A stretch of 64,000 nt of DNA from Faecalibacterium langellae (GTDB taxonomy: Bacteria > Bacillota > Clostridia > Oscillospirales > Ruminococcaceae): NCBI RefSeq assembly GCF_002549775.1, contig NZ_NMTR01000021.1, positions 806,001 to 870,000 on the forward strand. Reading direction: 5' to 3'. Positions 1 through 64,000 of this stretch are shown here, piece after piece (the first letter of the stretch is position 1; each line of letters begins with the position of its first letter). The translations under genes were made by a program, and so were the position numbers. Below the pieces are notes generated by a model. It was given only the letters and a program-made list of their open reading frames with translations. It had not been told where the DNA came from and ran no database searches.

Positions 1-155
1 TCGGCCTTCTCGACCGTGATCTGCAGTTTGCCGGTAATATCCTTCAGCACGATGAAGGCCATATACTTGCTGTTGCGCAGGTTCTCAATAAAGCCCTGCA
101 CCTTGACCGTGCCGCCGATGGCCTTTTGAGCCTCGTTGATATAGGTGCGTTCCAT
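1..155 (-). CDS. Asp/Asn-type aminoacyl-tRNA synthetase, N-terminal fragment (probably AspS2)
   Basis: Only the first 51 codons are present; the rest lies off the left edge. The start ATG is at 155, with GGAGG about 11 nt upstream. The peptide (MERTYINEAQ..., then VKVQGFIENLRNS and FIVLKDITGKLQIT) is the anticodon-binding OB fold of class IIb synthetases. The family charges tRNA-Asp or tRNA-Asn in the cytoplasm. The FIVLKDITG form resembles the archaeal-type AspS found in some Clostridia. AsnS cannot be excluded without the catalytic domain. Confidence 0.7.
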   Translation of the reverse strand, partial: MERTYINEAQKAIGGTVKVQGFIENLRNSKYMAFIVLKDITGKLQITVEKA

Positions 156-194
156 AATACAGGAATCCTCCTTTAACGTCTTGTGTACTGTTTT

Positions 195-222
195 ATTATA
201 CGCTTTTCCGGGGATAAATCAA
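195..222 (-). promoter_or_regulatory. Sigma-A promoter of the tRNA synthetase gene
   Basis: Read leftward, a TTGATT -35 box (217-222) and TATAAT -10 box (195-200) are separated by 16 nt, about 40 nt upstream of the start codon. Confidence 0.7.
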
Positions 223-263
223 GAGATATGGTGATTTCAGCCGCTCTGCGCTATGCTTTACAC

Positions 264-305
264 AAAAATGCGGCTGCAGGCAGACCGCAGTCCACCCGGA
301 GCCGC
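264..305 (-). terminator. Probable terminator downstream of the sugar transferase
   Basis: Leftward hairpin: GCGGCT (300-305) pairs with AGCCGC (270-275), with further inner pairing, followed by ATTTTTG. The 156-413 stretch otherwise holds only this and the promoter of the next gene; no plausible coding sequence is seen. Confidence 0.5.
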
Positions 306-413
306 CTGATTTTCAACACATTCCCGGTTATCGCCCGTCATGCGCCGCAGCGCACATCATTCCGGCACAGCCGGAGTATCCTTGCGCCAGCACATCATTT
401 TGCGTAGCAAACC

Positions 414-1022
414 TCATTTTTCATCGTGCAGGGTGCCGGTGCCGCCCTCCACAACACCGTCGTGCCGCAGCACCGCTGCGATGGTGCCGAAGAAGCACTT
501 CACATCCAGCCCAAAGCTCATGTGCTGGACATACCAGCCATCCAGCTTTGCCTTTTCGGCGATCTCCAGTTCGTCGCGGCCATGGATCTGCGCCCAGCCG
601 GTCAGGCCCGGGCGCACATCGTTGGCACCGTACTTGTCCCGTTCAGCCAGCAGGTCGTACTGGTTCCAGAGCGCGGGCCGGGGCCCGATGACCGCCATAT
701 CGCCCACAAAGATGTTCCACAGCTGAGGCAGTTCGTCCAGGCTGGTCTTGCGCAGGAAATGGCCCATGCGGGTGATATACTGGTCCGGGTCGTGGAGCAG
801 ATGGGTGGGCATATCGTGGGGTGTGTCGATGCGCATGGTGCGGAACTTTAAAATCGAAAAGTGCTTTTTGCCGATGCCCACCCGCTTCTGTTTGAAGAAC
901 ACCGGGCCGGGTGAGTCGATCTTGATGGCGATGGCAAGAATCAGAAAAAGCCAGAACAGGCAGACCATGCCGCACAGCGACAGCACGACAGCCAGCAGGC
1001 GCTTGATCCCATTGCGATACAT
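414..1022 (-). CDS. Polyprenyl-phosphate sugar-1-phosphate transferase (bacterial sugar transferase family)
   Basis: 202 residues. Proteins of this family transfer a sugar-1-phosphate from a nucleotide sugar to undecaprenyl phosphate at the inner face of the membrane, starting exopolysaccharide, capsule or glycan assembly. Visible features are an N-terminal hydrophobic membrane helix (about residues 8-32), the SPGPVFFKQKRVG motif, KFRTMR, the SLDELPQLWNI motif and GPRP. It is the short PglC-like form without the extra N-terminal membrane domain of WcaJ. GGAGGG lies just before the ATG. The CapD/FlaA1-type dehydratase at the other end of the window is a typical partner, but the two are far apart here. 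The sugar is unknown. Confidence 0.88.
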   Translation of the reverse strand: MYRNGIKRLLAVVLSLCGMVCLFWLFLILAIAIKIDSPGPVFFKQKRVGIGKKHFSILKFRTMRIDTPHDMPTHLLHDPDQYITRMGHFLRKTSLDELPQLWNIFVGDMAVIGPRPALWNQYDLLAERDKYGANDVRPGLTGWAQIHGRDELEIAEKAKLDGWYVQHMSFGLDVKCFFGTIAAVLRHDGVVEGGTGTLHDEK

Positions 1023-1057
1023 GGGGTTTTCCCTCCGTTTTTACAATTTACTGTTTC

Positions 1058-1086
1058 AGTATACCAGTATGGGCCGTTTTTTGCAA
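1058..1086 (-). promoter_or_regulatory. Sigma-A promoter of the sugar transferase gene
   Basis: Leftward TTGCAA (1081-1086), a 17-nt spacer with TG before the -10, and TATACT (1058-1063), about 35 nt upstream of the ATG at 1022. Confidence 0.75.
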
Positions 1087-1190
1087 TCGCACGCCGGTAT
1101 TTTTATGCATCTGGCGCGTTTTGCCGGTTTTGTGGTAAAAAAGCGCCGGTTTTGTCTCTTGTTTTACCCGGAAAGAGGAAGTAAGATAAT

Positions 1191-1206
1191 GACAACAAAT
1201 GTTGTC
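1191..1206. promoter_or_regulatory. Inverted repeat upstream of the GH31 gene, possible operator
   Basis: GACAAC-AAAT-GTTGTC is a perfect 6-bp inverted repeat in the 1023-1282 gap, about 75 nt before the GH31 start and just after a GATAAT sequence. An operator for a sugar-responsive repressor is possible. No regulator gene is adjacent. Confidence 0.35.
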
Positions 1207-1282
1207 TGCGCCTTTGCCTGTGCGATCAGCCGGAAAAGCGTGGACGCCGATTCCGATCTATTTGTCGATGGAGGTTTCCTCT

Positions 1283-3298
1283 ATGATCCAGCATTTTCGT
1301 TTTGGTTCTCCCATCCGCACCGATAGCGTTGTGCAGGATATTCCTGTTTCGTCCGATGCCGTTCCGTTCCTCACGGCTGACGCAGACGGCTGGGTGTATA
1401 CAATGGTTCCGGATGCCATCGTGTACGGTCTGGGCGAGATGCCCCGCGGCATCAACAAGCGCGGCTGGCACTATGTCGCCAACAACACCGATGAATCCCA
1501 CCACGGTGAGAACAAGGTCTCTTACTATGGTGCCCACAATTTTCTGCTGATCGACGGCGGCCCCGGCGGCGATCTGTTTGGCGTCTTCGTGGATTTCCCG
1601 GGCAAAGTGCACTACGACATCGGTTACACGGTGCACGACACCCTGCGCTTTGCCACAGAGGAGCCGGACTATGAGCTTTACATCCTCACTGGCGCAGACC
1701 TGAACGACATTGCCCACCAGTTCCGCCAGCTGATCGGCCGCAGTTACATCCCGCCCAAATGGGCCTTCGGCCTGCAGCAGAGCCGCTGGGGCTACAAGAC
1801 CGCCGAGGATGTGCGGGAGGTGGCACGCCAATACAAAGAGAACGATCTGCCGCTGGATATGATCTGCATGGACATCGACTACATGCAGGATTATGCCGAC
1901 TTTACCATCAACAAAGAACGCTTCCCGGATCTGGCTGCGCTGGCTGCCGAGTTGAAAGCACAGGGCATCCGGCTGGTGCCCATCATTGACGCCGGTGTGC
2001 GCATTGACCCCGAGGAGCCCACCTGCACCGAAGGGCTGGAAAAGGGTTATTTCTGCAAAAAAGAAGACGGCACGCCCTTCGTGGCAGCCGTGTGGCCCGG
2101 CAAAGCTTACTTCGCAGACTTTCTGCGGCCGGAAGTGCGGGCGTGGTTCGGCCACCGCTACAAGGTGCTGACCGACTGCGGCATCGAAGGCTTTTGGAAC
2201 GACATGAACGAGCCTGCTCTGTTCTATTCCCCGGACCGGCTGAAAGCTTTCCTGGACTCGATGCATGAGCTGCGCGGCCAGGACAACATCGTGCAGGAGG
2301 AATTTTTCGCCCGGGTCGTGGGCGGGGCCATGGGGCTGATGAACGCCCCCGAGGACTACGCCAGCTTCTACCACGAGGTGAACGGCCAGCGGGTGCGGCA
2401 CGATAAAGTCCACAACCTCTACGGCGGCAGCATGACCCGCGCTGCCGGGGAAGCCTTTGCCGACCTGCGCCCCGGCAAGCGCACCCTGCTGTACAGCCGT
2501 TCCAGCATCATTGGCAGCCACCGCTATGGCGGCATCTGGCTGGGCGACAACCATTCCAGCTGGGAGCAGCTGCTGGCCAACATCCAGATGATGCCGAACG
2601 TCCAGATGTGCGGCTTCTTGTACAGCGGCGCAGACCTGTGCGGCTTTGCCAACGACACCACACCGGACCTCGCCCTGCGCTGGCTGGAGTTCGGCCTGTT
2701 CACCCCGCTGATGCGCAACCATGCCGCCGGGGGCACCCGCCCGCAAGAGTATTACCGCTTTGCAGACCAGCTGCCTGCCATCCGCAGCATGCTCCGCCTG
2801 CGCTATGCCCTGCTGCCTTACCTTTATAGTACCTTCATGCAGGCCGCGCTGGAGGGCACCAGCTACTTCCGGCCGCTGGGCTTCGACTTCCCCGCTGACC
2901 CGGACGCCCGCGAGGTGCAGGACCAGCTGCTGCTGGGCGACGGCGTGATGGTGGCCCCTGTCTACACCCAGAACGCCTCCGGCCGCCATGTCTACCTGCC
3001 AGAGCCCATGAAGCTCTACCGCATCCGCAGCGTGGACGACTGCGACACCGAACTGCTGCCCGCCGGGCACCACTACATCCGCTGCGCCTTGAACGAGGTG
3101 CTGCTGTTCATCCGCCCGGGCCATGTTGTGCCGGTGGCAAAGCCCGCCAGCTGCACCGCGCAGCTGGACGAAGCAGACCTCACCCTCTGGGCCTGCCCGG
3201 ATGAAAACGGGAAGGCCGGCTGCCGGATGTACTCCGATGACGGCGAGACCAGCGATTACGCCGCACCGGAGCACTGGAAGGTGCTGGAACTGAAATAA
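1283..3298 (+). CDS. Glycoside hydrolase family 31, alpha-glucosidase-type
   Basis: 671 residues, no signal peptide, so probably cytoplasmic. GH31 enzymes are retaining hydrolases cleaving alpha-glucosides or alpha-xylosides. An N-terminal beta-sandwich (about 1-160) precedes the barrel. The motif WNDMNEP contains the nucleophile Asp at residue 307, and GIWLGDN carries the likely acid/base Asp at residue 422. The DIDYM motif near 195 is also typical. I chose the ATG at 1283 because GAGG sits 7-10 nt upstream; the frame stays open a further 28 codons without an RBS. The gene stands alone between two transcription signals, with no sugar transporter beside it. The exact substrate cannot be read from sequence. 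Confidence 0.92.
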   Translation: MIQHFRFGSPIRTDSVVQDIPVSSDAVPFLTADADGWVYTMVPDAIVYGLGEMPRGINKRGWHYVANNTDESHHGENKVSYYGAHNFLLIDGGPGGDLFGVFVDFPGKVHYDIGYTVHDTLRFATEEPDYELYILTGADLNDIAHQFRQLIGRSYIPPKWAFGLQQSRWGYKTAEDVREVARQYKENDLPLDMICMDIDYMQDYADFTINKERFPDLAALAAELKAQGIRLVPIIDAGVRIDPEEPTCTEGLEKGYFCKKEDGTPFVAAVWPGKAYFADFLRPEVRAWFGHRYKVLTDCGIEGFWNDMNEPALFYSPDRLKAFLDSMHELRGQDNIVQEEFFARVVGGAMGLMNAPEDYASFYHEVNGQRVRHDKVHNLYGGSMTRAAGEAFADLRPGKRTLLYSRSSIIGSHRYGGIWLGDNHSSWEQLLANIQMMPNVQMCGFLYSGADLCGFANDTTPDLALRWLEFGLFTPLMRNHAAGGTRPQEYYRFADQLPAIRSMLRLRYALLPYLYSTFMQAALEGTSYFRPLGFDFPADPDAREVQDQLLLGDGVMVAPVYTQNASGRHVYLPEPMKLYRIRSVDDCDTELLPAGHHYIRCALNEVLLFIRPGHVVPVAKPASCTAQLDEADLTLWACPDENGKAGCRMYSDDGETSDYAAPEHWKVLELK

Positions 3299-3316
3299 CA
3301 TATTTTTTCATGTTTC

Positions 3317-3366
3317 GTGGCACTGCCGAAAAATCTGCAGTTTTTCGGCGGTGCCACTTGTATTTT
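3317..3366 (+). terminator. Rho-independent terminator after the GH31 gene
   Basis: A long hairpin pairs GTGGCACTGCCGAAAAA (3317 on) with TTTTTCGGCGGTGCCAC (to 3357), followed by a T-rich tract. Confidence 0.85.
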
Positions 3367-3386
3367 TGTGCGCGGCGCGTTATAAT
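3358..3386 (+). promoter_or_regulatory. Sigma-A promoter of the first MATE gene
   Basis: TTGTAT (3358-3363), 17-nt spacer, TATAAT (3381-3386). It starts in the T-tract of the preceding terminator. Confidence 0.7.
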
Positions 3387-3401
3387 ATGCCTTCGGTTCC
3401 A

Positions 3402-3417
3402 TTTGTAAATTTACAAA
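3402..3417. promoter_or_regulatory. Perfect 16-bp palindrome, probable operator of the MATE gene
   Basis: TTTGTAAA followed directly by TTTACAAA, centred about 24 nt downstream of the -10 box and before the RBS. The position suits a dimeric repressor (TetR- or MarR-like) blocking transcription of an efflux gene. No such repressor gene is adjacent. Confidence 0.5.
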
Positions 3418-3453
3418 AATTTTTCATTTGCGATAGAGGAGGTACAGCATTTC

Positions 3454-4821
3454 ATGGCACAGACGACCCGCTCCGCCGACCTGACCAGCGGCCCGATGCT
3501 TCAAAAGATCATTCTGTTTTCCATCCCGCTGGCGGCGTCCAGCATTCTGCAGCTGCTGTTCAACGCGGCTGACGTGGTGGTGGTGGGCCGCTTTGCAGGC
3601 AGCACGGCGCTGGCGGCAGTGGGCTCCAACGGTTCGCTCATCAACCTGCTGGTGAATCTGTTCGTGGGCCTTTCGCTGGGTGCAAACGTCGTGGCAGCCC
3701 GCTGCTTTGGTGCAAAGGATGAGCGCGGCGTGCAGGACACCGTGCAGACCTCGGTGACGCTGGGCCTTGTCAGCGGCGTGCTGCTGGCCGTGGTGGGCTT
3801 TTTCGCCGCGCGGGGCCTGCTGGAGCTCATGAGCTGCCCGGAAGATGTCATCGACCTTTCGTCGTTGTACCTCAAAATTTATTTTATCGGCATGCCCATG
3901 ACCATGCTGTACAACTTCAGCTCGGCGCTGCTGCGGGCTGTGGGCGACACCAAACGCCCGCTGTACTGCCTGGCTGCAGCCGGTGTCATCAATGTGGTGC
4001 TGAACCTTGTGTTCGTCATCGGCTTCTCCATGAGCGTGGCGGGCGTGGCACTGGCCACCATCATCAGCGAGACCGTGTCTGCCTGCATGGTCACCCGCAT
4101 GCTGATGAAGGAGCAGGGCCCGCTGCACCTGGATCTGCGCAAGCTGGGCTTCCATGCCGGTTCCCTCAAGCAGATCCTGCTCATCGGTCTGCCAGCCGGC
4201 CTGCAGAGCACCGTGTTCAGCCTGTCCAATGTGGTCATCCAGTCGGCCATCAACTCCTTTGGCTCCACCGTGGTGGCAGGCAGTTCGGCTTCGGCCAACC
4301 TCGAGGGCTTCGTCTACACGGCCATGAACGCCTTTGCACAGGCTGCCGTCACCTTTACCAGCCAGAACATGGGCGCGCGCAAGTACCAGAACCTGAACCG
4401 CGTGGTCATCAACTGCCTGTTGTGCGCCATCGTTACCGGTGTTGTGCTGGGCGGCGGTGCCGTGCTGGCAGGCAATCAGCTGCTGCACTTCTACTCCTCG
4501 GACGCTGCCGTCATCGCTGCCGGATACGACCGCCTGCGCATCATCTGCGGCACCTATCTGCTGTGCGGCATCATGGATGTACTGGCCAGCAGCCTGCGCG
4601 GTCTGGGCTACAGCGTGCTGCCCATGGTGGTGAGCCTGATCGGCAGCTGCCTGCTGCGTCTGGTGTGGATCGCGACCATCTTCCAGCTGAATCGCACGCC
4701 CTTCATGCTGTACATCAGCTACCCCATCAGCTGGATCCTGACCGCTGCCGTGCATCTGGCCTGCCTGCTGGTGGTGCGCCACAAGATGAAGAACAAATTA
4801 AAGCTGGCCATCGAAAATTAA
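3454..4821 (+). CDS. MATE family efflux transporter
   Basis: 455 residues with about 12 membrane helices in two homologous halves. MATE proteins are Na+ or H+ antiporters exporting cationic drugs and metabolites through the cytoplasmic membrane. The N-terminus (ILFSIPLAASSILQLLFNAADVVVVGRF) and the repeat in the second half (LIGLPAGLQSTVFSLSNVVIQ) match the NorM/DinF-type MatE domain pair. GAGGAGGT lies about 11 nt before the ATG. The gene is monocistronic, with its own promoter and a palindromic operator-like site in the leader, and is followed by a small terminator-containing repeat. The substrate is unknown. Confidence 0.93.
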   Translation: MAQTTRSADLTSGPMLQKIILFSIPLAASSILQLLFNAADVVVVGRFAGSTALAAVGSNGSLINLLVNLFVGLSLGANVVAARCFGAKDERGVQDTVQTSVTLGLVSGVLLAVVGFFAARGLLELMSCPEDVIDLSSLYLKIYFIGMPMTMLYNFSSALLRAVGDTKRPLYCLAAAGVINVVLNLVFVIGFSMSVAGVALATIISETVSACMVTRMLMKEQGPLHLDLRKLGFHAGSLKQILLIGLPAGLQSTVFSLSNVVIQSAINSFGSTVVAGSSASANLEGFVYTAMNAFAQAAVTFTSQNMGARKYQNLNRVVINCLLCAIVTGVVLGGGAVLAGNQLLHFYSSDAAVIAAGYDRLRIICGTYLLCGIMDVLASSLRGLGYSVLPMVVSLIGSCLLRLVWIATIFQLNRTPFMLYISYPISWILTAAVHLACLLVVRHKMKNKLKLAIEN

Positions 4822-4838
4822 AAATACCGCGTTGCTTG

Positions 4839-4966
4839 ACCCTCTCAGTCACGCATACGCTCGACAGCTCCCCCGAAAGGGGGAGCTTTTTGCTGTTTGT
4901 GGTTTTCTCGAATAAGGCTCTCCCTTCGGGAGAGCTGGCAAACCCGCAGGGTTTGACTGAGAGGGT
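4839..4966. repeat. 128-bp MITE-like repeat with 13-bp terminal inverted repeats
   Basis: ACCCTCTCAGTCA (4839-4851) and its exact reverse complement (4954-4966) bound a segment with two internal hairpins: AGCTCCCCC-GAAA-GGGGGAGCT with a T-tract (4866-4892) and GCTCTCCC-TTC-GGGAGAGC (4917-4935). It lies between convergent genes. Its right end supplies the first base of the stop codon of the acetyltransferase. The first hairpin can terminate the MATE transcript. It encodes nothing. It shares the ACGCATACGCTCGACAGC-type core with a second element at 12604-12678. Confidence 0.75.
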
Positions 4967-5514
4967 TACAGTTCTTTCACCAGCAGATAGCGGTCATAGC
5001 CGCCATACATCTCCCGCCGGGCCGCAATGGCAAAGCCGGACGCAAGAGCGTTGCGCAGACTGTATTGATTCTCCGGGCTGACGGTGGCCCCGATGTGGGT
5101 GATATTGCCCGGGAAAAGCGGCAGCGCCGCTTGCAGCATGAGCCGCTGCAGGCCGTTGCCGCGGTAGTCCGGGTGGACGATGGCACTGTCCGCGTTGGCC
5201 CAGTGCGGCCATTCCGCACGCGGGATGCCCAGAAAGGCCGCGTAGTTGTGCTCGCTCTCGCCGCAGAAGCGCACAATGGCATAGGCGCCCAGCCGCCCGC
5301 CCTGCCACATGCCGATGCACAGGTCCTTTTGGACATAGGCCGTAATGTTTTCCAGCGTGTCCGGCACGAACTGGCTTGGGTCCGGCATGGCGGCGCGCAC
5401 CTCATTCTGCAGTGCATACACCGCCGGGGCTTCGGCTGCCGTGCAGCGGCGCAGCTCTGCCCGGACCGGTTTGGGCACCTCTTTGCCGCCGATTTTGTGC
5501 AGAAAAACTTCCAT
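4966..5514 (-). CDS. GNAT family N-acetyltransferase
   Basis: 182 residues. GNAT enzymes move an acetyl group from acetyl-CoA to an amine of a small molecule or protein. Motif A is visible as IVHPDYRGNGLQRLML (about residues 112-127), with the R/Q-x-x-G-x-G/A-type pyrophosphate-binding loop, followed by the motif B region ENQYSLRNALASGF. GGAGGGG precedes the ATG at 5514 by about 8 nt. The stop codon overlaps the terminal inverted repeat of a small repeat element, suggesting that the element inserted at or replaced the original 3' end. It is convergent with the MATE gene. The substrate is unknown. Confidence 0.85.
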   Translation of the reverse strand: MEVFLHKIGGKEVPKPVRAELRRCTAAEAPAVYALQNEVRAAMPDPSQFVPDTLENITAYVQKDLCIGMWQGGRLGAYAIVRFCGESEHNYAAFLGIPRAEWPHWANADSAIVHPDYRGNGLQRLMLQAALPLFPGNITHIGATVSPENQYSLRNALASGFAIAARREMYGGYDRYLLVKEL

Positions 5515-5592
5515 CTTGCTCTCCCCTCCAAAATAAAATCGTACTTTTGAGTCGATTCCAGTATAAATGCCGCTTTTCTAAATGTCAATTTA

Positions 5593-5601
5593 TGCTATAA
5601 T
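5593..5601 (+). promoter_or_regulatory. Extended -10 promoter of the gntR-pyrBI operon
   Basis: TGCTATAAT (5593-5601); no good -35 box is seen. The expected start is near 5608, leaving a leader of about 115 nt. Confidence 0.55.
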
Positions 5602-5611
5602 AAAGTGAAGG

Positions 5612-5706
5612 TGTTTGTGCGGCAGCATGCCGGTGGTCGCAAACGAAAAGCGGCAGCGCGGCACAGGCACCGGAAGTCCCGGCAAGGGCGAAAAGCCCTG
5701 CCTGTG
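5612..5706 (+). promoter_or_regulatory. Structured leader with a three-way junction upstream of gntR-pyrBI
   Basis: Outer helix CACAGGCA (5662-5669)/TGCCTGTG (5699-5706) encloses two small hairpins: CCGG-loop-CCGG (5670-5682) and GGGC-GAAAA-GCCC (5686-5698). A further helix GTTTGTGCG/CGCAAAC lies at 5612-5643. The junction ends four bases before the GGAGG of the GntR gene, so folding could affect translation start. I do not recognise it as a described riboswitch class. Confidence 0.4.
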
Positions 5707-5723
5707 AACGGAGGAACCGAACC

Positions 5724-6479
5724 ATGAAAGATTCTGCACTTGCTTCTTCCAGCCGACTGGGCGGCGCGGTCATCAGCGACCGTGTGGTTGCCAGCCTGCT
5801 TGAGGAACTGCGCACCGGACGGTATGCCCGGTGCGATCGCCTGCCCGCCGAGGTGGACCTTGCCGCCGAGCTGGGCGTGAGCCGCACCGTCATCCGCGAC
5901 GCATTGAGCGAGATGGAGCGCGCCGGTTATGTGGAGCGCGTGCGCGGCATTGGCACGGTGGTGAACCGCTCTGTGCTGAACCTGCGCAGCCGCCTGGACC
6001 AGAAGCTGGAATATTACCCGCTGATCCGCAGCTTTGGCAGCTATCCCCACGCAGACGGCATTCAGGTCTACCCCATCCGCGCAGGCGAAGAACTGGCCCA
6101 CAACCTTGAGATCGAGCCGGGCGACGAAGTGATCTGCATCAAAAAACGCATCCTCGCCGACACCACGCCGGTGATCTGGTCGGTGGACTACCTGCCCAAA
6201 GCCCTGTTCAACGGTCGGGACTACACCCGCATCGACCTGACCGGCAGCATCTTCGATATCCTGGAGCGGGAGTGTCACCAGCAGATCTCCTCCAATGTGG
6301 CCCACCTGAAGGCCAGCTGCGGCGACGAAGCCATCCGCTCGGCCATGCGTCTGGCCCCCGGCGAGGCCATGCTGCTGCTGGATGAAGTATGTTTCAATCG
6401 TTTGTGCAAGCCGGTGATGCGCTCACTGAGCTACTACACGAACTTCTTTGATTTTTCCATTTTACGCAAACTGCTTTAA
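5724..6479 (+). CDS. GntR family transcriptional regulator with UTRA-type ligand domain
   Basis: 251 residues. An N-terminal winged helix-turn-helix (about residues 15-80; [22 protein letters not shown], then [13 protein letters not shown]) is followed by a HutC/UTRA-like effector-binding domain (about 95-245), with [14 protein letters not shown] and [13 protein letters not shown] typical of that fold. Such proteins are dimeric repressors released by a small ligand. The gene is directly upstream of pyrB (16-nt gap) and on the same transcript, so it may control this operon in response to a pyrimidine-related or aspartate-related ligand. That link is inferred from position only; pyrBI control by a GntR protein is not the usual PyrR attenuation. 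Confidence 0.85.
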
Positions 6480-6495
6480 CGGAGGTACATTACAC

Positions 6496-7437
6496 ATGCG
6501 TCATCTGATCGACCCGTTGGATTTCACCCACTCAGAAATTTGCACCTTGCTCGATCTTGCCGACCGCATCCATGACGACCCGGCCGCCTATCAAGAAGTG
6601 GCTCAGCACAAAAAGCTGGCCACCCTGTTCTACGAGCCGTCCACCCGCACCCGCCTTTCCTTTGAAGCCGCCATGCTGAACCTGGGCGGCCATGTGCTGG
6701 GCTTCCCCAGCGAGAACGTGTCCAGCGCCACCAAGGGCGAGAGCGTGGCCGACACCATCCGCGTGGTGTCCTGCTACGCCGACATCGTCGCCATGCGCCA
6801 CCCGAAAGAGGGTGCCCCGCTGCGCGCCAGCCGTTATTCCCGCATCCCGGTGATCAACGCGGGCGACGGCGGCCACCAGCACCCCACCCAGACCCTGACC
6901 GACCTGATGACCATCCGCCGCCGCAAGGGCCGTCTGGATGATCTGACCATCGGCCTGTGCGGCGATCTGAAATTCGGCCGCACCGTCCACTCCCTCATCA
7001 AGACCATGGCCCGCTGCAAGAACATCCGCTTCGTGCTCATCAGCCCGGAGGAGCTGCGCGTGCCGGACTACATCATCACCGATGTGCTGGAAGCCAACGG
7101 CATCCCCTACAAGGAGACCCGCAGCCTGGAAGAATCCATGCCGGAGCTGGACATCCTGTACATGACCCGTGTGCAGAAAGAGCGCTTCTTCAACGAGGAA
7201 GACTACATCCGCCTGAAGAACAGCTACATCCTGACCAAGGAGAAGATGGGCCTGGCAAAGCCGGACATGGCGGTGCTGCACCCGCTGCCCCGCGTCAACG
7301 AGATCGCGCTGGATGTAGACGACGACCCTCGTGCCGCTTATTTTGAGCAGGTGCAGAACGGTGTGTACGTGCGCATGGCGCTCATCATGACCCTGCTGGG
7401 CCTCTGCGACCCCAAGGCACCCAAGGAGGAGAACTGA
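6496..7437 (+). CDS. pyrB: Aspartate carbamoyltransferase, catalytic subunit
   Basis: 313 residues. PyrB condenses carbamoyl phosphate with L-aspartate to N-carbamoyl-aspartate, the committed step of pyrimidine synthesis. The carbamoyl-phosphate loop STRTRLSFE (from residue 49) and HPTQ motif (near 130) are present, and [10 protein letters not shown] near the C-terminus is the aspartate-binding loop. The ATG at 6496 follows GGAGGT by 9 nt; an upstream in-frame start inside the GntR gene has no RBS. It is followed at 1 nt by pyrI, so the enzyme is the E. coli-type class B holoenzyme with regulatory chains. Confidence 0.97.
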
Positions 7438-7438
7438 T

Positions 7439-7876
7439 ATGCTGAACATCGACGAAATTCAGAACGGCATCGTGATCGACCACATCAAGGCCGGCACCGC
7501 CATCGGCCTGATGGACCTGCTGGGCATCAAGGGCAACCGCACCGCCAGCGTGGCACTGATCCAGAACGCCCGCAGCAGCAAGAGCGAGAGCGGCCGCAAG
7601 GATATCATCAAGGTGGAAGGCGACTCTTCCTGGCTGAACCTGGATGTGCTGGCCTACCTGGACCCGGACATCAGCGTGACCATCATCGAAAACGGCAAGG
7701 CCGTGCGCAAGGAAAAGCCGAAACCGCCGAAGCGTCTGGTGAACATCGTGCGGTGCAAAAACCCCCGCTGCATCTCCTCCATCGAGGAAGAATGCGACCA
7801 GATCTTTGAGCTGAGCTCCAACGGCAAGTACCGCTGCATCTACTGCGAGCAGGAGCTGCAGGTCAAGCCGGAGTAA
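7439..7876 (+). CDS. pyrI: Aspartate carbamoyltransferase, regulatory subunit
   Basis: 145 residues. PyrI binds CTP/ATP in its N-terminal allosteric domain (about 1-95) and attaches to PyrB through a C-terminal zinc domain. The four zinc cysteines are visible as C-x4-C (RCKNPRCI) and C-x2-C (YRCIYCEQ), with the usual spacing. The RBS (AAGGAGGAG) lies inside the end of pyrB and the genes are one base apart, so translation is probably coupled. The presence of PyrI means feedback control by nucleotides rather than an unregulated catalytic trimer. Confidence 0.97.
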   Translation: MLNIDEIQNGIVIDHIKAGTAIGLMDLLGIKGNRTASVALIQNARSSKSESGRKDIIKVEGDSSWLNLDVLAYLDPDISVTIIENGKAVRKEKPKPPKRLVNIVRCKNPRCISSIEEECDQIFELSSNGKYRCIYCEQELQVKPE

Positions 7877-7893
7877 ACGATTTTTCAAACATT

Positions 7894-7944
7894 AAAAAGC
7901 GGCTGTCTCTGTGGGAGCATTTTCCCGCAGCGGCAGTCGCTTTT
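7894..7944 (+). terminator. Terminator after pyrI
   Basis: AAAAGCGGCTG...GTGGGAG pairs with CCCGCAG...CAGTCGCTTTT. It is nearly symmetrical and may also act on the leftward gene coming from the right. Confidence 0.8.
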
Positions 7945-7977
7945 CATTTTATCAGTTCTATGTAACTTTGATCGAGC

Positions 7978-9924
7978 TTACTTCAGCAGTTCGTTGTGGT
8001 CCGCGCCGTTCACCTGCAGGGCCGACGCTGCACCGTCATGGCTCCAGACGATCTTTGCGCCCGCCATACTCACATTCAACAGTTCAGCGACCGATGCCGA
8101 CGCGGTGCGGGATTCGGTACAGAATCGCAGCGTCTGTGCGCCCTGCTTCTGCAGCTGAAGCAGGGTCTCATGGGTCATCTGCAGCGAGGCAAAGGGATAC
8201 TTTGCGGTCACAACGACCGTGCTGCCCTGCCACTCCACGGTGTACGGCAGCGTTTTGCCCGCCGCATCGGTGACGGTCAGGCCTTCCAGCGCATCGCTGT
8301 TCTGCTCGCTGCTATCTGCGGGCTGCTGCTTATCGCCCGGCAGCGAGATATCGTTGCCGTCTGCATCCCGGCGGTCAATGGACGACCCCGGCAGCAGCCC
8401 CTCGATGACCTGCTCCTCGCCGTTCGCACCAATGGCTGCATTGTCCTTGCCCGCCGTAGACTTGATGGTCACTTTGCCCTCAATGCTGATGATGGCATCC
8501 GCTTCCCGGTCACCTTCATCCGGTTCGATCAGCGCACCACTGCCAATGCCTGCACCGCCCTTGCTGAGTTCGGTGCCATCCTCGCCGGGCTCCGGGGCAC
8601 CGCCCACGGCCGTCACGTCCGGCGAGCCGTCCTCACTGCTGCGGATGGTGACACGGTTCTGGGTGTCCTCGTCTGCTTCCAGGTCTGCGCCGCCGCCGAT
8701 ACCGGCACCGCCGCCAACACCGCCTTCGGCTTTGACCGTCGTGCCGCCTTCAATGGTCACGTCGCCTGCCGATGCGTAACCTCCGCCGATGCCTGCGCCG
8801 TTCGCGCCGCCCTCAGCGTTGACCGTGGCATTGCCGGAGATATTTACCGTCACATCGCCAAGCACACCGCTGCCAATGCCCGCAGCACCCTCGCCGCCGG
8901 TGGCATTGTCCACCTTGGCATTGTCAGTGATGGTCACCGTGCCCGTGCCGCCGAAGCCGCCGCCGCCAATACCTGCACCCTGTGCGCCGCCCTGTGCGTT
9001 TTTCACCTCGGCATTGCCGGAGATGGTGATGTCGGTCTTGGAGTTGTAATAACCGCTGCCAATGCCTGCGCATGCGCCGCCGCCGGTGGCTTCCTCGATC
9101 ACAGCGTCACCGGTGATGGTCACCGTGGCGTTGCCGTAGCCGCCGCCACCGCCAATGCCCGCACCGCAGATGGCTTTCGGGTTGTCTGAGGAGCCTCCCC
9201 GGGCCGTGATATTGCCGCCCGAGATGGTCACCGTGCCGTCGCCGCCGCTACCGCCGCCGCCAATGCCTGCACCGTCCAGCGCACCAGTGGCTGTGATGGT
9301 GCCGCCGGTGATCTCAATCTCACCGGAATTTTTGAGGTTTCCTCCGCCGATGCCTGCACCTCCGTAATTGCCGGTGGCTTCCAGACTGCCGTTTTTATTC
9401 TCATCCTGAATGGTCAATTTTCCGCTGACTACGTTTCCGGCGGCGTCTTTTTCCTCGTTCCGTTCCAAACCGGCGCTCCAGCCGCTTCCAGTCAGCGAGT
9501 TATTGCCGTCCAGTTCAATGGTCGTATCCCCGGTGCCCGAAACGCTCAAGGGCGCCTTGCCTTTAGTATCGGCAATGTCCACATCCGAAAGAGTGATTTT
9601 CAAGTCGTCTTCCGTGTTGTTGATGACTTCGATCACATTGCTCGTGGTCTCGCCGCTGCCCTTGACAATGACATCGTCATCTTTCTCGTTCACGGTCTCG
9701 TTCTGGGTCACCTTGGCTGTGCCATCGCCGTTGGCTTCAATAGTGATGCTGCCATCCCCAATGTTATAGGTTGCTGCAAAGGCCGGGACGGAGAGTCCCG
9801 CCATCAGTGCGGCGACGACAGTCAATGCGGCAAGGCGCTGTGCAAGCGGCCTTGCCATACCCCCCCCCCCTAACATCGGAGTGTGATTCAAAACACGCAT
9901 TGCAAGCTTTCGATAAGGGATCAT
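7978..9924 (-). CDS. Secreted glycine-rich beta-helix protein (carbohydrate-binding-like), phase-variable candidate
   Basis: 648 residues from the ATG at 9924, which follows AAGGAGG by 11 nt. A long basic n-region precedes a signal peptide core (LAALTVVAALMAGLSVPAFA, cleavage after AFA). The body (about residues 125-520) holds some ten degenerate repeats of the form GAGIGGG...G-TVTISG-, as in right-handed beta-helices of the Cthe_2159-type carbohydrate-binding family. No LPxTG anchor, transmembrane helix or catalytic motif is seen. The function is unknown; surface or glycan interaction is plausible. An 11-G tract between codons for TPML and MARPL lies upstream of the signal peptide, so a one-base slip would silence the gene. 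A start at 9858 just after the tract is an alternative. Confidence 0.75.
   Translation of the reverse strand: MIPYRKLAMRVLNHTPMLGGGGMARPLAQRLAALTVVAALMAGLSVPAFAATYNIGDGSITIEANGDGTAKVTQNETVNEKDDDVIVKGSGETTSNVIEVINNTEDDLKITLSDVDIADTKGKAPLSVSGTGDTTIELDGNNSLTGSGWSAGLERNEEKDAAGNVVSGKLTIQDENKNGSLEATGNYGGAGIGGGNLKNSGEIEITGGTITATGALDGAGIGGGGSGGDGTVTISGGNITARGGSSDNPKAICGAGIGGGGGYGNATVTITGDAVIEEATGGGACAGIGSGYYNSKTDITISGNAEVKNAQGGAQGAGIGGGGFGGTGTVTITDNAKVDNATGGEGAAGIGSGVLGDVTVNISGNATVNAEGGANGAGIGGGYASAGDVTIEGGTTVKAEGGVGGGAGIGGGADLEADEDTQNRVTIRSSEDGSPDVTAVGGAPEPGEDGTELSKGGAGIGSGALIEPDEGDREADAIISIEGKVTIKSTAGKDNAAIGANGEEQVIEGLLPGSSIDRRDADGNDISLPGDKQQPADSSEQNSDALEGLTVTDAAGKTLPYTVEWQGSTVVVTAKYPFASLQMTHETLLQLQKQGAQTLRFCTESRTASASVAELLNVSMAGAKIVWSHDGAASALQVNGADHNELLK
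9860..9870 (-). repeat. Poly-G tract (11 G on the coding strand) inside the signal-peptide region
   Basis: Eleven consecutive C on the + strand. In the current register it encodes four glycines and keeps the upstream start in frame with the signal peptide. Gain or loss of one base shifts frame to an early stop. Confidence 0.85.
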
Positions 9925-9949
9925 AACACTGCAGGCCTCCTTCATATTC

Positions 9950-9982
9950 GGCAACCCGTGCAGGCTTTCTGCACGGGTTGCC
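9950..9982 (-). promoter_or_regulatory. Perfect 14-bp hairpin in the 5' leader of the beta-helix gene
   Basis: GGCAACCCGTGCAG pairs exactly with CTGCACGGGTTGCC around a 5-nt loop. It ends 10 nt before the GGAGG of the gene. No U-tract follows on the leftward strand, so it is not a terminator for that transcript. It may control translation or mRNA stability. Confidence 0.6.
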
Positions 9983-10077
9983 ATTTTTATGCAAATTTTA
10001 TCTGCTGCATCCACTATAACATGTTTTTCGTCAAAATTCCATATTGTGTGCCGAAAACTCCAGTGAAATCTTATCAT

Positions 10078-10119
10078 GCAAAACGGCTGCTGCACAAATT
10101 CATGTACAGCAGCCGTTTT
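10078..10119. terminator. Bidirectional terminator
   Basis: AAAACGGCTGCTG pairs with CAGCAGCCGTTTT around a 14-nt loop. On the leftward strand it would end any transcript crossing 10120-10530. Confidence 0.8.
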
Positions 10120-10467
10120 CTATTGCAATAAAAAATCTGACGGAACTCTCCCCGACGCAGATAAAGCTCCCGAACCGGGCTTGACCGGCTGTGTTCCCAC
10201 ACGCAGCCGGAACGGAACGGGAAAATGCGACGCAGTGAGTGACTTTATGAACAGCAATCCCCAAAGAACCGCCGTTGAAAGTCCCGCCAGATGCACTCTA
10301 CCGGGTCCCCTTGGACCCGCAGCAAAAGCAAAGGTGATCGCGTCAGCTGCTTACACGCACTGCAGCCGACATGCTCCATCTTGCAGCAAAGCTCTTTTAC
10401 AGGAGAAGGGCTTCCCCTCTCTCCCCACCGCAACGATCCATTGCCTGCACGGAGGTCTTCCTTTACT
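10120..10467 (-). ncRNA. Candidate non-coding RNA or dispersed repeat in a 400-bp gap
   Basis: The stretch 10131-10532 has no convincing gene. It begins (leftward) with an extended -10 promoter at 10474-10482 and ends at the terminator at 10078-10119, which would give an RNA of about 390 nt. It contains strong hairpins: GGGTCC-loop-GGACCC (10303-10318) and CCGGCTGTGT/ACACGCAGCCGG (10185-10210). A weak open frame runs through part of it without an RBS. I do not recognise 6S, RNase P, SRP or tmRNA signatures. It could instead be the long leader or an inserted repeat. Confidence 0.35.
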
Positions 10468-10473
10468 GTTCTT

Positions 10474-10482
10474 ATTATACCA
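10474..10482 (-). promoter_or_regulatory. Extended -10 promoter in the 10.1-10.5 kb gap
   Basis: Leftward TGGTATAAT. No convincing -35 at 17 nt; a TTGTCT lies 21 nt away. Confidence 0.5.
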
Positions 10483-10532
10483 AAACCGCACCGCCGCAGC
10501 AGACAAAATGTCATATTTTGCCGGTCCGCATG

Positions 10533-11834
10533 TCATGAATTGTCGGTGGAATGCGCCACCGGCAGCGAACAGGTGAAGCGGAACCAGCAGTCCCGGCAGC
10601 TGACCGTATACTCGGCCCCATATTTGCGCAGGATCTCCTGCACGTTCACAAGGCCCATGCCATGGCCGCTCTCCTTTTTGGTGGTGGCAGGCAGGCGGCC
10701 GTCCTCGATCTCCAGATTTTGCTGCACACGGTTGCACACCGAGATGAGGTATTCGTCCGGGGTCTTGCGGATGCGCACATGTACCTCCGGTGGCAGCGCT
10801 TCTGCCGCTGCACGGATGGCATTATCCATCAGATTCGAGATGACGATGACCATGTCCGTGCTGTCAAAGGGCAGACGCTTGAGGTCGCACAGGTCAAAAT
10901 AGACCGTCACGCCCTTGTGCGCGGCTTCCTCGTACTTTTTGCTCAGGATGGAATCCAGCAATGGGTTATGGGTGTCCATGATGGTGGTGCCCGCCGCCAC
11001 TGCCTTGCTCACACCGGCAATGTAGGCCCGCGCGCCTTCCATGTCGCCCTGATTCAGCAAGGCGCTGAGGGCGCTCATATGGTTTGTGAACTCGTGGGTC
11101 AGGCGGCGCTGAGCGGTGTAGGAATCCAGCAGGGCTTCCGCCCGCTGCTGCTCCAGCTGGGCGCGGAAGCGGGAGCTCTGCCGCTGCACCACCTGGTCGT
11201 TGAACATCTGCACGATGGCGATGTGCACCAGCACGGCCACCGTCAGGCCGACGGTCAGCACCATGTTCATCAAGGTGGGCTTCTGGCGGTTGGCCGAGAC
11301 CATCAGGCCCATGTTCAGCGCCACGACCACTCCGGGGAAAAAGCTCATCACGGCCGCCTGCAGCGGCTCCAGCGCGCAGGTGCTGTTCCAGCGGCGCATG
11401 AAGTACGCCACCAGCAGCCCCACCGCCAGAATGGAGACCACCAGCGCGGCCAGACAGCTCTTATAGCGCCAGACGCTGCCGGTGGGCACGCCGAGGAACC
11501 AGGCAAAGAGGAAACTCACGGTATTTTCGGTCAGCAGACACATCACACCGTTGATGAGGCTGCCCGTCAGCTTCTGGTTGGGTGTACCGCCAAACAGCAG
11601 CGATGCCAGCAGCAGGTACACCACGTTGGTGGCAATGGAGGCCGTGTTGAAAAAACCCAGATCCCACCGAATCGAGACGAACAGCACGCACGCCGCCAGC
11701 ACAGCCGCCCAGATGCAGGGATAGCGTACCTTTTTGTTTTTGCCAAGGTAAGCGTAGTCCACCAGAATGAAGGCGGCCCACTGTGCAATGCAGACCAGGT
11801 GCCCCAGCAGTGTCCAGAGAAGTGTATCATTCAT
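10533..11834 (-). CDS. GHKL sensor histidine kinase (AgrC/ComD-type)
   Basis: 433 residues. The N-terminal half has six or so membrane helices (about residues 1-200), a coiled linker, then the H-box THEFTNHM (phosphorylated His in HE), N-box NLMDNAIRAA and G-box GHGMGLVNV of a GHKL ATPase. The kinase senses a signal at the membrane and phosphorylates the response regulator encoded just upstream in the same operon. The start ATG at 11834 overlaps the end of the regulator gene by 8 nt; an earlier in-frame ATG lies inside that gene. No AgrB or AgrD gene is nearby, so a peptide ligand is not shown. The neighbouring secreted protein gene is a possible target. Confidence 0.88.
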   Translation of the reverse strand: MNDTLLWTLLGHLVCIAQWAAFILVDYAYLGKNKKVRYPCIWAAVLAACVLFVSIRWDLGFFNTASIATNVVYLLLASLLFGGTPNQKLTGSLINGVMCLLTENTVSFLFAWFLGVPTGSVWRYKSCLAALVVSILAVGLLVAYFMRRWNSTCALEPLQAAVMSFFPGVVVALNMGLMVSANRQKPTLMNMVLTVGLTVAVLVHIAIVQMFNDQVVQRQSSRFRAQLEQQRAEALLDSYTAQRRLTHEFTNHMSALSALLNQGDMEGARAYIAGVSKAVAAGTTIMDTHNPLLDSILSKKYEEAAHKGVTVYFDLCDLKRLPFDSTDMVIVISNLMDNAIRAAAEALPPEVHVRIRKTPDEYLISVCNRVQQNLEIEDGRLPATTKKESGHGMGLVNVQEILRKYGAEYTVSCRDCWFRFTCSLPVAHSTDNS

Positions 11835-12549
11835 CGGCAAACTGCCCCTTCCATTCCAGCCAGGCGTTGCGGATGGCTGCATAGCTCTGGCGGCTGACGC
11901 CCAGCTCCACGCCGTTCTTCAGCTCCACTTTATAATTGCGGATGCTGTGCACATGGCTCATGTTCACCACATCGCTGCGGCTCACCTGCAAAAAACCATT
12001 CTCATAAAGCATGGCGGGCAGCTCGGCCAGCTTGCCGTAAAAGGTGCAGATGGGCCGGTGCGGGATGTCGCCGTAGATGTCGATCTGGCGCAGAGCGCTT
12101 TCCAGATAATAGATCTGGTACAGCGGGATCTCGCTGGTGGCGCGGTTGTGGTGCACGGTCAGGGTCCGGTGCTGGTCGGTAAAGGCCGCCAGCAGATCGT
12201 CCAGGCACTTGGGCAGCATCCGGGCAATGTCCCGTTTGAGCAGGTAGCGGTAGGCATTGACCGTGTAGCCTTCGGGGGCAAATTCCAGATAGGCCGAGAC
12301 GTAGACCAGCCGAATGTCGGGGCTTCTCTGCTTGAGCTCCCGCCCCAGTGCGATGCCATTGGTGCCGGGCATATCCACATCCAGAAACGCAAGCTGATAC
12401 AGCTCCAGATACGGCGTGCGCAGCGCCTCGGCCGCACCGGTGCAGACGACGGTCTGCAGCTGGACCGACCGAGCTTCGAAATAATCGTGGATATAGTCTG
12501 CCATACGCGCACCGAACGCCGCGTCGTCGTCACAAATCAGAACGTGCAT
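11827..12549 (-). CDS. LytTR family response regulator (AgrA/ComE-type)
   Basis: 240 residues. A receiver domain (about 1-120) shows the acidic pocket ICDDD and the phospho-acceptor Asp in FLDVDMPGTNG. The C-terminal LytTR domain (about 140-240) binds direct-repeat DNA sites with 10-residue beta strands; HSIRNYKVELKNG and SRQSYAAIRN are typical. The start ATG at 12549 follows AAAGGAA. It is the first gene of a two-gene operon with the GHKL kinase. A terminator-like hairpin (12574-12598) just upstream separates it from the NSS transporter gene. Confidence 0.9.
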   Translation of the reverse strand: MHVLICDDDAAFGARMADYIHDYFEARSVQLQTVVCTGAAEALRTPYLELYQLAFLDVDMPGTNGIALGRELKQRSPDIRLVYVSAYLEFAPEGYTVNAYRYLLKRDIARMLPKCLDDLLAAFTDQHRTLTVHHNRATSEIPLYQIYYLESALRQIDIYGDIPHRPICTFYGKLAELPAMLYENGFLQVSRSDVVNMSHVHSIRNYKVELKNGVELGVSRQSYAAIRNAWLEWKGQFADE

Positions 12550-12573
12550 CCCAAATTCCTTTCTGCCGCAAAA

Positions 12574-12598
12574 GGCTCCCCTTATTGCAAGAGGAGCC
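12574..12598 (-). terminator. Terminator of the NSS transporter gene
   Basis: GGCTCC...CTT pairs with AAG...GGAGCC and is followed on the leftward strand by TTTTG. Confidence 0.6.
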
Positions 12599-12603
12599 CA
12601 CGA

Positions 12604-12678
12604 ACTCCTTCCGTCTCGCATCCGCTCGACAGCCTCCTCAACGAGGGAGCCCATTAGCGAAGGAATAACGGAAGGCGT
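12604..12678. repeat. 75-bp repeat with 11-bp imperfect terminal inverted repeats
   Basis: ACTCCTTCCGT (12604-12614) and ACGGAAGGCGT (12668-12678) are inverted with one mismatch. The interior CGCATCCGCTCGACAGC matches the core of the 4839-4966 repeat (CGCATACGCTCGACAGC). It lies directly after the stop of the NSS transporter gene. Confidence 0.6.
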
Positions 12679-12685
12679 AACTTAT

Positions 12686-14056
12686 TTATGCAAAAAATTT
12701 ATCGTAGATACCGAACGCAAAGATGAACAGCACGATCACCGGCAGCACATAGGTCAGGTAGCCGCGCATCCAGTCCTTCATCTTCAGGCCCTCGCCGGTG
12801 TTGACTTCCTTCTTATAGTTGTCCCAGCCCCAGCCATAGCGGGTGACGCAGAACAGCAGGTACACCAGGCTGCCCAGCGGCAGGAACAGGTTGCTGACGA
12901 GGAAATCCTCAAAATCCAGCACAGCGCCGCCAAACACGGCGAAGCCGTCCCATGCCCAGAGGTTATAGCCCAGCACGCAGGGCAGCGACAGTGCCGTGAT
13001 GAGCACAAAGTTGACCAGGCTGGACTTCTTGCGGCTGCAGCCGGTGAGCTCCATGCCGCAGCAGATGATGTTTTCAAACACAGCCAGCACGGTGGACAGA
13101 GCTGCGAATGCCATGAACAGGAAGAACAGGCTGCCCCACAGACGGCCCAGCGCCATGTTGGCGAAGATGTTGGGCAGGGTGATGAAGATCAGGCTGGGGC
13201 CGCTGGTCTGGTCCACATGGTAGGTGAAGCAAGCCGGGAAGATGATGAGGCCTGCGGTGATGGCCACGAAGGTACCCAGGATGACGATGCGCACCGACTC
13301 GCCCAGCAGGGAATGCTCCTTGCCGATGTAGCTGCCGAAGATGGCCATGGCACCGATGCCCAGGCTCAGGGTGAAAAAGGCCTGGTTCATGGCGGACACC
13401 AGCGTGTTCACCACGCCCACTTCCTTCATGCGCGCAAAGTCCGGCACGAGGAAGAAGCGCAGGCCTTCCTTCGCGCCGTCCATGAACAGGCTGTTGATGG
13501 CCAGGATGACCATGATGATGAGCAGGGCGATCATCATGACCTTGGTCACACGCTCCAGACCGCTCTGCAGACCCTTGGCGCACACGAGGATGCCCAGGGC
13601 TACCACGAATACCATCCAGAAGGTCATGACGCCGGGGTTTGCCAGCATCTCGGTGAACTTCCCGGCCACCTGGTCGGCGTCAAGGCCCGCCAGCTTGCCG
13701 GTGGCGGTCATGTAGAAATAGTGCAGCATCCAGCCTGCCACGGTGGTGTAGAACATCATCAGCAGGTAGCAGCCGATGAGGGTGAGGTAGCCGTGGATGT
13801 GCCACTTCTGGCCCGGCTTTTCCAGTGCCTGATAAGCGCGCACCGGGCTCTTGCGGGAGGCGCGGCCCACCGCAAATTCCATAGTCATGATGGGCAGGCC
13901 CAGAATGACCAGGAAGATCAGATAAAACAGTACGAATGCGCCGCCGCCGTCCTGTCCGGCGATATAAGGGAATTTCCAGACGTTTCCGATGCCGATGGCA
14001 CAGCCTGCCGACAGCAGAATGAAGCCCAGACGTGATTTCAGGGTCTCTCTTTCCAT
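12686..14056 (-). CDS. Sodium-dependent transporter of the NSS (SNF) family
   Basis: 456 residues, about 11-12 membrane helices, as in bacterial LeuT/MhsT/TnaT relatives. These import amino acids or other amines with Na+. The helix 1 signature is clear (LSAGCAIGIGNVWKFPYIAGQDGGGAF), with the unwound GNVWKFP segment at about residues 22-28 that holds Na+ and substrate. The ATG at 14056 follows AAGGAG by about 10 nt. It has its own extended -10 promoter and a short leader with a GGGCAA/TTGCCC hairpin. It lies between the LytTR system and spoVM. The substrate cannot be told. Confidence 0.92.
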   Translation of the reverse strand: MERETLKSRLGFILLSAGCAIGIGNVWKFPYIAGQDGGGAFVLFYLIFLVILGLPIMTMEFAVGRASRKSPVRAYQALEKPGQKWHIHGYLTLIGCYLLMMFYTTVAGWMLHYFYMTATGKLAGLDADQVAGKFTEMLANPGVMTFWMVFVVALGILVCAKGLQSGLERVTKVMMIALLIIMVILAINSLFMDGAKEGLRFFLVPDFARMKEVGVVNTLVSAMNQAFFTLSLGIGAMAIFGSYIGKEHSLLGESVRIVILGTFVAITAGLIIFPACFTYHVDQTSGPSLIFITLPNIFANMALGRLWGSLFFLFMAFAALSTVLAVFENIICCGMELTGCSRKKSSLVNFVLITALSLPCVLGYNLWAWDGFAVFGGAVLDFEDFLVSNLFLPLGSLVYLLFCVTRYGWGWDNYKKEVNTGEGLKMKDWMRGYLTYVLPVIVLFIFAFGIYDKFFA

Positions 14057-14108
14057 GATTCCAAAACTCCTTGTTTCCAGTTCTGCTTTTGCGCCGCATC
14101 CAAAGGCT

Positions 14109-14137
14109 GGGCAAAGCGTTGCCCCTGTATTATAGCA
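14109..14137 (-). promoter_or_regulatory. Extended -10 promoter and leader hairpin of the NSS transporter
   Basis: Leftward TGCTATAAT (14129-14137). Next to the expected start, GGGCAA-CGCT-TTGCCC (14109-14124) forms a hairpin at the 5' end of the mRNA. Confidence 0.6.
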
Positions 14138-14275
14138 CAAATTCCGTCGAAGAACAGGGCTGCTTCAGAAAGATGAACTTTTGTTGTCAAAAGTCTTTTT
14201 TGTTTTTCCCGGCAAAACACTTCTGCTTTCTCCGCGCATCCTTTCCAGCTTTCGTCGAAGCTATGTTTATTTCAC

Positions 14276-14343
14276 ATCAAAGTCACACTTTGATACAATT
14301 TTGTTCACCTCAGAGGTGAAGATATGATACTTCTTCACCTCTT
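14276..14343. promoter_or_regulatory. Cluster of inverted repeats between spoVM and the NSS transporter gene
   Basis: ATCAAAG-TCACA-CTTTGAT (14276-14294) is followed by TTCACCT (14304-14310), AGGTGAA (14314-14320) and a second TTCACCT (14334-14340). The middle copy can pair with either neighbour, giving two exclusive hairpins. The 14141-14350 gap has no gene. Operators for divergent control, or an RNA switch, are possible. Confidence 0.35.
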
Positions 14344-14350
14344 ACCGGAC

Positions 14351-14397
14351 AAAAAGAAAAGCTCCCATCCATGCAGTGCTTTGCACGGAGAGGAGTT
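14351..14397 (-). terminator. Terminator of the housekeeping operon after spoVM
   Basis: Imperfect hairpin (CTCC...CCGTGC with GCATGG...GGGAG) followed on the leftward strand by CTTTTCTTTTT, six bases after the spoVM stop. Confidence 0.7.
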
Positions 14398-14403
14398 TCC
14401 CCT

Positions 14404-14484
14404 TTATTGTTCTTTTTTGATGCCGAACAATCTGCGCAAAAGGCCGCGCAGGCACTTCGGGCTTCGGATGACGATGATCTGCAT
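14404..14484 (-). CDS. spoVM: Stage V sporulation protein M-like peptide (26 residues)
   Basis: The leftward frame from ATG 14484 to TAA 14404 reads MQIIVIRSPKCLRGLLRRLF and six more residues. Aligned by eye with B. subtilis SpoVM, identical positions are M1, I6, P9, K10, L12, G14, R17 and G21; Pro9 is the residue known to matter most. AGGGG lies 6 nt before the ATG. It directly follows thiN, exactly as in Bacillus (rsgA-rpe-thiN-spoVM), and a terminator follows. In sporeformers the peptide is an amphipathic helix that senses membrane curvature of the forespore and anchors the SpoIVA coat base. Whether it works here depends on other spore genes, which are not in the window. Confidence 0.85.
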   Translation of the reverse strand: MQIIVIRSPKCLRGLLRRLFGIKKEQ

Positions 14485-14540
14485 ATCAACCCCTGCCTTT
14501 CTGCTCTATTTTACGCAGAACAGGCCGGAAATGTTCCGGC

Positions 14541-15182
14541 TCAGGTGTTGTCTGCAAGGGTCTCCACCACCACCAGCGCACCGGTGCGGGTAGCGATGGT
14601 GATGCAGTCCGAGCCTTCAGCATACTCGTTGCTGATGCCCAGCGGATAACCGGCCGTCAGCTGCGCGTCGTCCAGTTCGTAGAAGGAGCCATGCTCCGAG
14701 ACCCCCTCTGCCCTGCCCTCCATCGGGAAGACCGAGAAGAAGAAGTAGTTTTCCTTCGGGTAGCGGCGGGTCTCGCCGGGCATCACAAAGGTGATGCGGC
14801 TGTACTCGTCCAGCAGGGTGGCACGCACGCCGCGCTGCTCAAGGCCAAGGCCGGTGCACAGGTTCGCAAGAGTGTGCTCTATCCGTTTGCCGCCAAGACC
14901 CCCCAGCAGCAGCACCTCGTCGAAGCCCTTCTCCGAGGCCAGCTTTGCGGCGTACTCGGTGTCGGTGTCGTCCTTGACGTGGGGCAGGACCACGATATCG
15001 TCGTCCTGCTGTTCCGGGCAGGGGGCGGTGTCAAAATCGCCCACGATGATGTTGGGCCTGCAGCCCAGCGGTGCGCAGTTGCGGTAGCCTGCATCGCAGG
15101 CGATGATGAAATCATCCGGGCGCAGAGCCTTTGTCAGCTCCGGCGAGACCGGACAGGCGGAAATGATCACACAGCGTGACAT
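14541..15182 (-). CDS. thiN: Thiamine pyrophosphokinase
   Basis: 213 residues. ThiN transfers pyrophosphate from ATP to thiamine, making the cofactor TPP. The catalytic core shows GDFDTAP (about residues 48-54), then DTDTEYA (KDDTD motif) and LLGGLGGKRIEHTLANL, all in the family order; the C-terminal TPK beta-sandwich follows. The gene lies 18 nt after rsgA and is followed by the spoVM peptide. The rpe gene that sits between rsgA and thiN in Bacillus is missing. An RBS (AAGGAAGG) precedes the ATG. Confidence 0.92.
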   Translation of the reverse strand: MSRCVIISACPVSPELTKALRPDDFIIACDAGYRNCAPLGCRPNIIVGDFDTAPCPEQQDDDIVVLPHVKDDTDTEYAAKLASEKGFDEVLLLGGLGGKRIEHTLANLCTGLGLEQRGVRATLLDEYSRITFVMPGETRRYPKENYFFFSVFPMEGRAEGVSEHGSFYELDDAQLTAGYPLGISNEYAEGSDCITIATRTGALVVVETLADNT

Positions 15183-15200
15183 GGAAATCCTTCCTTACTT

Positions 15201-16079
15201 TCAAACTTTCGGACGCTGCCAGTCCTTCACGTCCTTGACTTCCTCGTACATAGCGCAGTAGCTGTCATACCGGGTCTGGGAGAGCTTGCCCTCTGCCAGC
15301 GCAGCCCGCACAGCGCAGCCTTTTTCGCTGCGGTGAGAGCAGCCGGTGAACTGGCATTCGCCCAGATAGGGGCCGAACTCCGGGAACGCATGTTCCAGGT
15401 TTTCCTTTGGGATGAAGCCCGCGCGGTTTGCTTCCAGGCTGGCAAAACCCGGAGTATCAGCGATGCGCCCACCGAAAGCCTCAAAGATGGTCACTTCGCG
15501 GGTGGTGTGACGGCCGCGGCCCAGCTTCTGGCTGATGGCGCTGGTCTCGCGCTCGGCTTCCGGCAGCAGATGGTTCAGCAGCGTGGATTTGCCCACGCCG
15601 GAGTTTCCGCAGAAAGCGCACAGACGGCCCGCGATCCACTGTTTTACCTCATCCAGCCCGGCACCGGTCTCGTAGTCGATGCGGATGAACGGCAGGGTGG
15701 ATCTTTCGTAGGCAGAGCGCAGGAATTCTGCTTCGGCCAAGTCGCCCTTGGTGCAGACGATGACCGGCTGCACGCCTTTATCCACCGCGATGGCCGAGAG
15801 CTTATCCAGCACAAGGGTGCTGGGGGTGGGCTGAGTGGTGCTGGCCACAAGGAACAGCACATCCAGGTTTGCCACCGGCGGACGCACGAACACGTTTTTG
15901 CGCGGTGCGATCTCAGCGATGACCGAAGCACCGTTTTCGGTCTCCAGCGTCACCTCATCGCCCGCCACCGGGGTGATCTTCTGCTTGCGGAAGATGCCGC
16001 GGGGCTTGCATTCCACGATGCCGTCCGGCGTTTTTACATAATAAAAGCCGCCGATGCCTTTGGTGATATATCCCTTCAT
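15201..16079 (-). CDS. rsgA: Ribosome small subunit-dependent GTPase A
   Basis: 292 residues. RsgA binds 30S subunits late in maturation and hydrolyses GTP to release assembly factors. An N-terminal OB fold (about 1-65) is followed by the circularly permuted GTPase, with G4 (VCTKGDL) before G1 (GNSGVGKSTLLN) and G3 (DTPGF), and a C-terminal zinc knuckle (C-x-C-x-H-x-C: GECQFTGCSHRSEKGC). The ATG at 16079 follows GGAGG by 5 nt. It is 11 nt downstream of prkC, a neighbour conserved in Bacillus, where PrkC phosphorylates the RsgA homologue CpgA. Confidence 0.95.
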   Translation of the reverse strand: MKGYITKGIGGFYYVKTPDGIVECKPRGIFRKQKITPVAGDEVTLETENGASVIAEIAPRKNVFVRPPVANLDVLFLVASTTQPTPSTLVLDKLSAIAVDKGVQPVIVCTKGDLAEAEFLRSAYERSTLPFIRIDYETGAGLDEVKQWIAGRLCAFCGNSGVGKSTLLNHLLPEAERETSAISQKLGRGRHTTREVTIFEAFGGRIADTPGFASLEANRAGFIPKENLEHAFPEFGPYLGECQFTGCSHRSEKGCAVRAALAEGKLSQTRYDSYCAMYEEVKDVKDWQRPKV

Positions 16080-16090
16080 GCACGCCTCCG

Positions 16091-17989
16091 TCAGCCCCAC
16101 AGCGAAGCCCACCAGTCGGTGATGCCGCCGCCGTCGGTCTGGCCGTCACCACTGCCGTCGCCCTGGTCGCCGCCCGTGGCCGTGCTGCTGGAGGACGACG
16201 AGCCGCCCCACAGGCCGCTCCACCAATCGCCGCCGGTGCTGTCGCTGGGTGCTTCCGGTTCCGGTTCGGGCTCCGGCCCTGCGCTGACCACGATGTTCAC
16301 GCGGCCATTCAGCTTGGCGGTGCTGCCCGCTGCCGGGTCCTGACTGATGACCGTGCCTTCGGGCTGGTCGCTGTACTGCTCCGACTGGCTGCCCAGGCCC
16401 AGGTGGTTCTGCACCAGCAGGGTGCGGGCATCATCAGTGGTCATGCCCACCAGCGAAGGCACCTTGGTGGTGGTAGACACCTGCGGGCGGCTGATATACA
16501 CCACAACGGTGCTGCCCGCCGCCACCTGGCTGCCCGCCGCCGGGTCGGTGCGGATGACCGCTCCGGACGCCACCGAGGGTTCCACGGCCTGGGTCACCAG
16601 CACGGAAACGCCCAGGTTCTTCAGCTGCTGCTCGGCATCGGCCTGCACATAGTTGGTCAGGTCCGGCACTGTGACATACTGAGTGCCCAGACTGACGGTA
16701 AGGGTCACGTTCTGGCCCTCACGCACCGTGCGGCCTGCCACAGGCGACTGCTTGTAGACATAGCCTGCGGCGTAATTGCTGTTGTATTCTTCCTCCCAGT
16801 TCACGGTGATCTGGCCGGAGACGACCTGTTCTGCGGCCTGTGCCTCGTCACGGGTCATGCCGACATAATCACCCAGCGTGACATCCGCCTTGTTGTTCAT
16901 CAGGTTGGAGGAATCGTTCAGGATCATCCAGCACAGCGCAAGGCACGCGATGACAAAAGCCACCGTGATGCCAAACAGCGCAGGCAGGAAGATGGTGCGG
17001 CGCTTCTTGCGGGGCGCCGCCTTTTTGCTGTGGGGGGCGGGCGTTTCTGCCCGGCGGTTTGCCCGGTTCTGGTTCATGGTACGTTTCACCACCTTTTCAG
17101 GAGCATCTTCTGTGATATATTGATATTCGAACTGTACAGACGGGTTCTGCACATAGGTGTCCAGCGCATTCAGCATTTCGCGGGCGGAGGCGTACCGGTT
17201 CTGCGGCAGCTTTGCCATCGCCTTCTCGGTGATCTCCACCAGCGCATTCGGCACCTCCGGGGCCAGCTCGTGCAGCGACTTCGGGGTGTCCGAGATCTGC
17301 TTGATGGCCACTTCCACCATATCGTCGGCGTCAAAGGGCAGATGCCCGGAGAGCATCTCGTACATCATGACGCCCACCGAGTAGATATCACTGGTGCAGT
17401 CGGTCTCGTCGCCTTTGGCCTGCTCCGGGCTGATATAGTGCACGCTGCCCATGGCTTTGCCGCCGGAAAGCTGGTTCTCGGCCCGGGAGATGCGCGCGAT
17501 GCCAAAATCCATCATACGCAGCTGGCCATTGTCCAGCAGCATGATGTTCTGGGGCTTGATGTCCCGGTGCACCACACCGTTGGCGTGGGCATGTTCCAGC
17601 GCCTTCAAAATCTGGGAGATGAAGTGCACCGTCTCCCGGCTGGTCAGCTTGCCGCCGCGCTCGTTGAGGTACTCGCGCAGGGTCATGCCGTCCACATACT
17701 CCATGACGATATACTGCAGGTCATCGTTCACCGAGACATCGTACACCTTGACGATGTTCGGGTGATTCAGCAGCGAGATGGCCTTGGATTCGTTCTTGAA
17801 GCGGCGCACAAGGTCCGGGTCGTGCATGAACTCCCGCCGCAGCACTTTGACTGCCACCACCGTCCCGGCAGGCACCGGGCCGTTGTGGCCCCGCATGACG
17901 GCCTTGTAGACGTTCGCCATGCCGCCGGAGCCGATCAGTTCCTGCACCTCGTACAGGCCGTCCAGCCGTTTGCCGATCAGGTTATCCAT
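16091..17989 (-). CDS. prkC: PASTA-domain serine/threonine protein kinase
   Basis: 632 residues. The cytoplasmic Hanks-type kinase (about 8-275) has the glycine loop GSGGMANVYKA, the catalytic loop HRDIKPQN and DFG. A juxtamembrane basic stretch leads to one membrane helix (about 333-355), then three extracellular PASTA repeats (about 365-575) that bind peptidoglycan fragments or lipid II. The tail is unusual: a Pro-Glu and Ser/Gly-rich linker carries two tryptophan motifs, DWWSGLWG and, at the very end, DWWASLWG. The start overlaps the prpC stop by 8 nt, so kinase and phosphatase are co-translated. Family role: growth, cell wall and germination signalling. Confidence 0.95.
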   Translation of the reverse strand: MDNLIGKRLDGLYEVQELIGSGGMANVYKAVMRGHNGPVPAGTVVAVKVLRREFMHDPDLVRRFKNESKAISLLNHPNIVKVYDVSVNDDLQYIVMEYVDGMTLREYLNERGGKLTSRETVHFISQILKALEHAHANGVVHRDIKPQNIMLLDNGQLRMMDFGIARISRAENQLSGGKAMGSVHYISPEQAKGDETDCTSDIYSVGVMMYEMLSGHLPFDADDMVEVAIKQISDTPKSLHELAPEVPNALVEITEKAMAKLPQNRYASAREMLNALDTYVQNPSVQFEYQYITEDAPEKVVKRTMNQNRANRRAETPAPHSKKAAPRKKRRTIFLPALFGITVAFVIACLALCWMILNDSSNLMNNKADVTLGDYVGMTRDEAQAAEQVVSGQITVNWEEEYNSNYAAGYVYKQSPVAGRTVREGQNVTLTVSLGTQYVTVPDLTNYVQADAEQQLKNLGVSVLVTQAVEPSVASGAVIRTDPAAGSQVAAGSTVVVYISRPQVSTTTKVPSLVGMTTDDARTLLVQNHLGLGSQSEQYSDQPEGTVISQDPAAGSTAKLNGRVNIVVSAGPEPEPEPEAPSDSTGGDWWSGLWGGSSSSSSTATGGDQGDGSGDGQTDGGGITDWWASLWG

Positions 17990-18734
17990 TGCGCACCTCC
18001 ATCGGTTCCACGCTGAGCAGCAGCGCAGTGATGTTGTCCGGGCCGCCGTTCTCGTTGGCCGTGCGGATGAGCTGGTCCGGCAGGTCGTAGAACGAGCCGG
18101 TGCCCAGCAGCTGTTCCAACTGGTCGCGCGGGACGGCGTTGGTCAGGCCGTCCGAGCACAGCAGCAGAAGATCGCCGTTTTGCAGCTCCTGGCAGGTAAA
18201 CTCCGAGTCCAGACGGTAGTCCACGCCCAGCGCCCGGGTGATGATGTTCTTCTGCGGGTGGTGTTCGGCTTCTTCCACCGTGATGGTGCCGCAGTCCACC
18301 AGTTCCTGCACATAGGAATGGTCGTGGGTGAGCTGGGTGAGCCGGCCGTCCCGGAACAGGTATGCGCGGGAGTCGCCCGCATGGCACAGGTACACCCGGC
18401 CGGAGCGCACCAGTGCACACACCGCTGTGGTGCCCATGCCGGCCAATGCTTCGTCCTGCATGGCCTTCTGGAACACGAAGCGGTTGGCGCTGAGCAGCGT
18501 CTTTTTCAGGAACGTCTCCTCCTCGCCGGGCAGACATTTGGAAGCATACTGCTCCTGAAAGCAGCGCTCAATGACATTGCACGCGCCCTGGCTGGCTTCC
18601 CGGCCGCCGCGCGCGCCGCCCATGCCGTCGCAGACCAGCAGCCATGCGGCGTCGCCAGGCAGTTTGCCGGCGCGGTAATCGTCCTGATTGTCCTGGCGGA
18701 CCCGCCCGACATCCGTTTTTCCTGCAAGTTTCAT
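17982..18734 (-). CDS. prpC: PP2C-type serine/threonine phosphatase
   Basis: 250 residues. Metal-dependent phosphatase that reverses PrkC phosphorylation. Metal-binding aspartates are seen in VRQDNQDDY, LVCDGMGGARGG, LLLCSDGLTNAV and GGPDNITALL, the usual four PP2C blocks. It lies 15 nt after rlmN and overlaps prkC by 8 nt, matching the conserved rlmN-prpC-prkC order. An RBS (AGGGAG) sits 6 nt before the ATG. No membrane segment is seen, so it is cytoplasmic. Confidence 0.95.
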   Translation of the reverse strand: MKLAGKTDVGRVRQDNQDDYRAGKLPGDAAWLLVCDGMGGARGGREASQGACNVIERCFQEQYASKCLPGEEETFLKKTLLSANRFVFQKAMQDEALAGMGTTAVCALVRSGRVYLCHAGDSRAYLFRDGRLTQLTHDHSYVQELVDCGTITVEEAEHHPQKNIITRALGVDYRLDSEFTCQELQNGDLLLLCSDGLTNAVPRDQLEQLLGTGSFYDLPDQLIRTANENGGPDNITALLLSVEPMEVRNG

Positions 18735-18749
18735 AGGATTCTCCCTTTG

Positions 18750-19790
18750 TTATGCCTTCCCGTTCATTTCGTCCCGGCGCAGCTGGCCGCAGGCGGCACT
18801 GATCTCGCTGCCCAGGCGGCGGCGCACGGTGGCGTTGACGCCAAGGCTTTCCAGCTTCTGCTGGAAGCGGCGCACATTGGCTGCGTCCGTGGCCGAGTAG
18901 GGGCTGCCGTCCACCGGGTTGATGGGGATCAGGTTCACATGGGCCCCCATGCCCCGGATGAGGTTTGCCAGCTGTTTTGCGCAGGCGTCGGAATCGTTGA
19001 CGCCGCGCACCATAGAGTATTCAAAGCTGACGCGGCGGCCTGTGGTGTCCTGATAGCGGCGCACCGCCTGCATGAGCACCTCCACAGGGTAGGCGTCGTT
19101 CACCGGCATCATGCCGCTGCGAATTTCATTATTGGGCGCGTGCAGCGACACCGAAAGAGTGAGCTGCAGCTTTTTCTCGGCCAGCAGGTCGATCTTGGGC
19201 ACAAGGCCGCAGGTGGAAAGGCTGATGTTGCGCATACCGATGTTGACGCCTTCGGGCGAGGTGATGTTCTCCAGAAACCTCATCACTTCGTCGAAGTTGT
19301 CCAGCGGCTCGCCGATGCCCATGAGCACGATGTGCGAGATGCGCTCGCCGATATCCTTTTGGGCAGTGTAGATCTCGGAGCAGATCTCGCCTGCTTCCAG
19401 ATTACGCACACGGCCCGCCTGGGTGGAAGCGCAGAAGCGGCAGCCCATGCGGCAGCCCACCTGGGTGGACACACACACCGTGTTGCCGTAGTGGTAGCGC
19501 ATGACGACCGTCTCGATGCAGTTGCCGTCGGCCATGCGCAGCAGATATTTCACCGTGCCGTCCTTCGCTTCCTGCCGGCGCTCGATCTGGGGCGCAGCGA
19601 TATAAAAGCTTTCTTCCAGCTTTGCCAGCAGGGTCTTGGGCTGGTCGGTCATGGCAGAAAACTCGGTGACCAGCTTCTGGTGCACCCAGTGGAAGATCTG
19701 CTTTGCCCGGAAGCCCGGCTGACCCATCGCCTTCAGTTCAGCGGTCAGCTCTGCCAGCGTCAGCGAGGAAATACAGCGTTTTTGTTCCAT
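18750..19790 (-). CDS. rlmN: Dual-specificity RNA methyltransferase RlmN
   Basis: 346 residues. Radical SAM enzyme that methylates C2 of A2503 in 23S rRNA and A37 in some tRNAs. The iron-sulfur motif C-x3-C-x2-C is visible in CRMGCRFCAS (about residues 114-123). The SAM-binding GIGEPLDNF segment and the late cysteine region (RRRLGSEISAACGQL, with the methyl-carrying Cys) are also present. A GGAG lies before the ATG at 19790. It follows rsmB by 50 nt in the operon. Confidence 0.96.
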   Translation of the reverse strand: MEQKRCISSLTLAELTAELKAMGQPGFRAKQIFHWVHQKLVTEFSAMTDQPKTLLAKLEESFYIAAPQIERRQEAKDGTVKYLLRMADGNCIETVVMRYHYGNTVCVSTQVGCRMGCRFCASTQAGRVRNLEAGEICSEIYTAQKDIGERISHIVLMGIGEPLDNFDEVMRFLENITSPEGVNIGMRNISLSTCGLVPKIDLLAEKKLQLTLSVSLHAPNNEIRSGMMPVNDAYPVEVLMQAVRRYQDTTGRRVSFEYSMVRGVNDSDACAKQLANLIRGMGAHVNLIPINPVDGSPYSATDAANVRRFQQKLESLGVNATVRRRLGSEISAACGQLRRDEMNGKA

Positions 19791-19840
19791 TGTGTTCTCC
19801 TATTGTTTTTACGAACGGAAAGCCCGTTTCCTTGCAGTGG

Positions 19841-21163
19841 TCAGCCCTTTTTCTGCATCGCACAGAGGAAAAAGCCGTCCATGCCGGTGCGGGTGGGCAC
19901 CGAAAGGGTGCCGTGCTCCCCTGCCGTCATCCCGGCAGGCAAAGCTACAGCGGGTTCTGCCACGCAGAACTCCGGGTGGCGGGCAAGGAATGCAGCGATC
20001 TGCTGCTGATTCTCGGTCGGGTCGATGGTGCAGGTGGAATAGACCAGTCTGCCGCCCGCCTTGAGCAATGCAGCCGCCGTATCGAGGATGGCCGACTGCG
20101 TGGCCAATAATTCAGCCTCGCGGGCCGGGTCCAGCGTTTTATAGCGCAGGTCCGGCTTTTTTGCCAGAATACCCAGACCATTGCAGGGCACGTCTGCCAG
20201 AATGCGGTCTGCCTGCGGCAGGGCCGGGTTCACCTTTGTGGCGTCGTTGCAGAGGGCTTCGACGTTGGTCAGCCCCATGCGCTGCACCGCCGTGCGGATC
20301 AAGCCCACGCGATTCTCGGCGGCGTCGCAGCTGTAAAGCCTGCCGGTGTTCTGCATCTGCTCGGCCAGCAGGATGGTCTTGCCGCCGGGTGCCGCGCACA
20401 GGTCAAGCACCGTCTCGCCGGGCTTTGCTTCCACAGAGAGCGCTGCCAGCTGGCTGGCCTGTCCTTCCACATGGAAATATCCCTGCCGGAACAGCTCGTT
20501 CTCTGCCGGGCTGCCTTCGAACCGAGCCAGCACGCTGCCGGGCACGACGCCCGGGCGCGCTTCCCTTGCGCCGGAAGCCAGCAGCTTTGCACAGAGCTCC
20601 TCAGCGCTTGCTTTGAGCGGGTTTGCGCGCAGACTGGACAGGCCGCCGTCGACCTTGTAGGTAAGGATGTCCAGCGCTTCGTCCGGATAGTTTTTACGCA
20701 GAAATTCTGCCACGTCCCGCCCGGCAGAGCCCAGCACCATGAGCCGTTTGGTCTCATCTTTGAAAACGGCTGTGCTCAGGTCATAATTGCAGGCGCGGCG
20801 CAGCACGGCGTTGACGAGGCCCGATGCGCTGGATTTTTTAAAGGCACGGGTCAGCTTGACGGCTTCGTTCACCGCAGCGGACACCGGCACCTGCATATAG
20901 CGGGCCTGCGCCAGCGCGGCACGCAGAATTTCGCGCACCGGGGCGTCCAGTTTGGCAAGGCCCTTGGGCAGAAACTGCTCCAAGATGTAGTCCAATGTGC
21001 CCCGATGCTCCAGCGCCGTGTAAAAAATGGCGCTGGCAAATGCTTTATCGCGGCCTTCCAGCTTCTGGCGCTTGAGCTCGGCATCCAGGACGAGGTTCGA
21101 AAAGCCATCCTGTTCCTGCCGCACCAGCGCCGCCACTGCCGCCGCGCGGGGATTCGCCGCCAT
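19841..21163 (-). CDS. rsmB: 16S rRNA (cytosine-967-C5)-methyltransferase
   Basis: 440 residues. The N-terminal NusB-like RNA-binding domain (about 1-135) is followed by a SAM methyltransferase domain with LDLCAAPGGKT (SAM loop), ILADVPCNGLG (motif IV Pro-Cys) and YSTCTI (catalytic Cys in motif VI). It methylates C967 of 16S rRNA. Its ATG overlaps the fmt stop by one base (TGATG), pointing to translational coupling. The order def-fmt-rsmB-rlmN is the same as in Bacillus. Confidence 0.95.
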   Translation of the reverse strand: MAANPRAAAVAALVRQEQDGFSNLVLDAELKRQKLEGRDKAFASAIFYTALEHRGTLDYILEQFLPKGLAKLDAPVREILRAALAQARYMQVPVSAAVNEAVKLTRAFKKSSASGLVNAVLRRACNYDLSTAVFKDETKRLMVLGSAGRDVAEFLRKNYPDEALDILTYKVDGGLSSLRANPLKASAEELCAKLLASGAREARPGVVPGSVLARFEGSPAENELFRQGYFHVEGQASQLAALSVEAKPGETVLDLCAAPGGKTILLAEQMQNTGRLYSCDAAENRVGLIRTAVQRMGLTNVEALCNDATKVNPALPQADRILADVPCNGLGILAKKPDLRYKTLDPAREAELLATQSAILDTAAALLKAGGRLVYSTCTIDPTENQQQIAAFLARHPEFCVAEPAVALPAGMTAGEHGTLSVPTRTGMDGFFLCAMQKKG

Positions 21164-22083
21164 CAGAGGGTATCCCCCGTCTTCAGGCGTTGACCAGCCG
21201 CAAAGGCGGTGCCGTCCATGGGCTTTTTGCCCTCAGGCACCACCTGCAGCAGCTGGATGGCACCTTCTCCACAGGCCACGGTGAGGGGCTTGGTGGCCAG
21301 CACCATGCCGGGCGCTTCGCCGTTCGAAGCCACCGCACGGCATTCCATCACCTTGAGCTTTTTGCCGCCCGCGGTGACGAACCATGCACCGGGCCACGGG
21401 TTCATGCCGCGCACCCAGTTGTGGATATGGGCAGCCGTTTCGGTGAGCTTGAACTCCGCCATCTCCTTATTGAGCATGGGAGCAAGGCAGGCATTTTCGT
21501 GGTCCTGCGGCTGGGGCTTGAGGGTACCGGCGGCGATGGCGGGCACCACCTCGCACAGCACACGGGCACCCACAGCCGTCACGCGGTCAAACAGTTCGCC
21601 GCTGGTCTCCTCCGGGTCGATGGCGATCTTCTCGCAGCAGAGCACATCGCCGGTGTCAAGGCCCTCATCCATCTGCATGATGGAAACGCCGGTCTCGGCG
21701 TCGCCGTTCAGCACGGCCCACTGCACCGGGGCGCTGCCACGGTACTTGGGCAGCAGCGAAACATGCAGGTTGATGCAGCCGTACTTCGGGGCTTCCAGCA
21801 CAGACTTCGGCAGGATGCAGCCATAGGCCACCACCACGATCAGCTCCGGGGCCAGTGCGCGGATGTTCTCGTCCTCGCTGCCGTCCCGCAGGGTACGGGG
21901 CTGGAACACCGGCGTGCCGTGCTCTAAAGCCACTTCCTTCACCGGCGGGGCCGTCAGCACCTGCTTGCGGCCAACGGGCTTATCCCGCCGGGTGTACACC
22001 GCACAGATCTCGTGCCCGGCGGCGTACAGTGCTTTCAGGCACTCGGCGGCAATGTCCGGCGTGCCCATGAACAGAATGCGCAT
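21163..22083 (-). CDS. fmt: Methionyl-tRNA formyltransferase
   Basis: 306 residues. Formylates initiator Met-tRNA with 10-formyl-THF. The N-terminal Rossmann-like domain shows MGTPDIAAECL, the catalytic region INLHVSLLPKYRGSAPVQWA with the HxSLLP motif, and the downstream MDEGLDTGDV. The C-terminal OB fold (about 210-306) binds tRNA. Both gene ends overlap neighbours by one base (def upstream, rsmB downstream), showing a tightly coupled translation-initiation cassette. Confidence 0.97.
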   Translation of the reverse strand: MRILFMGTPDIAAECLKALYAAGHEICAVYTRRDKPVGRKQVLTAPPVKEVALEHGTPVFQPRTLRDGSEDENIRALAPELIVVVAYGCILPKSVLEAPKYGCINLHVSLLPKYRGSAPVQWAVLNGDAETGVSIMQMDEGLDTGDVLCCEKIAIDPEETSGELFDRVTAVGARVLCEVVPAIAAGTLKPQPQDHENACLAPMLNKEMAEFKLTETAAHIHNWVRGMNPWPGAWFVTAGGKKLKVMECRAVASNGEAPGMVLATKPLTVACGEGAIQLLQVVPEGKKPMDGTAFAAGQRLKTGDTL

Positions 22084-22619
22084 CAGTTGTTTCCTTTCGC
22101 TTCGCGGGCAGCCTTTTTGCCCTCCTCGGTGTCCTCGTAGAAATACTCGCTGGACTGCATGATGGTGATGCCGTCCAGATGGTCGCTCTCGTGCTGGATG
22201 CAGCGGGCCAGCAGGCCTTCGGCCTCCAGCTCAAACCACTCGCCGTGGCGGTCCTGTGCGCGCACCTTGACCGCCACCGGGCGGGTCACGGCACCATTGT
22301 GTCCCGGGAAGGACAGGCAGCCCTCGTAGGCAGTCTCCTCCTCCTCCGACACGGCCAGAATTTCCGGGTTGATGAAGTCGATGAACTTATACTCGTAATC
22401 TTCAGGGATCTCCTCCGGGGCGTCGGTGGTGTCCCACACCACGAACAGGCGGCGCAGCATGCCCACCTGCGGGCCGGCCAGACCCACACCGTCGGCAGCG
22501 ATCATGGTCTCGTGCATGTCGTCCAGCAGGGTGGCCAGACGATCGTCGAAGTTGGTCACAGGGCGGCAGACCTTGTTCAGGATGGGGTCGCCCTCTTTTA
22601 CAATGTTACGGATTGCCAT
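22083..22619 (-). CDS. def: Peptide deformylase
   Basis: 178 residues. Metal (Fe2+) enzyme removing the formyl group from nascent proteins. All three motifs are present: GVGLAGPQVG (motif 1, about residues 40-49), EGCLSFPG (motif 2 with the metal Cys) and QHESDHLDG (motif 3, HExxH). The insertion between motifs 1 and 2 is consistent with a type 2-like Gram-positive form. The RBS GGAGG lies about 10 nt before the ATG. It shares a one-base overlap with fmt. Confidence 0.97.
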   Translation of the reverse strand: MAIRNIVKEGDPILNKVCRPVTNFDDRLATLLDDMHETMIAADGVGLAGPQVGMLRRLFVVWDTTDAPEEIPEDYEYKFIDFINPEILAVSEEEETAYEGCLSFPGHNGAVTRPVAVKVRAQDRHGEWFELEAEGLLARCIQHESDHLDGITIMQSSEYFYEDTEEGKKAAREAKGNN

Positions 22620-22635
22620 TTATAGTACCTCCAAA

Positions 22636-24897
22636 TCAGATGTCACCGTCCGAGTGCAGGTCCACCGCAACGGTGGCCCGGGACGGGAGCTTTTCCTGTT
22701 CGTACAATTCCAGTGTGCTGCGCACGAGGTCGCGGAAGCGACGGTCGCTGCGGCACTTGATGGTGAGTTTATAGCGGTAGGTGTCGTTGATCTTTTCAAT
22801 GCTGCCGGGCGTGGGGCCAAGCACCCGCAAAGGCAGGTCCGGCTGTTTTGCCGCCAGCTGGCCCAGCAGGGCTGAGAAGCGGGCTGCCGCCCGCGCCACC
22901 TCGATCTCCTTCGGCCCGGCAAAGCCGATGACGCACAGCCCGCAGAAAGGCGGATACAGGCCCAGCTTGCGGTAGGCGATCTCCTGCTCAAAAAAGGCAT
23001 CGTAGTCCTGCGCAGCGGCGAGGTTCAGCACCGGGTTATCCGGGTCGGTGGTCTGGATGATGGCAAAGCCGGGGTCTTTGGCCCGGCCGCTGCGGCCCAC
23101 CACCTGCGTGATGAGACTGAACACGTTCTCGTAGGCGCGGAAGCCCTGCGCAAACAGCAGCGAGTCGATGCCCAGCACGCCCACCAGCGTCACATCCTCA
23201 AAATCAAGGCCCTTGGCCACCATCTGGGTGCCCACCATGATGTCGTATTCGTGGTTTGCGAACTTTGCCAGCAGCTTTTCGTGGGCGTCCTTGGCGGCGG
23301 TAGAATCCTGATCCATCCGCAGCACCCGGGCGTCCGGGAACAGCTTTGCCAGTTCTTCTTCCGCCTTTTGGGTGCCAAAGCCCCGGTACTGCAGCTTGCC
23401 TCCGCAGGTGGGGCACACCGTGGGCGGCGGGTCCATCTGGCTGCCGCAGTAGTGGCACAACACTTTGTGCGCCGCCTTGTGGTAGACCATGGGCACGCTG
23501 CACTTCGGACACTTGAGCACCTCGCGGCAGTCCTCGCACTGGGCCATGGTCTGGTAGCCGCGGCGGTTCAGCAGCAGAATGGTCTGCTTGCCTGCGTCCA
23601 GATTGTGGCGGATGGCATCCTCCAGCGCAAGACTGATCTCGCGGGGGTTGCCTGCCGCCAGCTCGGCCCGCATATCCACGATCTGCACTTTCGGCAGCGG
23701 ATTGCCGCCGTAGCGCTGGGTGAGCCGCACCAGCTGGGTACGGCCATGCTGGGCCGCGTAGAAGCTCTCGGTGCTGGGGGTGGCGCTGGCCAGCAGCAGC
23801 AGTGCGCCGTTTTCCGCCGCGCGCTGCCGGGCCACCTCGTGGGCGGAGTAGCGGGGCGCGGATTCCGAGCGGTAGGTGTGCTCCTGTTCCTCGTCAATGA
23901 TGACAAGGCCGATGTTTTCCAGCGGCGAAAAGATAGCACTGCGGGTGCCCACCACGATGTCGGCGCCGCCGTCCTGGATCATCTGCCACTGCAGCAGGCG
24001 TTCCGTGTGGTTGAGGGCCGAGTGCTGCACCGCCACCCTGCGGCCGAACTGGCTTTTCAGCCGCAGGATCATCTGCGGCGTCAGGCTAATCTCCGGCACC
24101 AGCACCAGTGCCCTGCGGCCCAGCTCCAGGCAGCGGGCAATGAGCTTTAAAAACACCAGCGTCTTGCCGCTGCCGGTCACGCCGTAGAGCAGGGCCGAGT
24201 GGGGCGCATCGTCTTCCAGCTTTGGCAGCAAGGCGTCGTAAGCAGCCTGCTGCTCAGCGGTCAGGTCGATGGGGTCATTTTTGAGCGGAATGGACGAATA
24301 CAGGTCAATGGACTTGTTCACCTTGCTGCATTCCAGCACGCCTTTGGTGCACAGGTTGTCCAGCACCGCGCGGCTGATGCCTTTTTCTTCCAGCTCGTTC
24401 AGGGTGCGCGGCCCGCCGCCCAGCAATGCCACAGCCACCAGCTGCTTTGCCGTCGGCTTCGGCTTTTGCTGCAGGGTGCCCACAAGGCGGTAAGAATTTT
24501 CCGTGTGGCGGGTGAGCTGCTTTTGCAGCACCGGCGTCACACCGTCTGCCACCACAGCGGGCTTGTACTGCGCCCCATAGGGGATGACCGCCTTGACGGC
24601 CTCGTAATAGGTGCAGAAGGTGCGCTCCTTGAGAAAGTACACCAGCCGCAGCAGTTCGGGCGTCAGGCAGGCGGAAGCCGGGGCCACGTCGAACAGGAAT
24701 TTCAGCTTCGCGCTCTCCGGTTCGGCGTCGCAGGCCAGCACCACGCCCATGCGGGCACGGCTGCCCCGGCCAAAGGGCACCAGCACCATGCTGCCCAGCC
24801 GGACGGTATCCTGCTGGTCCGGCATAACGGCATAAGTGTAGAGTTTATCAAAGTGGAAGGTCGCATTGCTGACGGCAACGCCTACCGTTTTGGGCAT
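22636..24897 (-). CDS. priA: Primosomal protein N' (replication restart helicase)
   Basis: 753 residues from ATG 24897 (AAGGAG 8 nt upstream; a GTG two codons earlier is possible). PriA reloads the replisome at stalled forks. Seen are the N-terminal 3'BD region, Walker A in [11 protein letters not shown], the Walker B-like box IIDEEQEH, the zinc-binding cysteine cluster (CEDCREVLKCPKC...CHYCGSQ...CPTCGG, about residues 455-510), and the C-terminal helicase lobe with QVVGRSGRAKDPG. It lies between gmk and def; rpoZ and coaBC, present in this place in Bacillus, are absent. Confidence 0.95.
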   Translation of the reverse strand: MPKTVGVAVSNATFHFDKLYTYAVMPDQQDTVRLGSMVLVPFGRGSRARMGVVLACDAEPESAKLKFLFDVAPASACLTPELLRLVYFLKERTFCTYYEAVKAVIPYGAQYKPAVVADGVTPVLQKQLTRHTENSYRLVGTLQQKPKPTAKQLVAVALLGGGPRTLNELEEKGISRAVLDNLCTKGVLECSKVNKSIDLYSSIPLKNDPIDLTAEQQAAYDALLPKLEDDAPHSALLYGVTGSGKTLVFLKLIARCLELGRRALVLVPEISLTPQMILRLKSQFGRRVAVQHSALNHTERLLQWQMIQDGGADIVVGTRSAIFSPLENIGLVIIDEEQEHTYRSESAPRYSAHEVARQRAAENGALLLLASATPSTESFYAAQHGRTQLVRLTQRYGGNPLPKVQIVDMRAELAAGNPREISLALEDAIRHNLDAGKQTILLLNRRGYQTMAQCEDCREVLKCPKCSVPMVYHKAAHKVLCHYCGSQMDPPPTVCPTCGGKLQYRGFGTQKAEEELAKLFPDARVLRMDQDSTAAKDAHEKLLAKFANHEYDIMVGTQMVAKGLDFEDVTLVGVLGIDSLLFAQGFRAYENVFSLITQVVGRSGRAKDPGFAIIQTTDPDNPVLNLAAAQDYDAFFEQEIAYRKLGLYPPFCGLCVIGFAGPKEIEVARAAARFSALLGQLAAKQPDLPLRVLGPTPGSIEKINDTYRYKLTIKCRSDRRFRDLVRSTLELYEQEKLPSRATVAVDLHSDGDI

Positions 24898-24918
24898 TCG
24901 CACAGCTCCTTCAAGTTG

Positions 24919-25491
24919 TTATTTTGCAAGACCGGCGCGCTGGCAGATGACCTGATAGAGCTCCTCTGCGCAGGTGTCCACCTCGTTGTTGACCAGCTTC
25001 AGGGTGAACTTGTCCTGCTGGGCCAGTTCCTGCTTTGCCGTGGCAAGACGCTCCTGGATGCTCTCCTCGGTCTCGGTGCCGCGGCCGCGCAGGCGGCGCT
25101 CCAGCTCCTGCTCCGACGGCGGCAGCAGGAACACGGTGGTCGCCCCCGGGAACATGCGGCGGATATTCTCCGCGCCGTGCACGTCGATGACCAGTACGAC
25201 CACCTTTTTGGCTTCCAGGCGCTTTTCCACCTCAGCCTTCAGGGTGCCGTAGTAGTTGCCGTTGTAGAAGTTGTGCTCCACCACCTGATCGTTCTCGATC
25301 AGCTGCTGGAACTGTTCCCGGGTGCGGTAGTAATAATCCACGCCCTCCTGCTCACCGGGGCGCGGGGCGCGGGTGGTGGCGGAGACGGTCTTCTCGATCT
25401 CCGGGTGTGCTTCACGCAGGGCCTTTACCACGCTGTCCTTGCCGGTGCCGGCTGCACCGGAGACCACAAACAGATATTTATCATTCGCCAT
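24919..25491 (-). CDS. gmk: Guanylate kinase
   Basis: 190 residues. Phosphorylates GMP to GDP using ATP. The P-loop [10 protein letters not shown] (about residues 11-20), GMP-binding [17 protein letters not shown] and the lid with arginines ([17 protein letters not shown]) are clear. GAGGAGG precedes the ATG. The gene overlaps remA by 11 nt, a conserved arrangement in Bacillota. Confidence 0.96.
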
Positions 25492-25759
25492 GGGACGTTT
25501 CCTCCTCTGTCATCGCTTTGCCCTCCTGCCCGGCCGCACGGTTGGCCACCGTTTCCGGCTGGAGTGCCGAGAGCACCACATGATCGGAGTCCATGATGAG
25601 CACCGCGCGGGTGCTGCGCCCATAGGATGCGTCGATCAGCATCCCGCGCTCCCGCGCCTCCTTGACAAGGCGCTTGACCGGGGCGGAATCCGGGCTGACC
25701 ACCGCCACCACGCGGCCTGCGCTGACCATGTTGCCAAAGCCGATGTTGATGAGCTTCAT
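25481..25759 (-). CDS. remA: Extracellular matrix regulator RemA (DUF370 family)
   Basis: 92 residues. Small DNA-binding ring-forming regulator that in B. subtilis activates matrix and osmoprotection genes. The conserved start [25 protein letters not shown], the [37 protein letters not shown] core and the length match; the last about 15 residues are an extra acidic tail. It sits between yicC(yloC) and gmk as in Bacillus. The regulon in this organism is unknown. Confidence 0.92.
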
Positions 25760-25783
25760 AAACTCCTCCGAACGTTTTCCGTT

Positions 25784-26662
25784 TTACTCCAGATTCTGGA
25801 TCTGTTCGCGGATCTTCTCGATCTCCGCTTTCATGTCCACCACGATGCGGGTGATGTCCAGGTCCTGGCACTTGGAGCCGATGGTATTGGTCTCGCGGTT
25901 CAGTTCCTGGGTGAGGAAATCCAGCTTGCGGCCCACCGGCTCGTTCAGCTGCAGGATCTCGCGGTACTGCGAGATATGGCTGCGCAGGCGGACGGTCTCC
26001 TCGTCCACAGCGGTCTTATCGCCGAAGATGGCGGCCTCGGTCAGCACACGGGCATCGTCGATGTCGCGGTCTTCCAGAATGACCTTGAGCTTTTCATACA
26101 GGCGGTTGGTGTAAGCTTCCACCCGGCCTGCGCTGAGGCTCTCCACCCGGCCGACGCACTCCTCCAGGAAGTTCAGGCGGTTTTCCACGTCTGCCTTCAT
26201 CTTGGCACCTTCGGCGGCGCGCATCTCCACGAAGCGGTCCAGTGCCTGCGCGGTGACGGCAGAAACATCTTCCCACAGCTGTTCCTCGTCCACATCGGCG
26301 TGGCGGGTGGCCAGCACATCCGGGAAGCGGGTCAGGATACCGGCAGAGATGTCGTTCTTGACGCCCAGCTGCTCGGAGATATCCCGCATGGCCTGCTGAT
26401 AGCTGCGGGCCAGCTCCATGTTGACGGTGACGACGGTATCCGCCGCGTCCACGTTCTGGATGGTCATGCTCAGCTCCACCTTGCCGCGGGTGATGCGCTC
26501 GTTGAGTTGCTTTTTCAGGCGGCTGTCCAGATAGCTGCAGGTGCGCGGGATGCGCGAGGAATACTCAAAGTAGCGGGAATTCACGCTGCGCAATTCCACC
26601 GTGATCTCACGGCCATTGCGCACAGCAGTCCCCCGGCCGAAGCCGGTCATGCTTAAGATCAT
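25784..26662 (-). CDS. YicC/YloC family endoribonuclease
   Basis: 292 residues. The N-terminal YicC-like domain (MILSMTGFGRG...VELRSVNSRYFEYSSRIPR) and C-terminal DUF1732 region (FLTQELNRETNTIGSKCQDLDIT...EKIREQIQNLE) are both present. E. coli YicC is an oligomeric endoribonuclease involved in RNA turnover. The ATG at 26662 follows CAGGAGAG by 5-6 nt; the frame is open upstream without an RBS. It is the first gene of the long operon down to spoVM. Confidence 0.93.
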   Translation of the reverse strand: MILSMTGFGRGTAVRNGREITVELRSVNSRYFEYSSRIPRTCSYLDSRLKKQLNERITRGKVELSMTIQNVDAADTVVTVNMELARSYQQAMRDISEQLGVKNDISAGILTRFPDVLATRHADVDEEQLWEDVSAVTAQALDRFVEMRAAEGAKMKADVENRLNFLEECVGRVESLSAGRVEAYTNRLYEKLKVILEDRDIDDARVLTEAAIFGDKTAVDEETVRLRSHISQYREILQLNEPVGRKLDFLTQELNRETNTIGSKCQDLDITRIVVDMKAEIEKIREQIQNLE

Positions 26663-26703
26663 AACGCTCTCCTGTTCTCTCATTTCTGATTCGGTTTTTC
26701 GCA

Positions 26704-26747
26704 TATGTATCCGCTTTGGGGTACACACACCCATGTTACGATACATA
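26704..26747 (-). promoter_or_regulatory. Inverted repeat/hairpin in the leader of the long housekeeping operon
   Basis: TATGTATC and GATACATA (8 bp, perfect) flank an inner GGGT/ACCC hairpin. It ends about 40 nt before the yicC start. It could be an RNA structure or an operator. No clear promoter is seen with certainty in 26748-26835. Confidence 0.4.
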
Positions 26748-26835
26748 TAGCATCATTTTACTATTCTTTCCCGAAAAATTCAAGGTGCAGTGCAGGCTTT
26801 GCGGGCCTGTACACCGCATATGGCGCGCGCAAATG

Positions 26836-26878
26836 AAAAAAGCCCTGAAGCCTGGGCCCTGCGGCTCGGCTTCAAGGC
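26836..26878 (-). terminator. Terminator of the small HTH gene
   Basis: GCCTTGAAGCC pairs with GGCTTCAGGGC and is followed leftward by TTTTTT. Confidence 0.85.
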
Positions 26879-26885
26879 AATGCGA

Positions 26886-27227
26886 TCAATTGGTTTTATA
26901 CACGCAGGTGACGCTGGTCTCCAGCAGATCCGCATTCAGCAGCGTCTGCTCCACCCAGTGGACATTATCTGCGATGGTATCGCGGGAAACTTCGTACTCG
27001 TTGGCAACGCTGTCCATGCTGCGGTATTCGTGGCGGTAGATCAGGGTAAGGATCAGCTTATCCTTGATCGTGATCTTGGTGAAGCGCGGCTTCCGCTTAT
27101 GCTCCCTGGCATATGCTTCTTCCAGCGCAGCCAGCATCTGGTCGAACTCGTCCTTCGAAATGCCAAAGGCAAGCTGATAATCCCGCTCTGTAAATTCTGC
27201 AAGCCGCTCGACCGTAATCTTTCTCAT
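26886..27227 (-). CDS. Stand-alone helix-turn-helix protein of the DDE-transposase N-terminal type
   Basis: 113 residues. The segment KITIKDKLILTLIYRHEYRSMDSVANEYEVSRDTIADNV (about 50-90) matches the HTH_Tnp_4 DNA-binding domain found at the N-terminus of IS5-type DDE transposases. No catalytic DDE domain follows, and no terminal inverted repeats are seen. It has its own consensus promoter and terminator, and a normal RBS (GGGAGCAGGAAC before ATG 27227), so it looks like an intact small gene rather than a decayed one. It may be a domesticated DNA-binding protein. The function is unknown. Confidence 0.7.
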   Translation of the reverse strand: MRKITVERLAEFTERDYQLAFGISKDEFDQMLAALEEAYAREHKRKPRFTKITIKDKLILTLIYRHEYRSMDSVANEYEVSRDTIADNVHWVEQTLLNADLLETSVTCVYKTN

Positions 27228-27281
27228 GTTCCTGCTCCCTGTTTCTCTTGTTTTCCGGTTCCGTTCTGTTTTATGCAACCT

Positions 27282-27310
27282 ATTATAAAAGCTGTGCTGC
27301 GGCAAGTCAA
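27282..27310 (-). promoter_or_regulatory. Consensus sigma-A promoter of the small HTH gene
   Basis: Leftward TTGACT (27305-27310), 17-nt spacer, TATAAT (27282-27287), 55 nt upstream of the ATG. Confidence 0.85.
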
Positions 27311-27343
27311 TGCCATCTCGCGCCATTTTCCGGGCGATGGACG

Positions 27344-27377
27344 CAAAAAGGGCCTCCCACCAGCGGCGGGAAGCCCT
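27344..27377 (-). terminator. Terminator of the carboxyltransferase operon
   Basis: AGGGCTTCCCGCC pairs with GGTGGGAGGCCCT, followed by TTTTTG on the leftward strand. Confidence 0.85.
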
Positions 27378-27389
27378 GAATGCGCTCAA

Positions 27390-28793
27390 TTAGACGGGGT
27401 GAGACTGGTTGGTGTAATCCACATGATCACCATCGACGCCCTGCTTCTTGGCATTGCGCTTTTCGAAGAACTTGGGTGCGACCTGCGGGAACATGGCGTA
27501 GGTCAGCACGTCTTCCTCCTGCGTTGCCCACTTGGCAGCTTCGGCCTTCAGCTTGTCCATCTCGGGAGCCAGCGTGTCGGCAAAGCGGCAGGTGATGGGC
27601 TGCTCGTCGCCCAGGATCTTCTTGGTGAACTCGGGGCTGATGGGTGCGGGAGTCTTGCCGTAGTCGCCATGGACCAGGCCCTTGAACTCCTTGGTGACCA
27701 TCTTGTAGCGCTCGCCCAGAATGACATTGAACACAGCCTGGGTGCCAACGATCTGGCTGGTGGGGGTGACCAGCGGCGGATAGCCTGCATCCTCACGGAC
27801 GCGGGGGATCTCGGCCAGCACTTCATCCAGCTTGTCTTCCTTGCCGGCATCCTTCAGCTGCTTGAGCATGTTGGAGAACATGCCGCCCGGCACCTGATAC
27901 AGCAGGGTGTTGGCATCGACGCCCAGAGACTTGGGGCTGATCTGGCCGTTGGCGATGTACTTCTCGCGCAGCTTTGCAAAGTATGCGCGGACGACGTTCA
28001 GCTGCTTCAGGTCCAGACCGGTGTCGTAATCGGTGCCCTGCAGGGCAGCGACCAGGCTCTCGGTGGGCATGTGGCTGGTGCCCAGGCTCAGGGGGCTCAT
28101 GGCGGTGTCGATGATATCGGCACCTGCCTCGATGCCCTTCAGGATGGACATGGAAGCCAGACCTGCGGTGTAGTGGCTGTGGATATCAACAGGGATGCTG
28201 ACGGTCTCCTTCAGCTTCTTGACCAGATCATAGCAGGTATAGGGGGTGAGCAGACCGGCCATATCCTTGATGCAGATGGAGTTTGCACCCATCTCCTCCA
28301 GGGTCTTGGCGTAGTTTGCAAAGTACTCGTTGTTGTGCACGGGGCTCAGGGTATAGCTGATGCAGCCCTGCACATGAGCGCCTTCCTTGTTGGCTGCCTT
28401 GATGGCAGTCTGCAGGTTGCGGGGGTCGTTCAGTGCGTCGAAGATGCGGATGACGTCGATACCGTTTGCAACGGACTTCTGCACGAAGTACTCAACAGCG
28501 TCATCGGCATAGGGACGGTAGCCCAGCATGTTCTGGCCGCGGAACAGCATCTGCAGCTTCTGGTGGGGCAGCTCCTTGCGCAGGATGCGCAGGCGCTCCC
28601 AGGGGTCTTCGTCCAGGAAGCGGATGCAGCTGTCGAAGGTGGCGCCGCCCCAGCACTCCACGGAGAAGTAGTTGATCTTATCCATTTCCGGCAGGATGGG
28701 ACGCATCTCATCCATCGTCATACGGGTGGCCAGCAGAGACTGGTGGGCATCGCGCAGGACGACCTCGGTAACCTTGATCGGCTTTTTGGCCAT
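27390..28793 (-). CDS. Pyruvate/oxaloacetate carboxyltransferase (transcarboxylase 5S-like, PycB/OadA type)
   Basis: 467 residues. TIM-barrel carboxyltransferase moving a carboxyl group between biotin and pyruvate/oxaloacetate. The metal site residues are visible: LRDAHQS near the N-terminus and the HSHYTAG pair; the carbamylated Lys is in CIKDMAGL. The C-terminus stops at about 467 without a fused biotin domain, unlike most OadA. The start ATG 28793 follows GGGAGAGG by 8 nt; a GTG three codons upstream is less likely. It lies last in a three-gene operon after a separate biotin carrier and a CoA-type carboxyltransferase, the subunit set of a Propionibacterium-type transcarboxylase. The true reaction is inferred. 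Confidence 0.9.
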   Translation of the reverse strand: MAKKPIKVTEVVLRDAHQSLLATRMTMDEMRPILPEMDKINYFSVECWGGATFDSCIRFLDEDPWERLRILRKELPHQKLQMLFRGQNMLGYRPYADDAVEYFVQKSVANGIDVIRIFDALNDPRNLQTAIKAANKEGAHVQGCISYTLSPVHNNEYFANYAKTLEEMGANSICIKDMAGLLTPYTCYDLVKKLKETVSIPVDIHSHYTAGLASMSILKGIEAGADIIDTAMSPLSLGTSHMPTESLVAALQGTDYDTGLDLKQLNVVRAYFAKLREKYIANGQISPKSLGVDANTLLYQVPGGMFSNMLKQLKDAGKEDKLDEVLAEIPRVREDAGYPPLVTPTSQIVGTQAVFNVILGERYKMVTKEFKGLVHGDYGKTPAPISPEFTKKILGDEQPITCRFADTLAPEMDKLKAEAAKWATQEEDVLTYAMFPQVAPKFFEKRNAKKQGVDGDHVDYTNQSHPV

Positions 28794-28809
28794 GATTGTC
28801 ACCTCTCCC

Positions 28810-29190
28810 TTAGTTCATGGAAACCAGAACGTCACCGGAGTTGACGGTGTCGCCCTTGTTCACGTTGACGGAAGCCACGGTGCCGTCCTGGGGAGCCAGG
28901 ATCTCGTTCTCCATCTTCATAGCTTCCAGGATGACCAGCACGTCGCCAGCCTTCACGGATGCACCGGCCTGGACCTTGACATCCAGGATGTTGCCGGGCA
29001 TGGGAGCCTTAACAGTGACAGCACCGGCTGCGCCTGCGGCAGCCTTGGGAGCAGCAGCGGGAGCCGGAGCCGCCTTGGGGGCAGCCGGTGCAGCGGGAGC
29101 TGCAGCAGCAACAGGAGCTGCGCCTGCGGCAGTCTCCTCCACGGAGACGCTGTAAGCAACGCCATTGACGGTAATATTGTAGTACTTCAT
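28810..29190 (-). CDS. Biotin carboxyl carrier protein (transcarboxylase 1.3S-like)
   Basis: 126 residues. An N-terminal beta-rich start (KYYNITVNGVAYSVSVEE) is joined by an Ala/Pro-rich flexible linker (about 25-60) to a biotinyl domain with the EAMKMEN motif, whose Lys carries biotin. The last residues close the biotin fold (GDTVNSGDVLVSMN). GGAGG lies 8 nt before ATG 29190. It lies between the two carboxyltransferase genes and would swing carboxybiotin between their active sites. Confidence 0.94.
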   Translation of the reverse strand: MKYYNITVNGVAYSVSVEETAAGAAPVAAAAPAAPAAPKAAPAPAAAPKAAAGAAGAVTVKAPMPGNILDVKVQAGASVKAGDVLVILEAMKMENEILAPQDGTVASVNVNKGDTVNSGDVLVSMN

Positions 29191-29240
29191 GGAAGGATCC
29201 TCCAAATCAAAATCGTATCTGAACTGTATATTACAAACGA

Positions 29241-30560
29241 TTACAGGGCCATGTTGCCGTGCTTCTTGGGCAGGCGGGCAGCACGCTTGGTGCTCAGCAG
29301 CTCCAGAGCAGCCACGACGCTGGCGCGGACATTGGCGGCGTCGCAGGTCATGTCAGCAGCACCGGAAGCCACTGCATTTGCTGCGCTGCACACCTCAGCA
29401 GTGTAAGCAGCAGCCTTTGCCTTGGTGGCGGCAATGATGTTGTCGGAAGCGTCGATCTCATCCTTGTACAGGACGCTGACAGCTGCACTGGGCTCCAGTG
29501 CGCTGACGACGCAGCCTTCCACAGCGATGCGCAGGTCTGCAGCGGCCAGAGCGGTGTAGACAGGGCCCACAGCCTTGCCGGCCAGAACGGTGACCTTTGC
29601 AGTGGTGGCATCGGCATAGGTGGCAGCCAGACGGGCAGCCTCGCGGATGCCGCCTGCGATGTCATCGGTAGCGCTGGGCACAAAGCCCTCGGTGTTCACA
29701 ATGGTGATCACCGGCACGCTGAAGGCATCGCACAGGCGCACAAAGCGGGAAGCCTTTGCCACGCAGTTGTGGCACAGGGTCTTGCCGGTAGCCACAACGC
29801 CCACGGCGTTGCCGCCGACGGTAGCGAATGCGGTGTAGACAGAGGTGCCGAAGCCTGCGAACAGCTCCACAGCGCTGTCCTTATCCACCACAGCGGCAGC
29901 AGCCTTTGCGGGCTCTGCGCCGGCGGTGAGGGCAGCGACCGGCTGCTCGAACTCAAAGATCGCCGGGCCGGTCAGGTTGTTGGCCGGCAGCAGGCCCACG
30001 ATGTGGGCAGCCTTCTCGGCAGCCTCGGAAGCGTCAGCAGCCACGATGGTGGCCACACCAGCCTTTGCAGCAGCGGCTGCGGTGCCGGCATTTGCGACCT
30101 TGTCGCCCTTGGCAGCGGAGGTGAACGGAGCGGTGAAGAACAGCTCTGCGCCCTCAGCCATGATGCAGACATCTGCGTTGGCAGCGCTCAGTGCGCTGGT
30201 GCCGCCGCAGACACCCAGAACCACAGCCACCTGCGGGATCACGCCGGAAACCTTTGCGATCTGCGCATTCAGCTTGGCAGTGGCGGTCAGCACGTCCAGG
30301 CCCTCGGCCAGCTTTGCGCCGACGGAGTTGTAGAACGTGACGACCGGGCAGCCGGTCTGTGCAGCCATCTCCAGGACCTTGATGTTCTTCTCAACGTCCT
30401 TCACGGTGACAGCTTCACCATTCTGGTAAACAGCATAAGCCTGCTGACCTGCCGCATAGCCGCAGGCAGCGCTCACTGCGCCATCAGCAAACAGCGCAGT
30501 GTATTCCCCGTCATCAAAAAACTTGGCGAGGATTTCTCCCTTATTGATCTTTGAAGCCAT
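29241..30560 (-). CDS. Divergent carboxyl-CoA transferase subunit (transcarboxylase 12S/MmdA-like)
   Basis: 439 residues, shorter than the usual 510-520 of MmdA or PccB and strikingly alanine-rich. The two crotonase-like halves can be followed: FYNSVGAKLAEGL and CGGTSALSAANADVCIM in the first, ASRFVRLCDAFSVPVITIVNTEGF, GGIREAARLAATYADATTAKVTVL and YKDEI in the second. Several glycines of the oxyanion holes are changed (e.g. GGAYD is replaced by GPVYT). About 70 N-terminal residues of typical MmdA are missing. It heads the operon with the biotin carrier and 5S-like subunit. No membrane decarboxylase beta subunit is encoded nearby. The acyl-CoA substrate is unknown. Confidence 0.85.
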   Translation of the reverse strand: MASKINKGEILAKFFDDGEYTALFADGAVSAACGYAAGQQAYAVYQNGEAVTVKDVEKNIKVLEMAAQTGCPVVTFYNSVGAKLAEGLDVLTATAKLNAQIAKVSGVIPQVAVVLGVCGGTSALSAANADVCIMAEGAELFFTAPFTSAAKGDKVANAGTAAAAAKAGVATIVAADASEAAEKAAHIVGLLPANNLTGPAIFEFEQPVAALTAGAEPAKAAAAVVDKDSAVELFAGFGTSVYTAFATVGGNAVGVVATGKTLCHNCVAKASRFVRLCDAFSVPVITIVNTEGFVPSATDDIAGGIREAARLAATYADATTAKVTVLAGKAVGPVYTALAAADLRIAVEGCVVSALEPSAAVSVLYKDEIDASDNIIAATKAKAAAYTAEVCSAANAVASGAADMTCDAANVRASVVAALELLSTKRAARLPKKHGNMAL

Positions 30561-30605
30561 GATAAGACCTCCTGGTTGTCTGTGTGAGCTTTCAAAATTG
30601 GTTTT

Positions 30606-30634
30606 ATTATACTGAATTTCCCTAAAAATTGCAA
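30606..30634 (-). promoter_or_regulatory. Consensus sigma-A promoter of the transcarboxylase-like operon
   Basis: Leftward TTGCAA (30629-30634), 17-nt spacer, TATAAT (30606-30611). The rest of the 30635-30942 gap is A+T-rich; a possible rightward promoter for the next gene is TTGCTT-16-TACACT around 30810-30840. Nothing else is seen there. Confidence 0.85.
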
Positions 30635-30942
30635 GAGATTCTATAAAAATCCATGTGAATCAACATCTCTCGCATAGTGCTTTCCAAATTTTTAACGATG
30701 TATCGCGTGATGACATTTTCTGCTGTTTTTCCAAAAATACTTCCTTGTGTCCTGCCCCGCCTGGCATGCACCAAAAAATTGCTCTTATTTTTGGTGATGG
30801 TGCCTGCCGTGCACGCATTTGCTTTTCGCGCAGAGTGTGTTACACTATATATAAATAGTAAATTGCAAACAGAAAAAATGTCAAAGCTCCATGCAGCGGG
30901 GCTCCCGCCGCACTCTGGACGCAAAAGAAGGTCAAATCAAAA

Positions 30943-32889
30943 TTGAAAAAGCTTTTCACATCGCTCCGGCATGCAAACCAGACTTATGGTTCCTTCCGGC
31001 AAACTGCGCACAGCATCATGCACCGGGCCGGGCCCGCCGTGCTGGCCGCAGCGGTTTTGTACCGGGCCGCGTCCAGCTTCCTGTTCGTGCCGCTGATGCA
31101 GCAGATCTGGTCGCTGACGCTGCGGTTCGCGCCGATGCATTACCTGAACAACAGCAACGCTTCCGACATCTTCACCTCCCCTGCCATCGTCGGCTGCATC
31201 GCGGCCATCGCTGTTCTGACTGCGTTCTGGGCCCTGTACGGGTTTTCCATCCTGCTGCACGGGCTGGACCGCGCCCGCCGGGGCGAGACGCTCCGCCTGC
31301 TTCCCCTGCTGGGCGATTCGCTCCGGGATATCGCCCACGCATGGCTGCCGCAGAACTGGCTCATCCTGATCTACAGTGCCCTGCTCATTCCCTTCACGAG
31401 CTTTTTCCTCGCTTCGGATTATATCACCCAGCTGGCTGTGCCGGAATACATTCTGGGTGTCATCCGGGCCAACGCCCGGTACCACGCGCTCTATCTGGCC
31501 GGGGCACTGGTGCTTCTGGCGCTGTGGGTCGGCGGGGCGCTGGTGCTGCCGCTGTTCGTGCTGGAGCGCAAAAGCCTGTGGCAGGCCGCCCGGGAGAGCT
31601 TCGACTTTGTGCGCGGGCGGTTTTTCCGCGTTTTTCTGCTGCTGACACGCTGGAACCTTTCGGTGGCCGTCGGCGCAGCGCTGCGGCTGCTGGCAGTGGC
31701 CGTGCCGCTGTATGGGATCATCCTTGCGGTGGGGCTGGAGAGCACGCAGGCCATGTTCGCCATGTCCCGGGCTGCACTGGTGGTGGAGCTGCCCTTCTTT
31801 GAGTTTCTCGCGGACTGTATCATCCTTCTGGGCCAATGCACCATCCTTGCGCTGCTGTATGCCCGCCTGCAGACAGACACACCCCCGGAAGAAGATGCAC
31901 TGCCGGGCAGCCGCTTCAGCACCCGGAAGCTCCTGGCTGCGGCCGTTGCAGGCGCAACGCTGCTCACTTTTGTGCTGTCTGCCGTGTATATCATCCTGCC
32001 CGCAGGCGACGAGCTGCGCACCATGCTGGGCGGCACGGCACCCATCATCACGGCGCACCGGGGCTACTCCTCTGCCGCGCCGGAGAACACCCTGCCAGCC
32101 TTTCAGCTGGCCATCGACCAGGGCTGCGAACGCGCCGAACTGGACGTGCAGATGACCAAAGACGGCGTGGTGATGGTGACCCACGACACCAGCCTGCGCC
32201 GCTGCACCGGACGGAACACCAACATCTACGACCTGACCTTTGACGAGGTGCGCAAGCTGGATGCCGGGCGGTGGTTCAGCGCGAAATACGCCGGGACGAA
32301 GATCCCCACGCTGGAAGAAGTGCTGGACCTGTGCAAAGGCAGAATTCAGCTGAACATTGAGATCAAGCCCAACGCCGCCACCCCGGCGCTGGAAGCCGAG
32401 ACCATCCGCATCATCGAAGAAAAGGGCTTTGCTCACGACTGCGTCATCACCTCCCAGAGCTATGAGACGCTTTGCAAGGTGAAGGAGCTGGCCCCGGAGA
32501 TCGAAACGGGCTATATCCTCGCGATGGGCGTGGGCAGTTACTACGACCTGCCCGCTGCCGATTTCTTCAGCGTGGAGGGCACCTTCATCACCTCCGGCAT
32601 GGTGCAGCAGATCCACAAGCGTGACAAGACCATCTCGGCCTGGACCATCAACCGCGACGAGGATGCCAGCAACATGCTGAGCCTGGGTGTGGATGATGTC
32701 ATCACCGACAAACCCGCCATGGTGCAGGACCTGCTGCGCGAGGACGCCGAACTGGACGACGACCTGCTGCTGATCCGCGATGTCATCCGCGACTTCTTCG
32801 CCGCACCGGACGGCGTGGACGACGACTCCACCGACGAGATCATTGAAGAAGCCATCGAGGACCCGGATGAGCTGCTGGACGAAGCCTGA
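30943..32889 (+). CDS. Glycerophosphodiester phosphodiesterase with N-terminal membrane domain
   Basis: 648 residues. The first about 350 residues form a membrane domain with 6-8 helices, the GPDPase_memb type. A last helix at about 330-350 leads to the GDPD catalytic domain (about 365-600) with the signature HRGYSSAAPENTLPAF, ELDVQMTKDG and VTHD holding the catalytic histidines and metal ligands. Such enzymes cleave glycerophosphodiesters or release glycerol phosphate from lipids or teichoic acids at the membrane. The tail is strongly acidic. The start is probably TTG at 30943 (AGAAGG 10-12 nt upstream); the first in-frame ATG, 25 codons later, has no RBS. Confidence 0.9.
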   Translation: MKKLFTSLRHANQTYGSFRQTAHSIMHRAGPAVLAAAVLYRAASSFLFVPLMQQIWSLTLRFAPMHYLNNSNASDIFTSPAIVGCIAAIAVLTAFWALYGFSILLHGLDRARRGETLRLLPLLGDSLRDIAHAWLPQNWLILIYSALLIPFTSFFLASDYITQLAVPEYILGVIRANARYHALYLAGALVLLALWVGGALVLPLFVLERKSLWQAARESFDFVRGRFFRVFLLLTRWNLSVAVGAALRLLAVAVPLYGIILAVGLESTQAMFAMSRAALVVELPFFEFLADCIILLGQCTILALLYARLQTDTPPEEDALPGSRFSTRKLLAAAVAGATLLTFVLSAVYIILPAGDELRTMLGGTAPIITAHRGYSSAAPENTLPAFQLAIDQGCERAELDVQMTKDGVVMVTHDTSLRRCTGRNTNIYDLTFDEVRKLDAGRWFSAKYAGTKIPTLEEVLDLCKGRIQLNIEIKPNAATPALEAETIRIIEEKGFAHDCVITSQSYETLCKVKELAPEIETGYILAMGVGSYYDLPAADFFSVEGTFITSGMVQQIHKRDKTISAWTINRDEDASNMLSLGVDDVITDKPAMVQDLLREDAELDDDLLLIRDVIRDFFAAPDGVDDDSTDEIIEEAIEDPDELLDEA

Positions 32890-32905
32890 AATTCTATAGC
32901 ATGAG

Positions 32906-32941
32906 AAAACGCCTGACGGAACAATCCGTCAGGCGTTTTTT
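32906..32941. terminator. Bidirectional terminator between convergent genes
   Basis: AAAACGCCTGACGGA pairs with TCCGTCAGGCGTTTTTT around an ACAA loop. Confidence 0.95.
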
Positions 32942-32966
32942 GATACAGCTTTATTGGTCAACCATT

Positions 32967-33920
32967 TCAGCCGCGCACCAGAAGCAGCAGCAGTGCCGAA
33001 GCCACACTTTGCAGAATGAGCCAGCGGGCCACCACCTGCTCGTCGCTCCAGCCCTTGTTCTTGCGCACATGATCGTGCAGCGGGGTGCGGGTGTTCTTGA
33101 GGATGGAGATGTGCAGGAAGCGCTTCAGGCTGATCTTCAGGATGCCCAGGCTGCCGTCCACGATGAACACGATGGCCGCCAGCAGGAAGGCGAAGGGATG
33201 GCCGCACTTCAGCGACAGGATCGCGATGAAGAAGCCCATGGCACGGCTGCCGGCATCGCCCATCAGCAGGCTGGAGGGCTTTGCGTTGGACCACAGGTAG
33301 GCCAGCAGCGCACCCATGAACACGACACCTGCGGTGCCGTAGTCACCCAGCTCCTCCTTATAGGCCAGCAGGTAGGTGCCGATGGTCACAACGGCCACGC
33401 TGGCGGACAGGCCGTCCACACCGTCGGTGCAGTTGACCACGTTGATGCTGGCCCAAATCAGGATGACGATCAGCAGCAGGTACACGGCATAAGGCAGCGT
33501 GAAGCTCCACTGCAGGAACTGCACCCCGCAGCCGTTGAAGTTCAGGTAGGTGACACCGGCCACGATGGCGATCACAAAATCAATGATGCCCTTCTTGTAC
33601 TCGTTCCAGGCGGTCTCGGCGGCATCGTCGAAGTAGCCGGAGAGCATGGACGCGATGAGCAGCACCGTGTAGATGATATACTCCACCTTGAACGGCAGGA
33701 ATGCCAGCGACACCAGCGCGATGCACAGCACGAAGATCAGGCCGGAGCCGCGGGCCTTGCCCTTGGACAGGCCGCCGTTGACCGCAAACTCGCGGCCGTG
33801 GTCATGGGGAAGTTTATCGTGGAATACCGAATCCATCAGAGCCGTGAGGACAAAGGCCAGCAGGAACGCCAGAGCGTCCACGCCGCGCTGCCCCACGACC
33901 GAAAGCAACATTTCGATCAT
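32967..33920 (-). CDS. mraY: Phospho-N-acetylmuramoyl-pentapeptide-transferase-like protein
   Basis: 317 residues with about 10 membrane helices. MraY transfers phospho-MurNAc-pentapeptide to undecaprenyl phosphate, forming lipid I. The family motifs are present: NCTDGVDGL (Mg-binding aspartates, about residues 170), LMGDAGSRAMG (about 220) and TPLHDHVRKNKGWSDEQVV (the MraY-specific HHH-like loop), which separates it from WecA. The ATG at 33920 follows GAGGAA by 8 nt; a TTG two codons earlier is too close to the RBS. It stands outside a cell-wall cluster, next to a GDPD gene and a MATE gene. Confidence 0.9.
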   Translation of the reverse strand: MIEMLLSVVGQRGVDALAFLLAFVLTALMDSVFHDKLPHDHGREFAVNGGLSKGKARGSGLIFVLCIALVSLAFLPFKVEYIIYTVLLIASMLSGYFDDAAETAWNEYKKGIIDFVIAIVAGVTYLNFNGCGVQFLQWSFTLPYAVYLLLIVILIWASINVVNCTDGVDGLSASVAVVTIGTYLLAYKEELGDYGTAGVVFMGALLAYLWSNAKPSSLLMGDAGSRAMGFFIAILSLKCGHPFAFLLAAIVFIVDGSLGILKISLKRFLHISILKNTRTPLHDHVRKNKGWSDEQVVARWLILQSVASALLLLLVRG

Positions 33921-34013
33921 CTTCAAAATTCCTCTTTCTTTTGTTGTTGTGAGAGAAGTGTATCACGCTGCCCTGAAAAAATCAATCTCCCGCAGCGAAA
34001 AATGTGCCGCAGA

Positions 34014-34042
34014 TTGACTTTTGACATTCCTGCACCTATAAT
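34014..34042 (+). promoter_or_regulatory. Consensus sigma-A promoter of the second MATE gene
   Basis: TTGACT (34014-34019), 17-nt spacer, TATAAT (34037-34042). Confidence 0.9.
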
Positions 34043-34086
34043 GGTATATTAGTTTGTTATTATAAGGTATTATACAAGGAGAATCT

Positions 34087-35505
34087 ATGTCCATCTCTCT
34101 CGAACAGCTTTCGGCGCAGATGCGCCGGGGCGAACAGGTGCCGCTGCGGCACACCCTGCAGGTGGTGCTCACGCTGAGCATCCCGTCCATCCTGCAGCAG
34201 ATCGTGGTCACGGCCATGGAGTACATCGACGCGGCCATGGTGGGCCACATCGGTGCGTCGGCCACGGCGTCCATCGGCATCGTCAGCTCCAGCACCTGGC
34301 TGCTGCACGGGATGCTGGCGGGCCTGTACATGTCCTTTGCCATTCAGGTGGCGCAGTATCTGGGTGCCGACCGGCAGGACGATGCCCGGGGCGTGCTGCG
34401 CCAGTCCATGATTTTCAATCTCGTGGTGGGCTGCGCGGCGGCAGCCTTCGGCATCGGCATCAGCCGCTTCCTGCCCGGGTGGCTGGGCGCGGACCCGTCT
34501 TTGCAGGCAGATGCCTCGGCCTACTTTGCCATCTGGTCCGCTTCCCTGCCCTTTGCCATGGCCATGGGCACCTATTCCTCCATGCTGCGCTCTGCCGGCG
34601 ACGCCCTGACGCCGGGCCTCATCAGCGTGCTGACCTGCGTGCTGGACGTGATCTTCAACTTCTTCCTCATCAACCCCACCCGGCAGATGGAGCTGTTCGG
34701 CCACGGCGTGACCGTCTGGGGCGCAGGCCTCGGCGTGCCGGGTGCCGCACTGGGCACCGCTCTGGCCACCATCGTCAGCGGCGTGCTGACCCTTGCCATC
34801 CTGCTGCTGCGGGACGGCCCGCTGTGCATCCGCAAGCCCGGCTCCTGGCGCATCACCAAAGCCTGCCTGCAGAACCTGTGGAAGGTGGGCGCACCGCTGG
34901 CCGCCGAGCGTGCGGCCCTTTCTTCGGCACAGGTGCTGCTCATCCGCATCGTGTCGGGTCTGGGCACCACCGCCATTGCGGCCAACAGCCTGGGCGTCAG
35001 CGCCGAGAGCCTGTGCTATATGGCTGGCTACGGCATCCAGGACGCCACCCTTGCCCTGGTGGGCCAGGCCGTGGGCGCGAACCGCCGGGATATGGCCAAG
35101 CGCTTTTCCTGGCTGTGCACCGGCATGGGCGTGGGCATCATGGCGCTGACCGGCGTTGGCATGTACATTTTTGCGCCGCAGCTGATGGGCATTTTCACGG
35201 CCGACGCGGCGGTCATCGCGCTGGGTGCGCAGGTGCTGCGCATTGAAGCGCTGGCCGAGCCGATGTTCGGTGCCAGCATCGTGGCCAGCGGTGCCATGCA
35301 GGGCGCGGGCGACAGCACCGGCTGCTTTGTACTGAACCTCGTCAGCATGTGGGGCATCCGGCTCACCCTCGCCACCCTACTTGCCCCCCGGTTCGGGCTG
35401 GTGGGCGTGTGGTTCGCCATGAGCTTTGAGCTGACCATGCGCGGCGTGCTGTTCCTTGTGCGCATGGCGCGGGGCAAGTGGCTGGACAAAGGAGCATTGG
35501 CCTGA
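34087..35505 (+). CDS. MATE family efflux transporter
   Basis: 472 residues, two MatE halves of six helices each (first half starting VVLTLSIPSILQQIVVTAMEYIDAAMVGHIG, second at about residue 265). It is of the NorM/YpnP-like branch and only distantly similar to the MATE protein at 3.5 kb. CAAGGAGAA lies 4-6 nt before the ATG. The gene is monocistronic with its own consensus promoter and a downstream terminator. No palindromic operator like that of the first MATE gene is seen. The substrate is unknown. Confidence 0.93.
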   Translation: MSISLEQLSAQMRRGEQVPLRHTLQVVLTLSIPSILQQIVVTAMEYIDAAMVGHIGASATASIGIVSSSTWLLHGMLAGLYMSFAIQVAQYLGADRQDDARGVLRQSMIFNLVVGCAAAAFGIGISRFLPGWLGADPSLQADASAYFAIWSASLPFAMAMGTYSSMLRSAGDALTPGLISVLTCVLDVIFNFFLINPTRQMELFGHGVTVWGAGLGVPGAALGTALATIVSGVLTLAILLLRDGPLCIRKPGSWRITKACLQNLWKVGAPLAAERAALSSAQVLLIRIVSGLGTTAIAANSLGVSAESLCYMAGYGIQDATLALVGQAVGANRRDMAKRFSWLCTGMGVGIMALTGVGMYIFAPQLMGIFTADAAVIALGAQVLRIEALAEPMFGASIVASGAMQGAGDSTGCFVLNLVSMWGIRLTLATLLAPRFGLVGVWFAMSFELTMRGVLFLVRMARGKWLDKGALA

Positions 35506-35745
35506 TTGGCCGTGTGCCGGCAGCTTTCTCCTCGGACACGAAATACGGGTTGCGGCTCCCAGCATCCGCTTCGCTTACGCTTGCGTCTTGCTGGCCGCTG
35601 CCCCAACAACTGCTCCTTGCTTCGGCCACTGGCCGCAGTCGCAGTTGTTGCAGGCCATTCCATCGCCCGCCCTATTGCCTGACGGCAACAGGGTCCCACC
35701 CCAGCGGACGGTCTTCGGAGAAACTTCCGGCCTGCAGCCTTAACT
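35506..35745. other. 240-bp intergenic segment rich in inverted repeats, no gene
   Basis: CAACAACTGC (35604-35613) and GCAGTTGTTG (35641-35650) flank an inner CGGCC-ACT-GGCCG hairpin (35623-35635). Other short palindromes, such as TTGCC-TGAC-GGCAA, lie around it. Open frames crossing it have no RBS or family resemblance. It may be another small repeat element or the 3' end of the MATE transcript. Confidence 0.35.
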
Positions 35746-35756
35746 ATAAAATAACA

Positions 35757-35802
35757 GCTCCCCGGCCGGGAACCGCACTGCGGGACCTGACCGGGGAGTT
35801 TT
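35757..35802. terminator. Terminator between the MATE gene and ribU
   Basis: AGCTCCCCGG pairs with CCGGGGAGTT, followed by TTTGCTG on the rightward strand. Confidence 0.65.
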
Positions 35803-35848
35803 GCTGTGGCCTGATTTGAGAAAAAGAAGAAAAAGGAGAATGTCAGAA

Positions 35849-36448
35849 TTACTTGCGGCCGTGCAGGATGGGAGACAGCGGCTTGTAGATCAGCATGCAC
35901 AGCACGGCGTCCAGCAGACCCTTGACCAGGGTGAAGGGCATGTTGAAGATGACCAGGCACTTGATCAGGCTGTCAGCCGAAGGCAGGATGGCCTGATACA
36001 TGCCGAGGATGGCTTCCAGCGGCATGTGATAGAACTGCACATAGGCCGGATAGGTGATGAAGTAGTTGGAGGGCACACTGAAGATGGCCATGGCGGCGGC
36101 ACCGGCAACCGCGCCGATGATGGCGGTCTTGCGGCTCTTGTGGTGCTTGTAGATGAAGCCTGCCACGGCGGAGAACACCGCACCCAGCATGAAGTTGCAC
36201 AGCTCGCCGACGCCGGCGGTGGAAGTGCCCTTAATGATGATGTGGAGCAGGTTCTTCATAAAGCTGATGACAACGCCGTACACCGGGCCGAGGGCAAATG
36301 CACCCAGTAGGGCGGGCAGGTCGGAGAAGTCCATCTTGACGAAGGACGGGATGAGCATCGGGATGGGAAACTCGATGAACATCAGGATAAAGGCCACCGC
36401 GCTCAGCATGGCGGCAACGGTAATGTTGTGGGTCGTGTTCTTTTTCAT
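35849..36448 (-). CDS. ribU: Riboflavin ECF transporter S component
   Basis: 199 residues, six membrane helices. S components bind the vitamin and join a shared EcfAAT energy module. The segment FVKMDFSDLPALLGAFALGPVYGVVIS (about residues 35-62) is the typical RibU signature. The gene is preceded by an FMN riboswitch and a terminator, which independently supports riboflavin as substrate. The start is the ATG at 36448, with a GGAA-rich but weak Shine-Dalgarno region. No ecfA/ecfT genes are nearby, as expected for group II ECF systems. Confidence 0.93.
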   Translation of the reverse strand: MKKNTTHNITVAAMLSAVAFILMFIEFPIPMLIPSFVKMDFSDLPALLGAFALGPVYGVVISFMKNLLHIIIKGTSTAGVGELCNFMLGAVFSAVAGFIYKHHKSRKTAIIGAVAGAAAMAIFSVPSNYFITYPAYVQFYHMPLEAILGMYQAILPSADSLIKCLVIFNMPFTLVKGLLDAVLCMLIYKPLSPILHGRK

Positions 36449-36539
36449 GGTTTTGATTCCTTCCCGGGGCTTTGCGCCCCTTGCAAAATTTGTTCCGAAA
36501 GCTCTTTTCGTCTATATTCTGGAACGGGAAGGACAAAAC

Positions 36540-36583
36540 AGAAAAGCGCCCTGCTGCAACAAAAAAACACTGCAACAGGGCGC
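36540..36583 (-). terminator. Riboswitch-controlled terminator upstream of ribU
   Basis: GCGCCCTGTTGCAG pairs with CTGCAGCAGGGCGC-type sequence around a T-rich loop, followed by TTTTCTGTTTT. It lies between the FMN aptamer and the ribU start, so FMN binding would stop transcription. Confidence 0.85.
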
Positions 36584-36603
36584 GTAGACAACGATTTGCC
36601 TGC

Positions 36604-36719
36604 CGTTTCTTGCATCCGGACTATACCGTTGGTCCCGGAGTTGCACCGGGTCAGCACCTGTGAAAGGTGGTCGCGGACTTTACCGCCAGTGGGGAATCAC
36701 ACCCCGCCCTGAAACGAAC
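36604..36719 (-). ncRNA. FMN riboswitch (RFN element)
   Basis: The leftward strand carries the hallmark blocks in order: TCAGGGCGGGGTGTGATTCC, CACTGGCGGTAAAGTCCGCG, the variable hairpin CACCTTTCACAGGTG, GACCCGGTGCAACTCCGGGA and CCAACGGTATAGTCCGGATG. These are the six-helix FMN aptamer. It controls the riboflavin S component through the terminator at 36540-36583. Confidence 0.97.
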
Positions 36720-36888
36720 TTTCTGGCACAGAGTATAGCCCGGCAGGCCGCACTTGTCAAGACCGAATTTTCAATTTGTGCAATTTTTATCAAAGTCATA
36801 TTTTTCTCCCGGCGGTCTTCGTGCGCCTTGTCCCGCTGCGCGGAATATGGTATCATAAGGCAGCTGTAAAAAATTCAGGAGGTTTTCC

Positions 36889-37971
36889 ATGATTTTCTCG
36901 ATCCGTGATCTTTCTTTTGAGCTGGGCTCCCTCTTTCTGGAAGGCTGGCTGGCCTTTGCCGCCCGTGTCCTCTGTGCCCTGCTCATTCTGCTGGCAGCAT
37001 GGCTGGTGCGCCGCTGGCTGACAAAAAAGGGCTTTCCTGCCCTGCTGGCCCGCAGCTGGCACTTTGCCGGTACACCCATCCTGCTGCGCAGCTTTGCCGA
37101 GCCGGTCCAGCGCATGTGCACCGCTGCCGGGTTCTATCTGGCTGCCGTCAGCCTGCCCTGGGCCATTCCCGGCCTCTACAAACTGGCGCTAGTGGTCTTT
37201 CAGCTGGCCATGACCCTGCTGGCATGCAAGGGCCTGTATGCAGCCTCTGACCTGGCCGACCTGCTGCTGGCTTCCTGCAGCCCGGAGATTCGCTCCAACA
37301 AGACCCTGCTCTCCCTGCTGGACACCAGCTACAAGGTGCTGGTCGTCGTGCTGTGCGTGGCCGCGCTGGCGCAGGAAGTAGGCTTCCCCATTGGCAGCAT
37401 CGTTGCCGGTGCCGGTCTTGTCGGCCTGACCATCTCGCTGGCCGCGCAGGAAAGTGCCAGAAACCTGTTCTCCGGCATCGTCATCCTGCTGGACAAGCCC
37501 TTCTCGGTGGGCGACTGGATCACGGTGGGCGATGTGGAAGGCGAAGTGATCGACATCAACTTCCGCTCCACCCGCATCCGTTCACTGGATAAGACCATCA
37601 ACGTGGTGACCAACAGCAAGATCTGTTCCTCTACGGTGCAGAACGCTGCCCTGCGCACCATGCGGCCCTACAAGTTCAACCTGGGCGTCACCTACGGCAC
37701 CACCCGCCCCAAGCTCGAACAGCTGATGGCCGACCTGAAAGCCATGCTGGACGAAAGTCCCTACACAAACAAGGGCACCAACATCGTGCAGCTGGTGAGC
37801 TTCGGCGATTCCAGCATCAACATTCTGGTATCGGCATATCTGACCACCAATGCCTACACGGAATTTCTGCAGATGCAGAACGATCTGAACCTGAACATCA
37901 TGGACATCATGCAGGCGGACGGCGTGGACTTTGCCTTCCCCTCCACCAGCGTGTACATCGAAAAGAAATAA
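36889..37971 (+). CDS. Small-conductance mechanosensitive channel (MscS family)
   Basis: 360 residues. Three to four N-terminal membrane helices (about 20-165) lead to the pore helix and MscS beta domain: VGFPIGSIVAGAGLVGLTISLAAQESARNLFSGI then PFSVGDWITVGDVEGEVIDINFRSTRIRSLD. The C-terminal vestibule domain follows (about 270-360). The channel opens under membrane tension to release solutes on hypo-osmotic shock. AGGAGGT lies 6-7 nt before the ATG. It is monocistronic and convergent with the AGCS symporter, with a shared terminator. Confidence 0.93.
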   Translation: MIFSIRDLSFELGSLFLEGWLAFAARVLCALLILLAAWLVRRWLTKKGFPALLARSWHFAGTPILLRSFAEPVQRMCTAAGFYLAAVSLPWAIPGLYKLALVVFQLAMTLLACKGLYAASDLADLLLASCSPEIRSNKTLLSLLDTSYKVLVVVLCVAALAQEVGFPIGSIVAGAGLVGLTISLAAQESARNLFSGIVILLDKPFSVGDWITVGDVEGEVIDINFRSTRIRSLDKTINVVTNSKICSSTVQNAALRTMRPYKFNLGVTYGTTRPKLEQLMADLKAMLDESPYTNKGTNIVQLVSFGDSSINILVSAYLTTNAYTEFLQMQNDLNLNIMDIMQADGVDFAFPSTSVYIEKK

Positions 37972-37987
37972 GCGCCCCTGCGCGCAG

Positions 37988-38025
37988 AAAAATGCCGTCC
38001 CGGCCTGAACCGGGGCGGCATTTTT
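37988..38025. terminator. Bidirectional terminator between mscS and the AGCS gene
   Basis: AAAAATGCCGTCCCGG pairs with CCGGGGCGGCATTTTT around a 6-nt loop. Confidence 0.95.
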
Positions 38026-38027
38026 CG

Positions 38028-39542
38028 TTATTCATTTGCGGCTTTATCCAGCTGCACCTCTGCAGCCTCCTGTGCTTCTTCTTCCCGCTGATACTCCTCA
38101 AACGCTGACCACAGCGGTGCCACGTTCTTGCCATGGAGCCTGCGGTCGATGTAATTTTTTGTGATTCTTGCCACCGTGCCGGACAGGGCCAGCACACCGA
38201 TCAGGTTCGGCAGCATCATCAGGCCGTTGAAGGTGTCGGAAAGGTCCCACGCAAGGCCCAGCTTCATGGTGGCACCCACCATCACCATGCCCACGAACAC
38301 GACCTTGTAGCCGACGCTGGCCTTCGTACCAAAAAGATATTCAAACGCTTTGGTGCCGTAATGGCTCCAGCCCAGCACGGTGGAGTACGCGAACAGCAGG
38401 ATGGACACCGCAATGAACTTGGGGCCGTAGTGGCCGAACACCGTGGAGAACGCCTGGCCCACCAGCGCACTGCCCTGCACATCGGAGAGCATCCGGCCGG
38501 TATCCAGGTCCACAAAGCCGGAGGTGAGCACCACCAGTGCCGTGAGAGTGCAGACAACGATGGTGTCCGCAAAGACCTCAAAGATGCCCCACATGCCCTG
38601 CTGCACCGGCTCCCGCACATTGGAAGACGAGTGCACCATGACCGACGAACCGAGGCCCGCTTCGTTGGAGAATGCGCCGCGCTTGAAACCCCAGGTGATG
38701 GCCTGCGAAACGCCGTAGCCCAGAATGCCGCCGCCCGCTGCGGGCAGCGCGAATGCGCCCTTGAAGATGGCTGCAAATGCCGCAGGAATGGCCGTGAAGT
38801 GTGCACCTACCACGATCAGGGCGCCCACAATGTACATGACCGCCATTGCCGGAACGATCTTTTCGGTGACAGCTGCCACACGCTTCAGGCCGCCCAGAAT
38901 GACCAGCGCAGAAAGGATGACCAATGCAATGCCGGTAACCACATTGGGAATGCTGAACGCAGTGTTCATGTTGCCGGCAATGGAGTTGATCTGGCTCATG
39001 TTGCCGATGCCAAACGACGCCAGCACGCAGAAACAGGAGAACAGCACCGCCAGCACCCGGCCCAGAGTCTTGCAGCCTTTCTTTGCGCCCAGACCGTCGG
39101 CAAGGTAATACATGGCACCGCCGCTCCACTCACCTTTTTCGTTCTTGCGGCGGTAGAAGATGCCCAGAACATTTTCCGAATAGTTGGTCATCATACCAAG
39201 GATGGCCATGATCCACATCCAGAAAATGGCACCCGGGCCGCCGCTGATGATGGCCGTGGCCACACCCACGATATTACCCGTACCAATGGTGGCGGCAAGC
39301 GCCGTGCAAAGGCTCTGGAACTGGCTGATGGCCATATCCTCCTTCGTGGTATGCGCCGTCACATTTTTATTGGTGAAGATCGCACCGATGGTGTTCTTCA
39401 TCCAGTGGCCGAAGCGCCCGAATTGAAATCCCCCGGTCCGCACCGTCATGACCAGACCCGTGCCGAACAGAAGCGCCAGACCCACAGGCCCCCAGACCAC
39501 TCCATTGACCGTGCCGTTGATGCTCGTAATGGTTTCCAGCAT
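38028..39542 (-). CDS. Alanine/glycine:cation symporter (AGCS family)
   Basis: 504 residues, about 10-11 membrane helices. AGCS proteins import alanine or glycine with Na+ or H+. The family signature region FQFQ-like GGFQFGRFGHWMKNTIG, AISQFQSLCTALAATIGTGNIVGVATAI (about residues 70-98) and FSNEAGLGSSVMVHSS are clear. The start ATG at 39542 follows GAGGGGG by about 10 nt. The leader of about 160 nt contains an intrinsic terminator hairpin and a competing segment, so expression is probably attenuated. The C-terminal 40 residues are cytoplasmic and Glu-rich. Confidence 0.94.
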   Translation of the reverse strand: MLETITSINGTVNGVVWGPVGLALLFGTGLVMTVRTGGFQFGRFGHWMKNTIGAIFTNKNVTAHTTKEDMAISQFQSLCTALAATIGTGNIVGVATAIISGGPGAIFWMWIMAILGMMTNYSENVLGIFYRRKNEKGEWSGGAMYYLADGLGAKKGCKTLGRVLAVLFSCFCVLASFGIGNMSQINSIAGNMNTAFSIPNVVTGIALVILSALVILGGLKRVAAVTEKIVPAMAVMYIVGALIVVGAHFTAIPAAFAAIFKGAFALPAAGGGILGYGVSQAITWGFKRGAFSNEAGLGSSVMVHSSSNVREPVQQGMWGIFEVFADTIVVCTLTALVVLTSGFVDLDTGRMLSDVQGSALVGQAFSTVFGHYGPKFIAVSILLFAYSTVLGWSHYGTKAFEYLFGTKASVGYKVVFVGMVMVGATMKLGLAWDLSDTFNGLMMLPNLIGVLALSGTVARITKNYIDRRLHGKNVAPLWSAFEEYQREEEAQEAAEVQLDKAANE

Positions 39543-39564
39543 CCTGTATTCCCCCTCTTTGTAA

Positions 39565-39602
39565 AAAATGCGGGCAGAACCTTTTGTGGCTCTGCCCGCA
39601 TT
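39565..39602 (-). terminator. Intrinsic terminator inside the leader of the AGCS gene (attenuator)
   Basis: ATGCGGGCAGAGCC pairs with GGTTCTGCCCGCAT and is followed by TTTTTT, 12 nt before the GAGGGGG of the gene. GGCTGCCTGC further upstream (39643-39652) can pair with the first arm GCGGGCAGAGCC, which would open the terminator. Confidence 0.75.
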
Positions 39603-39707
39603 GCAGGATGCTTGATTCCGCACACCGGTGCGGTACCTTTCAGCAGGCAGCCACACCGTTGTGTCCATTTGTTCTTGCCCCGTATTCCTCGCGGATACGT
39701 TGCAGAC

Positions 39708-39736
39708 AGGATACCATAAAATCCGCCTCCGTGCAA
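39708..39736 (-). promoter_or_regulatory. Promoter of the AGCS leader
   Basis: Leftward TTGCAC (39731-39736), 17-nt spacer, TATCCT (39708-39713) with TG one base before the -10. The predicted RNA has a leader of about 160 nt including a CCGCAC-CGGT-GTGCGG hairpin (39619-39634). Confidence 0.6.
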
Positions 39737-39814
39737 GAACTCCTTCTGTAAGTTGCTGAATTTTCAGCTGTATTTTGAGGCGGCTGAATTTTTCTTTTGT
39801 ATGACTTTCTCCCG

Positions 39815-40567
39815 TTACAGCGCCACATCCAGCGCCATCATCAGCGCAAAGCCCAGCACGATGCTCACCACACCGGCGGGCTCGTCAGCTTCCACCGCCT
39901 GGGGGATCATCTCCTGCGCCGTCACGCAGACCATGCACCCTGCCGCCGCGCTCATAAGCCAGGGCAGTGCCGCGCCGACCCACTCGGCCAGTGCAAAGGC
40001 CAGCACCGCCCCCAGCGGCTCCACAAGGCCGGACGCTGCCCCGGCCCAGAACGCCTGCCCGCGGGTGCGGCCGCTGTGCAACAGCGGCAGGCTGACCGCT
40101 GCGCCCTCCGGGATGTTCTGCAGGCCGATGCCGATGCTCAGCGCCAGCGCCCCGCTGACGGCGTCCGGCTCTCCGGTGAGGGCCAGTGCAGCGGCAAGGC
40201 CCGCCACCATGCCCTCCGGCAGATTGTGCAGCGTCACCGCCAGCACCATGCGGCCGCCGTGCCCGCTCCCGCCTGCCAGCAGCTCCCCTGCTGCCTGCTC
40301 CAGCTGCAAAAGGCCCACGGCCCCCAGCACCAGCGCTATCGAAGGCGCGATCCAGGCCGGGATGGCCTGCTGCCGGGCGCGCTCGATAGCGGGCAGCAGC
40401 AGGCTCCACACGCTGGCTGCCAGCATGATGCCCGCCGCCATACCGCACAAGATGCGCTGGGTGCAGGGCCGGGCTGTGCGCCGCAGCAAAAACACCCCGG
40501 CAGCCCCCAATGCCGTGCACCCCGCCGGGAACAGCAGCACCCAGGCGGTCAATAAGATCTGGTTCAA
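39815..40567 (-). CDS. ZIP family metal transporter
   Basis: 250 residues, eight membrane helices. ZIP proteins bring divalent metals, usually zinc, into the cytoplasm. The metal-site motifs are HNLPEG (helix 4, about residue 125) and NIPEG (helix 5, about 157), with an E-rich helix end VTAQEMIPQAVEADEP. The best start is TTG at 40567, preceded by GGGGG at 9-10 nt; earlier in-frame codons lack an RBS. It is monocistronic. Confidence 0.9.
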   Translation of the reverse strand: MNQILLTAWVLLFPAGCTALGAAGVFLLRRTARPCTQRILCGMAAGIMLAASVWSLLLPAIERARQQAIPAWIAPSIALVLGAVGLLQLEQAAGELLAGGSGHGGRMVLAVTLHNLPEGMVAGLAAALALTGEPDAVSGALALSIGIGLQNIPEGAAVSLPLLHSGRTRGQAFWAGAASGLVEPLGAVLAFALAEWVGAALPWLMSAAAGCMVCVTAQEMIPQAVEADEPAGVVSIVLGFALMMALDVAL

Positions 40568-40814
40568 GATGCATTCCCCCTTTGCTTCGGTGTATGTACG
40601 CCGGAGCAAAAAGGTGCAGAACGCACGTTTCAGACCACATTTAAGAAAAGCTTGTTCGGAAGAAATTTACAAAGTAATTACAAGCCGGCAAAGATTCTTT
40701 TCCAGTATTTCCCGCCCTGGGGACATTTTGACAAAAAGTGTTTGACTTTTGGCATAAAATTATAACAAAAGCGTAGATTCTCCCCGATTTGTGCATTTTA
40801 TGCCTAAATTCCAC

Positions 40815-40883
40815 TTGATTTTTTTGTAAAATGCGATAGAATACTGTCTTGCAGAGCAGTCCTTCCTGTAGGGGCTCTGCAAG
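40815..40883 (+). promoter_or_regulatory. Promoter and 5' hairpin of the small lipoprotein gene
   Basis: TTGATT (40815-40820), 16-nt spacer, TAGAAT (40837-40842). CTTGCAGAGC (40848-40857) pairs exactly with GCTCTGCAAG (40874-40883) at the predicted 5' end of the mRNA, a stabilising type of structure. The remaining gap 40568-40814 is A+T-rich with no gene. Confidence 0.6.
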
Positions 40884-40918
40884 AGAAATTTTTCAGGAAA
40901 AGTAAGGAGATTTTAGAT

Positions 40919-41188
40919 ATGAAACTCAAGAATGTTGCTGTTGCTGTTGTTGCTCTGGCTCTGGCTGTTGGTATGACCGCTTGCGGCGGTTCCGCTTCCT
41001 CCACTGCTGCATCTTCCTCTGAGGCTGCTTCCAGCGTTGCTGCTTCTTCCGAGGCTGTTGAGTCTGAGGCTGTTTCCGAGACCGCTGAGTCCGAGGCCGT
41101 TTCCAGCGAGGCTGCCGAGTCTGAGGCTGTTTCCGAGGCTGCTGAGTCCGAGGCTGTTTCTGAGGTCGCTGCTTCTACTGCCGCCTGA
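40919..41188 (+). CDS. Very small low-complexity lipoprotein
   Basis: 89 residues. A lipoprotein signal peptide ends in the lipobox VGMTAC (Cys at residue 22), followed by GGSASS and a tail made only of Ala, Ser, Glu, Val and Thr with repeats of the type AESEAVSE. There is no folded domain, so after processing the product is a lipid-anchored, acidic, probably disordered chain of about 68 residues. A strong RBS (AAGGAG, 9 nt), a 5' hairpin and a very strong terminator suggest high expression. The function is unknown. The repetitive coding sequence may vary in length between strains. Confidence 0.85.
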   Translation: MKLKNVAVAVVALALAVGMTACGGSASSTAASSSEAASSVAASSEAVESEAVSETAESEAVSSEAAESEAVSEAAESEAVSEVAASTAA

Positions 41189-41224
41189 TTTGGCTGACAG
41201 CACGTCCAACTTCTGATAAGCAAT

Positions 41225-41274
41225 AAAAGGTGCCGCTCCCGCAGGGATCTCTCTACGGGAGCGGCACCTTTTTT
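41225..41274 (+). terminator. Strong terminator after the lipoprotein gene
   Basis: AAAAGGTGCCGCTCCCG pairs with CGGGAGCGGCACCTTTTTT. It may also serve the convergent LOG gene. Confidence 0.95.
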
Positions 41275-41295
41275 CGTTTGTCGGCGGCTGCGTTT

Positions 41296-41829
41296 TCAGG
41301 CATGCAGCGCCGCGCGGATCTCGCCAAGATCGCGTGCAAAGCAGATGCCCTGCTGCCGCTCTGGCGAGGAAAGCCCCTTGCGGATCATCTCTGCCAGCAG
41401 CGCTTTCAGGCCGCTGTAGTAGCCGTTCAGATCATACAGGATGCAGGGGGCGTCCAGCTGGCCCAGCGACACCTTGCTCATCACCTCAGCGATCTCCTCC
41501 AATGTGCCGGTGCCGCCGGGGAATGCGATGAACGCATCGCCCAGCTCGATCATTTTTGTTTTGCGCTCGGTCATGTCCTTTGTCACGATCAGCTGTGTCA
41601 GGCCGTCGTGCTGCAGCTCCCGGTCCACAAAGAACTGCGGCTCCACGCCGGTCACTTCGCCGCCCGCTGCCAGCACGCTTTCCGCCAGCGTGCCCATCAG
41701 CCCGCTGCGGGAGCCGCCGTAGACCAGCGCGTTGCCGCTTTGGCCGATCCAGCTGCCCAGCTCCTGCACAGCCTGCTTCAGGGCAGGGTCGCTGCCCTCA
41801 TTGGCCCCAAGATATACGGTGATCTTCAT
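41296..41829 (-). CDS. LOG family nucleotide 5'-monophosphate phosphoribohydrolase
   Basis: 177 residues. The family hydrolyses the ribose-base bond of modified or unmodified nucleoside monophosphates (first known from cytokinin activation in plants). The signature PGGTGTLEE (about residues 105-113) and the upstream GGSRSGLMG are present, in a Rossmann-like fold with MKITVYLGANEG at the start. GGGGAG lies before the ATG. The physiological substrate in bacteria of this type is unclear. Confidence 0.92.
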   Translation of the reverse strand: MKITVYLGANEGSDPALKQAVQELGSWIGQSGNALVYGGSRSGLMGTLAESVLAAGGEVTGVEPQFFVDRELQHDGLTQLIVTKDMTERKTKMIELGDAFIAFPGGTGTLEEIAEVMSKVSLGQLDAPCILYDLNGYYSGLKALLAEMIRKGLSSPERQQGICFARDLGEIRAALHA

Positions 41830-41899
41830 CGTTTTTCTCCCCTTTCACTTTGAACTGATTATAGCACATCTGCCCCAAAACGCAAAGCGCCGCCCGCTC

Positions 41900-41928
41900 T
41901 TGACAGGCAGACCGTGCCGGTATATCAT
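41900..41928 (+). promoter_or_regulatory. Promoter of the merR-type gene
   Basis: TTGACA (41900-41905), 17-nt spacer, TATCAT (41923-41928). Confidence 0.75.
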
Positions 41929-41965
41929 AATTGTGATGTCTGGTTTTTACAAAGGAGGATGCCCC

Positions 41966-42421
41966 ATGCCCTACACCGTTGGAGAAATGGCAAAAATGCT
42001 GGATGTTCCCGCATCCACCCTGCGCTACTATGATAAAGAAGGTCTGCTGCCCTTTGTGGCGCGTTCCTCCGGCGGAATCCGGCTGTTTCAGGATTCCGAC
42101 CTGGAATGGCTGCGGGTGATCGGCTGCATGAAAAAAGCCGGCATGTCCATCAAGGACATCCGGCAGTACATTGAACTGGCCATGCAGGGCAACGACACCA
42201 TTGACACGCGGCTTGCCATGTTCCGCCACCAGCGCGAAGTGCTGGAAGCCCAGATGGCAGAGCTGCAGCACACCATGAGCATGGTGGACTACAAGTGCTG
42301 GTATTACGAAACGGCGCAGGCCACCGGCACCATCGACACGCCGAAGTATATGCCGCTGGAGCAGATCCCAGAGCAGTTCCGCGTCATCCGGCAGGAACTG
42401 CAGAAAATGCCGGAGAAGTAA
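41966..42421 (+). CDS. MerR family transcriptional regulator
   Basis: 151 residues. The N-terminal winged helix (MPYTVGEMAKMLDVPASTLRYYDKEGLLP...SGGIRLF) is the MerR DNA-binding domain; a coiled-coil dimer helix spans about 80-115. The C-terminus has two aromatic residues and one Cys (YKCWYYET) but no metal-site cysteine pair, so a metal ligand is not indicated. GGAGG lies 7-8 nt before the ATG. It may regulate itself or nearby genes; the LOG gene starts back-to-back with it. The ligand is unknown. Confidence 0.9.
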   Translation: MPYTVGEMAKMLDVPASTLRYYDKEGLLPFVARSSGGIRLFQDSDLEWLRVIGCMKKAGMSIKDIRQYIELAMQGNDTIDTRLAMFRHQREVLEAQMAELQHTMSMVDYKCWYYETAQATGTIDTPKYMPLEQIPEQFRVIRQELQKMPEK

Positions 42422-42442
42422 GACCCTCTCCGTTTCGTTCCT

Positions 42443-43015
42443 TTATACGCCCCACAATATGACACCCAACACCGCAGAAAGCACGATCATCCCGATGGGA
42501 GACGGCGCTTTCTGCGTTTTCTTTTTGTAGAGCAGATGTATTGCCCACAAAAGTGCAAATACAAAGATGGAACGTCCATCCGGCGCAAAGCCGCCCGCAA
42601 GACTCTGGAAGCCGCCCAGCGTCGAAAGCGCCATGGTGATGGCCGTGGCAAGGATCATGGCCACCACGCAGGGCCGCACCCCGGAGAGGATGGCTTCCAC
42701 AGCCGGGTATTTCAGCAGGCTTTTCAGTGCCGCCGCGATCAGCAGGATGATGCCAAAGGACGGCAGCACCACCCCCAGCGTCGCGCACAGCGCCCCGGCA
42801 AAGCCTGCCTGCGAGGAGCCAATGAAAGTTGCCATGTTCACCGCCAGCGGCCCGGGCGTGGACTCCGACACTGCAATGAAGCTGAGGAACTCCGCTTCAG
42901 TCAGCCAGCCGTGGCCCAGCACTACCTCCCGCACCAGCGAGATCATGCCATAGCCGCCGCCGAAAGACAGCGTACCGATCATGAGAAAGTTGAGAAACAG
43001 TTCCAGACAGATCAT
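42443..43015 (-). CDS. Chromate transporter family protein, second half-size subunit
   Basis: 190 residues, about six membrane helices. It is a single CHR domain with GTLSFGGGYGMISLVREVV and ESTPGPLAVNMATFIG, the FGGG and STPGP motifs of the family. The ATG overlaps the stop of the partner gene by four bases (ATGA). Paired half-size CHR proteins act together as one transporter; chromate efflux is documented for some, while the native substrate in anaerobes is often unknown. Confidence 0.9.
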   Translation of the reverse strand: MICLELFLNFLMIGTLSFGGGYGMISLVREVVLGHGWLTEAEFLSFIAVSESTPGPLAVNMATFIGSSQAGFAGALCATLGVVLPSFGIILLIAAALKSLLKYPAVEAILSGVRPCVVAMILATAITMALSTLGGFQSLAGGFAPDGRSIFVFALLWAIHLLYKKKTQKAPSPIGMIVLSAVLGVILWGV

Positions 43016-43584
43016 GCGCGCTTGCCCCCTTTCCGCAGCTGCCGTACAAGGTACACCGCCAGCCCGGCGGCCCCGCTGAGCAGGATGTAGAAGATGGACG
43101 AGAAGGACACCGCCAGCACCGAGCAGCTCACCATGGCCGCCACGACCGCCGCCAGCACCAGCAGGTTGAAGGGAGTGCGTTCCAGATTTTTCAGCATCTT
43201 CAGCCCCGCCGAAAGGATCAGATAGATCACACAGGCCTGGATGCCCCGGAAGGCGCTTGCCACCACCGAGAGCGCCAGAAACTGGTCGAAGAACAGCGAG
43301 ATGATGTAGATGACTGCAAACGACGGGATGCACACGGCCAGCGTGGAGGCTGCCGCGCCAGAAAAGCCGCCGATCTTGTAGCCGATGTAAGTGGCGCTGT
43401 TCACCGCCATGGGGCCCGGGGTGGACTCGGCAATGGCGACCATATCCAGAAATTCTTCCCGGCTCACCCACTGCTTCTGCTCCACAAATTCGTGCTCCAG
43501 CAGGGCCACCATGGCGTAGCCGCCGCCAAAGGTGAACGAGCCGATCTTGAAAAATGTCGTAAAAAGCTCTTTTGTCTTTGACAT
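43012..43584 (-). CDS. Chromate transporter family protein, first half-size subunit
   Basis: 190 residues, about six membrane helices, one CHR domain: FFKIGSFTFGGGYAMVALLEHEFV and AIAESTPGPMAVNSATYIGYKIGG. It is similar to its neighbour in motif spacing, so the pair arose by duplication and probably forms an antiparallel heterodimer. AAGGGTGGAAGGGT lies before the ATG. It is divergent from the aspartate-dehydrogenase-like gene. Confidence 0.9.
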   Translation of the reverse strand: MSKTKELFTTFFKIGSFTFGGGYAMVALLEHEFVEQKQWVSREEFLDMVAIAESTPGPMAVNSATYIGYKIGGFSGAAASTLAVCIPSFAVIYIISLFFDQFLALSVVASAFRGIQACVIYLILSAGLKMLKNLERTPFNLLVLAAVVAAMVSCSVLAVSFSSIFYILLSGAAGLAVYLVRQLRKGGKRA

Positions 43585-43632
43585 ACCCTTCCACCCTTCT
43601 TTCGCTTCATTATATCATTTTTCCAGCTTCTA

Positions 43633-43641
43633 TGGTATACT
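43633..43641 (+). promoter_or_regulatory. Extended -10 promoter of the two-dehydrogenase operon
   Basis: TGGTATACT, about 65 nt upstream of the ATG at 43704; no good -35 box. Confidence 0.5.
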
Positions 43642-43703
43642 TTAAAAAAGGAATATGCTGCTTTCTTTGGAAAAAGCAGAAAAAAGGAGTTTAGGATACG
43701 GAT

Positions 43704-44504
43704 ATGAAAACAAAATTTGGCATCGTGGGCTGCGGCTTTCTGGGCAACATCGTGGCCGACGCATGGAAGAACGGCCTGCTGCCGGACTATGAGTTGGTGG
43801 GCGTCACCAGCCGCACCCGCGCTTCGGCCGAAAAGACTGCTGCCACCGTGGGCTGCGCCGTCTGCGACGATGTGGACGCCCTGCTGGCACTGGAGCCGGA
43901 GTACATCGTGGAGACCGCTTCCGTCGAAGCCGTGCGCGCCATGGCCATCCCCGTGCTGAAAAAGGGTGTGAACCTCGTCATCATCTCCATCGGTGCCTTT
44001 GCAGACCTTGATTTCTATGCCGATGTCAAGGCTGCTGCCGTGGAAGGCGGGGCCAAGGTGCATCTGGCCAGCGGTGCCATCGGCGGCTTTGACGTGCTGC
44101 AGACCGTCACCCTGATGGCCGAAGCGCAGCACCTGGCCGAGACCGCCGGCATCGAGACCCACACCGGTGCCAAGGGCTTCCGCAACACGCCCGTGTGGGC
44201 AGACCACCTGCTGACCGACACCGAAAAGACCACCGTCTTCACCGGCAATGCCAAGCAGGCCATTGCCACCTTCCCCCGCCGCGTGAATGTGGCTGTGGCC
44301 ACCTCGCTGGCCACCACCGGCCCGGACATCACCGGCGTGACCATGCACTCGGTGCCCGGCTGGGTGGGCGACGACCACTGCATCACCGCCGAGATCGAGG
44401 GCGTGAAGGCCACTGTGGACATCTGCTCCTCCACCAGCGCCATCGCCGGCTGGAGCGTGGTGGCCCTGCTGCGCAACCTGGCCTCCCCGGTCTGCTTCTA
44501 TTAA
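43704..44504 (+). CDS. Aspartate dehydrogenase-like protein (NadX/DUF108 type)
   Basis: 266 residues. Rossmann domain with GIVGCGFLGNIVADAW (about 6-21), then the DUF108 catalytic region with IISIGAFAD and HLASGAIGGFDVLQTV; DDHCITAEIEG is near the C-terminus. Family members oxidise L-aspartate to iminoaspartate with NAD(P), sometimes feeding NAD synthesis. No nadA or nadC is adjacent; a 2-hydroxyacid dehydrogenase follows 15 nt later in the same operon. A catabolic or amino-acid-recycling role is possible. AAAAAGGAG precedes the ATG by about 14 nt. Confidence 0.85.
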   Translation: MKTKFGIVGCGFLGNIVADAWKNGLLPDYELVGVTSRTRASAEKTAATVGCAVCDDVDALLALEPEYIVETASVEAVRAMAIPVLKKGVNLVIISIGAFADLDFYADVKAAAVEGGAKVHLASGAIGGFDVLQTVTLMAEAQHLAETAGIETHTGAKGFRNTPVWADHLLTDTEKTTVFTGNAKQAIATFPRRVNVAVATSLATTGPDITGVTMHSVPGWVGDDHCITAEIEGVKATVDICSSTSAIAGWSVVALLRNLASPVCFY

Positions 44505-44519
44505 AGGAGGTGCCTTGTG

Positions 44520-45419
44520 ATGTTTGAAAAGCTGGTTGCCATTGAGCCCGTCAGCCTGATTCCCTCTGCCGAGGAAGAACTGCACGCCTACGCAAAGGAA
44601 GTCGTGCTCTACCCCGACATCCCCGCCGACGAGGACGAGATCGTCCGCCGCATCGGGGACGCCGACGCGGTGCTGCTGAGCTACACCTCCCGCATGGGCA
44701 AGAGCGTCATTGAGCGCTGCCCGAACATCCGCTACATCGGCATGTGCTGCAGCCTTTACTCCGAGGAAAGCGCCAATGTGGACATCGCCTACGCCCGCAC
44801 CCGGGGCATCCAGGTGCTGGGCATCCGGGATTACGGCGACCGCGGCGTGGTGGAGTATGTGCTGCACGAGCTGACCGGCCTGCTGCACGGCTTCGGGATG
44901 CCCATGCTGCGGGACGAGCCGGTGGAGATCACCGGGCTGAAGGTGGGCATCGTGGGCCTGGGCGTGTCCGGCCGGATGATCGCCGATGCGCTGCAGTTCA
45001 TGGGTGCGGATATCAGCTATTACAGCCGCAGCCGCAAGCCGGACGCCGAAGCTGCCGGCATGGCCTACAAGCCGCTGGCCCAGCTGCTGGCCGAGAGCGA
45101 AGTGGTGTTCACCTGCCTGAACAAGAACGTGCTGCTGCTGGGCCGTGAGGAGTTCGCCCAGCTGGGCGCAGGCAAAGTGTTGTTCAACACCTCCATCGGC
45201 CCGGGCTTTGATTCTGCAGCACTGGAAGACTGGCTCACCCTGCCGGGCACCCACTTCTTCTGCGACACCCGCGCCGCCGCCGGGCCTGTCAGCGAGGGGT
45301 TCTTTGAAAAAGAGAACGTCCACTGCGCGAATGTCTCCGCAGGCCGCACCAAACAGGCCTTTGTGCTGCTGAGCCAGAAGGTGCTGGCGAACATCCGCAC
45401 CGCCTTGCACGAGGGCTGA
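44520..45419 (+). CDS. D-isomer-specific 2-hydroxyacid dehydrogenase family protein
   Basis: 299 residues from ATG 44520 (GGAGG 9 nt upstream; the GTG at 44517 is nearly as good). An NAD-binding domain is inserted within the catalytic domain: GLKVGIVGLGVSGRMIADALQFMGADISYYSRSRKP (Rossmann GxGxxG). The catalytic Arg/Glu/His triad is not fully conserved: the expected C-terminal H-x-x-x-x-T region reads HFFCDTRAAAGP. The N-terminal lid is short. The substrate is unknown. Its pairing with the aspartate-dehydrogenase-like gene suggests a shared pathway. Confidence 0.82.
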   Translation: MFEKLVAIEPVSLIPSAEEELHAYAKEVVLYPDIPADEDEIVRRIGDADAVLLSYTSRMGKSVIERCPNIRYIGMCCSLYSEESANVDIAYARTRGIQVLGIRDYGDRGVVEYVLHELTGLLHGFGMPMLRDEPVEITGLKVGIVGLGVSGRMIADALQFMGADISYYSRSRKPDAEAAGMAYKPLAQLLAESEVVFTCLNKNVLLLGREEFAQLGAGKVLFNTSIGPGFDSAALEDWLTLPGTHFFCDTRAAAGPVSEGFFEKENVHCANVSAGRTKQAFVLLSQKVLANIRTALHEG

Positions 45420-45504
45420 GTCCCCGCCCGGTCCGCCGCAACGATTTTTAACAAGAAAGCCGAATTTCCGCCAAGAAAAGTTGGTCGCGTATTCATTGAT
45501 TTCG

Positions 45505-45513
45505 TGCTATACT
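45505..45513 (+). promoter_or_regulatory. Extended -10 promoter of the acyltransferase gene
   Basis: TGCTATACT, about 33 nt upstream of the ATG at 45546; no good -35 box. Confidence 0.5.
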
Positions 45514-45545
45514 ATGTTAAAAATCATTGCAAAGGTGGGAATAAT

Positions 45546-46637
45546 ATGAGTTCCTCGCGAAAACCCTATCTAGATAACATCCGCTGGGCGACTGTCGTCC
45601 TTGTTGTGATCTACCATGTGATCTACATGTTCAACGGCGTGCAGCCCTTTGGCGTCATCGGACCGTTTCGGGAGCATCAGTTCCAGGATGGTTTCCTGTA
45701 TCTGGTCTACCCCTGGTTCATGGCACTGCTGTTCGTTGTGTCGGGCATGAGCGCGCGGTACTGCCTGCAAAGCCACACCACGAAGCAGTTTTTGAAGGAC
45801 AAAACGCGCAAGCTGCTGGTCCCGTCCACGATCGGCTTGTTCGTGTTCCAGTGGATCCTCGGCCTTTACAACGTAAAAATTGGCGGCGGCGTGGACTTTT
45901 CCGCCATCCCGAAGCCGGTGCTGTATCTGATTGCGGTGCTGTCCGGCGTGGGGCCGCTGTGGTACATCCAGATGCTCTGGCTGTTCTCTGTGCTCTTGCT
46001 GGCCGTGCGGAAAATGGAAAAAGACCGGTTCTGGAACTTCTGTTCCAAGGCACCGGTCTGGAGCATCGCACTGCTGGTGATCGTTGTTTATGGCTCTGCG
46101 CAGGTGCTGAACACCCCCGTCGTTACGGTATATCGGTTCGGCATCTACGGGTTCAGCTTCTTCGCCGGGTATTTCCTGTTCTCCCACGATGAAGTCATGG
46201 AGCGGCTGTGCAAGTGGTGGTGGATGTTTGATTTAGCGGCGGCTGTGCTTGGCATCTCGTACACCCTGCGCTATTTGGGCGAGAACTACGCCGTTGCGCC
46301 CGTGCTGAACAATATCCATGCCTGCGCCTACTGCTGGTTTGCCATCCTGGGCATCCTCACGACCATGAAACACTATGCCGACACCGCAAACAGCTTCACC
46401 CGCTGGATGGCAAGCCAGTCGTGGGGGCTCTACATCTTCCATTACCTGCCCATTGCAGTGATTGCGTGCGGACTGCGCGAGCACGCCCCGAACGCCCCGG
46501 AAGTGCTGGTTTACCTGCTCGTGGGCATCGGTGCCTTTGCGGGCGCGTACCTGCTGAATGCACTGATCAGCCGGATCCCCGTTCTGCGCTGGTGCGTTCT
46601 CGGGCTGCGAAAGGAGAAAGAACGTGTTCAAGGATAA
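45546..46637 (+). CDS. Membrane acyltransferase (acyltransferase 3 family)
   Basis: 363 residues, ten or so membrane helices. These proteins acylate extracytoplasmic sugars or lipids using cytoplasmic acyl donors. The N-terminal RKPYLDNIRWATVVLVVIYH contains the family R/D-x-x-R and helix-1 His, and the second helix shows FVVSGMSARY. The start ATG at 45546 has AAAGGTGGG upstream. The last 14 bases overlap the next gene, an XRE-AbrB regulator, so the two form an operon. It begins an accessory region of lower G+C. The target sugar is unknown. Confidence 0.85.
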   Translation: MSSSRKPYLDNIRWATVVLVVIYHVIYMFNGVQPFGVIGPFREHQFQDGFLYLVYPWFMALLFVVSGMSARYCLQSHTTKQFLKDKTRKLLVPSTIGLFVFQWILGLYNVKIGGGVDFSAIPKPVLYLIAVLSGVGPLWYIQMLWLFSVLLLAVRKMEKDRFWNFCSKAPVWSIALLVIVVYGSAQVLNTPVVTVYRFGIYGFSFFAGYFLFSHDEVMERLCKWWWMFDLAAAVLGISYTLRYLGENYAVAPVLNNIHACAYCWFAILGILTTMKHYADTANSFTRWMASQSWGLYIFHYLPIAVIACGLREHAPNAPEVLVYLLVGIGAFAGAYLLNALISRIPVLRWCVLGLRKEKERVQG

Positions 46638-47067
46638 TCTCATCTCGCTCCGCAGGGCAAACGGCCTTTCGCAGGACGAGCTGGCCGAAAAGATCGGCGT
46701 GACCCGCCAGACCCTTTCAAAGTATGAGACTGGGGAATCGCTGCCAGACATCGAACGGTGCAAACAGCTGGCGGATATTTTCGGCGTTTCCATGGATGAT
46801 CTGGTGAACTACGAGAAAACCGACCGGGAAAACATGGGGTTGGAAGTGCCGCCCAAAGGCAAACACATTTTCGGCATGGTAAAGGTGGGCGACAAAGGGC
46901 AGATCGTTATCCCTGCCAATGCGCGGAAAATTTTTGACATCCAGCCGGGCGACAATCTGTTGATTTTGGGCGATGAGGAGCAAGGCATCGCCATCCTCAA
47001 AGAGAAAAAGTTTCTGGAACAGCTCCGGCTGATGGAGCAGATGCGGCACATGGGATCCGGTGAATGA
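46624..47067 (+). CDS. XRE-family HTH regulator fused to an AbrB/SpoVT domain
   Basis: 147 residues. The N-terminal Cro/cI-type HTH (about 6-62; LISLRRANGLSQDELAEKIGVTRQTLSKYETG) is joined by a short linker to a swapped-hairpin AbrB domain (about 83-128; VKVGDKGQIVIPANARKIFDIQPGDNLLILGD). Both halves bind DNA in their own families, so the product may bridge or combine two sites. The start is GTG at 46624 with AAAGGAG upstream, inside the end of the acyltransferase gene. It likely regulates its own operon. Confidence 0.88.
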   Translation: MFKDNLISLRRANGLSQDELAEKIGVTRQTLSKYETGESLPDIERCKQLADIFGVSMDDLVNYEKTDRENMGLEVPPKGKHIFGMVKVGDKGQIVIPANARKIFDIQPGDNLLILGDEEQGIAILKEKKFLEQLRLMEQMRHMGSGE

Positions 47068-47121
47068 TCGACCGCCGCGGAAATGCTTTCTCAAAAGAAA
47101 CTGCCATTAAAATCAAGTTCT

Positions 47122-47170
47122 AAAAATGCCGTGCTGCCTTTGGAAAGCTCCATTGACAGCACGGCATTTT
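47122..47170 (+). terminator. Terminator after the XRE-AbrB gene
   Basis: AAATGCCGTGCTG pairs with CAGCACGGCATTTT. Confidence 0.85.
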
Positions 47171-47171
47171 G

Positions 47172-47201
47172 CAGCTTACCCCCTGATTTTTACAGCTTAC
47201 C
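47172..47201 (+). promoter_or_regulatory. Direct-repeat operator for the LytTR regulator
   Basis: CAGCTTACC (47172-47180) is repeated exactly at 47193-47201 with a 12-nt spacer. LytTR proteins bind 9-bp direct repeats with 12-nt spacers, so both length and spacing match. The second copy ends 10 bases before the -35 position of the LytTR gene's own promoter, whose -35 is poor, as in activator-dependent promoters. Confidence 0.7.
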
Positions 47202-47231
47202 GCTCCCATCATGGTGCATCCGGGCTTTCTA

Positions 47232-47240
47232 TGCTATAGT
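47232..47240 (+). promoter_or_regulatory. Extended -10 promoter of the LytTR-DUF3021 operon
   Basis: TGCTATAGT, 25 nt before the ATG at 47265. The -35 position (TGGTGC) is weak. Confidence 0.6.
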
Positions 47241-47264
47241 ATTTTCAGAGGGAGGAGGGACGAC

Positions 47265-47702
47265 ATGAAATTGACCGTTGAACAAGTCACGACCGAAACG
47301 CCAGAAGAAGTGCTGATCCGCTGCCACGACCCCGAAGAACCGTGGGTCAGTGAGGTGCAGAACATTGCCGCTGGGCAGATCACGGTGAATGGCGTTCTGG
47401 ATGGAAAGATGTGCCGCTTGAAGCTCGGTGACATCTACTATTTTGAAGTGGTAGAGGGAAACTCGTTTCTGTACTGCCAGAAAGAAGTGTTCTCCTGCAA
47501 ACAGAAGCTCTATGAATTTGAAGCGCTGTGCATCGGCACGATGTTGTTCCGATGCAGCAAGTCCATGATTTTGAATGCCGGAAAAATTGATTCTATTCTC
47601 CCTTCCCTTTCCGGCCGCTTTGAAGCGGTGCTGGACAACGGCGAAAAGGTCATGATTTCCCGGCAATATGTCAGTGCCCTGAAACGGCTGCTGGGGCGAT
47701 AA
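47265..47702 (+). CDS. LytTR-domain transcriptional regulator without receiver
   Basis: 145 residues. There is no phospho-acceptor domain; an about 40-residue N-terminal extension precedes the LytTR DNA-binding domain (about 45-145), with DIYYFEVVEGNSFLYCQKEVF and MISRQYVSALKRLLG. GGAGGAGGG lies 6 nt before the ATG. The following gene encodes a DUF3021 membrane protein. The pair matches the LytTR regulatory systems of streptococci (HdrRM, BrsRM), where the membrane protein holds the regulator inactive and the regulator activates its own operon through direct repeats. Confidence 0.9.
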   Translation: MKLTVEQVTTETPEEVLIRCHDPEEPWVSEVQNIAAGQITVNGVLDGKMCRLKLGDIYYFEVVEGNSFLYCQKEVFSCKQKLYEFEALCIGTMLFRCSKSMILNAGKIDSILPSLSGRFEAVLDNGEKVMISRQYVSALKRLLGR

Positions 47703-47712
47703 GGAGGAGCGT

Positions 47713-48162
47713 ATGAAAAAAATCGAATTCTGGCTGCATCGGTTTGTGTTTGTCTACGGCCTTGTCATGCTCATCACCTTTTTCATGTGCCTGTTGTTCA
47801 ACCCCACCAGCGAGCTGCCGGTCGTCCGCTTTTTTGGCCGCTGCATCCTGCTGACGCTGGTGAGCATGGCCACGCTCATCGTATATGCTTCCAGTGAAGA
47901 ACTGACAAACCGGGCGTGGTGGTTCCGCACCATCCTGCACGCGGCTTTCCTGGAAGCGATACTGCTTCCACTCGCCCATAGCTGGGGCTTTTGGTACAAT
48001 GCGCTGGATGGCGTGATCTACGGCTCGTTTATTCTGGCTGCGAAGATTCTGTGGCATCTGATCGACTTCGGGCAGAGCTTCTACACCGCCACGCAGCTGA
48101 ATGAACAGATCCGGCAGAGAAAGCTGGAAGAACGCAACAAGGAGGACGCCGCAAATGGCTAA
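47713..48162 (+). CDS. DUF3021 membrane protein, probable inhibitor of the LytTR regulator
   Basis: 149 residues, four membrane helices (about 10-30, 42-62, 74-94 and 100-120) and a charged C-terminal helix (QIRQRKLEERNKEDAANG). It is the usual partner of receiver-less LytTR proteins. AAGGAGG lies 5-6 nt before the ATG, 10 nt after the LytTR stop. By analogy it is a membrane-bound anti-activator responding to an unknown signal. The last codons overlap the start of a small zinc-ribbon gene by 8 nt. Confidence 0.85.
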   Translation: MKKIEFWLHRFVFVYGLVMLITFFMCLLFNPTSELPVVRFFGRCILLTLVSMATLIVYASSEELTNRAWWFRTILHAAFLEAILLPLAHSWGFWYNALDGVIYGSFILAAKILWHLIDFGQSFYTATQLNEQIRQRKLEERNKEDAANG

Positions 48163-48328
48163 AACGGATTGGATACGATGCCCGAAGTGCGGCAGCAAAA
48201 CGCGCACGATGATTCGGGAGCATACGGTGCTGGAAGATTTTCCGCTGTTTTGCCCCAAATGCAAATACACCTGCGTGATTCGCTTCAAAGACGGAAAAAT
48301 GGAAGAAACCGTGCCGGAAAAGGCATAA
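48155..48328 (+). CDS. Small Cys-rich zinc-ribbon protein (KTR type)
   Basis: 57 residues. Two CPxC pairs (WIRCPKCGSKTR and FCPKCKYT) form a zinc ribbon; the KTR motif after the first pair gives the family its name (cysteine-rich KTR, often carried by Tn916-like conjugative transposons). AAGGAGG lies 9-10 nt before the ATG, inside the DUF3021 gene. The function is unknown. Its presence supports a mobile origin of this gene group. Confidence 0.85.
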   Translation: MAKTDWIRCPKCGSKTRTMIREHTVLEDFPLFCPKCKYTCVIRFKDGKMEETVPEKA

Positions 48329-48346
48329 AGTTGGGAGGAAGCTTCG

Positions 48347-49087
48347 ATGGAATATATCCGCATTACAAAAGAAAACATCGACAAGGAACACATCTGCTGT
48401 GCCATGTCCGACAAGCAGAGCCTTGCCAAAAAAGAATGGCTCAAGCAGCGGTTTGACGAGGGCCTTGTTTTCTACCGCAGCGTAGAGCGCGGCAAGTGCT
48501 TTATTGAATACATCCCGGCAGAAAATGCTTGGGTGCCCATTGAAGCAGACGGCTGGCTGTACATCGACTGCCTGTGGGTTTCCGGCTCCATGAAGGGCCA
48601 CGGATATTCCAACGATCTGCTCTCCGAGTGCATCCGGGATGCCAAGACGCAGGGCCGGAAAGGACTGTGCATCCTGTCCGCCGAGGGCCGGAAGCGGGAG
48701 TTTCTGGGCGACCCGAAATTTCTGGCACATCAGGGCTTTGTATCTGCGGATGTTTCAGACTGCGGCATCAACCTGATGGCTCTGCCGCTTATGCCGGATG
48801 CCGAACTGCCGAAATTCAAATCCTGCGCAAAGCACCCCAAGATGGACGAGGACGGTTTTGTGCTTTACTACACCGATCAATGCCCCTTTACAGCTTACTG
48901 GGTGCCGAAAGTGCAGGAAACGGCGCAGGCACACAACATTCCGCTCAAGGTGGTTCATATCACCGACAAAGAAACCGCGCGGAACCTGCCTGCACCTGTC
49001 ACCACCTACGCACTGTTCCGGGACGGAAAATTTGTGATGCAGGGCATCCAGTCGGACAAGAAATTTTTGAAATTGGCAGCAGAATAA
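48347..49087 (+). CDS. GNAT acetyltransferase with C-terminal YoaP-like domain
   Basis: 246 residues. The N-terminal GNAT fold (about 1-155) has the acetyl-CoA loop in LWVSGSMKGHGYSNDLLSECI; the C-terminal part (about 185-246), with YYTDQCPFTAYWVPKVQ, resembles the YoaP/thioredoxin-like domain found fused to GNATs in Bacillota. A CPF motif could be redox-active. GGGAGGAAG precedes the ATG by about 8 nt. It probably belongs to the LytTR operon. The substrate is unknown. Confidence 0.85.
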   Translation: MEYIRITKENIDKEHICCAMSDKQSLAKKEWLKQRFDEGLVFYRSVERGKCFIEYIPAENAWVPIEADGWLYIDCLWVSGSMKGHGYSNDLLSECIRDAKTQGRKGLCILSAEGRKREFLGDPKFLAHQGFVSADVSDCGINLMALPLMPDAELPKFKSCAKHPKMDEDGFVLYYTDQCPFTAYWVPKVQETAQAHNIPLKVVHITDKETARNLPAPVTTYALFRDGKFVMQGIQSDKKFLKLAAE

Positions 49088-49115
49088 TGGAATCAAGCAA
49101 GACGCCAGATGCTTA

Positions 49116-49160
49116 GACGCAGTGCAGCCCATGGAATTGGGGTGCGCTACGTTTTTATTT
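49116..49160 (+). terminator. Weak terminator-like hairpin after the GNAT-YoaP gene
   Basis: GCAGCCC and GGGGTGC pair imperfectly, followed by TTTTTATTTT. The CCAGATGCTTAGACGCAG stretch here resembles the CCAGACGCAAAGACGCAG stretch after the next gene. Confidence 0.4.
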
Positions 49161-49173
49161 TGGAGGATCTTAT

Positions 49174-49839
49174 ATGAAAGAAATCGTTGTATACGTTCAC
49201 GGAAAGGGCGGTTCGGCGCAAGAGGCCGAGCATTATAACGCCCTATTCCCTGACCGTGAAGTCATTGGTTTCGACTACCGCGCACAAGCTCCATGGGAAG
49301 CCACGGAGGAATTTCCCGGATTTTTTGCGGCACTGCGGAAACGCGAGGATTCCATCACGCTGGTAGCAAACAGCATTGGTGCGTTTTTCTCTTTGTCCTC
49401 ACTGGATGAAAAATTGGTGGATACCGCTTATTTTATTTCTCCAGTGGTCGATATGGAACAGCTGATTTGCAACATGATGCAATGGGCTGGCGTCTCCGAA
49501 TCCGAACTTGCAGAGAAACTGGAAATTCCCACAACATTTGGCGAAACGCTGTCGTGGAAATATCTCTGCTATGTCCGGGAGCATCCGATTTCATGGAAAA
49601 TCCCTACGTGCATTTTGTATGGGGAAAATGACAATCTGACCTCCAAGGAAACCATAAAGGCCTTTGCGGAAAAAATCAATGCAGAGCTGACCGTTATGCC
49701 TAGCGGAGAGCATTGGTTTCATACGAAAGAACAGCTGCAGTTTTTAGACAACTGGATTTTGAAAAATCAGCCCATGCTTTTGGAAAGAAGATCACAATGC
49801 CGTTCAGGGATACATTTTAAGCGGTGCAAAGTTTTTTGA
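49174..49839 (+). CDS. Small alpha/beta hydrolase
   Basis: 221 residues. Alpha/beta-hydrolase fold with VYVHGKGGSAQEAEHY (HG oxyanion turn, about residue 9), the nucleophile elbow VANSIGAF (Ser at about 67), Asp in YGENDNLT (about 152) and His in SGEHWFH. The elbow has N-x-S-I-G in place of the usual G-x-S-x-G. TTGGAGG precedes the ATG by about 8 nt. The last about 20 residues (Arg/Lys/Cys-rich) may be a read-through extension. The substrate is unknown. Confidence 0.8.
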   Translation: MKEIVVYVHGKGGSAQEAEHYNALFPDREVIGFDYRAQAPWEATEEFPGFFAALRKREDSITLVANSIGAFFSLSSLDEKLVDTAYFISPVVDMEQLICNMMQWAGVSESELAEKLEIPTTFGETLSWKYLCYVREHPISWKIPTCILYGENDNLTSKETIKAFAEKINAELTVMPSGEHWFHTKEQLQFLDNWILKNQPMLLERRSQCRSGIHFKRCKVF

Positions 49840-49873
49840 ACCTGACCCTGACACAATAATACGATATGCCAGA

Positions 49874-49926
49874 CGCAAAGACGCAGAGCAGAACTTGAAA
49901 AAATCAAGCTGCCCTGCGTCTTTTGC
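49874..49926 (+). terminator. Terminator after the hydrolase gene
   Basis: GCAAAGACGCAG...CTTGA pairs with TCAAG...CTGCGTCTTTTGC. Confidence 0.8.
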
Positions 49927-49945
49927 TTTGAGAAAGGATACTTTT

Positions 49946-50209
49946 ATGAACTTTTTGAAAGCTCTTTTTCCGAAAAGAGAAAAATGGATCGAATTTGATA
50001 CGCTGTACTCCATCGAGCGGCTGGAACAGCTGCGCTTCTTCATGGTTGAAAACCATATTCCGTATAAAGTGCGGGCTGCACTGCTCCCGGTGCCGCTGAA
50101 TGCACCGATGCCTTCCTGTGCAGCGTCACGCTCCCTGTGGTATGTTTCCGTACATCCAGAGGACGTGCACCGAGTAGAATATTATCTTCGCACCGAAAGG
50201 AGCTGCTGA
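49946..50209 (+). CDS. Small protein of unknown function (87 residues)
   Basis: ATG 49946 follows GAAAGGA. The product begins with a hydrophobic NFLKALFPKREKWIEFDTLYS and continues LEQLRFFMVENHIPYKVRAALLP...WYVSVHPEDVHRVEYYL. The alternating beta-alpha pattern resembles small DUF2007-like signal-transducing proteins, but I am not certain. A two-codon-spaced membrane protein gene follows, so they are co-expressed. Confidence 0.6.
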   Translation: MNFLKALFPKREKWIEFDTLYSIERLEQLRFFMVENHIPYKVRAALLPVPLNAPMPSCAASRSLWYVSVHPEDVHRVEYYLRTERSC

Positions 50210-50211
50210 GC

Positions 50212-50397
50212 ATGAAAAAATCATCCGTGCGCTTGTTATTGACCGCAGCGGCTCTGCTGCTGATTGCGGGCACCCTTTTCGGATTTGCCCAATCGTGGAT
50301 CTATGCCGGGCTGATCTGGTCGGGCGCATTTGGCTGCCTGGTCGCCGCTTTGAATTTCAGAGACGCGGAGAATGACGATGAACCTCACGAGGATTGA
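50212..50397 (+). CDS. Small membrane protein (61 residues)
   Basis: ATG 50212 follows AAAGGAG by 9 nt. Two hydrophobic segments (RLLLTAAALLLIAGTLFGFA and WIYAGLIWSGAFGCLVAAL) are followed by a short acidic tail (DAENDDEPHED). No family recognised. It is coupled to the preceding small gene. Confidence 0.6.
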   Translation: MKKSSVRLLLTAAALLLIAGTLFGFAQSWIYAGLIWSGAFGCLVAALNFRDAENDDEPHED

Positions 50398-50538
50398 ACT
50401 TTGAGTGTGTGCAAAAATTCGAAAAGATCCATCCTATTGCGAAAGTGTACTGTTCTCTATCAGGACAAACAATCTCGAAGTGGGTTGAACGAACCCATGT
50501 CCAAAATTCACGACTTTGTTAGATTTTCCCTATAAAAC

Positions 50539-50586
50539 AAATAATCCGAACCCATCTCCTATCGGAGACAAGTTCGGATTATTTTT
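50539..50586 (+). terminator. Terminator in the 50.4-50.7 kb gap
   Basis: AATAATCCGAAC pairs with GTTCGGATTATTTTT, with an inner TCTCC-TATC-GGAGA hairpin. A separate TGGGTT-GAACG-AACCCA hairpin lies at 50481-50497. Confidence 0.8.
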
Positions 50587-50625
50587 ATTTGGCAAAGAAC
50601 CGTAATTTTGATAGAAAACCTTAAA

Positions 50626-50678
50626 GGGGGTGCAACTTCGGTTCAGAGGGGGTGCAGTTCTCAATTTAGGGGGGTGCA
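50626..50678. repeat. Three direct repeats of GGGGGTGCA with 22-bp spacing
   Basis: Copies start at 50626, 50648 and 50670. The spacing is two helical turns. No gene lies between them. They resemble the multiple terminal repeats at transposon ends of IS21 type; that is inference. Confidence 0.6.
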
Positions 50679-50714
50679 TTTATCGTGACGGAGCATGGAA
50701 CACCTCTCTGCTAT

Positions 50715-51233
50715 TCACTCTCCCACTATAATGCTCAGTGTGGTTCCAATATCTGCATCAATGCAGATCGCCTGCCGATCTATCTCCTGCGGACAAACTG
50801 CTTGCCCTTGATTGATACAGGCATAAGTGGCATGGGAGTTCTTCGCCGTCATCTGCCAGAAGGGGTACTTGATGATGACCGGCGTATTGTAGCCTACACC
50901 CAGTTCCAGAAAGAGAATGCTCTGCCCACTTCTGGTGCGGAGAAAGTTCTCATACCGCTCCGCTGCTCTGTGCCAGCCTTCGTCTTCCACAAAGGTATCA
51001 TCGCAGCGGAGATTCATGGTCATAGGCTTGCCACAGTGAGGGCAGACCGGCAGAAGTTCAGATGGTATTTTCATATTTTCCTGCCGCTTGACCATTTCAC
51101 GGATCACGGCTTCGTTATCGAAAGTCTCCTGACAGCACGGCTCACTGCATTGGAACAGGCCGTAATCTCCTTGCGTATAGAACAGCCGCTTTTTATCAAA
51201 GCCAGCCTTCTGAAAACAGTGGTCTACATTGGT
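50715..51233 (-). pseudogene. C-terminal remnant of a Sir2 family (SirTM-like) NAD-dependent protein
   Basis: A continuous frame of 172 codons begins at TNVDHCFQKAGFDKKRLFYTQGDY and runs to a normal stop. It includes the zinc cysteines (FQCSEPCC and VCPHCGKP) and FVEDEGWHRAAERYENFL. The missing first about 110 residues hold the NAD-binding GAGxS motif, so it cannot be active. The conserved NVDH motif has an aberrant left side (RICR), marking the break. SirTM proteins normally sit beside a macrodomain and lipoyl genes; none are here. Confidence 0.75.
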
Positions 51234-51373
51234 TCGGCATATTCGAAGTCTTCACCCTTCAGGAATACATTGACCTTATGCTCTTCTCCATCGCCGATTA
51301 CATAGACGCGGTCAATAATGACCTTTAGAGTAGAGATCACTTTGCCGACCTCTATGTCGTTATATGTACTCAC
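51224..51373 (-). CDS. Small frame with RBS, unrecognised; possible tail of a mobile-element protein
   Basis: 49 codons from GTG 51373 to TAG 51224, with AACGGAG 8 nt upstream. Sequence STYNDIEVGKVISTLKVIID... then VYVIGDGEEHKVNVFLKG. It overlaps the broken left end of the sirtuin remnant by 10 bases in another frame. The beta-strand-rich end resembles the C-terminus of large serine recombinases, but this is only an impression. Confidence 0.4.
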   Translation of the reverse strand: MSTYNDIEVGKVISTLKVIIDRVYVIGDGEEHKVNVFLKGEDFEYAEPM

Positions 51374-51386
51374 TGTAATTTCTCCG

Positions 51387-52314
51387 TTAGCAACTTTCAA
51401 AATAGCGATTGATGTCCGCTATAATCTCCCTCTCGCCCTCGCGCCCTTCTTTCAGGAACGTGAACATTGGATAAGCGTGCGGCATACCCTCTTTTATTTT
51501 GATCTCATAATCCTTCACCCCGCAGCGGATGAAGGATTTTTCATAATCCGGCGCGATTCCGGCAAAAACCTCATCTCCGCCAAAGTACATGATGATTTTA
51601 GGGAAGCCTGTGTAATCGTCCTCATCCGCCTTGCCGAGAATGTACTGCGGAAGATCTCCGTTCGGGTTATAATACTTTACCATCGTCTCAAACATATCCC
51701 AGTGGAGGATCGGATCGCGGGAATCAATCCCTCTCATCCGCGTTTTCGCATCCTCGCTCATCAATAGTCCTGACACAGAAACGGGTAGCATCAGTCCCGG
51801 CATGGGAAGCTCTGGATATTTTTTAACCATGTGCCGTCCTGCCTGCATCAGGACATCCGCGCCGCCGGAAATTCCAAGCCAGACGATGTTCTCCGCAGGA
51901 AACCTTTTCAGCATCTTCTCATGCAGTCGAATAGTAAACTCCGTTTCGTCCATAAGATCATAGTCCGGCAGCAGCGGATAAAGCGGTATCCAGAGCTCCG
52001 CTCCTGTTCCCTCAATATAATTCCTGATAGACCCCCTATACGGAAGCTGCCATCGCCTCGATCCACCGCCGGGGAAGTACACAACCGCGCAATCCGGCTT
52101 GGTTCCGGTCTTTTTTTCCCACGATGACGTGAAATCCGTCCATTATTTCGTCCCGAAACTCAAATCCCTTGATTTTCGGAAGAGAAAACTTGAATTTTCG
52201 CTGGATGTCATAGGATGCCTGCTTAAACTCCTCATAGGACTCCTCTTTGTGAAGGGAACTGCCCTTCACCACCGTCTTTACGATTGGTTTTAATATACTA
52301 TATAGAAGGCTCAT
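51387..52314 (-). pseudogene. Frameshifted alpha/beta hydrolase (acetyl-esterase-like)
   Basis: The N-terminal frame (MSLLYSILKPIVKTVVKG...DGFHVIVGKK) and the rest (VYFPGGGSRRWQLPYRG...LGISGGADVLMQAG...ISGG elbow Ser...EGMPHAYPMF) belong to one gene, split by one extra A in a run of seven (52111-52117). With six A the frame joins as GKKTGTKPDCAVVYFPGGG. The oxyanion GGG, the G-x-S-x-G elbow and the late His are present, so the uncorrected protein is broken only at this point. It could be an assembly error, a real mutation or slippage. Confidence 0.75.
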
Positions 52315-52506
52315 CCTATATCACCACTTTCATTCATCCAGCGTTAGTCATTTCTAACCATTATAACACTGTCCTTCAGAAAAAGCAAGACGTTCTCGCA
52401 TGTTTTTGATGGGACTTATTTCAATAAAAGCGGCTGCGAAGGTTTTGCTTATAAAATGAAAATGGAGGCAGGAACGGCACTAATTAGACCAGATAAAACC
52501 GCCCGC

Positions 52507-52530
52507 ATTGTGGTCAAAATTGTGGTCAAA
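52507..52530. repeat. 12-bp tandem direct repeat near tRNA-Pro
   Basis: ATTGTGGTCAAA occurs twice in a row. It lies in the 52315-52555 stretch, which has no intact gene. Some phage integrases end in similar repeated codons next to a tRNA; here only such a tail could remain. Confidence 0.4.
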
Positions 52531-52554
52531 ACCAAATGAGGTCAGCCCACAAAC

Positions 52555-52596
52555 GAAAAAAATCCAACGATTTCTAACGTGAAATCGTTGGATTTT
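52555..52596 (-). terminator. Terminator of tRNA-Pro
   Basis: AATCCAACGATTTC pairs with GAAATCGTTGGATT and is followed leftward by TTTTT, directly after the CCA end. Confidence 0.9.
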
Positions 52597-52674
52597 TGGT
52601 CCGAGTGGCGAGAATCGAACTCACGGCCTCTTGAACCCCATTCAAGCGCGCTACCAAAACTGCGCTACACCCGG
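52597..52674 (-). tRNA. tRNA-Pro (anticodon GGG), CCA encoded
   Basis: Leftward sequence begins CCGGGTGTAGCGCAG. The acceptor pairs CCGGGTG/CACTCGG (one G-T), D stem GCGC/GCGC, anticodon stem CTTGA/TCAAG around loop ATGGGGT (anticodon GGG), and T arm with GTTCGATTC. The discriminator is A and the CCA end is in the DNA. Confidence 0.95.
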
Positions 52675-52718
52675 ATATCGTCCTCTGCCTCCCTACCGAA
52701 GCATCGGCGACAAGAAAT

Positions 52719-52747
52719 ATTATACTCAGATGCAGTGGTTTTGTCAA
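52719..52747 (-). promoter_or_regulatory. Consensus promoter of tRNA-Pro
   Basis: Leftward TTGACA (52742-52747), 17-nt spacer, TATAAT (52719-52724), a full consensus match. Confidence 0.95.
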
Positions 52748-52811
52748 CCGCTTTTTTGAATTTTTTCGTGTTTTTTGAAGAAAAGTCTGATTTATACGCA
52801 CATACGCCGTT

Positions 52812-55673
52812 TTATTTGCCCTGCTCCGCCTGCAGCTGCTTATCTTTTTCCAGCAGCGGTTTCAGGTACTGGCCGGTAAAGCTGCCGGGCACCTCGGCCA
52901 CCTGCTCAGGGGTGCCCTCGGCCACGATCTCACCGCCGGCGCTGCCGCCCTCGGGGCCGAGATCAATGATGTGGTCGGCACACTTGATGAGATCCAGGTT
53001 GTGCTCGATGACGATGACGGTGTTGCCCGCGTCCACCAGCTTCTGCAGCACCTCGATCAGTCGGTGCACATCTGCGATGTGCAGGCCGGTGGTGGGCTCG
53101 TCGAGGATATACACCGTCTTGCCGGTGCTGCGGCGGGCCAGCTCATTGGCCAGCTTCACACGCTGGGCTTCGCCACCGGAAAGGGTGGTGGCGCTCTGCC
53201 CCAAGGTGACGTAGCCAAGACCCACGTCCAGCAGCGTTTGCAGCTTGCGGGCGATCTTGGGCTGGTTGGCAAAGAACACCACCGCTTCCTCCACGGTCAT
53301 GTTCAGCACATCCGCAATGGTCTTTTCCTTATACTTTACTTCCAGCGTTTCCCGGTTGTAGCGCGCGCCCTTGCACACCTCGCAGGGCACATATACATCC
53401 GGCAAAAAGTGCATCTCGATCTGCAGAATGCCGTTGCCCTCGCAGGCTTCGCAGCGACCGCCCTTGACGTTGAAACTGAACCGCCCCGGGCCGTAGCCGC
53501 GCATCTTGGCGTCCTGCGTCTGGGAAAATACGGTGCGGATATCGTTGAACACGCCGGTGTAGGTGGCGGGGTTGGAGCGTGGGGTGCGGCCGATGGGCTG
53601 CTGGTCGATGCCGATGACCTTATCCACGAACTCCAGCCCCTCTACCCCATCGCACTTGCCGGCGCGGGAGCGGGCACCGTTCAGTTCGCTGGCCAGCGTT
53701 TTGTACAGGATCTCGTTGATGAGGCTGGACTTGCCCGAACCGGAAATGCCGGTGACGCAGATGAACTCCCCCAGCGGGAAGCTGACATCGATATTGCGCA
53801 GGTTGTTTTCCCGTGCGCCCTTTACGGTCAGGCAGTGACCGTTGCCGGTGCGGCGGGTCTGGGGCACTGCAATGCGCTTGCGGCCGGAGAGATAGTCGCC
53901 GGTAATGCTGCGCTTGGCCTTGCAGATATCCTTTACGCTGCCTGCGGCCACGATCTCGCCGCCGTGCACGCCGGCACCCGGGCCCACGTCCACGATATAA
54001 TCTGCGCTGCGCATGGTGTCCTCATCGTGCTCCACCACAATGACCGTATTGCCAAGGTCGCGCAGATTTTTGAGCGTAGCAATCAGCTTGTCGTTGTCGC
54101 GCTGGTGCAGGCCGATGCTGGGCTCATCCAGCACATACAGCACACCGGAAAGGGCGCTGCCGATCTGGGTGGTCAGGCGGATGCGCTGGCTCTCACCGCC
54201 GGACAGCGTGCCCGCCGACCGGGCCAGCGTGAGGTAATCCAGACCCACGCTCTGCAAAAACTGCAGGCGGTTCTTGATCTCCTTCATGATCTGGCCGCCG
54301 ATCTGGCGCTGCTTTTCGGTCAGATTCGGCTCATTTTCCTTGATGAACGCCAGCTCATCCCGGATGGACATCTCGCAGAAGTCGCTGATGTTCTTATCGC
54401 CGATGGTCACGGCCAGCACCACCGGTTTCAGACGCTTGCCGTGGCAGTCCGGGCACTCCACACCGGACATGAAGCTGCCGATCTCCTCTTTCATCCACTC
54501 GCTGTTGGTCTCGCGGAAGCGGCGCTCCAGATTCTCCACGATGCCCTCAAACGTGTTGTAGTATACACCGCTGCCGAACTCGTTGGTGCGGTGCATCTCG
54601 ATCTTCTCGCCATTGGTGCCGTAGAGCAGGGCGTTGACGGCTTCGGTGCTCATATCTTTGATGGGCGTATCCAGCGTGAAACCGTACTTTTTCCCAAGGC
54701 CTAGGTAGTACATCTCGCTCACAGAGCCTTCTGCATAATACCAGCCGCTGGCCTTGATGGCACCCTCGCGGATGGACAGGTTCCGGTTGGGCAGGATGCG
54801 CTCCTCATCCACTCGCATGAAGGTGCCAAGGCCGGTGCACTTTTCGCAGGCACCCAGCGGATTATTAAAGGAGAACAGCCGAGGTGACAGGTCGCTGATG
54901 GAGATGCCGTGTTCCGGGCAGGCAAAGTTCTGGCTGAAGGTCATGCACTCGCCGCCGATGACATCCACCTCAGCGATGCCGCCGGTGAGGGCCAGCGCCG
55001 TCTCCAGCGAATCCGCCAGACGGCCCCGGATGCCCTTGCGCAGGGCAAGGCGGTCCACGACGATCTCCACCGTGTGCTTGATGTTCTTTTCCAGTTTAAT
55101 CTCCTCGTCGAGATCGTACATGTTGCCGTCAATTTTCACACGGGCATAGCCGCCGCGGCGGGCGGCATCCAGCTCCTTCTGCTGGGTGCCCTTGCGCTGG
55201 CGCACCACCGGGGCCAGCACCTGAAACTTCGTGCCTTCGTCCAGTTTCAGCACTGCATCCACCATCTCGTCCACGGTCTGCTGGCTGATGACCCGCCCGC
55301 ACACCGGGCAGTGGGGCACGCCCACGCGGGCATACAGCAGGCGCAGGTAATCGTAGATCTCGGTCACGGTGCCCACGGTGGAGCGGGGGTTGTGACTGGT
55401 GGTCTTCTGGTCGATGGAGATGGCCGGTGAAAGGCCTGTGATCTCGTCCACATCGGGCTTGTCCATGCGGCCCAAGAACATACGGGCATAGCTGGACAGG
55501 CTCTCCACATAGCGGCGCTGACCGTCGGCGTAGATGGTGTCGAAAGCAAGGCTCGACTTGCCCGAACCGGAAAGGCCGGTCATGACGATCAGCTTTTCCC
55601 GCGGGAGGGTCAGGCTGACATTTTTCAGGTTGTGCTCGCGGGCACCTTTGATGACGATCTTATCGTTTGCCAA
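52812..55673 (-). CDS. uvrA: Excinuclease ABC subunit A
   Basis: 953 residues. UvrA finds bulky DNA lesions and loads UvrB. It shows two ABC ATPase modules: Walker [13 protein letters not shown] (about residue 31) and [11 protein letters not shown] (about 635), with ABC signatures LSGGESQR and LSGGEAQR, and zinc fingers (CPVC...; CEACEGNG...CEVCKG). The start is TTG at 55673, giving [19 protein letters not shown], with AGGGAG about 10 nt upstream; the frame is open further but without an RBS. The start lies inside the end of uvrB (14-nt overlap), so uvrBA is one coupled operon. Confidence 0.97.
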
Positions 55674-57717
55674 GGTATTTTCTCCCTTTTCGTTGTGTCT
55701 GTGAATGGTTCTGTTTGCGCTCCGTCTCGGCGGCAGAGTCCACGGTGGGGTTCTCGCCCCGGCGCAAGCGGTCGATCTGATCACGCAGGAAGGCCGCGTG
55801 CTCGAACTCCAACAGCTTTGCCGCTTCCTTCATCTCGCGGGTCAGGCGCTCAATGGCGGCTTCCCGCTCCAGTTTGCCCATGCGGCGGGTGTTGAGCTTG
55901 GCGTTCTCAGCCTTATCGCTGATCTCGATGCTGTCCGCAATGGCTTTAACGATGGTCTTGGGCACGATGCCGTGCTCCTGATTGTAGGCCATCTGAATGG
56001 CGCGGCGGCGCTCGGTCTCGGTGATGGCGCGGTCCATGCTGTCGGTGACCACGTCCGCATACATGATAACAAGGCCCTCGGCGTTGCGGGCAGCGCGGCC
56101 AATGGTCTGGATGAGGCTGGTCTCGCTGCGCAGGAAACCTTCTTTATCGGCGTCCAGAATGGCCACAAGGCTCACTTCGGGCAGGTCGAGGCCTTCACGC
56201 AGAAGGTTGATGCCCACCACTACGTCGATGGAGCCCAGACGCAGGTCCTTGATGATCTCCATGCGCTCAAAGGTGTCCACCTCGTGGTGCATATACTTGA
56301 CCTTGATGCCCTGCTCGGTGAGATAATCGGTCAGGTCCTCGGCCATCTTTTTGGTCAGAGTGGTCACCAGAACGCGCTCGTGCCGCTCGATGCGGGTGTT
56401 GATCTCGCCCAACAGGTCCACCACCTGCCCTTCCACCGGGCGCACCGAAATGAGCGGGTCCAGCAGACCGGTGGGCCGGATGACCTGCTGGGCCACCTGG
56501 GTACTGTTCTGGCGCTCATAGTCGCCGGGGGTAGCCGAGACGAAGATCATCTGGTTGAGCTTGGACTCCACTTCCTCAAACTTCAGCGGGCGGTTGTCGA
56601 ACGCCGACGGCAGACGGAAGCCGTACTCCACCAGCGTCTTTTTGCGGGCGTAGTCGCCGCCGTACATGGCGCGCACCTGCGGCAGAGTGACGTGGCTCTC
56701 GTCCACGAACAGCAGGAAATCGTCCGGGAAATAATCCAGCAGGGTGGTCGGCATACTGCCCGGCGCGCGGCCGGAGAGCACCGCCGAATAGTTCTCGATG
56801 CCCTTGCACATGCCCACCTCGTTGAGCATCTCGATGTCGTAATTGGTGCGCTGGGCGATGCGCTGAGCCTCGATGAGCTTGCCCTCGGCGGTGAACTGCT
56901 TCACCTGCGCATCACACTCGGCGCGGATCTTTTCCAGCGCTGCGGCCTTTTTCTCGGCGCTGACAATATAGTGGCTGGCCGGGAAGATGGCCACATGCTT
57001 CACCACGTTCTGCTTCGCGCCGGTAAGCGGATTGAACTCGGTGATGCGGTCGATCTCGTCCCCGAAGAACTCCACCCGGATGGCAAGCTCGCTCATATAG
57101 GCAAGGTAAATGTCCACGATATCGCCGTGCACCCGGAACTTATTGCGTACAAAATTCACGTCGTTGCGCTCATACTGCAGTGTCACCAGCTTCTGGCACA
57201 GCTCGTCCCGCTCCATCTGCATCCCGGGCCGCAGGCTGATGACCATGCTGCGGTAGTCGATAGGGTCACCCAGCGAGTAGATGCAGGATACCGACGCCAC
57301 AATGATGACATCCCGCCGCTCGGAAAGGGCCGCCGTGGCCGAGTGGCGCAGGCGGTCGATCTCGTCGTTGATGGCACTGTCCTTTTCAATATAGGTGTCG
57401 GTGCTGGGAATATAGGCTTCCGGCTGGTAGTAGTCGTAGTAGCTGACGAAGTACTCCACCGCGTTGTTCGGGAAGAAGGACCGGAACTCGGTGCACAGCT
57501 GGGCCGCCAGTGTTTTGTTATGCGCCAGCACCAGTGTGGGCCGGTTGCACTGGGCAATGACGTTGGCCATGGTGAAGGTCTTGCCGCTGCCGGTGACGCC
57601 AAGCAGAGTCTGGCAGCGGTCCCCCCGCTCTACGCCCTTTACCAGTGTTTCAATGGCCTGCGGCTGGTCGCCGGTGGGCTGGTAAGAGGATACCAGTTCA
57701 AATTTTTCGTCTGCCAT
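55660..57717 (-). CDS. uvrB: Excinuclease ABC subunit B
   Basis: 685 residues. UvrB verifies DNA damage and recruits UvrC. It has the Walker [11 protein letters not shown] (about 39), the damage-wedging beta-hairpin [10 protein letters not shown] (about 95), DEAD-like box DESH, helicase motifs V and VI ([23 protein letters not shown]), and the C-terminal UVR domain that binds UvrC ([24 protein letters not shown]). The ATG at 57717 follows GAGGAGAGGG. A near-consensus promoter is found 60 nt upstream. No LexA-type box is recognised. Confidence 0.97.
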
Positions 57718-57777
57718 CTTCCCTCTCCTCTCCGGCCCTCGCGCAAAGAACCACAATCAGTTGTATTTCACGCTATG

Positions 57778-57806
57778 ATTATAGCACAGCAGTTTTATAA
57801 TGTAAA
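57778..57806 (-). promoter_or_regulatory. Sigma-A promoter of uvrBA
   Basis: Leftward TTTACA (57801-57806), 17-nt spacer ending TGC, TATAAT (57778-57783). Confidence 0.9.
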
Positions 57807-57828
57807 CAGTTTTTTGTTGTCCGACCCG

Positions 57829-58548
57829 TCAGGGCCAGAACAGCGTGCCGGTCTTGAAATCGAAGATGGGCAGGCGGTTCGCATCCCGCATGGAGAAATA
57901 CTCGGTATCTGTCAGGATGAAGTGGTCCAGCAGATGAATTTTCACCAGGCCCAGCGCCCGGGCGATGCTGCCGGTGGCGTCCATGTCTTCCATGGAGGGC
58001 AGCGCCACGCCGTTGGGGTGGTTGTGGCAGAGCACCACAGCATCGGTTCCGCCTTTGATGGCCGCCGCTACCACATCCTTGATGTCCAGGCTCACCCGGT
58101 CGGAGGTGCCTTCCCGCAGCCAGACGGCGGCACGCACCCGCCTGCGGCTGTCCAGACTGACCAGCATGGCGCGCTCGTAGTCCGACCAGGCGAACTTTGC
58201 CATCAGGTAGCTGCCCATCTGCTCGGTGGTCTTGATGCAGCGGGTGGTGCTGGTGCGGCTGCGGCCATAGTAGCGGCAGATCTGCGGCAGCAGATGCAGC
58301 ATCCGGGCACTGGCCGGGCCCACACCCTCCACGGTGCACAGTTCTTCCTCGCTGGCCTCCAGCACGGCGGCAAAATCGCCGAAGCGGTCGATCAGGTCGT
58401 GGGCGATGCCGTTGGTGTCCTTCTGCGCATTGGTCAGGTAGAGGATGTACTCCAGCGCTTCGTGCTCAGCCAGGCTGTCCAGCCCGTAGTTCTGCACCCG
58501 CTCCCGCATCCGCTGGCGGTGGCCCTTGTGCCGTTTTTGTTCTGCCAT
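57829..58548 (-). CDS. radC: RadC-family JAB domain protein
   Basis: 239 residues. An N-terminal helix-hairpin-helix-like region (about 1-100; VEGVGPASARML) precedes the JAB/MPN metal domain with the motif HNHPNGVALPSMEDMDATG (H-x-H-x10-D). The old link to DNA repair was withdrawn; a nuclease or genome-maintenance role is possible. The ATG at 58548 follows AAAAGGAGAACC. It is next to uvrBA but on its own, with the uvrBA promoter in between. Confidence 0.94.
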   Translation of the reverse strand: MAEQKRHKGHRQRMRERVQNYGLDSLAEHEALEYILYLTNAQKDTNGIAHDLIDRFGDFAAVLEASEEELCTVEGVGPASARMLHLLPQICRYYGRSRTSTTRCIKTTEQMGSYLMAKFAWSDYERAMLVSLDSRRRVRAAVWLREGTSDRVSLDIKDVVAAAIKGGTDAVVLCHNHPNGVALPSMEDMDATGSIARALGLVKIHLLDHFILTDTEYFSMRDANRLPIFDFKTGTLFWP

Positions 58549-58637
58549 GACGGTTCTCCTTTTCTGGTTCGTTCCTTATAATAGTACCCATTTTGCCGCC
58601 AGAACTCAAGGCTTGCGGGAAAATATATTTTTGCGCG

Positions 58638-58666
58638 TTGACTTGCAGCAGATGCTGTATTACTAT
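58638..58666 (+). promoter_or_regulatory. Promoter of the RluA-PAS-CAT operon
   Basis: TTGACT (58638-58643), 17-nt spacer, TACTAT (58661-58666). Confidence 0.75.
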
Positions 58667-58697
58667 AAAAGTACACTTTATAGATTGAGGAACACTT

Positions 58698-59705
58698 ATG
58701 AAACAATATACCGCAACCGCCAACGACGACGGTGTCCGCCTCTCACGCTTTGTGCAGAGCGTGACCCGCGACTTTCCCACCAGCCTGCTGTACAAAAGCT
58801 TCCGCAATAAGCGGGTGAAGGTAAACGGCAAAAAAGCTGCGCCGGAGTACCGCCTGCAGACAGGCGACCTTATTGAGCTGTACATCAACGACGAGTTCTT
58901 CCCGCCCGAGGGCGCAAAGCCCGCCGTGCCGAAAGCCGCCCCGAAGAAAAAGCAGAATCAGCCCAAGGTCACCGTCATTTATGAGGATGAAAACATCGCT
59001 GTGCTGTATAAACCCACCCACCTTTTGTGCCACAGCGACCGCACCGGTGACGCGAACCTTGTGGATGCCTTCACCCAGTATCTGGCCGAAAAGGGCGAGT
59101 ATGACCCCCACGGCGAGAACCGCTTCAAGCCTGGCGTCTGCAACCGGCTGGACCGCGGCACCGAAGGTCTTGTCATTGCCGCCAAGAGCTACGCCGCCCT
59201 GCGGGACATGAACGAGATCATCCGCACCGACCTGCTCAAGAAGGAATACTACACCATCACGGTGGGCATTCCGCAGAGCGGGCGGTTCACCGCGTGGTGG
59301 GAGCACGACGAGAAAAACAACAAGGTGAGCATCCACGCCCACCAGTCGCAGGACGAGCGCCGCAAACAGATCATCACCGATGTGGACGTGCTGCGCACCG
59401 CCGGGCCCTTTGCGCTGTGCAAGATCGGGCTCATCACCGGCCGCACCCATCAAATTCGTGCCCATCTGGCCTACCTGGGCCGTCCGGTGCTGGGCGACAT
59501 CAAGTACGGCAACCGCAAGATGAACGAGCGCACCGGTACCAAAACGCAGGCCCTGTGCGCCGTGCGCATCAGCTTCCTCGATATCCCGGAGGAAAACACC
59601 CTGCATTACCTCTCCGGCAAAGTCATCAAGCTGAAGGACCCGCAGATCGTGAAGCAGTTTGATGCGCTGGACAAAAACAAGACTGAACCTGCCAAAGGAG
59701 AATAA
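58698..59705 (+). CDS. RluA family pseudouridine synthase
   Basis: 335 residues. Isomerises uridine to pseudouridine in rRNA or tRNA. An N-terminal S4 RNA-binding domain (about 12-65) is followed by the catalytic domain with CNRLDRGTEGLVI (catalytic Asp at about residue 149) and LITGRTHQIRAHLAYLGRPVLGD. An unusual Ala/Pro/Lys-rich linker (EGAKPAVPKAAPKKKQNQPK) joins the domains. GAGGAAC lies before the ATG. The target base is not decided by sequence. A PAS protein and a CAT-like gene follow. Confidence 0.92.
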   Translation: MKQYTATANDDGVRLSRFVQSVTRDFPTSLLYKSFRNKRVKVNGKKAAPEYRLQTGDLIELYINDEFFPPEGAKPAVPKAAPKKKQNQPKVTVIYEDENIAVLYKPTHLLCHSDRTGDANLVDAFTQYLAEKGEYDPHGENRFKPGVCNRLDRGTEGLVIAAKSYAALRDMNEIIRTDLLKKEYYTITVGIPQSGRFTAWWEHDEKNNKVSIHAHQSQDERRKQIITDVDVLRTAGPFALCKIGLITGRTHQIRAHLAYLGRPVLGDIKYGNRKMNERTGTKTQALCAVRISFLDIPEENTLHYLSGKVIKLKDPQIVKQFDALDKNKTEPAKGE

Positions 59706-59709
59706 TACC

Positions 59710-60084
59710 ATGGAACTGAACGCCTACTTCAAAAGCATCATCGAGCAGGACCGTGAGCATGTGGTCATCTGCGACCTGAACCACACCATCCTTTATATGA
59801 ACCCCTCGGCCATCCGGGACTACGCCAAATACGGCGGCGCTTCCCTGCTGGGCCGCAGCCTGATGAACTGCCACAACCCGCAGTCTGTGGCCGCCATCCA
59901 GAAGGTGGTGGACTGGTTTGCCGCCGACAAGAGCCACAACCTCATCTTTACCCACTACGATGAAAAGCATGACCGGGACGTCTACATGGTGGCTCTGCGG
60001 GACGACGACGGTACCCTCATCGGCTACTACGAGAAGCACGAGTCCCGCACGCGGGAGACCATGAAGCGGTACGATATGGAGTAA
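59710..60084 (+). CDS. Single-domain PAS protein
   Basis: 124 residues, almost entirely one PAS fold: VVICDLNHTILYMNPSAIRDYAKYGGASLLGRSLMNCHNPQS (about 18-60), then VYMVALRDDDGTLIGYYEKHE. There is no output domain, so it may bind a small ligand or heme and act on a partner. AAAGGAGAAT precedes the ATG at 59710 by 6-7 nt. It is four bases after the pseudouridine synthase gene and six bases before the CAT-like gene. Confidence 0.8.
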   Translation: MELNAYFKSIIEQDREHVVICDLNHTILYMNPSAIRDYAKYGGASLLGRSLMNCHNPQSVAAIQKVVDWFAADKSHNLIFTHYDEKHDRDVYMVALRDDDGTLIGYYEKHESRTRETMKRYDME

Positions 60085-60090
60085 GATTTC

Positions 60091-60711
60091 ATGCAGAAGA
60101 TCGACCTTTCCACCTGGCCCCGGGCAGAGCTGTTCCGGTTCTTTTCCGGGGTGTCGCAGCCGTTTTACAGCGTCACCTTCCGGGTGGACGTGACGAACCT
60201 CCACGCCTACGCGAAGGCCCACGGCATCTCCTTCTATTATGCCCTCGGATATCTGGTGACCGACGCCGTGAATGCCGTGGAGAACTTCCGCTATACCATC
60301 CGGGCGGGTGAAGTGTGGCTGCTGGATGAACGCATCCCCAGCCTGACCGACCGGAAACTCAGCAGCGAGCAGTTCCACATCGTCACCCTGCCGAAGACCG
60401 GCACGCTGGACGAATTCTGCCGGGCGGCCAAAGCCAAAAGTGACGCGCAGAAAACCTTTCTGGACCAGAGCGGTGAGCCGGATGACCTCATCTACATTTC
60501 CTGCACCCCGTGGTTCGACCTGACCGGCTGCACCAACGAGCGGGATTTTGATAAGGACGACAACATCCCCCGCATCACCTGGGGCAAATATGTCCCGGAA
60601 AATGGCCGCGAAACACTGGGCATGAGCCTTGAGGTGAACCACCGGTTCATTGATGGGTACCACCTGGGGCTGTTTTACAAACATCTGCAAGCGAATATTG
60701 ATGCATTATAA
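60091..60711 (+). CDS. Chloramphenicol acetyltransferase-like protein
   Basis: 206 residues. CAT fold trimer-forming acetyltransferase with the active-site His in VNHRFIDGYHLG (HxxxDG) near the C-terminus and the N-terminal STWPRAELFRFFSG typical of type A CAT relatives. Many chromosomal members of this family do not confer resistance, and the cysteine/serine environment here differs from classical CAT, so the substrate is uncertain. GGAG lies before the ATG. It is the last gene of the RluA-PAS-CAT operon. Confidence 0.85.
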   Translation: MQKIDLSTWPRAELFRFFSGVSQPFYSVTFRVDVTNLHAYAKAHGISFYYALGYLVTDAVNAVENFRYTIRAGEVWLLDERIPSLTDRKLSSEQFHIVTLPKTGTLDEFCRAAKAKSDAQKTFLDQSGEPDDLIYISCTPWFDLTGCTNERDFDKDDNIPRITWGKYVPENGRETLGMSLEVNHRFIDGYHLGLFYKHLQANIDAL

Positions 60712-60713
60712 AC

Positions 60714-60749
60714 AAAAAATCTGCCGCACATTGTACGGCAGATTTTTTT
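60714..60749. terminator. Bidirectional terminator
   Basis: AAAAAATCTGCCG pairs with CGGCAGATTTTTTT. Confidence 0.95.
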
Positions 60750-60757
60750 GTTATGTG

Positions 60758-61156
60758 TTACTTTTTATCCTGTTCCTGCGCTTCCTGGGATCCCTGATTT
60801 TTGCGCAGCTCTTTGATGCGCTTTTTCTCGCTCTGGACGTGGGGCCAGGGCCAGGTGAAGCCCTCGTTGGCTTTGCACCAGCGGGTGAGCGGGTAGAACG
60901 CAAAGGCCAGGCCGAAGATGTAGAGCAGCGCATACAACAGGGCATCCAGCGTGACAAGGGCATCCAGCGCGCCGATCACCGCTACCACGCAGCCCGCCTT
61001 TAGAAAGAACAGGCCATTCTGGCGGCAGTATTCCTCAAAGTGTTCGGCCTTGACGGCACGGCGGCCCTGATCGCCCCAGACACGGGGATTTTTCATGACC
61101 GAGTAGCCGTAAAAGACCATCATCAGGCCAAGGGTGAGCTGAAAGCCAAAAAACAT
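60758..61156 (-). CDS. Small membrane protein of unknown function
   Basis: 132 residues, three membrane helices (about 3-18, 50-67 and 68-88), a cytoplasmic loop after NPRVWGDQGRRAVKAEHFEEYC and a basic C-terminal tail. Related proteins occur as unannotated small membrane proteins in Clostridia; I cannot give a function. GAGG lies about 8 nt before the ATG. It follows lysA by 24 nt on the same strand and is probably co-transcribed. Confidence 0.65.
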   Translation of the reverse strand: MFFGFQLTLGLMMVFYGYSVMKNPRVWGDQGRRAVKAEHFEEYCRQNGLFFLKAGCVVAVIGALDALVTLDALLYALLYIFGLAFAFYPLTRWCKANEGFTWPWPHVQSEKKRIKELRKNQGSQEAQEQDKK

Positions 61157-61180
61157 CGGTGGTACCTCGTGTGTTGTCGG

Positions 61181-62467
61181 TTAATCCTCAAAGAACGGCT
61201 TCATGAAAGGCAGGAAGTCCAGCGTTGCAAAATAGTCACGCGGGGTCTCGGCACGGCGGATCAGGCGATGGCTGCCGTCCTCGCACAGCAGCACTTCGGC
61301 GCTGCGCAGCTTGCCGTTGTAGTTGTAGCCCATGGCAGAACCGTGTGCACCGGTGTCGTGGATATAGACGATATCGCCGATGTCGATCTTCGGCAGCATG
61401 CGGTCGATGGCAAACTTGTCGTTGTTCTCGCACAGACCGCCCACCACATCGTACATGTGGTCGCAGGGGGCATTCTCCTTGCCCAGCACGGTGATGTGAT
61501 GGTAAGCGCCGTACATAGCCGGGCGCATCAGGTTGGCCGCGCAGGCGTCCAGACCGATGTACTCCTTATAAATGTGCTTCTCGTGGATGGCAGTGGCCAC
61601 CAGTGCGCCGTAGGGGCCGGTGGTGAAGCGGCCCATCTCGGTGAAGATGGCCACATCGCCCATGCCTGCGGGGACGAGGATCTCCTCAAATTTCTTGCGC
61701 ACACCCTCACCGATGGCCATGATGTCGTTCTCGGTCTGCTCGGGGCGGTACGGGATGCCCACGCCGCCAGACAGGTTGATGTAGCCGATGTGCACACCGG
61801 TGGCCTTCTGCACACGGACAGCCATCTGGAACAGGATACCGGCCAGCTCGGGATAGTATTCGTCGGAGATGGTGTTGGAAGCCAGGAAGGCATGGATACC
61901 AAAGTTCTTGGCGCCCTTGGCCGCCAGCTTCTTATAGCTCTCGATCATCTGCTCCTCGGTCATGCCGTACTTGGCATCACCGGGCTTGTCCATGACCTGG
62001 AAGCCCTCCTCGCTCTCGCCCAGGCTGAAGGTGCCGCCCGGGTTATAGCGGCAGAAGATATTCTCGGGCACACCGGCCACACGCTCCAGGAATTCCACCA
62101 TGGTGGCGTCATCCAAGTTGATGTAAGCGCCCAGCTCATAGGCCTTCTTCATATCCTCCACAGGGGTCTGGTTGGAGGAGAACATGATGTCGCTGCCGGT
62201 GAAGCCGCAGGCCTCGCTGAGCATGAGCTCGGTCAGGGACGAGCAATCCACGCCGCAGCCTTCTTCCTTGAGGATCTGCAGGATGACGGGGTTCGGCAGA
62301 GCCTTGACGGCAAAATACTCCTTGAAACCCTTGTTCCAGCTGAACGCCTTGTTGATGCGGCGAGCATTCTCGCGGATGCCTTTTTCGTCGTAAACATGGA
62401 AGGGCGTGGGCACATCCTCAATGATCGCCTGCGCCATTTCCTCGGTCAGAAACGGTTTCTTTTCCAT
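61181..62467 (-). CDS. lysA: Diaminopimelate decarboxylase
   Basis: 428 residues. PLP enzyme converting meso-diaminopimelate to L-lysine. The N-terminal barrel has the PLP lysine in EYFAVKALPNP (about residue 53), and downstream GIHAFLASN, NLSGGVGIPY and EMGRFTTGPYG; the active-site cysteine is in the GGLCENNDKFA segment. GAGGG lies about 9 nt before the ATG. It is in an operon with the dehydratase gene before it (44 nt) and a small membrane protein after it. No other lysine genes are in the window. Confidence 0.93.
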   Translation of the reverse strand: MEKKPFLTEEMAQAIIEDVPTPFHVYDEKGIRENARRINKAFSWNKGFKEYFAVKALPNPVILQILKEEGCGVDCSSLTELMLSEACGFTGSDIMFSSNQTPVEDMKKAYELGAYINLDDATMVEFLERVAGVPENIFCRYNPGGTFSLGESEEGFQVMDKPGDAKYGMTEEQMIESYKKLAAKGAKNFGIHAFLASNTISDEYYPELAGILFQMAVRVQKATGVHIGYINLSGGVGIPYRPEQTENDIMAIGEGVRKKFEEILVPAGMGDVAIFTEMGRFTTGPYGALVATAIHEKHIYKEYIGLDACAANLMRPAMYGAYHHITVLGKENAPCDHMYDVVGGLCENNDKFAIDRMLPKIDIGDIVYIHDTGAHGSAMGYNYNGKLRSAEVLLCEDGSHRLIRRAETPRDYFATLDFLPFMKPFFED

Positions 62468-62511
62468 AGTTACATCCCTCTCATTTTATATGCACGCGGC
62501 CCATTACCGCA

Positions 62512-64000
62512 TTACAGCTTCAGATTCTGTCGTGTCGGCGTGAAGGTGGGGATCATCTTCGCCAGCTGCTGCACCACGCCTTCATCGTTGTGGGCAGCGG
62601 CGGCTTCCAGCGCCTGCAGCTGCTCGTAGAACTCGGCCAGGTCGATGGTGCGCGGACTTGCCACGAAGATCTTGTTGTGCTGGGTGCGGCGCATCTTGTC
62701 CTGCTCCTCATCCATCATCAGTTCTTCGTAGAGCTTCTCGCCCGGGCGCAGGCCCACGATCTTGATCTCCATGTTCACGTCCGGCTCATAGCCGTAAAAG
62801 CGGATGAGCTGCTTGGCCAGGTCCATGATCTTGACCGGCTCGCCCATGTCCAGCACATAGATGTTGCCGCTTTCGGCCAGGGCACCCGCCTGCAGCACCA
62901 GCTGGGCTGCCTCCGGGATGGTCATGAAGTAGCGCTCGATATTGGGGTCGGTCAGGGTGACGGGGCCGCCCTTTTTGATCTGGGCCTCAAACAGCGGGAT
63001 AACGCTGCCATGGCTGCCCAGCACATTGCCGAAGCGCACGGCCACGCACTTCATGTCGGTGTTGCCCGCAAAGGTCTGGATGAGCATCTCGCAGATGCGC
63101 TTGGTGCAGCCCATGACGCTGGTTGGGTTGACAGCCTTATCCGTGGACAGCTGTACCAGCCGCTCCACGCCGTGCTCGCTGGCGCTCACCAGCAGGTTCT
63201 TGGTGCCCAGCACGTTGTTCTTCACGGCCTCGGCCGGGCTGACTTCCATCAGCGGCACATGCTTGTGGGCCGCCGCATGGAACACCACCGTGGGATGGTA
63301 GGTCTCAAAAACTTCGTCCAGACGCTTTTTGTCACGGATGGAACCGATGAGCACCGTCACCGGGATATCCCGGCCGTACTTCTGCTGCAGCTCCATGAGC
63401 AGCTCATAGGCGCAGTTCTCATAGATATCAAAAATGAGCAGCTTGCCGGGGTGGAAGCGCATCACCTGGCGGCACAGCTCACTGCCGATGGAACCGCCGC
63501 CGCCGGTCACCAGCACCGTCTTGCCGGTGAGGTAGCCGGAGATCTTGTCGGTATCCAGCGTCACCTCGTCGCGAGAGAGGAAGTCTGCCGGGTTCAGTTC
63601 CCGGAAGGCTCCCTGCTGCGGTGCACCGGTGCCCACCAGCTGCGGGTCGCTGAGCACCTGCACCGCACAGTGGGTGCTGACGCACAGGTCGATGACATGG
63701 TTCAGGCGGCTGCCCTTCAGGGTGGGGATGGCAATGATGATGCTGTGGATGCCGTAGCGCTTACACAGCTCCGGGATCTCCTCCAGCGTGCCCTTGACCG
63801 GCACGCCGTGAATGGTCTGGTTCCGCTTGGCGGGGTCATCGTCCACCGCCACCACCGCGTGGCCGTATTCCTTGTTGGATTTGCACACATTGATGGCCCA
63901 GGCACCGGCCTCGCCTGCACCCACGATCATCACGGGGCGGTTGGGGTCCTTGGCCGGGACCCTGCGCAGGCGTTCGCCCAGCGGGTGGTTCAAAAACAAC
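62512..64000 (-). CDS. Nucleotide-sugar 4,6-dehydratase/epimerase (CapD/FlaA1/PglF type), 5' end beyond the window
   Basis: About 496 codons are visible; the N-terminal membrane helices lie off the right edge. A first Rossmann-like domain (VMIVGAGEAGAWAINVC) is followed by the SDR catalytic domain with TGGGGSIGSEL (NAD), AAHKHVPLME and STDKAVNPTSVMGCTKR, in which the usual YxxxK is replaced by the family's M-G-x-T-K. It makes 4-keto-6-deoxy UDP-sugars for glycans, feeding sugar-phosphate transferases such as the one at 414-1022. Product not determinable. Confidence 0.92.
   Translation of the reverse strand, partial: LFLNHPLGERLRRVPAKDPNRPVMIVGAGEAGAWAINVCKSNKEYGHAVVAVDDDPAKRNQTIHGVPVKGTLEEIPELCKRYGIHSIIIAIPTLKGSRLNHVIDLCVSTHCAVQVLSDPQLVGTGAPQQGAFRELNPADFLSRDEVTLDTDKISGYLTGKTVLVTGGGGSIGSELCRQVMRFHPGKLLIFDIYENCAYELLMELQQKYGRDIPVTVLIGSIRDKKRLDEVFETYHPTVVFHAAAHKHVPLMEVSPAEAVKNNVLGTKNLLVSASEHGVERLVQLSTDKAVNPTSVMGCTKRICEMLIQTFAGNTDMKCVAVRFGNVLGSHGSVIPLFEAQIKKGGPVTLTDPNIERYFMTIPEAAQLVLQAGALAESGNIYVLDMGEPVKIMDLAKQLIRFYGYEPDVNMEIKIVGLRPGEKLYEELMMDEEQDKMRRTQHNKIFVASPRTIDLAEFYEQLQALEAAAAHNDEGVVQQLAKMIPTFTPTRQNLKL

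Follow-up and report, generated by a model that had tools for sequence, protein, structure and literature searches.

The locus and its G tract

The window, by which is meant the whole 64-kb stretch of Faecalibacterium langellae DNA that was analysed (genome G000), contains on its minus strand a gene for a secreted protein in whose first codons lies a run of 11 G. That the organism is a Faecalibacterium agrees with a 16S primer given for F. prausnitzii (PMC11208268), to which this genome and 8 of 30 other genomes of the genus have an exact match. The features of the gene and of its upstream region are as follows.

7978..9924, minus strand: coding sequence of 648 aa with a signal peptide followed by Beta_helix_3 repeats (ATG 9924, TAA 7980-7978)
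9775..9858, minus strand: signal peptide MARPLAQRLAALTVVAALMAGLSVPAFA, cleavage site placed by eye
9858-9856, minus strand: internal ATG, a possible second start, 1 nt past the tract
9860..9870, minus strand: G tract, 11 G, codons 19-22, the proposed slippage switch
9871..9924, minus strand: leader MIPYRKLAMRVLNHTPML, 5' of the tract, common to 11 homologues
9936..9942, minus strand: Shine-Dalgarno sequence AAGGAGG, 11 nt before ATG 9924
9950..9982, minus strand: hairpin of the 5' leader with a perfect 14-bp stem and a loop of 5 nt; 7 nt lie between it and the Shine-Dalgarno sequence
10013..10021, minus strand: extended -10-like TGTTATAGT, read by eye
10533..12543, minus strand: GHKL kinase and LytTR response regulator, neighbours further upstream, also present beside the orthologue in genome G030

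The run, which a preliminary description of this DNA had reported, extends from 9870 to 9860 in the context GATGTTA-G11-TATGGCAAGG, and its 11 G together with one T make up codons 19-22 of the 648-codon gene. The accompanying statement that the tract interrupts the reading frame needs to be qualified, because at 11 G the computed frame is open and the tract lies inside it; the frame closes at lengths that are not a multiple of three away. Computed products end after 52, 33, 53 and 34 residues at 9, 10, 12 and 13 G respectively, so that a one-base slip does lead to an early stop, as had been claimed. A long 5' mononucleotide run and an early stop upon the gain or loss of one base are two of the marks of a homopolymer translational phase-variable gene, and both are found here.

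The glycine-rich repeats of the product are the Pfam family Beta_helix_3 (PF18889), which matches in 8 stretches with 53.8 bits against a cut-off of 27; an NCBIfam search with the protein returned no family. Export of the product, in line with the extracellular location proposed earlier, is supported by the signal peptide, while the suggested role in interaction with host or phage is conjecture. Upstream, a stretch of about 70 nt that contains the hairpin has a folding energy of -33.6 kcal/mol, and its counterpart in G030 is, by eye, an imperfect stem. The element TGTTATAGT at 10013..10021 is the probable promoter, one without a good -35. The possibility that the window tract is itself a promoter-spacer switch was considered and rejected, its -35/-10 score being 7/12 (p 0.68).

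Number and length of runs

The tract at 9860-9870 is the only run of at least nine G in the window, and 21 of 100 dinucleotide shuffles yield equally many matches. Across the genome, composition predicts about 67 runs of nine or more and about 20 of ten or more, an expectation that applies the G+C content of the window (0.589) to the whole genome, and 13 are observed. Since the number of runs is not above what base composition predicts, it was rejected as proof of a switch, and the existence of the run alone is not beyond chance. Two things are non-random: where the runs are placed, and that homologues have a run again at the same position. The length spectrum is also odd: the 13 runs measure 10, 11 (six times), 12, 14, 17, 17, 18 and 39 nt, so that six are of exactly 11 and none is of 9. 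Tract lengths in assemblies are error-prone, and the values for two of these, located at the ends of contigs, clearly cannot be trusted. A single poly-G promoter locus is present both at the end of contig G000:C1 (L061, 17 G) and at the start of contig G000:C11 (L062, 39 G), in degraded sequence; the 39-G run and this 17-G run seem to be assembly artefacts, the assembly having broken at the tract.

Homologues in the genus

A search of 31 Faecalibacterium genomes with the leader pattern YRKLAMR detected 11 homologues, which come from 7 of the genomes, and the reversed control detected none. Because the homologues were chosen by a pattern inside the leader, the conservation of the leader is partly by construction; the start ATG and the GGAGG upstream of it lie outside that pattern, and both are present in 11 of 11 homologues, which supports the ribosome-site-supported start at 9924 of the preliminary description. 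Homologues with another leader, found by protein search of genomes, are outside the 11 counted. A protein search of genome contigs gave 58 pattern stretches and no relatives, a search of viral contigs with the flank of the tract gave no match, and eight unannotated phage records match parts of positions 1-25000 of the window, none of which covers the gene.

In seven of the 11 homologues, belonging to four genomes, a run starts 53-60 nt into the gene. Three of these coding runs leave the gene in frame (the window gene with 11 G, G012:C3 with 9 G and G012:C24 with 7 G), and four put it out of frame (G030 with 14 G, two copies in G002 with 8 G each, and G012:C1 with 9 C). Among the homologues the tract differs in length (7, 8, 8, 9, 11 and 14 G; 9 C) as well as in frame; these differences are between species and between paralogues, the species of the window being represented by one assembly. 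The other four homologues (two in G008, one each in G014 and G015) are in frame without a coding run, and have instead a C run 83-151 nt upstream, of 9 and 9 C in G008, 11 C in G014 and 7 C in G015. By eye, the C run of G008 and G015 sits between TTGCA and TATAAT; that of G014 scores 8/12 in the promoter-spacer test (p 0.34). It seems that this gene family has acquired the run in two places, upstream and at the coding start.

In each of the out-of-frame copies the main frame past the run is open throughout the 489 codons that were fetched. The G030 copy is the orthologue of the window gene by synteny, with LytTR-GHKL genes on one side and pyrI-pyrB on the other; the two are 79% identical, with a dN/dS of 0.21 over 624 codons. 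Values for two other pairs are 0.35 (G012:C3 and one G002 copy, G002a) and 0.52 (the in-frame pair G015 and G008). Constraint is thus moderate, and the ratio is no guide to whether a pair is in frame or out of frame. As far as sequence can indicate, the open frame and the dN/dS of the G030 copy would be expected of a reversible OFF state rather than of a decaying gene.

Tracts in promoter spacers

The 13 run sites of the window's own genome represent 12 loci, all of which were scored for a TTGACA and a TATAAT around the run. Six of the 12 have the run between a -35 and a -10 with a score of at least 10/12, against 0.09 expected from shuffled flanks, and eight score at least 9, against 0.67 expected; the window tract and three other own loci show no promoter geometry in this test. 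A typical promoter tract of this genome reads TTGACATCCACATA-G11-TAAAAT. Elsewhere, scores of at least 10 are reached by 8 of 12 loci in G002 and by 7 of 24 in other genus genomes, or by 6 of 10 and 6 of 23 when sites picked by the pattern G9-TAWAAT are set aside (L233 and L234 in G002, L242 in G012). The loci come from G000, G002, G003, G008, G012 (less one site at a contig end), G014, G015, G028 and G030, and 13 other genus genomes with runs are outside the test; L244, at a contig end, was dropped, and the 39-G run at a contig start was omitted as the same locus as L061.

An open reading frame begins within 300 nt of 18 of 19 genus promoter-tract sites, and all 18 have an export signal, compared with 12 of 58 genes in the window, which alone serve as the background (Fisher test, 7e-10). 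These sites were chosen as promoter-type, with L061/L062, L067, L226 and L260 left out of the count. Among sites of the family outside the genus, the count covers 21 of 26; five of these are without a reading frame, and 14 of the other 16 reading frames are exported. Under a stricter ribosome-site rule, 13 of 44 sites are without a reading frame, and 27 of the other 31 are exported. The signal-peptide rule is home-made, and its split between lipoproteins and other exported proteins is unreliable. In Pfam searches with the six own promoter-tract genes, one has a BspA-type leucine-rich repeat, three have the InlB B-repeat (one just at the cut-off), one has a sub-threshold S-layer homology match, and two have nothing.

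Some individual sites have features of their own. At L070:3065-3151 (G000:C44:63364) an 18-G promoter tract gives a spacer of 26 nt, and a paralogue downstream has a stop inside its signal peptide. At L067:3002-3012 (G000:C11:969801) an 11-C run lies in the spacer (TTGATT, TAAAAT, spacer 19; 9/12) and precedes another exported protein, of 806 aa. L226 (G002:C1:1744948) is possibly a divergent switch: its C strand has TTGACA-18-TAGAAA, and on the G strand the run is followed immediately by TAGAAT.

Spread beyond the genus

The pattern G9-TAWAAT occurs in 5 of 31 genus genomes (16 sites) and in 17 of 297 family genomes (40 sites), with no match of the reversed control in either set, and in 8 of 299 genomes of the phylum, where the control matches one; each of these counts includes the window's own genome. 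Seven genomes (G000, G002, G073, G147, G141, G261 and G285), from three genera, have more than one site. The strict pattern TTGACA-N3-12-G8-TATAAT is rare in the phylum as a whole (1 of 398), which says little, since it misses the window's own genome too. G073 and G147 are two species that belong to a different genus of the family, and a search for runs of at least 5 G found 14 promoters in them. Of these, 12 have TTGACA-led flanks that resemble one another; the main difference is the run, whose length of 5 to 11 G produces spacers of 11 to 19.

A scan of named sequences for G10-TATAATG gave at least 113 stretches, many of them from gut Bacilli and Clostridia that are uncultured. Among the matches listed, 76 of 117 have a -35-like box (5 or 6 of 6 positions), compared with 15 of 117 when the window is shifted; the counts include entries that run off the end of the locus. 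These matches indicate that G runs in promoter spacers are not peculiar to Faecalibacterium. On CALVYA and CANQNL contigs (for example L114, L121, L130 and L145), single genomes of uncultured gut Bacilli have several G10-TATAATG promoters, and these precede proteins of about 450-510 aa that resemble one another and have a hydrophobic N-terminus. In Streptococcus suis (L135) and Streptococcus azizii (L140) a G run lies directly before TATAATG, followed at 373 nt and 42 nt respectively by reading frames of 1591 and 1312 aa, each with a hydrophobic N-terminus.

Proposed replication slippage and its alternatives

The placement of the runs and their recurrence in homologues make phase variation by replication slippage the best reading of the data, and the window tract is likely to be a translational phase-variation (contingency) switch of this kind. 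Translation would start at ATG 9924 and read through the tract, to which replication slippage would add G or from which it would remove G. At 11 G, or at a length a multiple of three away, the signal peptide and the beta-helix would be in frame and the protein would be exported, and at other lengths only a peptide of 33-53 residues would be made. In a promoter class, to which about half of the other tested own tracts would belong, slippage would alter the -35/-10 spacing before exported proteins, and several poly-G switches per genome would generate a mosaic of surface proteins in the population. We infer from the data slippage in vivo, ON/OFF expression, a surface location of the product and a benefit.

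The on/off switch of the preliminary description is partly supported, by the tract and its frames, the conserved start, the early stops, export, the differences of length and frame across species, and the genome-wide placement of runs, including the promoter tracts of exported proteins. The promoter class lends its support by analogy only, because the window tract is without promoter geometry. A MutS domain is present in 30 of 31 genus genomes and counts against the switch, since mismatch repair should damp slippage, so far as a single domain is informative. The internal ATG at 9858 counts against it too, since it could bypass the tract.

If that ATG were the start from which the protein is made, the G run would act as its Shine-Dalgarno sequence and tract length would hardly matter in this species. 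The ATG lies 1 nt past the tract, a signal peptide that starts there is normal in length, and the run pairs with the anti-Shine-Dalgarno core at -8.7 to -10.4 kcal/mol for spacings of 5-7, compared with -11.5 to -11.9 kcal/mol at spacings of 10-11 for ATG 9924. The start at 9924 is also separated from its GGAGG by 11 nt (spacing 10-11 nt), which exceeds the gaps of 7-9 nt in ten homologues. The retention of the upstream ATG and GGAGG in every homologue argues against this explanation, however, as does the fact that, where a coding run is present in the remaining six homologues, the 12 nt past it contain no ATG, and we consider it unlikely, though it is the main rival. If the run serves as a ribosome site, initiation at 9858 could also make the OFF state leaky in this species.

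It is improbable that the 11 G are a neutral run and the out-of-frame homologues assembly errors or young pseudogenes. Such an account would agree with a number of runs not above composition, with the four out-of-frame copies among the seven that have a coding run, and with the error-prone nature of homopolymer lengths, but against it stand the same placement in seven genes of four genomes, the main frame open past the run, the dN/dS of 0.21 with G030 and the concentration of the other runs of the genome in promoter spacers. Long runs can be slippery, and slippage of RNA polymerase or of the ribosome might yield a fixed mixture of frames from unchanged DNA; this is very improbable, since it is in their DNA that the homologues have runs of different length, and runs in promoter spacers would not work by such a route.

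On balance, a multi-gene contingency system in Faecalibacterium and related gut Clostridia is somewhat more probable than not, and in it the surface proteome of each cell would be a random combination. The system would consist of long G (or C) tracts in the promoter spacers or first codons of exported genes, and these would be of the beta-helix, leucine-rich-repeat, InlB-repeat and lipoprotein classes.

Significance and comparison with known systems

The interest of the poly-G tracts lies in their host and their extent. Faecalibacterium is among the commonest human gut bacteria, and its strains differ in their effects in ways that are hard to explain by gene content. If its surface proteins are switched by slippage, a culture or an assembly captures one state only, and the responses of host or phage could shift without the gain or loss of genes. 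Among the matches listed in the open-access literature there is no report of G-tract switching in Faecalibacterium, which is weak evidence of absence, and none of coding and promoter tracts together in one Faecalibacterium genome.

In Neisseria, Campylobacter and Helicobacter, as proposed here, surface genes are switched by simple repeats that lie at the start of the coding sequence or separate promoter elements; these are other phyla and other genes, and there the switching has been demonstrated experimentally. For NadA it is reportedly the spacing of distal promoter elements that is involved (PMC2791445). The Listeria inlA gene resembles the window gene in that it encodes a surface protein of a Firmicute and is inactivated by a frameshift in a 5' homopolymer, but it involves a poly(A) tract, one gene and a truncated product of 8 aa (PMC2831843).

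The earlier statement that homopolymer phase variation is known mostly from Proteobacteria is incomplete, since Bifidobacterium breve has a coding G-tract switch of the same kind, and the switching of surface genes by G-tract slippage is established, in a gut Bifidobacterium too (PMC9187656). Slippage in the G-tracts of the sortase-dependent pili of B. breve UCC2003 was measured by maximum depth sequencing, and the authors also mention G-tracts in promoter spacers (PMC9187656). The likeness is close, in that a gut commensal has, at one locus, 11 or 12 G within the gene that comes first in a cluster for a surface structure, and the length of the tract decides expression (PMC9187656). The difference is that the B. 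breve tract belongs to a pilus operon with two reading frames, whereas that of Faecalibacterium belongs to a single secreted beta-helix protein.
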